In this document: positions 1-33,132 of the stretch, piece after piece
How positions within the stretch are numbered: position 1 is the stretch's first letter
Layout of the letters: the number at the start of each line of letters is the position of its first letter
NCBI GenBank assembly: GCA_020351855.1
Contig: CP070670.1
Span: forward strand, 244,375-277,506
Direction: 5' to 3'
Origin: Gemmatimonadota bacterium
Lineage (GTDB): Bacteria; Gemmatimonadota; Gemmatimonadetes; Palauibacterales; Palauibacteraceae
DNA length: 33,132 bases
Position numbers and translations under genes: made by a program
Notes under the pieces: model-generated
Database searches by the model: none
Told to the model about the DNA's origin: nothing
The model's input: the letters and a program-made list of their open reading frames with translations, nothing else

Positions 1-55
1 GCAGCGCCTCGACTAGGAGCCGCTCTCTCCGTTCGCTCCGCTCGGTATCAGGCAT
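1..55 (-). CDS. Partial unidentified protein, N-terminus only
   Basis: An open frame begins at the ATG at 55-53 and runs off the left edge after 18 codons, reading MPDTERSERRERLLVEAL. The product is not recognisable from so few residues; the charged helix-like sequence would fit many families, including the start of a DNA-binding regulator. The start is chosen because a strong promoter places its transcription start within a few bases of this ATG. An in-frame ATG at 73-71 lies inside the promoter spacer and so is unlikely to be transcribed. No Shine-Dalgarno sequence is visible, as expected for a leaderless message. The region could instead be the start of an RNA gene. Confidence 0.4.
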   Translation of the reverse strand, partial: MPDTERSERRERLLVEAL

Positions 56-63
56 GGCGCCGC

Positions 64-92
64 ATTCTGACATGCTCGTCCGGAACTGTCAA
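64..92 (-). promoter_or_regulatory. Sigma-70-like promoter for the leftmost gene
   Basis: On the minus strand a -35 box TTGACA (92-87) and a -10 box CAGAAT (69-64) are separated by exactly 17 bases. This is the best match to the housekeeping promoter consensus in the window. The expected transcription start falls about 6-8 bases beyond the -10 box, at or just before the ATG at 55-53, so the transcript would be nearly leaderless. It lies downstream of the thiI stop and drives transcription out of the left edge. Confidence 0.65.
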
Positions 93-126
93 AGCGGCGG
101 GCGCCCGGAACGCCCACCCCTCCCCG

Positions 127-1617
127 TCAGCCCCGCTCATCCGCCGACACGCCGGCTCGCTCGCCCGGTTGGCGACGCAGGCCACGCACGCCGCCGCGGA
201 AGCTGTAGGCCTCGTAGCCGGCGGACTGCATTCGCTCCGCAAGATGGGCCGTGAGGATCCCCTCGGCGCAGTAAAGGATGTACGTCTGCTCGCGCGGAAG
301 TTGGCCGAAGTCCCGCATCAGCGCATGGTACGGCTGATGGCGGGCGCCAGGCCAGTGCCACAGCAGGAACGCGTCCGGTTCTCGCGTGTCGATCACGACC
401 GCGTCCTCGGGAATCTCGCTCACGAACAGATGAGGGCCGATGATCTCGGCCGTATCGAGACCCCGAATCCCCAGGCTCTCACGCTCTGCAACGGCGCGGT
501 CGAGCACCGTCAGATCCACGTCACGCTCCTGCGCCTCCACGGCATCCGGTCTCGCCGCCGTCACCGGACGGTCCGGCACGATGTCGCAGTACTCCCGTAC
601 CCGGGCGGAAAGGTCGTGGGTCCCGATCGTGCGCGCCCTCTCGAGGATCTCCTCCTTCGAAAAGCCGACGAGGGGCCTGAGCACGGGCAGGGGCGCCACG
701 GCATCGATGGCCCGCAAGTTGGGCAGCGTCTGCGAGGAGACCTGTCCGATCGACTCCCCGGTCACGATCGCATCCGCGCCGACCTCTTCCGCGACGGCCG
801 CGGCGGCCCGATACATCATCCGTTTCAGCGTGAGCTGCCAGTAGGACGGCTTGACGCGGTTCCGGAAGTCGTCGAGCACGGGCTCGAAGCCGATCACGTG
901 CAGGCGCGGATCCGTCCCGTAGCTCCATTCTTCGGCCAGGACCTTGATGACCTCTATCGTGAGGCGCTTGTAGGCAGCGCCCCCCAGATTGCAGAACACG
1001 TATTCGAGCTCGACCCCTCGCCGGAGCGCCATCCATGCGGCAACGGCGGAATCGAAGCCCCCCGAGACGAGTGCCACCGCCTTGCCCTGGACGCCGAGCG
1101 GGAGCCCCCCCGCACCGGGCTGCGGTTCTCCAACGAAGTAAACGTCGCGGTCCCGAACCTCCAGACGCACCTCCACGTCGGGCCTGGACAGATCCACCGT
1201 CGCGCCCGGGTTGAGCGCGGCTCCCAGCTCGCGCTGCACATCATAGGAGCTGAAGTCGTGCTCGCCGGTGCGGCGGGCCCTCACCGCATACCGCCGTCCC
1301 CGAACCGCATCGGCGTAGAGACGCTGACCGAGGCTCACGATGTCATCAAGCGCAGCTTCGCAGCGGCCCTCGATGAGGGAGAACGAGCTGATGCCGAACA
1401 CGCGCTGCAGAACGGCGAGGACGGCACGATCGGGAGAAGTCAGGTGGAGCCGGCCCCACTGCCGGGTCACGCGACATCGGCATCCGCTCGATCGGCACGC
1501 ATCCGCGATGTTCCGGGCGAGACGCGCCTCGAAACGCTTGCGCGTGCGCTTGGCCTTGATGCTCAGCTCGCCCGAGAAGCGGATGAGGACCTCGACCGAT
1601 CCGGTGCTGCTCGCCAC
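127..1617 (-). CDS. thiI: tRNA 4-thiouridine synthase / thiamine sulfurtransferase ThiI
   Basis: ThiI adenylates U8 of tRNA and transfers persulfide sulfur to make 4-thiouridine; in species whose ThiI has a rhodanese domain it can also supply sulfur for the thiamine thiazole. The 496-residue protein has an N-terminal ferredoxin-like region, a THUMP region (about 60-165), a PP-loop ATP site SGGFDS (185-190) and a C-terminal rhodanese domain (about 395-485). Cys344 (in EYCDIVP) and Cys450 (in ILYCAEG) match the two cysteines that form the catalytic disulfide in E. coli ThiI, which is of similar length (482). The start is GTG with GGGAGGA eight bases upstream. The gene lies downstream of two tRNA genes with a terminator between. 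No TPP riboswitch is evident upstream. Confidence 0.95.
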   Translation of the reverse strand: MASSTGSVEVLIRFSGELSIKAKRTRKRFEARLARNIADACRSSGCRCRVTRQWGRLHLTSPDRAVLAVLQRVFGISSFSLIEGRCEAALDDIVSLGQRLYADAVRGRRYAVRARRTGEHDFSSYDVQRELGAALNPGATVDLSRPDVEVRLEVRDRDVYFVGEPQPGAGGLPLGVQGKAVALVSGGFDSAVAAWMALRRGVELEYVFCNLGGAAYKRLTIEVIKVLAEEWSYGTDPRLHVIGFEPVLDDFRNRVKPSYWQLTLKRMMYRAAAAVAEEVGADAIVTGESIGQVSSQTLPNLRAIDAVAPLPVLRPLVGFSKEEILERARTIGTHDLSARVREYCDIVPDRPVTAARPDAVEAQERDVDLTVLDRAVAERESLGIRGLDTAEIIGPHLFVSEIPEDAVVIDTREPDAFLLWHWPGARHQPYHALMRDFGQLPREQTYILYCAEGILTAHLAERMQSAGYEAYSFRGGVRGLRRQPGERAGVSADERG

Positions 1618-1676
1618 GATAGGCGTCCTCCCGATCCACGGCGGGCCCGGCTCGGCGGAGGGAGCATGCCGTGTAC

Positions 1677-1707
1677 GAAAGGCCCGGCCGCCTCAGGCGA
1701 CCGGGCC
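1677..1707 (-). terminator. Intrinsic terminator after the tRNA pair
   Basis: On the minus strand a 12-bp, almost entirely G-C stem (one T-G pair) with a 3-base loop, TGA, occupies 1707-1681 and is followed by TTT (1680-1678). It lies 15 bases after the 3' end of the elongator-type tRNA-Met and before thiI. The T tract is short, but the stem is very stable. Confidence 0.7.
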
Positions 1708-1722
1708 GCGGCTCTGCGGGAA

Positions 1723-1796
1723 TGGCAGGGGCGGGATTCGAACCCGCGACCCAGGGCTTATGAGTCCCTTGCTCTACCAGGCTGAGCTACCCTGCC
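1723..1796 (-). tRNA. tRNA-Met (CAU), elongator type
   Basis: A full cloverleaf can be folded: acceptor GGCAGGG/CCCTGCC with discriminator A, D stem GCTC/GAGC, anticodon loop CTCATAA (anticodon at 1762-1760), T stem GCGGG/CCCGC with loop TTCGAAT. The C11-G24 D-stem pair and the paired first base mark it as an elongator, unlike its neighbour. The innermost anticodon-stem pair (31-39) is A-G, a mismatch. The 3' CCA is not encoded; the genome continues TTC after the discriminator. A CAU anticodon can also belong to tRNA-Ile2 modified by TilS; sequence alone does not fully exclude this. Confidence 0.92.
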
Positions 1797-1824
1797 CTCG
1801 CCCGTCCAGGAATGCCGGCTGGAC

Positions 1825-1853
1825 AAAAAGTCGGCCGGAGACTGGCTCCGGCC
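1825..1853 (-). terminator. Hairpin terminator between the two tRNAs
   Basis: On the minus strand a perfect 8-bp stem, GGCCGGAG/CTCCGGCC with a 5-base loop, is followed by GAC and TTTTT (1829-1825). It stands 24 bases after the initiator tRNA and 28 bases before the next tRNA. It has the form of a Rho-independent terminator, yet no clear promoter fits in the short gap that follows, so the second tRNA may depend on readthrough. Confidence 0.75.
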
Positions 1854-1877
1854 CCGTGTGTGAATGCAAGCCCTCGA

Positions 1878-1951
<74 letters not shown>

Positions 1952-1962
1952 GCGTAAATGCT

Positions 1963-1991
1963 AATCTAGAAGTGAGTTGCCTACCGGTCAA
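1963..1991 (-). promoter_or_regulatory. Promoter of the initiator tRNA
   Basis: On the minus strand a -35 box TTGACC (1991-1986) and a -10 box TAGATT (1968-1963) are separated by exactly 17 bases. The -10 box ends 11 bases before the mature 5' end of tRNA-fMet, leaving a short 5' leader for RNase P. The -35 box lies within the last codons of the upstream ftsB-like gene. Confidence 0.65.
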
Positions 1992-2304
1992 CCGGATCGT
2001 TCCGGACCGCTTCCACCTCGACGAAGCGGTACAGACGCTCACCGTCGCGGATGAAGCCGTAGCGCTCTCGGGCGACCCGCTCGATCGCCTCGGCGCTCCA
2101 CTCGAGACTGTCGGCCCACCGGTCCAGCGAGTCTGTCACCGACGCCAGCGAGTCGATCCGCCCGGTAAGCACCTGCTCCTCGGCGCGCAGCGCCCGGAGG
2201 TCCAGAGCAGAGTACTCCCCGCCGAGAATGAAGTAATAGCCGGCGGCAACAACGAGCGCCGCCACGAGCAACCGCAAGCCGACTCTTCGCAGCCTCTCAG
2301 ACAT
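1981..2304 (-). CDS. FtsB/DivIC-family septum formation initiator
   Basis: This is a 107-residue bitopic membrane protein of the FtsB/DivIC family, which forms a trimer with FtsL and FtsQ/DivIB and recruits late division proteins to the septum. A short basic N-terminus precedes one membrane helix (about 9-27), then a leucine-rich coiled coil (about 35-68) and the family's conserved end, ERVARERYGFIRDGE, followed by an aromatic strand. Length and domain order match the family. It starts with ATG preceded by GGGAG. It lies 36 bases downstream of eno, an arrangement seen in many bacteria, and is probably cotranscribed with it. Confidence 0.88.
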   Translation of the reverse strand: MSERLRRVGLRLLVAALVVAAGYYFILGGEYSALDLRALRAEEQVLTGRIDSLASVTDSLDRWADSLEWSAEAIERVARERYGFIRDGERLYRFVEVEAVRNDPVDR

Positions 2305-2340
2305 GGTCTCCCGAGCCGTGCCGCGATGAGCGGGACATCT

Positions 2341-3678
<1,338 letters not shown>

Positions 3679-3702
3679 TTAGACGGCAGGCGGTCTGGGA
3701 GG

Positions 3703-3717
3703 CAAATTGTCTATACT
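3703..3717. promoter_or_regulatory. AT-rich divergent promoter region between eno and the SPFH gene
   Basis: The 164-base gap between the two divergent starts contains one AT-rich patch, caaattgtctatact, in otherwise GC-rich sequence. Rightward, TATACT (3712-3717) is a good -10 box, but no good -35 box lies 16-18 bases upstream. Leftward, TATAGA or GACAAT could serve eno, with TTGTAG a weak -35. Both assignments are tentative. Confidence 0.35.
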
Positions 3718-3827
3718 GGGGCCAGGCTACAAGCCGGGTGACTCCCCCTTCGGCCCAGCGCCTCGGGCGCAGCGGCTCGTTCGCTGGGATGGGAAGTCGC
3801 GTATCCGCTTCGAAACGAGGAGAAACG

Positions 3828-4700
3828 ATGAGCACGCCAATCAGGAGATCACGCCTGGATCTGAAGAGAACGTTCCGCGGTGCGGGAGCGGTCGGCTCAG
3901 GGGTCCTGGTGGTGGTCGTCGCCCTGCTGCTGCTATTCGGCTTCAATCGGGTCGATGACTTCGAGGTCGCCGTGAAGCGCAACCCGGTGACCGGAGCGGT
4001 GGACGCCCAACCGTACCGGCAGGGACTCTACCATTCGATCCTCCGCTCGTGGACCAACTACTCGCTGCGGGAGAACGAGTATCCGCCCTCCGGCCAGAGC
4101 GAACGTCTCGCCGCCCTTACCGCCGACCAGCTCACGATCGAGGTGGACGCGGCCTACCGGTACCGTTTGAACCCGGACTCGATCGTCCACCTCTACCTGA
4201 GCGTCGGGGACGCCCGCGCGATCCACAACTTCGTGTACAACACGTACCAGTCGGCGGTGCGGGACGCCGTCGCCGAGATCGTCGCGGCCAACATCCTGTC
4301 CCGTGAGCGCGTCGGCATCGGGGGCAGGATCGATGAGCTGATGTCGGCGAGTCTGGCTCCTCGCGGGATCGTCATGACGCAGTTCTTCGTCCGGGAGATC
4401 GAGCCGCCGGAGGCGCTGCGACAGGCGATCGAGGAGAAGCTGGCCCGCGAGCAGCAGGTGCAGGCCGAGCGCTATCAGACGCAGGTGGTCCAGGAGCAGG
4501 CCAACCAGAAGCGCGCGGAGGCGGCTGGGATCCGGGATGCGCAGGAGATCATCGCGGAGAGCCTGACGGGACCGGCCGGCCAGCGCTACCTGTACTGGCG
4601 CTACCTCGAGATGCTGGGCGAGGTCGGAGCGGGAACCAACAACATGGTGATTGCCCCGACGGAGGGCGGGATTCCCCTCTTCTTCACTCCGGACCGCTAG
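3828..4700 (+). CDS. SPFH/band-7 domain membrane protein, prohibitin-like
   Basis: This 290-residue protein belongs to the SPFH (stomatin/prohibitin/flotillin/HflK-C) group, which forms membrane-anchored oligomeric cages and often modulates membrane proteases or domain organisation. A basic N-terminus precedes one membrane helix (about 20-40). The band-7 domain follows (about 41-205), including the VDAAYRYRLNPDS strand region, and then a Glu/Gln/Ala-rich coiled coil (about 200-245). The prohibitin-like layout makes it a better match to the prohibitin branch than to a specific HflC. The start at 3828 follows GAGGAGA with six bases of spacing; longer upstream frames lack this. It is one of only three rightward genes here, and its last 17 bases overlap the end of the convergent plsC gene. 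Confidence 0.85.
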   Translation: MSTPIRRSRLDLKRTFRGAGAVGSGVLVVVVALLLLFGFNRVDDFEVAVKRNPVTGAVDAQPYRQGLYHSILRSWTNYSLRENEYPPSGQSERLAALTADQLTIEVDAAYRYRLNPDSIVHLYLSVGDARAIHNFVYNTYQSAVRDAVAEIVAANILSRERVGIGGRIDELMSASLAPRGIVMTQFFVREIEPPEALRQAIEEKLAREQQVQAERYQTQVVQEQANQKRAEAAGIRDAQEIIAESLTGPAGQRYLYWRYLEMLGEVGAGTNNMVIAPTEGGIPLFFTPDR

Positions 4701-5475
4701 GAGCGCGGCGCTCCCTCCCGGCGGACTCGCGAGAGGTCACGTCGGGAGAGGCTCCCTGGGGTCGCTCGCGGCGCGCCTGCGCGAGCATGGCGCTGATCTC
4801 CCTTCGCGACCGCTCGAGCAGCACGTCGCGGTCCGGAGCGTCCGGTTCGTCCAGCTCGATCGGCTCACCGCAGTACAGCAGGAGCGGACGTGGCTGGACG
4901 CGCAGCGGCCGGGCCGTGATCTCGGCTCCTCCATCTACGACGATCGGCACCACCTTCGTGCGGGTCTCGAGAGCCAGGGCGAACGTTCCCTTCTTGAAGG
5001 GACCCAAACGTCCATCCCGGGACCGGGTGCCCTCCGGGAAGAGACCGAGCGAGAGCCCCTCCTTCTGCATGCGCACGCCGGCTCGACGCATGGCCTCCGC
5101 AGCCTGGACGCGGTCCTTTCGGTCGATGAAGACGTGTCCTGCATGGCGCATCGCACGAGCGAAGATCGGGATCCGCGACAACTCTTTCTTCGCGACGAAG
5201 CGCAGCGACACGGGCAGGGTGGCGAACATCGCCCAGATGTCGAACATCGACTGATGGTTGCTGACGATGATCTGGGCTCCGCCGGGCTCGATGTGATTCA
5301 GGCCCTCGACGCGTACCGGCACGCCGGCCGCCCGCAGCACGAGGCGGGACCAGTTGCGGTGGACCCAGTCGTACGCGCCCTTCTCGGCGTTGAGCAGTCC
5401 GGCGACGATCGCCACGACGGAGAAGAAGATGGTTGACACGACGACCACGACGCCGAACACGAGCGAGCGGATCAC
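4684..5475 (-). CDS. plsC: 1-acyl-sn-glycerol-3-phosphate acyltransferase (PlsC family)
   Basis: PlsC-type enzymes acylate lysophosphatidic acid to phosphatidic acid at the inner membrane face. The 263-residue protein begins with a membrane helix (about 4-27), then carries the acyltransferase blocks: NHQSMFD with catalytic His74 and Asp79 (HX4D), the FIDRKDR block (about 116-122), FPEGTRS (146-152) for phosphate binding, and a VVPIVV strand. The charged tail after about 230 is likely disordered. The start is a GTG whose last two bases share the thiL stop codon (GTGA overlap), implying translational coupling with thiL. Related lysophospholipid acyltransferases share these motifs, so substrate choice is inferred. 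Confidence 0.9.
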   Translation of the reverse strand: MIRSLVFGVVVVVSTIFFSVVAIVAGLLNAEKGAYDWVHRNWSRLVLRAAGVPVRVEGLNHIEPGGAQIIVSNHQSMFDIWAMFATLPVSLRFVAKKELSRIPIFARAMRHAGHVFIDRKDRVQAAEAMRRAGVRMQKEGLSLGLFPEGTRSRDGRLGPFKKGTFALALETRTKVVPIVVDGGAEITARPLRVQPRPLLLYCGEPIELDEPDAPDRDVLLERSRREISAMLAQARRERPQGASPDVTSRESAGRERRAPSGPE

Positions 5476-6476
5476 CTGCCCCGTGCCCCCTCGAAGTGGT
5501 CGTACCCATCGAGGTCCGCGGGGAGGATGGACCCGCTCGCCGAAGTCCAGGCTATGCCGACCCCACGCTCTACCCGGCCGATCCTCGTCAAGGCGACACC
5601 GAACCGCCCCTCGAACGCGGCGCGCGCCGCATCCACACTTCCGGGCTCGCTGCAGAAGAGCAACTCGTAGTCCTCCCCCCCGGCCATGGCGATTCGGAGC
5701 GCCGCTCCCCTCTGGGCGTACTCGGAGAGCGGCGGCGCGAGGGGCACCGCGTCGAGGTCGATCGCGAGACGGGTCTGCGATGCAGCCGCCAGTTGCCGTG
5801 CATCGCCGGCCAGTCCGTCCGACACGTCGATGAGCGCGGTCAGTCGGCAGTTCTCGCCGAGCCAGATCGCCTCGTCTATGCGGGCGGCTGGCGCCTCGAA
5901 GGCGGCCGTCGCACGAGGATCCGGCTCGAGCGAGCGCTGCCAGGCGTGCACGGCCGCGGCGGCGCCACCCACGGCACCCGTGAGCCAGACCTCGTCGCCG
6001 GGTCTGGCACCCGAGCGGCGTAGCGGCGCCTCGGTGGCCCCGACGGCGCACACATCGATGGCCAATGCCTCGGTGGAATGCGTGAGGTCTCCACCCAACA
6101 AACCCGCTCCGTACCGTCGCAGGCACTCCCCGAAACCCTCGCCCAAGCCGATCAGCGTTCGCTCCTCCGTCTCAGGAGGCACCATGAGGGAGACCAGCAC
6201 GCCCACCGGTCGGGCGGCCATCGCCGCCAGATCGGAGAGCGCCCCGGCCGCGGCCCGAAAGCCGATGGCCTCCCAGCAGGACCAGGCCCGCTGAAAGTGG
6301 ACGCCCTCCACGAAGGCATCCGAAGTCAGCACGACGAGACCATCGGTCCACTCGAGAACCGCCGCGTCATCTCCCGGCGGCACCCGCACCCCGACTGCCT
6401 CTGATCGGACCGCGCCCACAAACGAGCGAATCCGGTCGAATTCCGGCCCTGGCTTCAGCCCCTCTATGAAATCCAT
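5472..6476 (-). CDS. thiL: Thiamine-monophosphate kinase ThiL
   Basis: ThiL phosphorylates thiamine monophosphate with ATP to make thiamine diphosphate, the active cofactor, which transketolase at the right edge of this window uses. The 334-residue protein has the AIRS/PurM-like fold markers: GDDAAV (35-40), SDAFVEGVHF (52-61), GGD (128-130), the central DVSDGL (217-222) and GGEDYELLF (266-274). Length is typical. It starts with ATG, but the upstream Shine-Dalgarno is weak. It is coupled by a 3-base overlap to plsC downstream and follows nnr by 40 bases. No TPP riboswitch is seen. Confidence 0.95.
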   Translation of the reverse strand: MDFIEGLKPGPEFDRIRSFVGAVRSEAVGVRVPPGDDAAVLEWTDGLVVLTSDAFVEGVHFQRAWSCWEAIGFRAAAGALSDLAAMAARPVGVLVSLMVPPETEERTLIGLGEGFGECLRRYGAGLLGGDLTHSTEALAIDVCAVGATEAPLRRSGARPGDEVWLTGAVGGAAAAVHAWQRSLEPDPRATAAFEAPAARIDEAIWLGENCRLTALIDVSDGLAGDARQLAAASQTRLAIDLDAVPLAPPLSEYAQRGAALRIAMAGGEDYELLFCSEPGSVDAARAAFEGRFGVALTRIGRVERGVGIAWTSASGSILPADLDGYDHFEGARGR

Positions 6477-6516
6477 CGGCGCTGACCGTCGGTCCCGCGG
6501 CGCTGCGTCGGCCCAC

Positions 6517-8097
6517 TCACGGCGAGGGTGGTGAACCGCGCGGTGCAGGAAGGAAGAGCAGGTATGGCTCCACCGCCCCTCGGCACTCCACGATACGGCG
6601 GCGCGCCTCGGGGATGCGATCGGGCAGATCCGCTGCGGAATGACCGATCGGGTCGGGGGCTTGCAGGGCGGCGTAGCCGGAGAGCTGGAGGGCGGCCGAC
6701 GCCGCGTCCAGCGCAGACAGGCCGGCAGCCTGCTGCGCCGCGATGACTCCCGTCAGCACGTCACCCACGCCACCCGTCGCCAGTGCCACGTCACCGCTCG
6801 TGCTCACCCGTACCGGCTCATCGCCTCCTGCCACCCAGGACGGCGCGCCCTTCAGCAGCACGGCGCAGCCCAACGCTTGCGACGCCTCGGTTGCGCAGGC
6901 CGGCGGGTCGGCCATGATCTCCCCGATCGGCCGGTTCATGAGCCGGCTCAGCTCGCCCGGGTGGGGCGTGACCAGCGTGGCGGACGGTAGATGCTCCGCC
7001 AGCGCCCCCGCCTCTCCCGCCCAGGCGTTCAGTCCATCGGCATCGACGACCGCCGGCTTGCCTTCCAGGGCTGCCCGGTCCAGCACCTGCTCCACCAGAG
7101 CACGCCGAGCCCTCTCGCCACCCAGACCCGGTCCCACGGCGACCGCATCCGCCCAGGCCACCGCCTCGCCGACGGCGACTTCATCCTCCCATTCCACGAA
7201 GATCGTCTCCGGAGCCGCTCGCTGGACGATCTCGCGGTTCGCTGCAGCTCCCACGACGCGGACGATGCCCGCTCCGGCTCGCACCGCACCCCGCGCGGCC
7301 AACACCGACGCTCCGGCCATGCCGCGCTGGCCGGCCACGATCGTTACGTAGCCCGCACGCCCCTTGTGCGCGTCGGCCGGCCGCGCCGGCAGCAGCCGGG
7401 CCACCCAACCGTCCGTGATGGCCCGGAAGCCCATCGGGCGAGGCGGGGGCGGGAACCCGATCTCCACGGCGATGAGATCGCCGCAGTAGCCCCGCGCTGG
7501 GTGGCGCAGAAGCCCGACCTTCGGCCAGCCGAGACCGACCGTGAACCGCGCTCTTACGCATTCCCCGTGCACGGCACCGCTCGTGAAGTCGGCCCCGCTC
7601 GGACCATCGACGGCGACGACCGGACGAGCCGCTGCGTTCACGGTCCGGATGATTCCGGCGACCGGTTCTCGGGGCGCACCGGTGACGCCGGTGCCCAGCA
7701 GCCCATCGAGCACCACATCGGTCGTGGCGAGAAGCGGACCCAGTTCCTCCGGCCCCTGTAGCCGAATCGGCCACCCGACAAGCACGTCGGGCTTGGGCGC
7801 CCGCGACCCGCACAGGATCGCGCGCACCTCGCGTCCCCATGCAGCGAGCGTGCGCGCCGCGACGAGCGCATCGGCTCCGTTGTGTCCGCTCCCCGCCAGC
7901 GCCAGGACACTCCCCCGCGGGAGGAAGCGCTGCACCGCATGGGCGATCTCGCGCCCGGCCGACTCTATGAGGGCTCGCTCCGGTATGGCGCCCGATTCCG
8001 CGGCCCACCGGTCCAGCTCCGCCATCTCATCTGCCGTCGGCAGCCACACGACCTCGGCGCCGCGCGGAAGACTCGGACCGGCTGAACCGTCGCTCAT
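6517..8097 (-). CDS. nnr: Bifunctional NAD(P)H-hydrate epimerase / ADP-dependent dehydratase
   Basis: This enzyme repairs damaged NADH and NADPH: the N-terminal half epimerises R and S hydrates (NAD(P)HX) and the C-terminal half dehydrates S-NAD(P)HX using ADP. The 526 residues contain a YjeF_N domain (about 20-215) with AGSGHNGADALVAAR, DGLLGTGVTG and VDGPSGADF, and a ribokinase-like YjeF_C domain (about 235-515) with TLVTPHPGE, LLKGAPSWV and TGGVGDVLTG carrying the catalytic Asp. The usual GNNGGDG nucleotide motif of the epimerase reads GHNGADA here, a mild departure. It starts with ATG. It follows the small zinc-ribbon gene by about 98 bases and precedes thiL. Confidence 0.95.
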   Translation of the reverse strand: MSDGSAGPSLPRGAEVVWLPTADEMAELDRWAAESGAIPERALIESAGREIAHAVQRFLPRGSVLALAGSGHNGADALVAARTLAAWGREVRAILCGSRAPKPDVLVGWPIRLQGPEELGPLLATTDVVLDGLLGTGVTGAPREPVAGIIRTVNAAARPVVAVDGPSGADFTSGAVHGECVRARFTVGLGWPKVGLLRHPARGYCGDLIAVEIGFPPPPRPMGFRAITDGWVARLLPARPADAHKGRAGYVTIVAGQRGMAGASVLAARGAVRAGAGIVRVVGAAANREIVQRAAPETIFVEWEDEVAVGEAVAWADAVAVGPGLGGERARRALVEQVLDRAALEGKPAVVDADGLNAWAGEAGALAEHLPSATLVTPHPGELSRLMNRPIGEIMADPPACATEASQALGCAVLLKGAPSWVAGGDEPVRVSTSGDVALATGGVGDVLTGVIAAQQAAGLSALDAASAALQLSGYAALQAPDPIGHSAADLPDRIPEARRRIVECRGAVEPYLLFLPAPRGSPPSP

Positions 8098-8195
8098 CCC
8101 GACCTACCTGCTGGACCCCGGAGGGATGCGAGGACGGGCGTTGGAAGCGGCTGAGCGGAAGGGCGGAAGGCCATCGGGCCGAACGGCGAAGGACC

Positions 8196-8393
8196 CTACT
8201 TGAAGGACTGGCTGACGGAGCGCCCGAAGCTAATCTCGCCGTTGTCGATCCGGATGTTGAAACCGCATTCCGGATTCGAACATACCCAGGCCTTGTACCG
8301 GATCGGCGCCCCGTCCCGGCCGTAGTCCGACAACGGGATCAGGAGGCCGTCGCCACACTTGAGACAGTTGGGAAACTGCGCCGAATTCTCCAC
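8196..8393 (-). CDS. Small zinc-ribbon protein, function unknown
   Basis: A 65-residue protein with a four-cysteine zinc-ribbon pattern: CLKC near residues 10-13 and CSNPEC about 28 residues later, followed by an IRIDNGEI strand and a basic, serine-rich tail. Such single ribbons often bind nucleic acid or protein partners, but nothing here fixes the role. The GTG at 8393 is chosen because an extended Shine-Dalgarno lies just upstream; an upstream TTG at 8411 would overlap that site. It sits between the Minf_1886-family gene (50 bases) and nnr (98 bases), probably in one transcript. I do not recognise a named family. Confidence 0.75.
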   Translation of the reverse strand: MENSAQFPNCLKCGDGLLIPLSDYGRDGAPIRYKAWVCSNPECGFNIRIDNGEISFGRSVSQSFK

Positions 8394-8395
8394 GC

Positions 8396-8406
8396 GATCA
8401 CCCCCT
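8396..8406 (-). promoter_or_regulatory. Extended Shine-Dalgarno of the zinc-ribbon gene
   Basis: AGGGGGTGATC on the minus strand pairs with the 16S 3' end (GATCACCTCCT) along its full length, with one G-U wobble. The core GGGGG is seven bases before GTG 8393. This decides that start over the upstream TTG. Confidence 0.7.
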
Positions 8407-8443
8407 CCCAACGGTTAGCAGCCAATCCTCGGACGGCTTGCGC

Positions 8444-8815
8444 TTACCTGCCCCACGGATACCCCATCTCGAAGGCCTCCTCGAAGCTGAAGAGATCCTC
8501 GAAATCCTCCGGCGTATCCGTCGGTTGCTTGATGAGAATGCCTGATTCCACCAGCAAGAATACGACGTTGCCCATGTCGGACGTGGAGTGAATCCCCCAG
8601 TGGTGGAGCACGGTGCGGGCCAGCGGACCGAAGCGGTCCAGTGCGAGGTCCCGCACGGCCTCCGCGAGCTCCGCACCGGACAGGTGCCGGGGACGCTCCA
8701 GCTGCTGCATGCGGTGATGGAGCGCCTCGAGCAGGAACAGGAACGCCGCCTCCGCATAGCGGGGGTTCCGCAGGGCCAGACGGCCGAGCACATCGGTGCC
8801 GGAGGACAGGCTCAT
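8444..8815 (-). CDS. Minf_1886-family protein, function unknown
   Basis: A 123-residue, mostly helical, cytoplasmic protein. It shows the pattern I associate with the Minf_1886 family: an N-terminal YAEAAFLFLLEALHH helix (about 20-34), a RHLSGAEL segment, a RFGPLARTVLHHWGI block (about 61-75), then TSDMGNVVFLLVESG and a C-terminal acidic DFEDLFSFEEAF region. No catalytic motif is apparent, and no function is established for the family that I know of. It lies upstream of the zinc-ribbon gene. Its ATG overlaps the stop of a possible 31-codon upstream frame. The only candidate promoter for this group lies in the 177-base gap upstream. Confidence 0.85.
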   Translation of the reverse strand: MSLSSGTDVLGRLALRNPRYAEAAFLFLLEALHHRMQQLERPRHLSGAELAEAVRDLALDRFGPLARTVLHHWGIHSTSDMGNVVFLLVESGILIKQPTDTPEDFEDLFSFEEAFEMGYPWGR

Positions 8816-8907
8816 CCTGAATCCTCTCGTCTACTTCCCGGACAGCGCGAATTGGCGAGCACGCCCCGCGCGCCTAAGAGCTGAGCGATCAACCTCTTCA
8901 GATCCAC
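8812..8907 (-). CDS. Possible 31-codon leaderless small ORF upstream of the Minf_1886-family gene
   Basis: A GTG at 8907-8905 opens a 31-codon frame, beginning VDLKRLIAQLLGARG, whose TGA stop overlaps the ATG of the Minf_1886-family gene as ATGA. A candidate promoter places the transcription start one to three bases before this GTG, so it could be translated leaderless and coupled to the next gene. No Shine-Dalgarno is present. At this length an open frame in GC-rich DNA can arise by chance, so the call is weak. Confidence 0.22.
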   Translation of the reverse strand: MDLKRLIAQLLGARGVLANSRCPGSRREDSG

Positions 8908-8915
8908 CGCTGCCG

Positions 8916-8944
8916 AATCTCGCGGCCGCGTGATGCACGGTCAA
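8916..8944 (-). promoter_or_regulatory. Candidate promoter for the Minf_1886/zinc-ribbon/nnr group
   Basis: In the 177-base gap between yigZ and the Minf_1886-family gene, the minus strand has TTGACC (8944-8939), exactly 17 bases, then GAGATT (8921-8916). The -35 box and spacing are identical to those of the initiator-tRNA promoter in this window; the -10 box is weaker. No convincing terminator for yigZ was seen in the gap. Confidence 0.45.
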
Positions 8945-8992
8945 GCCCGAGCGCCGTCTCCCGGCCGTTACCGTGCGAAAAGCGACCGTCGG

Positions 8993-9565
8993 TCACTGCG
9001 GCAACAGGACGGGCTCGTCCCTCTCCTCGATACGGATTCGGCCCCCCGTCGCGCTCCTGAGCGCAGCGGTGAGCTCCGTTGCTACAGCGAGCGGCACACC
9101 GACCTCGAGCTCGCTCTGGGACGAGTACTCCTCCCGCAGTCGCACGGCTCCGGCTCCTGCCAGGTGCCGCATCACGACCCCGGTGTCTTCATAGGGGAAT
9201 CGAAGCCGCAGCTTCGCTCCTCGCGCAAAGCGGCGACGCGTCGTGGAGCTCAGTGCCGCTCCGGCGGCCGCCGCGTAGGCCCGGGCGAGTGGACCGGTCC
9301 CCAGCTTCACCCCGCCGAAGTACCGTGTGACCACGACGGCCGTGTCGGTAAGACCGCTGGCCGTGATCGCGTCGAGGACCGGCCGGCCTCCGGTGCCGAA
9401 CGGCTCTCCGTCATCGTCGAACAGCTCGGTTCCGTCCCGGAGGCGGGCGGCCAGCACATGGTGGGTCGCGTCGTGCAGACGCCGCCTCTCGCGGGCCCGG
9501 AAGTCGCGCGCCTCCGAGTCCGACCCGACCGCACGCGCGATGGCCAGGAAGCGGGAACCGCGCAC
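8993..9565 (-). CDS. YigZ/IMPACT-family protein
   Basis: The IMPACT/YigZ family has an N-terminal ribosomal-S5-like domain and a C-terminal ferredoxin-like domain. Eukaryotic IMPACT modulates translation control, while the bacterial role is not settled. The 190 residues show the family core: SRFLAIA, THHVLAARL, DDDGEPFGTGGRPVLDAI, VVVTRYFGGVKLGTGPLARAY and a weaker C-terminal domain (about 120-185). The only canonical start is GTG 9565, but family members normally have about 18 residues before the SRF motif. The frame stays open upstream with family-like sequence, back to a CTG that overlaps the glyA stop, so the true start may be non-canonical. Confidence 0.85.
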   Translation of the reverse strand: MRGSRFLAIARAVGSDSEARDFRARERRRLHDATHHVLAARLRDGTELFDDDGEPFGTGGRPVLDAITASGLTDTAVVVTRYFGGVKLGTGPLARAYAAAAGAALSSTTRRRFARGAKLRLRFPYEDTGVVMRHLAGAGAVRLREEYSSQSELEVGVPLAVATELTAALRSATGGRIRIEERDEPVLLPQ

Positions 9566-9630
9566 ACGGTGCTCGGCGGTGCCCGACTGTGTCGGGATCT
9601 CGAGGAACCCGGCGTCGCGGCCGGGGGAGT

Positions 9631-10944
9631 TCAGCCCGCGGTACCGGCCGGGGCCGGCTCGTACAGCGGAAAGGCCTCACACATCCCCCTCACCTCCTGC
9701 CTTACCCGGTCCACCTCCGAGTCGGCGCCAAGCGCCCTCAGCACCCGGTCGATCAGCTCAGCGATCGACCGCATCTCCGCCGACTCCATCCCGCGCGTGG
9801 TCACGGCGGACGTCCCGATCCGGATGCCCGAGGTGACGAAGGGCGAGCGCGTCTCGAAGGGAACCGTGTTCTTGTTCACCGTGATGCCGGCGTGCTCGAG
9901 CATCTCCTCCGCGTCCTTCCCGGTGAGATCCGTCGTTCGCAGGTCCACGAGCACGATATGCGTGTCGGTGCCGCCGGAGACGAGCCTGTAGCCCCTCTCG
10001 GCCAGAGCCTCGCCGAGGGAGCGCGCATTGTCGACCACCTGCGCCGCGTAGGCTCGGAAACCCTCGCTCTGAGCCTCCCGCAACGCCACCGCCTTGGCCG
10101 CGATCACGTGCATCAGCGGTCCGCCCTGCGTTCCGGGGAAAACGGCCTTGTCGATCGCCTTTGCGTGCCGCTCGAGACAGAGGATCAGTCCCCCGCGCGG
10201 CCCCCGGAGCGTCTTGTGGGTCGTTGTCGTCACAACGTCGGAGTGCGGAACGGGGGACGGATGTACGCCTGCGGCGATCAGACCGGCGATGTGTGCCATG
10301 TCGACCATCAGGATTGCATCCACCTCCCGTGCGATCTCGGCGAACTCCGAGAAGGGGAGCGTGCGGGGGTAGGCACTGGCGCCGGCCACGATCATCGCGG
10401 GACGCTCTCGCTGCGCCGTCTCGCGCACCGCGTCCATATCGACCCACCCATCTTCCTCCCGCACTCCGTAGTCGACGAAGCGGTACAGCTGCCCGCTGAA
10501 GTTGACTGGGGAGCCGTGGGTGAGATGGCCGCCGTGCGACAGATTCATGCCGAGAACGGTGTCGCCTGGATTGAGGAAAGCGAAGTAGGTGGCCATGTTG
10601 GCCTGCGAACCGCTGTGGGGCTGCACGTTCGCGTGCCCAGCACCGAACAGCTCCATGGCGCGCTGTCTTGCCAGGCTCTCGGCCTGATCCACGTATTCGC
10701 AGCCACCGTAATAGCGCCGGTTCGGATAGCCCTCCGCGTACTTGTTGGTGAGCACGGAGCCCATCGCCTCGAGCACCGCAGGCGACACGAAGTTCTCGCT
10801 CGCGATGAGCTCGAGCCCCCGACGCTGTCGGTCCGCTTCACCTTGGATGGCCTGATAGATTTCCGGATCGGTCTCGGCCAGCATGCCGTCCGGAGTCGGC
10901 CAGGAAGGGGCGGTGGCAGCCGTGCCGAATCGTCTCCCGTTCAT
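9631..10944 (-). CDS. glyA: Serine hydroxymethyltransferase
   Basis: GlyA converts serine and tetrahydrofolate to glycine and 5,10-methylene-tetrahydrofolate, the main source of one-carbon units, using PLP. The 437 residues show the fold-type I aminotransferase layout: [11 protein letters not shown] (about 44-54), [15 protein letters not shown] (67-81), [18 protein letters not shown] with Asp215 and His218, and [14 protein letters not shown] with the PLP lysine Lys244. The first 20 residues exceed the usual N-terminus, so ATG 10884 (Met21) is a possible alternative start; neither has a strong Shine-Dalgarno. It follows the Leu/Val/Phe dehydrogenase by 36 bases. Confidence 0.96.
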
Positions 10945-10980
10945 CTTCGCTCGCAGGTGTAGGGTCGTCTCGTCACTGGT

Positions 10981-12093
10981 TCAGACGTGTGACCGGTGCA
11001 GCCGCGCGACCTGCTCGACGCGTCGCATCGCGAGCCGATCCGCCGCTTCCGCGCTCGTGATCCCCTCCTCCTCCGCCAACTCGAAGATCCGCAGCAGCAC
11101 GCCGTAGATCTCGCCCGCCTTCCGCTTGGACCGATCCAGCGTCCAGCCGACGAGCTCCGAGTACACATTGATCAGGCCGCCCGCGTTGATCACGTAGTCA
11201 GGAGCGTACAGCATCCCGCGCTCCCGCAGCCGGTCATCGTCCTCCTCCGTCTCTAGTTGGTTGTTCGCGGCGCCCGCGATGACGTCCACCCGCAGCTTCG
11301 GGATCGTCCGGCTGTTCAGGACGGCACCCAGCGCGCACGGGGCGAAGATGTCGGCATCGACCTCATAGATCTCCTCGGGATCGACCACCTCGGCGCCAAG
11401 CTCATCGGCTGCCCGATCCACCCGCGTCTGATCGATGTCCGTCACGATCAGCTTCGCACCCTCCTCGACCAGGTTGCGTGCCAGATAGTAGCCCACGTGC
11501 CCCATGCCCTGAATCGCCACGGTCTTGCGCCCCAGGTCATCGTCGCCGTAGCGCTTGAGGGCGCAGGCCTTCATGCCGCGGTACGTGCCGAAGGCGGTCA
11601 CCGGCGATGGGTCGCCGGACCGTCCGAGGATGCCGACGACGTACTCGGTCTCGGTGTGCACGTAGTCCATGTCCTCAACCGTGGTGCCGACGTCCTCGGC
11701 CGTGATGTAGCGTCCACCCAGGCTCTCCACGACGCGGCCGTGGGCCCGCATGATCATCTCGCGGTAATGCGTCTTGTTGTCCCCAATAATCACGGCCTTG
11801 CCGCCCCCGAGATTCAGGCCCGCGATCGCCGCCTTGAAGGTCATGCCGCGGGAGAGCCGGAGAACGTCGATCAGGGCATCCATGTCCGTCGCGTAATCCC
11901 AGAACCGCGTGCCGCCGAGGGCCGGGCCGAGGGTCGTATCGTGAATCGCGACGATCCCTCTGTAGCCGCAGGAGGGCTCGTAGCTGAAGACGACTTGCTC
12001 GTGGCCGTGCTCGGCGAACATGTCGAACAGCTGCGGCTTGTCGAAGCCCGCAACCTCGACGAACTCGTCGATCCGAACGTCCGTATGACTCAC
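10981..12093 (-). CDS. Leu/Val/Phe-type amino acid dehydrogenase
   Basis: Members of this family oxidatively deaminate branched-chain or aromatic amino acids to 2-oxo acids using NAD. The 370-residue protein carries the ELFV signature region: ALGGTRFWDY (59-68), then SRGMTFKAAIAGLNLGGGKA with Lys87 and Lys99 at the expected substrate and catalytic positions, a Rossmann GMGHVG (196-201), and APCALGAVLN and IAGAANNQL blocks. Length and motifs fit leucine dehydrogenase best; valine or phenylalanine use cannot be excluded. Its ATG overlaps the acyl-CoA dehydrogenase stop as ATGA, so the two are translationally coupled, consistent with a role in feeding branched-chain acyl-CoA breakdown. Confidence 0.92.
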   Translation of the reverse strand: MSHTDVRIDEFVEVAGFDKPQLFDMFAEHGHEQVVFSYEPSCGYRGIVAIHDTTLGPALGGTRFWDYATDMDALIDVLRLSRGMTFKAAIAGLNLGGGKAVIIGDNKTHYREMIMRAHGRVVESLGGRYITAEDVGTTVEDMDYVHTETEYVVGILGRSGDPSPVTAFGTYRGMKACALKRYGDDDLGRKTVAIQGMGHVGYYLARNLVEEGAKLIVTDIDQTRVDRAADELGAEVVDPEEIYEVDADIFAPCALGAVLNSRTIPKLRVDVIAGAANNQLETEEDDDRLRERGMLYAPDYVINAGGLINVYSELVGWTLDRSKRKAGEIYGVLLRIFELAEEEGITSAEAADRLAMRRVEQVARLHRSHV

Positions 12094-13277
12094 TGGGCTC
12101 TATCCCTTTCTCGGTGAAGCTGCCCCGCGATGATCCAGCGGTGGATCTCGCTCGTGCCCTCGTAAATCTCCGTGATCTTAGAGTCGCGGAACAGGCGTTC
12201 CACCGGATACTCGCGGCTGTAGCCGTAGCCGCCGAACACCTGGACGGCCTGCCGGGCGATCCACACGGCCGCCTCGCTCGCCACGAGCTTGGCGGTGGAG
12301 GACAGGCGCCGGCTTCGCGGATCCCCCATCGAGTAGGCCCGTCCCGCCCGCTCCAACGTGGCGAGCGCCGATTCATAGCGCTGCGCCATGTCCGCCAGCT
12401 TGAATGCCATCCCCTGGAAAGACCCGATCCTGGCGCCGAACTGGCTTCTCTCCTCACTGTAGTCGAGGGCGTGCTCCAGGGCGGCCTTCGCGATCCCGAC
12501 GGCCTGGGCCGCGATCCCCAGGCGGCCGCCCTCCAGGGCGGCCAGCGCATAGCGAAAGCCGCTGTCGGGCTCCCCGATCAGGTGTTCGGGCCCCAACCGC
12601 ATCCCTTCCAGCGCCACCTCCACGGTCTCCGAGCCTCGCAGGCCCATCTTCCTTTCTTTCTTGCTCGGCCGATAGCCCGGCGTGTCCGTCGGTACGATGA
12701 AGGCTCCGATCCCACTCGTTCCACGGCGATCATCGGGGGTGTCGGTGCGGGCGAACAGCAGAACGAGATCGGCCGAGGCGCCGTTCGTCACCCACGTCTT
12801 GGCGCCCTCCAGGATCCAGTGCTCCCCTTCACGCGTCGCCTGGGAGGTCAGGCTGGCCGCGTCGCTGCCCGAGCCCGCCTCCGAGAGCGAGAAGGCCCCC
12901 AGGAGCTCGCCGCGGGCCATCGGCTTGAGCCAGCGCTCCTTCTGCTCCTCCGTGCCATGGCGCAGGAGGATCTGGGTCGGAAGCGAGTTGTGCACGCTCA
13001 TCGACACGGATACGGATGGGTCTCCCCAAGAGATCTCGACGAGCGAATAGAGGTACGTCAGCATGTCCAGGCCCAGACCGTCGTACTCCTCCGGCACCAG
13101 CATGCCGAGGAAGCCGAGCTGACCGAGCTTGTCCACCGCTGCCCGGTCGAAGCGGTCCTCCTCTTCGTCCCGCCGCGCGGCCAGCGGTCTGAGCTCCGAC
13201 TCGGCAAATGACCGGGCGAGCTCGCAGATCTGCCGCTGCTCCTCGGTGAGGTCGATTCCGAGCGTCGCCTGTAACAT
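12090..13277 (-). CDS. Acyl-CoA dehydrogenase
   Basis: This FAD enzyme makes the alpha-beta double bond in acyl-CoA thioesters and passes electrons to ETF. The 395 residues match the family's typical length. They show an N-terminal helical domain (LTEEQRQICELARSFAE), a middle beta domain with FSLSEAGSGSDAASL and TWVTNGASADL, and a C-terminal helical domain with RSQFGARIGSFQGMAFKLADM, VQVFGGYGYSREYPVER and EIYEGTSEI, where Glu373 aligns with the catalytic base of short-chain enzymes. ATG 13277 is chosen because it lies just past the Hbd stop; longer in-frame starts would run into hbd. Short-chain, butyryl or isovaleryl substrates are all possible. Confidence 0.93.
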   Translation of the reverse strand: MLQATLGIDLTEEQRQICELARSFAESELRPLAARRDEEEDRFDRAAVDKLGQLGFLGMLVPEEYDGLGLDMLTYLYSLVEISWGDPSVSVSMSVHNSLPTQILLRHGTEEQKERWLKPMARGELLGAFSLSEAGSGSDAASLTSQATREGEHWILEGAKTWVTNGASADLVLLFARTDTPDDRRGTSGIGAFIVPTDTPGYRPSKKERKMGLRGSETVEVALEGMRLGPEHLIGEPDSGFRYALAALEGGRLGIAAQAVGIAKAALEHALDYSEERSQFGARIGSFQGMAFKLADMAQRYESALATLERAGRAYSMGDPRSRRLSSTAKLVASEAAVWIARQAVQVFGGYGYSREYPVERLFRDSKITEIYEGTSEIHRWIIAGQLHRERDRAQ

Positions 13278-13285
13278 TTCGGGCG

Positions 13286-14155
13286 TCAGCCCTCTGCGTA
13301 CGAGTAGAAACCGCGGCCGCTCTTGCGGCCCAGGCGTCCGGCGGCCACGTACTTCTTCAGCAGCGGACATGGGCGGTACTTGTCGTCGCCAAGGTCACGC
13401 TGGAGCACCTCGCAGATCAAGAGGCAGGTGTCCAGGCCCACCAGGTCGGCAAGGGCCAGCGGCCCCATCGGGTGGTTCATGCCCAGTTTCATGACCGTGT
13501 CGATCGCCTCCGCTTCCGCCACGCCCTCCATCAGACAGTAGACGGCCTCGTTGACCATCGGCATGAGAATGCGGTTCGACACGAAGCCCGGGAAGTCGTT
13601 CACCTCCACGGGCGTCTTCCCCAGCCGCTCGCACAGGGCGACGGTGCGGCTGGTCGTCGCATCGCTCGTCTCGAGCCCCCGGATAACCTCCACGAGCTGC
13701 ATGACCGGCACCGGATTCATGAAGTGCATTCCGATCACGCGCTCCGGCGCGCTCCCGGAGGAAGCGATCTCGGTGATCGAGATGGAGCTCGTGTTGCTGG
13801 CCAGGATGGCCTCAGGCGAACACACGTCGGCAAGCCGCCTGAACATGTCGTGCTTGAGCTCTGCGCGCTCCGGCACCGCCTCGACGACCACTTGCGCGTC
13901 CGCCAGCTCGGCCAGGTCGGTGGAGACCCTTATCCGGGCCAGCGCGTCCTCCGCCTCGCTCGCCGCGATCTTCTCCTTCTTGACCTGGCGCCCCAGATTC
14001 CGCTCGATCGTGGCGATGGCGCCGCTGAGCGCCGCTTCGTCCACATCCACCAGAACGACGTCGATCCCCGCTGTCGCGAAGACGTGGGCGATCCCGTTGC
14101 CCATCGTGCCGGCGCCCACGACGCCCGCTCTGCTCGTGCTCTCTTCCCCGGACAC
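13286..14155 (-). CDS. hbd: 3-hydroxyacyl-CoA (3-hydroxybutyryl-CoA) dehydrogenase
   Basis: Hbd interconverts 3-hydroxyacyl-CoA and 3-oxoacyl-CoA with NAD(P). The 289-residue stand-alone form shows the N-terminal Rossmann motif [10 protein letters not shown] (14-23), [10 protein letters not shown], the catalytic-histidine motif [12 protein letters not shown], and a C-terminal helical domain with [16 protein letters not shown] and [16 protein letters not shown]. It starts with GTG, with GGAG seven bases upstream. Three bases separate it from the CPBP gene, and eight from the acyl-CoA dehydrogenase. With thiolase and acyl-CoA dehydrogenase in the same run it supplies the redox step of beta-oxidation or of butyrate-type synthesis; direction cannot be told from sequence. 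Confidence 0.95.
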
Positions 14156-14158
14156 GTC

Positions 14159-15193
14159 TCAGCTCCTCTCGTTGATCGCCCGGCCCGAGCCGGGCGCCCG
14201 AATCTCCCCTTCGCTCCTCGCGCCTCCAACCATCGGCTCCCGTCCTTCCGGCCGATCGCCCGACCCTGACACAGCTCGGGCACGTCGCCGCACGGCCGGC
14301 GGCCGCAACGCGAGCACCCGCAGGGAGGGTCTGAGCCTCCCGGTCGCCATCACCCAGACCAGTCCCGCCAGGGTCACCCCGGTGACGATCCACCCGCCCT
14401 CGGGTCCGAACGCCCCGCCGGTGAGCGAGCCGCGGCCCGTTACGATCGCGTCGAAGCCCGGGGTGTCCAGAGCGAAGCCCGGTACCGATCCGTCCAGACC
14501 GCTCACCGGCAGGTCGGCCCCGACGCCCATCGCCCAGTTCCAGCCGAAGTGGATGCCGGTGACGAACCAGAGGTTCATGGTGCGCCAGAACGCCGCCCCC
14601 AAAAGCAATCCCGCTAGCCCGATGTTCAGCAGACCGCGTCCGGAAACATGCGGGTTGAGCGCATGGAGGGCGGCGAAGACGACAGCCATGAGAACGACGG
14701 CGGCCATCCCTCCGGCCACTTCCGCGACCAGCTGAAAGGGGTAACCCCTCAGCAGCAGTTCCTCGGTCAGCGCGGCAGCCGCCAGGAAGGCGCTCAGCTC
14801 GAGCAGCACACCGATCGCCCTCCAGGCGCCGGTCGGCGTGGCCTTCCAGGCGAGGGCCCCGATCGCCACCATCACGAGCACGGCTCCCGCGATCAGCAGG
14901 ACGCCCACCAGCGTCCCCCTGGCCATGGCGCCGGGGACGAGACGGTCCACCGGAAGGCCCAGCGCGGCCAGAGGCCTGCCCTCGAGGCGCTCCATGAGCA
15001 GCCAGCTGGCCGCGAGCGCTGCGGCGAGTGGCATGAGGATCGTCCAGCGCTCCGGCCACATCCCCGTGGCCCAGGGCGCGTTGAGCCACGTGGCCAGCTG
15101 GCCCAACACGAACAGGAAGGCCAGGAAGGCGAGGATGAACAGCCCGAGCCGCCAGCCAGCACGGACCCGCCCCGCCGACCCTCGCAGGATCAC
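14159..15193 (-). CDS. CPBP-family intramembrane metalloprotease
   Basis: This 344-residue polytopic membrane protein belongs to the CPBP (Rce1/Abi) family of glutamate-type intramembrane proteases. About eight hydrophobic segments are visible. The catalytic motifs are present: EELLLRG (Glu144, Glu145, Arg149), FAALHALN (His177) and HFGWN (His215). The C-terminal roughly 40 residues are polar and probably cytoplasmic. GTG 15193 is chosen because GGGGAG lies seven bases upstream; earlier in-frame starts would overlap bioY. Target and physiological role are unknown; bacterial members include bacteriocin-immunity and membrane-protein maturation factors. Its position inside an acyl-CoA gene run gives no clear hint. 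Confidence 0.9.
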   Translation of the reverse strand: MILRGSAGRVRAGWRLGLFILAFLAFLFVLGQLATWLNAPWATGMWPERWTILMPLAAALAASWLLMERLEGRPLAALGLPVDRLVPGAMARGTLVGVLLIAGAVLVMVAIGALAWKATPTGAWRAIGVLLELSAFLAAAALTEELLLRGYPFQLVAEVAGGMAAVVLMAVVFAALHALNPHVSGRGLLNIGLAGLLLGAAFWRTMNLWFVTGIHFGWNWAMGVGADLPVSGLDGSVPGFALDTPGFDAIVTGRGSLTGGAFGPEGGWIVTGVTLAGLVWVMATGRLRPSLRVLALRPPAVRRRARAVSGSGDRPEGREPMVGGARSEGEIRAPGSGRAINERS

Positions 15194-15221
15194 GGAGGCA
15201 CTCCCCGAATCGTCCCTCCCG

Positions 15222-15794
15222 CTAGCGGAGTGCCCGGCGGAGTGGGCCTCGCAGACGGCTGCCCACGAGGACGACCAGCGCAAGCTTGAGCACGTCGCCG
15301 GGCAGGAAGGGCATCAGGCCGCTCGCCGCCGGCATCCCCATCCCCAAGACGTACAGCCAGGACAGGCCCGCGAGGTGGATGAACGCCAGTCCGAGCAATG
15401 CCCCGGCCGTCATCGCAGCCGCACGCGACGAGCGCACGGTCGCCGCGCCCGCGATGGCCGCGGCGACCGGAAACGCCAGTAGATACCCTCCCGTGGGTCC
15501 GAGCAGGTACGCAGCACCGCCTCCCGCGGCAAACACCGGAAGTCCGGCCATTCCCGCCGCCAGGTACGCCAGCTGGCTGTACGCCCCGAGCCGCGGCCCC
15601 AAACAGATCCCCGCGAGGAGTACCCCGAAGACCTGCAGGGTGAAGGGAACGGCGATGCCGGGCAGGGGAACGGCAAGCCGCGCCCCGCCAGCCGTCAACG
15701 CCGCAAAAAGCAGGACCGCCAGGATCCTCGCCAAGCTACGTCGACTTTCCAGGCCTTGATCCCTCGATGTAGTTGTCGAATCAGCTGTTATCAT
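15222..15794 (-). CDS. bioY: Biotin ECF transporter S component BioY
   Basis: BioY binds biotin in the membrane and imports it, alone or with the EcfA/A'/T energising module (not encoded here). The 190-residue protein has about six hydrophobic segments and the conserved features VPFTLQVFGVLLAG, LGPRLGAYSQLAYL, GLPVFAAGGG and GPTGGYLLAFP. ATG 15794 gives the family's usual length and lies eight bases after the thiolase stop; there is no Shine-Dalgarno, and the start codon sits inside a perfect palindrome. Biotin import would support acetyl-CoA or propionyl-CoA carboxylases connected with the acyl-CoA genes around it. Confidence 0.92.
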   Translation of the reverse strand: MITADSTTTSRDQGLESRRSLARILAVLLFAALTAGGARLAVPLPGIAVPFTLQVFGVLLAGICLGPRLGAYSQLAYLAAGMAGLPVFAAGGGAAYLLGPTGGYLLAFPVAAAIAGAATVRSSRAAAMTAGALLGLAFIHLAGLSWLYVLGMGMPAASGLMPFLPGDVLKLALVVLVGSRLRGPLRRALR

Positions 15795-15802
15795 CGATGA
15801 TA
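15789..15802. promoter_or_regulatory. Perfect 14-bp palindrome over the bioY start, possible operator
   Basis: TATCATCGATGATA reads the same on both strands and contains the bioY ATG (15794-15792). Two further symmetric base pairs flank it beyond one mismatched position. It begins right after the thiolase stop and stands out as AT-rich. It resembles the symmetric operators of GntR-type regulators but does not match the BirA operator I know; a BioR-like site is only loosely similar. Confidence 0.35.
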
Positions 15803-17011
15803 TCACACGAGTTCGATGCTCATCGCCACCGCGTTTCCGCCCCCCAGGCACAGCGTCGCCAGGCCCTTCCCGGCACCGCGATCCCGCATCGCGTGCACGA
15901 GCGTCGTCAGGATGCGGGCCCCGGAGGCCCCGATCGGATGCCCAAGCGCGACTGCCCCGCCCCGCACGTTCACGCGCTCCCAGTCGACGCCCAACTCACG
16001 TCCGTCGGCAAGGACCTGGACCGCGAACGCCTCGTTCATCTCGACGAGATCATAGTCCGCCACCGTCGTGCCCTCGGACTCCATGAGCTTCCGTACGGCA
16101 ACGACCGGGGCGAAGAACAGGTCTCGAGGAGCCGTCGCGCCCACCGAATATGCCGAGATCCGCGCGAGGATGTCCAGACCGTTCGCTTCGGCAAACGCCT
16201 CGGACGTGATCACCGTCGCCGCCGCCCCGTCGTTCAGTCCGGGGGCGTTGCCCGCCGTGACCGTGAGCTCCTGCACCTCCGGTGGAGCATCGGCTCCGAA
16301 GGCCGGCCGAAGCTTGCCCAGCGCCTGCAGAGAAGTGTCGCGGCGCGGCGGCTCGTCCGTGTCCACGATGTTGGGGCCCTTGCGGCCCGGCACCTCCACG
16401 GGAACGATCTCGGCCGCGAAGGCGCCCTCGTCGATCGCCTGGATGGCCTTCGTGTGGCTTTGCACCGCGAACTCGTCCTGCTCCTCGCGAGTGATGTGAG
16501 CTTTCATGGCCGTATACTCCGCGTACCCGCCCATGTGACACTCCCCGAACGAACACCAGAGCCCGTCGTTGATCAGCCCATCGATCACCTGGCGATCTCC
16601 GAACTTCACGCCCTCCCGGTAGCCCCTCACGAGGTACGGGGCGTTCGACATCGATTCCATCCCTCCCGCCACGATCACCTGATTGTCCCCCGCACGTATC
16701 GCCTGGGCTGCAAGCATCGCTGCCTTCAACCCGGACCCGCACACCTTGTTGATCGTCACGGCCGGAACGGTCTCCGGAATGCCGCCGAGAAGGGCCGCCT
16801 GCCTGGCCGGGGCCTGGCCGACCCCTGCCTGCACGACATTCCCCATGATCACGTCCTGGATCGCCTCCGCGGGAACGCCCGACCGCTCGACCGCGGCCGC
16901 GATCGCCTTCCCGCCGAGTTGCGGCGCCGTTAGCGGCGCGAGCCCTCCCAGGAACCGGCCCGTCGGCAAGCGGGCCGCGCTGACGATCACCGCGCTTCGC
17001 TCTTTATCCAT
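15803..17011 (-). CDS. Acetyl-CoA acetyltransferase (thiolase)
   Basis: Thiolase either condenses two acetyl-CoA to acetoacetyl-CoA or cleaves 3-oxoacyl-CoA. The 402 residues show the nucleophile motif NKVCGSGLKA (Cys91), AGGMESMSNAPY, the substrate-loop region with HMGGYAEYTA, NEAFAVQ, GGAVALGHPIGASGARI with the catalytic His, and the second cysteine in CLGGGNA. Length and motifs fit the biosynthetic PhaA/AtoB-like type. ATG 17011 is preferred, with GGTGA just upstream; a GTG three codons earlier is possible. It lies 64 bases after the MBL-fold gene and eight before bioY. Confidence 0.95.
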   Translation of the reverse strand: MDKERSAVIVSAARLPTGRFLGGLAPLTAPQLGGKAIAAAVERSGVPAEAIQDVIMGNVVQAGVGQAPARQAALLGGIPETVPAVTINKVCGSGLKAAMLAAQAIRAGDNQVIVAGGMESMSNAPYLVRGYREGVKFGDRQVIDGLINDGLWCSFGECHMGGYAEYTAMKAHITREEQDEFAVQSHTKAIQAIDEGAFAAEIVPVEVPGRKGPNIVDTDEPPRRDTSLQALGKLRPAFGADAPPEVQELTVTAGNAPGLNDGAAATVITSEAFAEANGLDILARISAYSVGATAPRDLFFAPVVAVRKLMESEGTTVADYDLVEMNEAFAVQVLADGRELGVDWERVNVRGGAVALGHPIGASGARILTTLVHAMRDRGAGKGLATLCLGGGNAVAMSIELV

Positions 17012-17075
17012 GGTTCTCACCGTCCTTCACATGGAATGCTGTACTTCCTCCGATTCCTGCGACCCGGCTCGCGGA

Positions 17076-17954
17076 TCACCCCGTCGACTCCCCGTCACGA
17101 CGTACCTCCATCAGCTCGCAGCCGCCGCGAGCGGCGGGGCGAGCGACGCCCGTCGCGATCAATGGGTCGTGACATAGCACGATTCTCCAGCCCTCGGTCC
17201 CGGCTCGCGAAAGCCATGTACGCTTGCTCTCGAGCGTGACCAGCGGCTCGACGTCGTATCCCATCATCCACGGAAGCGGCAGGTGGGCGTGGGTGGGCGC
17301 GAGGTCCGCTGGATAGAAGACTGTCAGCTCGCCCGCCCGCACGATCACCGACTGGTGGTGGGGTGTGTGGCCTGGCGTCCGGACGACCTGGATCCCGGGA
17401 GCCACCTCCCGGTCCTCGTCTACGAAATCGACCATGCCCGCCGCGGCCAGCGGCTCGAAGTTCCCGGTCCGGTAGCTGGCCCGCACCCGCTCGTTCGTCT
17501 GGTGAGCGAAATCCCATTCACCGCGTCGGATCACGTACCGCGCCCGGCTGAAGGCGGGCACGATCGCACCGTCTGGCTCCCGCCGGGTCGCGCCACCCGC
17601 ATGATCGAAGTGAAGGTGCGTGCAGACTACGGTGTCCACGCTCTCCGGGTCGACCCCGGCGGCTCGGAGCGAGTCCTCCAGCCGGCTCGGCTGCCCCTCG
17701 TTCTCGACCCCGTAGATCTCTCGGAACTTCTCATCCTCCTTGTGACCCAGACCCGTATCCACGAGCACCACGCGTTCATCGGACTCGATGAGCAGGCAGC
17801 GCATCGCAAGCTCGATCCGGTTGCGCTCATCCGGCTGGATGCGGGCACTCCAAAGGGGCTTCGGCACGACGCCGAACATCGCCCCTCCGTCCAGCCGCAG
17901 CCTTCCGGCATCGACCGTGCGCACACGCAGGCCGCCCGACTCGCACACGATCAT
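17076..17954 (-). CDS. MBL-fold metallo-hydrolase (lactonase-like)
   Basis: A 292-residue metallo-beta-lactamase-fold hydrolase, probably binding two metal ions. The ligands are visible: HLHFDHAGG (His113, His115, Asp117, His118), TPGHTPHH (His196), YPADLAPTHAH (Asp217) and LCHDP (His262). The long N-terminal strand region and the spacing resemble AHL-lactonase-like members, but the same layout occurs in many uncharacterised esterases and thioesterases. ATG 17954 is chosen because GGAGG precedes it and it overlaps the exonuclease stop as ATGA. Sitting between rex and thiolase, a thioester or lactone substrate is a guess only. Confidence 0.85.
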   Translation of the reverse strand: MIVCESGGLRVRTVDAGRLRLDGGAMFGVVPKPLWSARIQPDERNRIELAMRCLLIESDERVVLVDTGLGHKEDEKFREIYGVENEGQPSRLEDSLRAAGVDPESVDTVVCTHLHFDHAGGATRREPDGAIVPAFSRARYVIRRGEWDFAHQTNERVRASYRTGNFEPLAAAGMVDFVDEDREVAPGIQVVRTPGHTPHHQSVIVRAGELTVFYPADLAPTHAHLPLPWMMGYDVEPLVTLESKRTWLSRAGTEGWRIVLCHDPLIATGVARPAARGGCELMEVRRDGESTG

Positions 17955-18805
17955 TCGACCCTCCGGCGGCGCCGTCCCCGCCCGGTGGAGAGCCAGCCCT
18001 GCAGCTGGCCCCAGTGCTCGATGCTCCTGCGCTCGGCCTCCTCGAGGAGACGCATCAAGACGAGGGCGGTCGCACGGGCGTCCCCCCACGCCCTGTGACG
18101 CCCCTCGATCTCGATCCCGTAGAAGCCGGCCAGCGAATCCAGTCCACGGCGCCGCAGCCCGGGGAGCGCCTTTCGGGCCAGCCGCACCGTGCACAGCCGC
18201 GCTCCACTAGGGATGACGCGACGAGCCCGCTCCATCTCGGCGCTGACATACGCCCAGTCGTAGGCAGCATTATGGGCCACGAACACGCGCCCCTGAAGCC
18301 GCTCCCGCAGATCGTCGCACACGTCCCCGAAGGTCGGTGCCCCGGCGACCATCTCCCGCGAGATGCCGGTGAGCCCGGACACCCACCGCGGCACGGGCCG
18401 CTCCGGGTTGATGAGGGTCGTGAACTCGTCGCGGATCACCCCACTCCTCACCTCTACGACGGCGATCTCGATAATCCGGCCGCCTCGCGAGACCGGAATG
18501 CCCGTCGTCTCGACATCGACGACGACGAACGGCAGGGAATCCAGCCGCCGGTCGTTCCTACCCGGACGCTCCGACAGCCGCCACATCCCATCCCCATCGA
18601 CCTGCACGCGTTCATCGTCGGCCAGCAGCTCGAAGACGAGGCGGGCCGCCAACCCCGGGGGGGCACTCTGCAGACCGAGCACTTGCCCCGCGATGCGCGA
18701 CGTATGCTGGGGCTCCTCCTCGATCATGCTCAGCGCGCGGGACAGGAGCGAAGAGCTGTCGGAAAACCGCAGTCCAGGTGGGGTCACGCCGCGCTGCTCA
18801 GCCAC
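17951..18805 (-). CDS. DnaQ-like DEDDh 3'-5' exonuclease with an added N-terminal domain
   Basis: The 284-residue protein carries a DnaQ/RNase T-type exonuclease domain (about 90-255) with ExoI VDVETTG (Asp97, Glu99), ExoII VAHNAAYDW (Asp183) and ExoIII HRAWGDA (His237, Asp242), all catalytic residues intact. The first 85 residues look like a small winged-helix module (SRIAGQVLGLQSAPPGLAARLVFELL then VQVDGDGMWRL), as found in some stand-alone epsilon-like exonucleases. It is too divergent to call the replicative epsilon subunit with confidence. The GTG start overlaps the rex stop by eight bases, and its stop overlaps the MBL gene. Confidence 0.88.
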   Translation of the reverse strand: MAEQRGVTPPGLRFSDSSSLLSRALSMIEEEPQHTSRIAGQVLGLQSAPPGLAARLVFELLADDERVQVDGDGMWRLSERPGRNDRRLDSLPFVVVDVETTGIPVSRGGRIIEIAVVEVRSGVIRDEFTTLINPERPVPRWVSGLTGISREMVAGAPTFGDVCDDLRERLQGRVFVAHNAAYDWAYVSAEMERARRVIPSGARLCTVRLARKALPGLRRRGLDSLAGFYGIEIEGRHRAWGDARATALVLMRLLEEAERRSIEHWGQLQGWLSTGRGRRRRRVE

Positions 18806-19439
18806 CCGCCCGCTCCCCCGCCTGGCATGGGGTCAGGGCGAAGGTCAGTGCCTCGAGCTCGAGCGCCAGGTCCATCGTGCGCACGACGACGGCATCCTCC
18901 GGGTCGACCTCGATCGGGGCGAAGTTGAGGATCGCCAGGACGCCCGCGTCCGCGAGCTTTTGGACGACGGGTCGCGCCGCTTCCGGTGGGGTCGCGACGA
19001 TCGCGATCTCCACCGCGCGCTCCCGGATCACGCGCTCGAGCGCCTCGATGCCGCACACCTCGAGGTCACCCCGCTTCGCACCCACCTTGCGCGCGTCCGC
19101 ATCGAAGGCCGCGACCACGTCGAAGCCGCGCCGAGCGAGTTCCCGATAACCGAGCAGCGCCGAGCCCAGCTTGCCTACGCCTACGACGGCCACCTTCCAG
19201 CGGCGCTCAACTCCCAGGATGCGCTGGAGGCTCGCCATCAACTCGGCCACGTCGTAGCCCCTGCCCCGCTGGCCGAAGGAGCCGAACAGGCTCAGGTCCT
19301 TCCGCACCTGGGCCGCGGTGGTTCCGCTTCTCTCCGCGAGCTCTTGGCTGGAGACCAGTTCGCGGTTGCCGTCGACCTCGCGGAGCAGGCGCAGGTAGAG
19401 GGACAGGCGGCGAACGGTCGATTCGGAGATCCTTTTCAC
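18798..19439 (-). CDS. rex: Redox-sensing transcriptional repressor Rex
   Basis: Rex is a dimeric repressor that leaves DNA when the NADH/NAD+ ratio rises. The 213 residues comprise an N-terminal winged helix (ISESTVRRLSLYLRLL, then SQELAERSGTTAAQVRKDLS with FGSFGQRGRGYDV, about 1-70), a Rossmann domain with GVGKLGSAL (87-95) and acidic Asp113 that favours NADH, the VATPP loop (148-152) and a C-terminal swapped helix (about 190-202). It starts with GTG. The 36-base gap to rsmA contains a Rex operator and a promoter start region, so autoregulation is very likely. It heads an 11-gene run including acyl-CoA genes. Confidence 0.97.
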   Translation of the reverse strand: MKRISESTVRRLSLYLRLLREVDGNRELVSSQELAERSGTTAAQVRKDLSLFGSFGQRGRGYDVAELMASLQRILGVERRWKVAVVGVGKLGSALLGYRELARRGFDVVAAFDADARKVGAKRGDLEVCGIEALERVIRERAVEIAIVATPPEAARPVVQKLADAGVLAILNFAPIEVDPEDAVVVRTMDLALELEALTFALTPCQAGERAGG

Positions 19440-19450
19440 GCTCCCCGGCT

Positions 19451-19472
19451 GCTTGTGAAAACCTTCACAAGC
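19451..19472. promoter_or_regulatory. Rex operator
   Basis: A 22-base inverted repeat has perfect 9-bp arms: GC plus TTGTGAA, a 4-base centre AACC, then TTCACAA plus GC. The known Rex consensus is TTGTGAA-N4-TTCACAA, matched exactly. It lies 11 bases upstream of the rex start and directly after the candidate -10 box, where bound Rex would block transcription initiation. Confidence 0.92.
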
Positions 19473-19501
19473 AAGTTACGGGCGCCGCTTACCCTTCTCA
19501 A
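19473..19501 (-). promoter_or_regulatory. Promoter of rex, within the end of rsmA
   Basis: On the minus strand TTGAGA (19501-19496), 17 bases and TAACTT (19478-19473) form a sigma-70-like promoter. The -35 box and spacer lie in the last codons of rsmA. The expected transcription start falls inside the Rex operator. This gives rex and downstream genes a promoter separate from the prmA-to-rsmA operon. Confidence 0.6.
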
Positions 19502-20330
19502 CTCGATCCATCAGGGCCCTGGCCAGGGCCCGGAACTGCTCTGGGGACAGCGTTTCCGGCCTGTCCCGCGGATCGAACGCGATGGCTCGGGCCAGCGCGG
19601 CGCATTCGTCCGGGGGAAGGAGATACTCGGGCGCGCGGCGCAGGATCTTTTGCAACTGCTTGCGCCGTTGACCGAACGCCACGCGTGTGAGTCGACGCAG
19701 CTCCGCCTCCTCTTCCGGGCACAACGGATCGGCGAGCGGATCGAGCACGACGACGGCAGAGTCGACCGTGGGCACCGGGCGAAAGGCCTTGCGGCCAACC
19801 TGAAAGGCGATCCGGGCGGCACGCCTCACCTGAACGCCGACGCTCAACGCCCCGTAGGTCTTCGATCCGGGACCGGCCACGAGCCGCTCGGCCACTTCGC
19901 GCTGGATCGTCACCACGATCCGCAGGGCGGGAGGGTGCATGCCGAGGATGCGAAACAGGAGGGGGGAGGTGATCGAGTACGGCAGATTCGAAAGCACTCT
20001 GTAGCGACGCTCGCGCTGCACGAGGCCTGACAGGTCCAGTTCCAACGCGTCGCCATGCACCACTTCGACGCCGGCTGCGTCGCCGAACTCGGCCCGGAGC
20101 GAGCCGGCGAGGTCGTCGTCCTTTTCCACCAGGACGAGTCGAGCGACCCGGCCGACCAGACGCCCGCCAAGCTCTCCGTGTCCGGCTCCGATCTCGATCA
20201 CGCACTCGGAAGCCGACGGGTCGAGCGCTTCGAGGATCTTCCGCTGGAGGTTCGGGTCGACGAGAAAATTCTGGCTGAGTGACCGCTTCGCTCGGCCTTG
20301 ATCCGGCGAAGCCGCCGCACCGTCTCTCAT
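19476..20330 (-). CDS. rsmA: 16S rRNA m6(2)A1518/A1519 dimethyltransferase RsmA (KsgA)
   Basis: RsmA dimethylates two adjacent adenines in the 3' terminal hairpin of 16S rRNA, late in 30S assembly. The 284 residues show QNFLVDPNL near the N-terminus, the SAM motif VIEIGAGHGELG, acidic LVEKDD, the catalytic SNLPYSI motif, IQREVAERL and a C-terminal helical domain with FRPVPTVDSAVV and RRKQLQKIL. Length is normal. It starts with ATG 16 bases after pta. The rex promoter -35 box lies within its last codons. Confidence 0.97.
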   Translation of the reverse strand: MRDGAAASPDQGRAKRSLSQNFLVDPNLQRKILEALDPSASECVIEIGAGHGELGGRLVGRVARLVLVEKDDDLAGSLRAEFGDAAGVEVVHGDALELDLSGLVQRERRYRVLSNLPYSITSPLLFRILGMHPPALRIVVTIQREVAERLVAGPGSKTYGALSVGVQVRRAARIAFQVGRKAFRPVPTVDSAVVVLDPLADPLCPEEEAELRRLTRVAFGQRRKQLQKILRRAPEYLLPPDECAALARAIAFDPRDRPETLSPEQFRALARALMDRVEKGKRRP

Positions 20331-20346
20331 CGAGTGGGCCGTGATC

Positions 20347-21323
<977 letters not shown>

Positions 21324-21327
<4 letters not shown>

Positions 21328-21836
21328 CCGCCCGCCTCTTTCGCAGGCACGCGCCTCTTGATCGCTTCGAGGACGATGGGGTGCACGAAGGCCGACACAT
21401 CGCCGTTCAGCCGCGCCACCTCTCGCACGAGGGAGGAGCTGAGAAACGTGTAGCGATTCGCCGGCGTCATGAAGATGACCTCGATGTCGGGCGAGAGGGA
21501 CCGGTTCATGAGCGCCATCTGGAACTCGTACTCGAAGTCGCTCACCGCCCTCAGGCCGCGAATGATGATCGACGCGTCTGCTGCTCGCGCGAAGTCGACG
21601 AGCAGCCCCCGGAAGGACGCGATGGTCACCCGGGGCTCATCCCGATAGACGTCTTCCAGCAATTCGATGCGCTCGTCCAGGTCGAACAGCGCCCTCTTCT
21701 CCTGTGTGGCCGTTTCCGCCACCGCTACGATCACCCGATCCACCAGCCGGAGGCTCCGCAGGACGATGTCGTGGTGGCCCAGGGTGATCGGGTCGAAAGA
21801 ACCGGGATACACGGCGGCTCGCGCTGATCTGCTCAC
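21324..21836 (-). CDS. coaD: Phosphopantetheine adenylyltransferase CoaD
   Basis: CoaD adenylates 4'-phosphopantetheine, the penultimate step of coenzyme A synthesis. The 170 residues show YPGSFDPITLGHHDI, with the nucleotidyltransferase TxGH motif, RGLRAVSDFEYEFQMALMN and TFLSSSLVREVA for ATP binding. The length is typical (about 160). It starts with GTG overlapping the rsmD stop (GTGA) and ends in a GTGA overlap with pta. The rsmD-coaD pairing is common in many bacterial phyla. Confidence 0.97.
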
Positions 21837-22393
21837 GGATGTTCGTCCCTTTCGTCGTCGGGCCTTCCGGCTTCCAGGAAGGTCAGCTCCGTATCTCCGT
21901 ACCGCCGCGACCAGATCGCGTCCGGTACCGCGCTCAAGGCGCCCGGCTCATGCTCCAGGCACAGCAGGCCCGCAAAGGGCCGCTCTCGAAAGCAGGTCGC
22001 CAGGCGTACGGCCAGGCCCTCGCGATACGGCGGGTCGGCAAGGACGACGTCCCAGCCGCGGCCCCCCGCGCCATCCAAGGTGGCGAACACATCAGCCCGC
22101 AACACGCGACTTCGCTCCACGAGCCCGAGGGCCTGCAAATTCCTGCGGAGGGCCTCCGCGAGCGGCCGATCCGCCTCGACGAAATCGACCCGGGCCGCCC
22201 CGCGCGACAGCGCTTCGATTCCCAGGACACCGGAACCGGCGAACAGATCCGCCACGGCCGCGGCATGGATTCTGACGCCGAGGGCGCTGAACCAGGCCTC
22301 CCGCACCCGGCCGCTCGTCGCGCGAAGGCCGGGCCGCCTCGGGACCTCGATCACACGGCCGCCCAGCTCCCCGGCCACGACCCGGAGTCTCAC
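21833..22393 (-). CDS. rsmD: 16S rRNA m2G966 methyltransferase RsmD
   Basis: RsmD methylates G966 in helix 31 of 16S rRNA. The 186 residues carry the SAM-binding DLFAGSGVLGIEALSRGA, acidic FVEADR, and the catalytic DPPY motif in VVLADPPYREGL, plus the N-terminal RVVAGELGGRVIEVP and RATSGRVREAWFSALG typical of the family. It starts with GTG overlapping the recJ stop (GTGA) and ends overlapping coaD. Confidence 0.95.
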   Translation of the reverse strand: MRLRVVAGELGGRVIEVPRRPGLRATSGRVREAWFSALGVRIHAAAVADLFAGSGVLGIEALSRGAARVDFVEADRPLAEALRRNLQALGLVERSRVLRADVFATLDGAGGRGWDVVLADPPYREGLAVRLATCFRERPFAGLLCLEHEPGALSAVPDAIWSRRYGDTELTFLEAGRPDDERDEHP

Positions 22394-24183
22394 GCCCGCC
22401 GGGCGTCGAGCAGCCGGGCCTGGAGGCGCCGCCTCCCCCGCCAGTGGTCCTCCAGCGGCTCGAACACGACGTCCCAGACGCCCTGCCGGAGCTCCTCTGC
22501 CCGCTGGCCCATTCCGAATCCTATGGTCGGGAGACGGACGTCGCCTCGGCCGACCAGCTCGGCCCGCACGTGGGAACCGTCCTGTCCGACCCGGAGGGGA
22601 CCATCGAAGCGGACACCCCGAGTGAGCAGGATGGGCCGCCGGTTTCGGTATCCGAAAGGCTCGAGGTACTTCATCCAGCGGCCGATCGTGCCGACGGCGT
22701 CTTCCAGCGTGACCTCGAGATCGATCTCGAGATCGATCTGCGGTTGGCCCGCCGCGCGCGGATCGTCTTCAGCATGGCGGCCGAGCCGCTGCCCGGCTCG
22801 CCGTGCGACCTCCCGCACGAAAAGCTGCCGAAACTCTTCGACCCGCTCCCGACGCACGTCGAGTCCCGCTGCCTCCCGATGACCACCGTGGCGCTCCAAG
22901 AGCGGCGCGCATTCGTCCAGGACTTGGATGAGGTTCACCCCCCCTGCCGATCGGGCCGACCCCCGTCCGAGATCCCCATCGAACGCGATCACCACGGCAG
23001 GCGTGCCGGTGCGCGCTGCCAGCTTGGAGGCCACGATCCCGATCACCCCGGGGTGCCAGTCATCGCTCCAGAGCACCACAGCCGGTCCGGGAGGGGCCTC
23101 ATCGAGCCGCGCCTCCGCCTCCTCGGTCACTTGCCGATCTGTCGCGCGACGCCGCCTGTTGTGATCCTCCAGTCTCGAGGCCAGCGCATCGGCTTCCGCG
23201 GCGTCCTCCGTGAGCAGCAGCCGAAGGCCCTCTTCGGCCGCGCCGACTCGGCCCGCGGCGTTGAGGCGCGGCGCCAGGCGGAATGCCACATCGTCCGCAG
23301 CGACACGCCCACCGAAGGGTGCCACCCGCGCCGCGAGGAGCAGGGACCAGAGACCGCGATTCTGCGTCCGGGCCAGCGCCCGCAGCCCGGCGCGCACCAG
23401 AGCCCGGTTCTCGTCCACCAGCGGCCCGCGGTCTGCGATCGTCCCGATGGCCACGAGATCGAGGTGGCGGTTCAGCATGCCCTCGGGCCGACCGGCGCTC
23501 CGACTCAGCGCAGTGAGAAGCTTGAAGGCGACCCCGGCGCCCGTCAGGCCACGGAACGGGTATCCGCTGTCGGCTCGGTGCGGATTCACCACGGCGATCG
23601 CGGCCGGAAGCTCCACGTCGGGCCGGTGATGGTCCGTGACGATCACGTCGCGCGCGGCGGCGCGCGCAGCGGCGATGGCTGCATGAGCCGTCGTGCCGCA
23701 GTCCACCGTGACGATCAGTCGGGCGCCCAGCTCATCGGCGCGCCGGAGTCCTGCAGGGCCCAGGTCGTAGCCGTCACGCAGCCGGTGCGGCACGAACGCC
23801 TCTACCCGCCCACCGAGCTCTTCCAGCCCGCGCGCGAGCAGCGCCGCGCCCGTCATCCCGTCCACGTCATAGTCGCCATGCACGAGTATGGGCTCGCCAG
23901 AGGCGATGGCCTTCTCGATTCGCGACACCGCGGCAGCCAGATCGGGGAGGAGGCTGGCGGCTGGCAAACCGTCGAGTCGCGGCCGCAGGAACCCCCGCGC
24001 TGCCTCCGGGTCGTGGCAACCGCGTCGGACAAGCAGCTGACAGAAGAGCGCGGGGAGCCCCAGGGATTCCCGGAGAGCCCGCACGGCGCCCTCCTCGATC
24101 GATGTGGGTTCGACCCAGCGGCAGCCGGGGCGGACAGCCCCTGTCACCTCGTGCTCATTCGACGGGATAGAGAATGATGCCAC
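22390..24183 (-). CDS. recJ: Single-strand-specific 5'-3' exonuclease RecJ
   Basis: RecJ degrades single-stranded DNA in recombination, mismatch and base-excision repair. The 597 residues contain the DHH-family motifs HGDYDVDGM (102-110), VTVDCG (158-163), VTDHHRPD (182-189, DHH motif) and a later NPHRADSGYPF, the DHHA1 domain with GRGSARSAGGVNL, and a C-terminal OB-like part. The stated GTG start overlaps the coiled-coil zinc-ribbon gene by 29 bases; GTG 24147 is an alternative without overlap. A 12-bp micro-repeat lies near the 3' end. It belongs to the run from prmA to rsmA. Confidence 0.96.
   Translation of the reverse strand: MASFSIPSNEHEVTGAVRPGCRWVEPTSIEEGAVRALRESLGLPALFCQLLVRRGCHDPEAARGFLRPRLDGLPAASLLPDLAAAVSRIEKAIASGEPILVHGDYDVDGMTGAALLARGLEELGGRVEAFVPHRLRDGYDLGPAGLRRADELGARLIVTVDCGTTAHAAIAAARAAARDVIVTDHHRPDVELPAAIAVVNPHRADSGYPFRGLTGAGVAFKLLTALSRSAGRPEGMLNRHLDLVAIGTIADRGPLVDENRALVRAGLRALARTQNRGLWSLLLAARVAPFGGRVAADDVAFRLAPRLNAAGRVGAAEEGLRLLLTEDAAEADALASRLEDHNRRRRATDRQVTEEAEARLDEAPPGPAVVLWSDDWHPGVIGIVASKLAARTGTPAVVIAFDGDLGRGSARSAGGVNLIQVLDECAPLLERHGGHREAAGLDVRRERVEEFRQLFVREVARRAGQRLGRHAEDDPRAAGQPQIDLEIDLEVTLEDAVGTIGRWMKYLEPFGYRNRRPILLTRGVRFDGPLRVGQDGSHVRAELVGRGDVRLPTIGFGMGQRAEELRQGVWDVVFEPLEDHWRGRRRLQARLLDARRA
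22714..22737. repeat. Two tandem 12-bp copies inside recJ
   Basis: CTCGAGATCGAT occurs twice in perfect tandem and is rich in overlapping palindromes. It lies in frame in recJ and encodes the duplicated residues IDLE-IDLE in a beta strand of the C-terminal region. A replication-slippage duplication is the simplest reading. Confidence 0.8.
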
Positions 24184-24877
24184 AGCCCTCGCAGCGGTGC
24201 AGTCTCCGCTGGGAGCGTATTTCGGCCTGCCGTTGCACCGGTATGAAGGTGTAGCAGTGACCGCACACGCCGTCGGGCGTCAGGGCGGCGAGCACCTGTC
24301 GAGTCTTGCCGCCCCGCACGGCCTCGTAAAGGCGCATCGCTCCCGGATCCAGCCGCATCCGACGATTCTCCCTCCGATCTTGGTGGATGAGGAGTTCCTC
24401 CTCGAGCTCGGCCCGGCGCTCGCCCGACCGGGCCTGCAGCTCGGCATCGGCGGCACGCTCCTCCTCCACCCGCCGCTGCAGCGCCGCGAGCTCGCCCCTC
24501 GCCTCCTCGACCTCCTGCATCGCCTCGAGCAGCTCGTCCTCCGCGGCCTCGAGGTTCCGCCTCGCCGCATCGGTCTCGGCACGCACGGCCGTATGCTGCT
24601 TCAGGTTCTGGACCTCCAGGGCACGCTGCTGCAACCGCTTGAGGGTCTCCCGACCCGCAGCAGCGGACCGCTCCAGCTTTCGACGCCGCCCGTCCGCCGT
24701 CTCCGATCGCTGCAATGCCGCCTGCGCTCGCGCCTCCAGCTCGCTCACACGGCGCTCCGAGTCGGCAAGCTCCGGGGAAAGCGCAGCCAGTTGCTCCCTG
24801 CAGCTCTCGATCTGTCGATCGATCTGCTCGATGACCCGGAGAGCCTCGAAGATATTGGAGGCCGTTGCGTCATCCAT
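24155..24877 (-). CDS. Coiled-coil C4 zinc-ribbon protein (CdsZ / HP0958-like)
   Basis: A 240-residue protein with a long antiparallel coiled coil (about 8-175, rich in Glu, Arg, Ala and Leu) and a C-terminal zinc ribbon made of CGHC and, about 20 residues later, CEGC. This layout defines the zf-RING_7 family, including Helicobacter HP0958 and proteins proposed to act in RNA or secretion roles; the general bacterial function is not settled. ATG 24877 is chosen since it overlaps the dnaG stop by eight bases, and the coiled coil begins right after it. It lies between dnaG and recJ. Confidence 0.85.
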   Translation of the reverse strand: MDDATASNIFEALRVIEQIDRQIESCREQLAALSPELADSERRVSELEARAQAALQRSETADGRRRKLERSAAAGRETLKRLQQRALEVQNLKQHTAVRAETDAARRNLEAAEDELLEAMQEVEEARGELAALQRRVEEERAADAELQARSGERRAELEEELLIHQDRRENRRMRLDPGAMRLYEAVRGGKTRQVLAALTPDGVCGHCYTFIPVQRQAEIRSQRRLHRCEGCGIILYPVE

Positions 24878-26735
24878 TGCGTCGCCCCTCGTCGAGGTCA
24901 GTAGGTTCGGAACGATCGAGCCACGGGAGAACGAGCGCCAGTCGCCTCTTCTCGGACTGGGGAAGTCCGGCTCGGATCTCGAGCTGTTCGCGCAGCAGTT
25001 CACGCTTCTGGGCCTCGTCCGCCATCTTCATCTCGCGCCGTATCTCGCGCAGCCTCTCCTCCGCCGGACGGTAAATGAGCCGTTCCACCGAAGCCCCGTA
25101 GATCTCCTCGGGGTGGGTGAGCTCGGTCGTATCGCCGAGCAGCCCCTCCACCAGGGAACGGAGGCTGCTCGGAATGGACTCGAGCAGCGCGCCCGCATCG
25201 AACCGCCCGCCGGTTCGGTATCCCTCCGCCAGGGCATCAAACAGCGCCCGGTACGCCGGCTCCTGAAAGTGCTCCGTCCGGACTCCATCATCCAGAGCCC
25301 GGCCAATCCAGGCGCGTTCCGAGAGACCCTCCGTCAAGAGGGCGTCCCGCACGAGGAGGAGAAGCAGGCTGCGCTCCGCGGCCGTCCGGCCGTCGGCATG
25401 CCGGTCGGCCGATGCGCCCTTGGAGGGCGCGCGACGCCCGGCCTGGACGGTGCGCGGCTTGCCCCGCGCGACCTCGTGCACGATCGTCTCGCGGCGGACG
25501 CCCGTCGTTTCGCTCACCCGACCGATGTAGATGTCGCGGAGAGCGGGATCCTGTACGGCCCGCAGGGTGCTCAGCAGATGATCCAAGGCCCGCCGGCGCC
25601 CCTCAGCCGATTCGAAGTAGCCACGCTTGCCGAGGATGCGGAGCTTCAGCTCGAGGGCATCGAGGGCATCGTCGAGCAGCGCCCGAAACGCTGCCGGTCC
25701 AGCGGTCCGTACCAGAGAGTCCGGATCCTCTCCGCCCGGCAGGGTGACGATCAGCGGGTGAACGCCCGCGCCCAGCAGCGTGTCCGCAGCCCGGAAGCTC
25801 GCTCGGCGACCCGGCGCGTCGGAATCGTACACCAGGTAGGCCCGGGGCGCGTATCGGCGCAGGAGCTCGGCCTGGGGAGCCGCGAGCGCGGTCCCGAGCG
25901 GGGCCACCGCGTTGGCGAAGCCGTGGCGATGAAGCGTGACCGCATCCATGAAGCCCTCGACCACGAGAGCCGCCTCGTTCCTCCGCATGTTGTGCCGCGC
26001 CGCGTTGAGGAGATACAGGAACCGGCCCTTCTCGAAGATCGGCGAGTCCGGGGAGTTGATGTACTTCGGGGCGTCGCCCTCATCCTCTCCCAACCGCCGA
26101 CCACCGAAGCCGACCGGACGCTCCCGGAGATCCCGAATCGAGAACACCAGACGGTTGCGGAATCGGTCGTAGGGCTCGGCGGCACGCTCGCTCGTCGCCA
26201 GCAGTCCCACCTCGAGCAGCGCGTCCTCATCGAATCCGCGCGCGAGCGCCGCATCACGCAGCTCCCGCCAGGCCGCGGGTGCGAAGCCGATCGCGAACCG
26301 GTCGGCTGCCTCCTCGTCCATGCCGCGCCCGGCGAGGTACTCCCGTGCGGTCCTGCCCTCGGCGGCCCGCCGCCGTTCGAGAAACCACTCCTCGGCGAAC
26401 GCATTGACCTCGCGCAGTCGCGCGAAGGGATCGGGGCCGCGATCGCGTTCGTCGGGAATCTCGATGCCCACGCGCCCGGCCACATATCGGACGGCCTCCG
26501 GGAACTCTAGACCGAGGCGCCGCATGACGAAGGAGAAGACGTCCCCTCCCTCGCCACACACGAAGCACTTGTAGATGCCGCGCTCCGCGTCGATCGAGAA
26601 GTTGAGCCCCTCGCCGCCGTGCAGCGGGCATGGACCGCGGTAGCTCTTTCCGACGCGCTTGAGCGGCATGTGCTCGCCGCAGATCTCCACGAGATCGGCG
26701 CGAGCCCGCACCTCCTCGACCAGCGTGTCGCTCAC
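24870..26735 (-). CDS. dnaG: DNA primase DnaG
   Basis: DnaG makes RNA primers for replication at the fork with DnaB helicase. The 621 residues show a CHC2-type zinc-binding domain (Cys36, His39, Cys57, Cys60), an RNA-polymerase core with ARGFDEDALLEVGL, GGRRLGEDEGDAPKYINSP, and Toprim motifs VVEGFMDAV and VYDSDAPG, and a helical C-terminal DnaB-binding region after about 430. The stretch after the zinc-site His reads GGEGLNFSI in place of the more usual EKTPSF. GTG 26735 is favoured; a TTG one codon earlier is also possible. It follows mutS2 by 25 bases. Confidence 0.97.
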   Translation of the reverse strand: MSDTLVEEVRARADLVEICGEHMPLKRVGKSYRGPCPLHGGEGLNFSIDAERGIYKCFVCGEGGDVFSFVMRRLGLEFPEAVRYVAGRVGIEIPDERDRGPDPFARLREVNAFAEEWFLERRRAAEGRTAREYLAGRGMDEEAADRFAIGFAPAAWRELRDAALARGFDEDALLEVGLLATSERAAEPYDRFRNRLVFSIRDLRERPVGFGGRRLGEDEGDAPKYINSPDSPIFEKGRFLYLLNAARHNMRRNEAALVVEGFMDAVTLHRHGFANAVAPLGTALAAPQAELLRRYAPRAYLVYDSDAPGRRASFRAADTLLGAGVHPLIVTLPGGEDPDSLVRTAGPAAFRALLDDALDALELKLRILGKRGYFESAEGRRRALDHLLSTLRAVQDPALRDIYIGRVSETTGVRRETIVHEVARGKPRTVQAGRRAPSKGASADRHADGRTAAERSLLLLLVRDALLTEGLSERAWIGRALDDGVRTEHFQEPAYRALFDALAEGYRTGGRFDAGALLESIPSSLRSLVEGLLGDTTELTHPEEIYGASVERLIYRPAEERLREIRREMKMADEAQKRELLREQLEIRAGLPQSEKRRLALVLPWLDRSEPTDLDEGRRNG

Positions 26736-26760
26736 CAAGGTGCCAGCGTGCCCCGGACGC

Positions 26761-29274
26761 TCACTCGCGCTCCGACAGATCTACGATCGTCACGCCGCTC
26801 CCGCCTTCTCCCTGTGTCCCGAGTCGATAGCCGCGAACCCGCGCGTCCTTGGCCAGCAGCGCCTGAACGCACTCGCGCAGCGCGCCTGTTCCCTTTCCGT
26901 GTATGATCCGGAGGGAGGGAAGATCGGCATGGATGGCGGCGTCGAGGACCGGCAGCAAGGCGGCCTCGAGTTCGTCGGCGCGCAGCCCCCGGAGATCGAC
27001 TTCGCTCGCGGCCTCCAGCACCGGGACCCACATCGATCCGCTGCGCCGCCCCTCCCCTGCGGTCTCCTCAGTCTCCCCACCGGCCCGCAGATCGCCCGGA
27101 GCGAGGGTGATGCGAACGCCCCGAAGCTCGACAACCGCCCGGTCCTTCTCCAGCTCGAGCAGGCGGCCGACCCCGCCGAGCGACGGTAGGCGCACACGAT
27201 CGCCGACCTCCAGCGCAGGCGGCGGCATGGCAGACGTACCCAGGTCCTCGGTCTGGCTCACCTCGGATGCCTTCTGCCGCAGGGCGTCCAGGGTCCGCTC
27301 CACGGCGCGACGCGCCTCCGTGCGGGCGCTCCTCGACTCCTCGAAGACGCGCTGCCGCTCCTGGCGCGAGGCGGAGGAAAGGGTGGCCATGGCGTCTGTC
27401 ATTCGCGTGCTGAGCCGTGCGATCGCCCCCTCGACCTCCTTTCTCGCGTCCAGCAGATACTTCTCCGCCCGACGGCGTCCCTCCCGCTCCAGTTCGCGTT
27501 CGCGCCCGTCCAACTCGGCCTCCCGCCGCTCCGCCGCGGCGTAACGCTCCGTGAGCCGTTGGCGCTCGACGACCAGATCCCGACGCTCCGCCTCCAGCGC
27601 ACCCTGCTGACGCTCCGCTTCCAGCCCGCGCTTTTCCAGCTCGGCCAGCACGGTTTCCAGGGCCCTCGCCTCACGGCTGAGGCGCGACCGGGCCGCCTCG
27701 AGCACGTCGGCGGCGATCCCCAGCCTCTCGCAGATCTCGAGGGCATAGCTTCGTCCGGGCCGATCGCGCAACAGGCGATAGGTCGGGCGTAGCGTGTTCG
27801 GGTCGAACTGCAGCGACGCGTTGACGATTCGCGCATCTTCGCCGGCCAGCAGCTTCAGGTCGCCAAGGTGCGTGCTGACCGCCGTGAGCGCCGCCTGACC
27901 CGCGAGGCGCAGAAGCGCCGCCGAGGCGAGCGCCGCGCCCTCCTCCGGATCCGTGCTGCTGCCGATCTCGTCGATCAGGACGAGCGAGCGCCCATCGCTC
28001 CGATCGAGGATCTCCCGCAGATAGCCGATCTGTGCACTGAACGTCGACAGCGAGGCTTCGATCGACTGTTCGTCACCCATGATCGCGAAGAAGCTGCTGA
28101 ACACGGGAAGCGACGTGCCCTCGCCGACGGGAGGGACGATCCCGCTCTGCGCCATGGCGGAGATGAGGCCTAGGGCCTTGAGCAGGACGGTCTTCCCTCC
28201 CGCGTTCGGCCCACTCACGAGCAGCACCGACTCGTCGGACGCGATCTCGAGATCGAACGGAACAGCCCTTTCGTCGACGGCGCGCAGTATCGGGTGATAG
28301 GCCCGACGGACCACGTACGGGCCGCGTGCGGACGGCGGACCGATCGCCGGCCTCGCCCCGCCGTGCTCCAGCGCGAACCGGGCCCTTGCGAACAGCGCAT
28401 CCAGCTCGGCCAGCGCCTCGAGGCTGCGGCTCAGCGCGGCGGAGAGCGGTCGAAGCAGCTCCGTTAGCTCGGCAAGCACCCGCTGCACCTCGCGCCGCTC
28501 CGCCAGCTCGAGCTCCCGGATCCGGTTCATCGGCTCGATCGCCAGCGGTGGCTCGACGAACAGCGTCTGGGAGCTCGCCGACTCGTCGTGCACGATCCCG
28601 CCGACCCGCGAGCGCCCCTCCCGACGGATCGGTACGCAGTAGCGACCGCTCCGCAGGGTGACCGACGCATCCGGGACCCGAAACCGATCGGGTAGCTGGG
28701 CGGCGAACCGTCCGAGCCGCTCGACGAGTGAGCTGCGCTCGGATCGCATCTGCCTGCGAAGCCTCCCGAGAGCGGGTGAGGCGGCGTCGGCGATCTCGCC
28801 CGTGGCGTCGATCGAGCGCTCGAGGCGCTCCTCCTCCCGCTCCCGCACGATCAGCCCCTCCGCCAACGCTCCCACCCTGCGGAAGTCATCCGATCGGCGG
28901 CGAATCTCCTGGCGGGCCCTGCGGGAGGAACTCAGGAGGATCGCCATGTCCCGCAGCGCAGTCTCCTCCAGGATCGACCCCTCGATCGTGAGACGCCGGA
29001 GGGCCGGGCGCAGATCGGGGATGGGTGGCGGGGCCCAGGCGGAGGTCCGCAGCAGGAAGGTGATCATGTCGTCGGTCGTCGAGAGCGCCTCGTCGACGGC
29101 CTCCCGGTGCGTGAGCGGCCGCAGGGCCGCAACGCGCTCGGCGCCCAGCCCACTCGTCGCACACTCGGATACGAGCTCGAGCACGCGCGGGAACTCGATG
29201 AGCCGGAGGGCGTGCGCGCTGCCGCTTTCGCTGGCGGCCTCCGTGCCGGTCGGCGAAGCCGATCGCCCGGTCAT
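26761..29274 (-). CDS. mutS2: MutS2 endonuclease / ribosome-associated ATPase
   Basis: MutS2 is a MutS-like ATPase with a C-terminal Smr nuclease domain, linked to suppression of homologous recombination and, in Bacillus, to rescue of collided ribosomes. The 837 residues carry a MutS core and lever (about 1-330), Walker A GPNAGGKT (355-362), Walker B LIDE (433-436) with SSTDPEEGAALA, a KOW-like VGDRVRLPSLGGVG segment after a long coiled coil, and the Smr domain with VDLRG (about 758-762) and HGKG (792-795). The N-terminal DNA-mismatch domains of MutS are absent, as expected. ATG 29274 lies just past the HIT-gene stop. Confidence 0.95.
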   Translation of the reverse strand: MTGRSASPTGTEAASESGSAHALRLIEFPRVLELVSECATSGLGAERVAALRPLTHREAVDEALSTTDDMITFLLRTSAWAPPPIPDLRPALRRLTIEGSILEETALRDMAILLSSSRRARQEIRRRSDDFRRVGALAEGLIVREREEERLERSIDATGEIADAASPALGRLRRQMRSERSSLVERLGRFAAQLPDRFRVPDASVTLRSGRYCVPIRREGRSRVGGIVHDESASSQTLFVEPPLAIEPMNRIRELELAERREVQRVLAELTELLRPLSAALSRSLEALAELDALFARARFALEHGGARPAIGPPSARGPYVVRRAYHPILRAVDERAVPFDLEIASDESVLLVSGPNAGGKTVLLKALGLISAMAQSGIVPPVGEGTSLPVFSSFFAIMGDEQSIEASLSTFSAQIGYLREILDRSDGRSLVLIDEIGSSTDPEEGAALASAALLRLAGQAALTAVSTHLGDLKLLAGEDARIVNASLQFDPNTLRPTYRLLRDRPGRSYALEICERLGIAADVLEAARSRLSREARALETVLAELEKRGLEAERQQGALEAERRDLVVERQRLTERYAAAERREAELDGRERELEREGRRRAEKYLLDARKEVEGAIARLSTRMTDAMATLSSASRQERQRVFEESRSARTEARRAVERTLDALRQKASEVSQTEDLGTSAMPPPALEVGDRVRLPSLGGVGRLLELEKDRAVVELRGVRITLAPGDLRAGGETEETAGEGRRSGSMWVPVLEAASEVDLRGLRADELEAALLPVLDAAIHADLPSLRIIHGKGTGALRECVQALLAKDARVRGYRLGTQGEGGSGVTIVDLSERE

Positions 29275-29275
29275 C

Positions 29276-29614
29276 TCAGCCCGGGGGCCATCCCAGCCCG
29301 CGTCCACCCAGCACGTGCAGGTGCAGGTGGGGGATCGTCTGTCCACCATCGGCACCGGTATTCACAACGACCCTGTAGCCGCCGTCGAGGCCCTCCCGCC
29401 GTGCCACCGCCGCGGCGGCCGCAAGCAGCTCCCCCGCGAGATCAGGGTTCGACGGGGCAAGGGTCGCCAGGCTCTCCACGTGCTCGCGCGGCACGACAAG
29501 CACGTGCGTCGGAGCCTGCGGACGCGCATCGCGGAACGCGATCCAACGGTCGCCCTCGCCGACCCGCTCGGCCGGCAGCTCGCCGCGGACGATTTGACAG
29601 AATACGCAGCTCAC
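29276..29614 (-). CDS. HIT-family (histidine triad) protein, HinT-like
   Basis: HIT proteins hydrolyse nucleoside phosphoramidates or related adenylates. The 112 residues show an N-terminal CVFCQIVRGELP, THVLVVPREHV, NTGADGGQTIPH and the histidine triad HLHLHVLGG. The length and motifs fit the HinT branch; the exact substrate cannot be inferred. It starts with GTG, whose last bases overlap the rsmE stop (GTGA), and ends two bases before mutS2. Confidence 0.95.
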   Translation of the reverse strand: MSCVFCQIVRGELPAERVGEGDRWIAFRDARPQAPTHVLVVPREHVESLATLAPSNPDLAGELLAAAAAVARREGLDGGYRVVVNTGADGGQTIPHLHLHVLGGRGLGWPPG

Positions 29615-30417
29615 AGCGCTCCCTTCCGCCTCTCCTCGTCGGGCATACCGGCAGCGCGGCTCGCCTGTTCATGGAGGCTGGCGCCCGCGGCCGCGACGAG
29701 GGCGGCGGTCTCGAACCGCAGGATCCGCCCCCCGAGCGAGGCGGGGCGGAAGCCCGCGGACCGGCAGGCGGAGACCTCGCAGGGCGTCATCCCGCCCTCG
29801 GGGCCGAGCAGCAGCCGGACGCGGCCGGTCTTTCCACCCGACTCCCCCAGCACATCCAGCAGCGGATCGCCGCTCGGATCCATGAACGCGCGGAGCGCTT
29901 CCGTTGCGTCCGGCGGCCGCGAGAGATAGGCCCCCAGAGCGAGGGGACGCTCCATCTCCGGCATGCGCGCCCCGCCACACTGCGTCAGGGCCGCCAGAGC
30001 GCGACGCCGGGCCTTCTCCCAGAAGGCCGGCGACCGCGCAGCATCCGCGACCGACCGTGACCGTTCGAACTCCACGGGTTGAAGGACCGCCACGCCTAGT
30101 TCGACGGCCTTCTCGACCAGCCAGAGCGTTCGCGACTTCGCTGCGACACCGAAGGCGAGCTCGACGGCTGAGCCGTTCGGAACCGGCAACCTCTCGAGGA
30201 GCGCGCAGCGCGCCTGCCCGACCTCGAGGGAATCGAGACGAGCCCGCCAAAGTTCGCCCGCCCCGTTCGTGAGCTGGAGCTCGTCGCCCGGCCGTACCCG
30301 TGCGACGCGCAGGTGGCGGGCGGCGGTCTGGTCGAGGAGCACCAGGCCCTCGGGAACCGGCGCCCGGAGGCCCGGAGCGTAAAGCGTCGGACGCGAGATC
30401 AGGAACGATCCATCCAT
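29611..30417 (-). CDS. rsmE: 16S rRNA m3U1498 methyltransferase RsmE
   Basis: RsmE methylates N3 of U1498 in helix 44 of 16S rRNA. The 268 residues have an N-terminal PUA-like domain (about 20-75, HLRVARVRPGDELQLTNG) and a SPOUT-type methyltransferase domain with EKAVELGV, LLLGPEGGMTPCEV and the knot motif LGGRILRFETA. Length is normal. It begins with ATG 12 bases after prmA and its stop overlaps the HIT gene start. Confidence 0.96.
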   Translation of the reverse strand: MDGSFLISRPTLYAPGLRAPVPEGLVLLDQTAARHLRVARVRPGDELQLTNGAGELWRARLDSLEVGQARCALLERLPVPNGSAVELAFGVAAKSRTLWLVEKAVELGVAVLQPVEFERSRSVADAARSPAFWEKARRRALAALTQCGGARMPEMERPLALGAYLSRPPDATEALRAFMDPSGDPLLDVLGESGGKTGRVRLLLGPEGGMTPCEVSACRSAGFRPASLGGRILRFETAALVAAAGASLHEQASRAAGMPDEERRKGAL

Positions 30418-30429
30418 GGCACTGCCAAG

Positions 30430-31350
30430 CTAGACCGGGGCCGCAGCAAGCGTAAAGGCGCCCGCCCACCAACCTTCGTCCAGCGTCTGGCGGGCCATCC
30501 CCAGACCGGCTGCGTGGCACCCTCGCATGAGCTCGTCGGCTTCCTCCGCCAGTATGCCGGCCACGATGAGCTCCCCACCCGACGAGAGGAGCGGGGCGAA
30601 CTCCGGAAGCAGCGGCTGGATGAACCCCCGCTCCACGTTCACGAGGATCCGGTCGAAGAGGCTCCCTCTCAGCAGGCGAAGCACTGTCGGCTCCACGCTC
30701 AGATGCACGACGCGCACCCGCGACTGCACTCCGTTTCGGACCACGTTCCGCTCGGTCGTCCGCACCGCGTCCGCATCCGCTTCGAGGGCCAGCACGCGCG
30801 CGCCGAGCTTCGCCGCGACAATCGAGAGGATGCCGCTTCCGGCACCGACGTCCAGCGCACGCCTCCCGCCGCCGGCCTGTTCGAGCAGTCGGATCGCCGT
30901 CCGGGTGCTCCCATGCTCTCCGGTCCCGAACGCCATCTCCGGGTCGAGCCGGATGACGAGGTCACCCGCTCGGCTTCCCGAAGCGGCCCACGACGGAGAC
31001 ACGACGATGCGGTCGCCGACTCGACGCGGGCCCAGACCCCGCCTCCAGCCACGGAGCCAGTCCTCGTCGGGTGCGATATGCCAGGACAGGCGAAGTGAGG
31101 GACCGAACCGGGCTTCGAGTGCTTCTCGGACCGCCTCCGCGGTCGCAAGGGGCGCCCCGCCAAGCCGGATCCAGGTGACGAGCCCGCCGTCGCTCCTCTC
31201 CTCGACCGCGGTGCCGCCCACGTCGAGAAGGACGGCCGCGACGCTCGAAGCCGGTTCACCGGCGACCGACGCGTCGACGACCAGCCAGCCGCGAGTGGCC
31301 TTCTCACCCCCTCCACCGGGACCGTCTTTATTCATCGATTCGTCGGGCAT
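30430..31350 (-). CDS. prmA: Ribosomal protein L11 methyltransferase PrmA
   Basis: PrmA trimethylates ribosomal protein L11. The 306 residues have an N-terminal substrate-binding domain (about 20-105, with EDWLRGWRRGL), the family motif DPEMAFGTGEHGSTR, SAM site DVGAGSGILSIVAAKLGA, acidic ALEADADAV, and VNVERGFIQPLL, which stands where the usual NI motif is found. It heads the long leftward run and faces a rightward gene only 37 bases away. Met6 is an alternative start; neither start has a clear Shine-Dalgarno. The gap to the divergent gene is too short to hold two separate promoters, so at least one lies within coding sequence. Confidence 0.95.
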   Translation of the reverse strand: MPDESMNKDGPGGGGEKATRGWLVVDASVAGEPASSVAAVLLDVGGTAVEERSDGGLVTWIRLGGAPLATAEAVREALEARFGPSLRLSWHIAPDEDWLRGWRRGLGPRRVGDRIVVSPSWAASGSRAGDLVIRLDPEMAFGTGEHGSTRTAIRLLEQAGGGRRALDVGAGSGILSIVAAKLGARVLALEADADAVRTTERNVVRNGVQSRVRVVHLSVEPTVLRLLRGSLFDRILVNVERGFIQPLLPEFAPLLSSGGELIVAGILAEEADELMRGCHAAGLGMARQTLDEGWWAGAFTLAAAPV

Positions 31351-31355
31351 AGCTT
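31327..31355 (+). promoter_or_regulatory. Weak candidate promoter for the rightward pair
   Basis: TTTATT (31327-31332), 17 bases and TAGCTT (31350-31355) form a weak sigma-70-like promoter overlapping the 5' end of prmA. The TTTATT box lacks the G expected at -35, so the call is tentative. Nothing better is seen upstream of 31388. Confidence 0.28.
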
Positions 31356-31387
31356 ACGGCGACTCACGACCGGGCCATGGTGAACGA

Positions 31388-31852
31388 GTGACCGAACAGC
31401 GACAGGACGCCCCGCGGCTGAGGTTCGTCTCGGCCGAAGCCACGAAGACACCGGGATCCCGCATCGATGTCCGCGTCACGCTCGGCCTTCGGCTGGCCGG
31501 TGCGCGGAGGGACACGGCGGAGCGCACGTTCACCGGGCAGGCGAGTGGCGTCGGGGACGCCATCCTGGAGCCCCGCCTGGCGGTCGAGGCGACCCTCGCG
31601 GCTATCGCCGAGGCGACGGACCGTCCCGAGCCGTTTCGGCTCATCGGCATCAAGGTCGTCGCGGCCTTCGATACGCGAGTGGTGCTGGTGTGCATACGAA
31701 GCCGTCAGGGCTCTCCGCGCCCGCTCGTCGGCGCCGTCCCCTCTCAAGGCGACATCGCCCGAACGGCAGCCATGGCCACCCTGGACGCCACCAATCGCCT
31801 GGTCGTCCAGATGCTCCGGTCCTCCGAAGCGGAAAGGGCCGGGAACCGCTGA
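31388..31852 (+). CDS. Conserved-looking hypothetical protein upstream of transketolase
   Basis: A 154-residue protein I cannot assign to a named family. It begins MTEQRQDAPRLRF, has a beta-rich N-terminal part (SRIDVRVTLGL, RTFTGQASG), a central helix (AVEATLAAIAEATD), then a strand pair FRLIGIKVVAAFDTRVVLVCI and a final PLVGAV...DIARTAAMATLDATNR helix. This strand-helix repetition suggests a small alpha/beta domain, somewhat like the regulatory dimer domain of 2-isopropylmalate synthase, which is only a weak comparison. The GTG start lies at the stop of a tiny frame, ATG-GTG-AAC-GAG-TGA (31378-31392). Its stop is in the first unit of a 20-bp tandem repeat, 57 bases before transketolase. Confidence 0.7.
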   Translation: MTEQRQDAPRLRFVSAEATKTPGSRIDVRVTLGLRLAGARRDTAERTFTGQASGVGDAILEPRLAVEATLAAIAEATDRPEPFRLIGIKVVAAFDTRVVLVCIRSRQGSPRPLVGAVPSQGDIARTAAMATLDATNRLVVQMLRSSEAERAGNR

Positions 31853-31913
31853 GCGTTGGAGGGAACCGCTGAGCGTTGGAGGGAACCACTGAGCCTGGGG
31901 GAGAACCATTGAG
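31841..31913 (+). repeat. 20-bp tandem repeat that duplicates the transketolase ribosome-binding site
   Basis: GGGAACCGCTGAGCGTTGGA occurs at 31841-31860 and again unchanged at 31861-31880, then as a diverged copy at 31881-31900, and a partial fourth at 31901-31913. Each junction creates GGAG or GGGGGAG followed by AACC and CTGAG or TTGAG. The first unit supplies the upstream gene's TGA stop; the last supplies GGGGGAG and the TTG start of transketolase, with CTG at that place in units 1-3. Confidence 0.92.
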
Positions 31914-33132
31914 TCAGCGAGACAAGGCACGGAAGCCGTCGGCATCGGCCACCGCGGTCCTCGAGAACACGGGAGGCAACGCCGAGCCGCGCGACGTGCC
32001 GATCGATGAACTCTCGATCAACACGATTCGCACCCTCGCGATGGACGCGGTACAGAGGGCGAACTCCGGTCATCCCGGAACGCCAATGGCGCTGGCGCCC
32101 GTCACGTATGCGCTGTGGACCCGTCACATGCGCTACAACCCGCATGACCCCCAGTGGTTCGACCGGGACCGGTTCGTCCTGTCGGCCGGACACGCCTCGA
32201 TGCTCCTGTACGCCACTCTGCATCTGTGTGGCTTCGACTTGTCGCTCGGGGACCTGAAGGACTTCAGGCAGTGGGCGAGCCGGACACCGGGACACCCCGA
32301 GGCGTTCCATGCGCCGGGCGTCGAGACCACGACCGGACCGCTGGGCCAGGGCTTGATCACATCGGTGGGGATGGCACTGGCGGAAGCGCATCTGGCGGCC
32401 GTGTTCAACCGGGAGGGCCATGATCTCGTCCATCACCACACGTATGTCATCGGCTCCGACGGCGACCTCATGGAGGGAGCCTCCCACGAAGCCGCCTCGC
32501 TGGCAGGCCACCTCCGCCTCGGCAGGCTCATCTGGATCTACGACGACAACCGGATCACGATCGAGGGCAGCACGGATCTCGCGCTGTCGGACGATGTGGA
32601 GCGACGGTTCGAGGGCTACGGCTGGCACGTCCAGAACCTGGGGGATCGGGCGAACGACCTGGAGGTGCTCGACGGGGCGATCCAGACGGCGCAGCAGGAG
32701 GTCGCGCGTCCTTCCCTCGTCATCATCCGCTCCCACATCGCCTACGGCTCTCCCAACCTGCAGGATACGGCGGAAGCGCACGGGGCACCGTTGGGTGAGG
32801 AGGAGATCCGTCTCACGAAGCGCGCCTACGGCTGGCCGGAAGATGCGACCTTCCTGGTACCGGATCGGGTCTCGGAGCACATGGGTCGCGCCCTCGTGCG
32901 GGGGCATGAGCTCCAGCGGGAGTGGGAAGGCCGACTGGCCGCGTACCGAGCGGCCTATCCGCAGGAGGCAGCAGCCTTCGAGCAGGCGATCGCGGGAATC
33001 CCACCGGACGGCTGGGACGCCGGGATTCCCGAGTTCGCGCCGGGGGACGGGCCGCTCGCGACGCGCGTCGCCTCGGGCAGGGTCCTGAACGGCTTCGCCG
33101 ACCGCGTTCCGTGGCTGATCGGCGGCAGCGCC
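31909..33132 (+). CDS. tkt: Transketolase, N-terminal 408 codons (runs off the right edge)
   Basis: Transketolase moves two-carbon units between sugar phosphates in the pentose phosphate pathway using thiamine diphosphate. The visible part (about 60% of a usual 650-690 residues) contains the TPP-binding domain: [50 protein letters not shown], and the TPP/metal motif [21 protein letters not shown] with the Asn in [10 protein letters not shown], then IAYGSPN and AHGAPLG. The start is TTG at 31909 with GGGGGAG five bases upstream; the first internal ATG (32041) would remove conserved residues. An N-terminal extension of about 30 variable residues precedes the conserved core. ThiL in the same window makes its cofactor. 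Confidence 0.95.

Follow-up and report, generated by a model that had tools for sequence, protein, structure and literature searches.

Rex regulons were reportedly compared on a large scale in a study from 2012. In S. avermitilis, the rex, nuo, and atp operons are direct targets of Rex, and repression is released by NADH, as described in the available part of PMC5355995. In S. aureus, according to the available portion of PMC2883068, binding by Rex is strengthened by NAD+ and weakened by NADH. S. agalactiae Rex, a dimer with wHTH and Rossmann domains, binds TTGTGAAN4TTCACAA in its own promoter region (PMC8376106, available in part).

The locus considered here lies in a 33,132-nucleotide stretch of Gemmatimonadota DNA, referred to below as the window, and carries a Rex-type palindrome upstream of rex. 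The palindrome has the same motif as that of S. avermitilis Rex (TTGTGAANNNNTTCACAA), with rex, nuo, and atp, the direct targets there, as the predicted targets here. In contrast to S. avermitilis, where rex is the first gene of a heme operon (rex-hemAC1DB) and Rex also acts on cyd, rex here comes after rsmA and before an exonuclease gene, and no cyd site is found among the three other sites with 2 mismatches (compare with the same part of PMC5355995). The palindrome is likewise similar to the 18-bp S. aureus consensus TTGTGAAW4TTCACAA; however, the S. aureus targets described in that portion of PMC2883068 are anaerobic and fermentative genes, whereas the recognizable targets here are rex, nuo, and atp. 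A TTGTGAAN4TTCACAA operator at the promoter region of rex itself and a Rex with wHTH and Rossmann domains are the features shared with S. agalactiae, whose rex neighborhood and Rex regulon, as far as given in PMC8376106, differ from those seen here. The Rex autoregulation circuit is already known; the new part is its setting in the Gemmatimonadota, a phylum that has received little study. A literature search returned no report of a Rex regulon in Gemmatimonadota, and a word search of two Gemmatimonadota genome papers (PMC9426454 and PMC10581226) found no mention of Rex.

The rex gene and the palindrome upstream of it

On the minus strand of the window, a pta-like phosphotransacetylase gene (20347..21327; Pfam PTA_PTB, E 4.3e-83, under the NCBIfam pta cut-offs) is followed by rsmA (ksgA; 19476..20330), which encodes the 16S rRNA dimethyltransferase (TIGR00755, 236 bits against a cut-off of 171), then by a 36-nt gap, rex (18798..19439, including the stop codon), and a gene for a DEDD/DnaQ-type 3'-5' exonuclease (17951..18805; Pfam RNase_T, E 3.7e-32). 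With an 8-nt overlap between the end of rex and the start of the exonuclease gene, the two genes probably share a transcript. This order is largely retained in relatives: rsmA precedes rex in 27 and the exonuclease gene follows it in 25 of the 30 loci examined, some of which represent the same place twice. Below rex, still on the minus strand, positions 12090-17020 of the window encode an acetyl-CoA acetyltransferase, BioY, a CAAX-protease-like protein, a 3-hydroxybutyryl-CoA dehydrogenase, and an acyl-CoA dehydrogenase.

The product of rex, an NADH/NAD+-sensing repressor of 213 aa read from a GTG start, scores 233.5 bits against NCBIfam NF003993 (cut-off 217), and its best matches among solved structures are Rex chains (5zz5, 3wg9, and 1xcb; best E 5.9e-44). 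It has the architecture of the Rex family, with a Put_DNA-bind_N domain at residues 4-50 and a CoA_binding (Rossmann) domain at residues 80-175. When aligned with T. aquaticus Rex (1xcb), both the recognition stretch AQVRKDLS (Arg46-Lys47) and the GxGxxG nucleotide loop (VVGVGKLGSAL) are intact; in S. agalactiae Rex, two adjacent basic residues make the base contacts, as described in the available part of PMC8376106. Most homologues among named relatives come from metagenome assemblies of Gemmatimonadota, and an uncultured Gemmatimonadales bacterium has the closest Rex (72% identical).

The sequence-only reading had claimed an exact Rex consensus with GC extensions at the rsmA-rex junction, and this was borne out: TTGTGAA-AACC-TTCACAA occupies 19453-19470 as an exact, strandless match to the operator core TTGTGAA-N4-TTCACAA, and with GC on each side the palindrome spans 19451-19472. 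The core ends 13 nt upstream of the rex GTG start. Within the window, there is no other match at up to 3 mismatches (shuffled sequence averages 0.10), and the exact operator is unique in the 2.96-Mb genome (a single contig, ∼90% complete), where base composition predicts 3.4e-4 exact copies and, for the window, 3.8e-6. At up to 3 mismatches, the genome holds 12 places compared with 2 for a reversed control pattern. A chance palindrome was ruled out by the window shuffles, the genome counts, and the base-composition expectation.

We also compared the region upstream of rex among relatives, which share ancestry, so that the rex loci are not independent. A site at up to 3 mismatches was present in all 30 rex loci of the first set (L018-L047, which include that of the window), at a distance of 9-51 nt upstream of the estimated rex start. 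In the larger set (L018-L064), 46 of 47 loci gave a usable site, and 22 were left once rows at least 90% alike had been removed; over these, the TTGTG and CACAA positions are conserved in 21 or 22 loci and the N4 loop is variable. No site at up to 3 mismatches was found in the 130 nt examined, with the start only estimated, at L059 and at 16 of 17 more distant loci (L065-L081, from Chloroflexota, Planctomycetota, Verrucomicrobia, and others). Taken with its exact match, this conservation before rex makes it highly probable that 19453-19470 is the autoregulatory operator of rex.

The predicted promoter in the end of rsmA

Upstream of the operator, a -35 box TTGAGA (19496..19501, minus strand) lies in the last rsmA codons and is separated by a 17-nt spacer from a -10 box TAACTT (19473..19478, minus strand), which reads TATCTT or TATGTT in most relatives. 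The end of rsmA thus contains the -35 box and the spacer, and its TAA stop codon (19478-19476) forms the first three bases of the -10 box. Two nucleotides (GC) separate the -10 box from the operator core, an ROP arrangement, in which operator and promoter pattern adjoin, that is recovered in the comparison of loci. From the -10 spacing, transcription is predicted to start at 19464..19467 on the minus strand, within the first operator half-site.

The pattern TTGA-NN-N17-TAnnTT, ending 1-4 nt before the operator, was found in 17 of the 22 non-redundant rex loci, always with a spacer of 17 under a search that permitted 16-18, compared with 14 of 3284 control windows (46 nt, both strands, same loci, junction included). 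The promoter claimed by the sequence-only reading, with its -35 box in the end of rsmA, is thereby confirmed by comparison. The five loci in which the pattern is missing are L025, L026, L028, L041, and L046, and L041 carries TTGACC-N18-TATAAT in its place. A consensus promoter scanner run over 17000-22500 reported no promoter because TAACTT, a weak -10 box, agrees with TATAAT in just 3 positions out of 6, and the case for a rex promoter is a comparative one. For 8 of the 17 loci, the rsmA stop codon, as placed by a rough rule, is a TGA within the -35 box; the window has its TAA within the -10 box, and the remaining loci have the stop outside both. Because the promoter DNA is conserved while the end of the RsmA protein shifts, a promoter is favored over a by-product of coding. 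The junction is an example of comparison confirming a promoter concealed within the 3' end of a coding gene.

We posit that the promoter at the end of rsmA would start an mRNA within the operator. When NAD+ is dominant, a Rex dimer occupying 19453-19470 would overlie the start site as well as the -10 edge, and initiation would be blocked; upon a rise in NADH, Rex would leave the operator, and rex would be transcribed together with the overlapping exonuclease gene. Autorepression of this kind, at an internal rex promoter repressed by Rex, is very likely judging by the comparison of loci. Binding, release by NADH, and the start site are drawn by analogy from Rex family biology as presented in the available parts of PMC8063818 and the reports cited above; repression and the extent of the transcript are predictions.

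The earlier proposal went further, holding that rex and the genes downstream escape the control of the upstream operon and are repressed by Rex. The comparison supports the Rex-repressed internal promoter, but the escape is not supported. A terminator scan found no terminator-like site on the minus strand over 17000-22500, hence none between rsmA and rex, and therefore read-through into rex is possible; a promoter inside the operon gives polymerase a further place to start without halting what arrives from upstream. Rex at 19453-19470 could also hinder polymerase arriving from rsmA. Taken to its end, this would mean that the operator is real but most rex mRNA is pta-rsmA read-through, with Rex serving chiefly as a roadblock and only a minor part left to the internal promoter. 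The lack of a terminator on the minus strand, the 36-nt gap, the conserved rsmA-rex order, and the weak -10 box are in keeping with such an arrangement; however, a pure roadblock would not need promoter elements, which keep one constant spacing across 17 of the 22 loci, and we consider it unlikely.

The palindrome is also an inverted repeat in RNA. Read on the minus strand, it is predicted to give an 11-bp stem of -19.6 kcal/mol (z -2.6), with 3 of 200 shuffles equally stable. One speculative scheme, to which we attach little probability, assigns the palindrome a dual function: as DNA it would serve the internal promoter as Rex operator and obstruct read-through from pta-rsmA, and as RNA it would form a hairpin in read-through transcripts that lowers Rex synthesis, with Rex across Gemmatimonadota tying complex I and ATP synthase to NADH and one genus having expanded its regulon to ∼14-30 sites. 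The hairpin would be confined to read-through transcripts, since an mRNA from the internal start begins within the 5' arm. If this were true, the hairpin would stand just before the rex start, and NADH would set both the amount of Rex and the message from which it is made. As the main function, a hairpin that terminates transcription or directs RNA processing at the rsmA-rex junction is very improbable despite its stable fold and was ruled out by the terminator scan, the half-site conservation, and the fold results: the hairpin has no U run after the stem and so lacks the form of an intrinsic terminator, it was not flagged by the scan, both half-sites are nearly invariant over the 22 loci and the loop is variable (the stem of a terminator would change through compensating substitutions), and similar sites precede nuoA and atp.

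Co-occurrence of the site with rex across genomes

If the palindrome is read by Rex, its presence should follow that of rex. We detected rex in 85 of 100 related genomes, and a site at up to 1 mismatch occurred in 81 of the 85 compared with 2 of the 15 genomes in which rex was not detected (Fisher p 3e-11, a value that ignores kinship). The rex-bearing genomes without such a site are G006, G012, G018, and G037; G037 has a Rex of just 36% identity, and sites at 2-3 mismatches occur in G012 and G018. Conversely, G032 and G094 carry a site at up to 1 mismatch yet no detected rex, and G003, in which rex was not found (82% complete), retains a nuoA site at 2 mismatches. The count scores G001 as rex-bearing, though just a rex fragment remains there.

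In that genome (L135), rex residues 1-33 are joined directly to residues 194-211. In G094 (L151, 2464), an exact operator is followed by approximately nine rex-like codons and then by unrelated sequence. The two loci are possible rex relics or assembly errors.

The co-occurrence also bears on the alternative that the palindrome is the site of a Crp/Fnr-type regulator rather than of Rex. The palindrome contains TGTGA-N6-TCACA, which we take to have the spacing of a Crp site. Further, the Crp/Fnr-type regulator ArcR of S. aureus binds upstream of some Rex-regulated genes, as stated in the available portion of PMC2883068. However, the source genome (∼90% complete) has no HTH_Crp_2 or Crp match at E 0.001, neither rex nor the site is present in G035, G038, G040, and G041, all four of which match HTH_Crp_2 strongly, the sites track rex across genomes, and the outer T and A flanking the Crp core are conserved in 22 of 22 loci. 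The lack of a regulator match, the siteless genomes with an HTH_Crp_2 match and without rex, and the co-occurrence of site and rex ruled out a Crp/Fnr site, to which we give hardly any credence.

Further sites and the predicted regulon

A scan of the whole genome for further Rex sites, as the sequence-only reading had suggested, was productive: three others were found at 2 mismatches, of which one is upstream of nuoA and another upstream of the atp genes. The first lies 27 nt upstream of nuoA, and a promoter-like pair recognized by eye, TTGACG-N18-TATTAT, ends 10 nt before it. The second lies 85 nt upstream of atpZ-atpI-atpB; its left half TTGCGA can double as the -35 box of TTGCGA-N17-TATGAT (again by eye), which would explain the unusual C in the site. 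NuoA and AtpB are both under the NCBIfam cut-offs, with NuoA models as the best matches of NuoA and likewise AtpB models for AtpB, and AtpZ was identified by Pfam ATPase_gene1. The nuoA site recurs in 14 relatives (9 among the loci picked and 5 of the same genus), 15-27 nt from the start, and five genomes (G002, G007, G008, G019, and G025) likewise have the atp site. The 20 non-rex site loci picked among the matches listed comprise 9 at nuoA, 4 at atp, and 7 at neither.

The third site at 2 mismatches (L003) has no evident redox target and lies ∼140 nt before a frame that we presume to resemble a TldD/PmbA protease. The sites at 3 mismatches in this genome are mostly inside long open frames, and some of them are chance matches, because the reversed control also gives 2; one (L016) lies ∼60 nt before a frame that is presumably aldehyde-dehydrogenase-like.

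On the basis of these sites, nuo (complex I) and the atp operon of the source genome are probably under the control of this Rex as well, which yields a firm, testable predicted Rex regulon (rex, nuo, and atp) for Gemmatimonadota. The recurrence of the sites suggests that NADH control of complex I and ATP synthase, shown in Streptomyces, extends to Gemmatimonadota.

In genus g17 of the same class, all eight genomes have 14-30 sites at up to 1 mismatch, compared with 0-7 in the other rex-bearing genomes of the class. Two of them, G046 and G073, have 30 sites each and none for the reversed control; the loci taken from them were L136-L150 and L154-L167 (G046) and L168-L182 and L194-L208 (G073), and 14 of 29 site loci of G046 have extensive homologous flanks in a site locus of G073. 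Frames near the g17 sites include rex, nuoA, a CO-dehydrogenase-type FAD subunit, an ABC-2 permease, PyrF, and an intein-bearing ThyX. From these counts, genus g17 looks to have a strongly enlarged Rex regulon.

At three of the G046 loci (L149, L158, and L161; site at 1501), the downstream frame begins at a GTG within the operator, and therefore the operator encodes the N terminus V-K/N-x-F-T. In genus g5 (L112 and L117), a one-mismatch Rex-type site precedes an ArsR-type regulator, and at L112 a molybdopterin oxidoreductase related to PhsA also lies downstream of the site.
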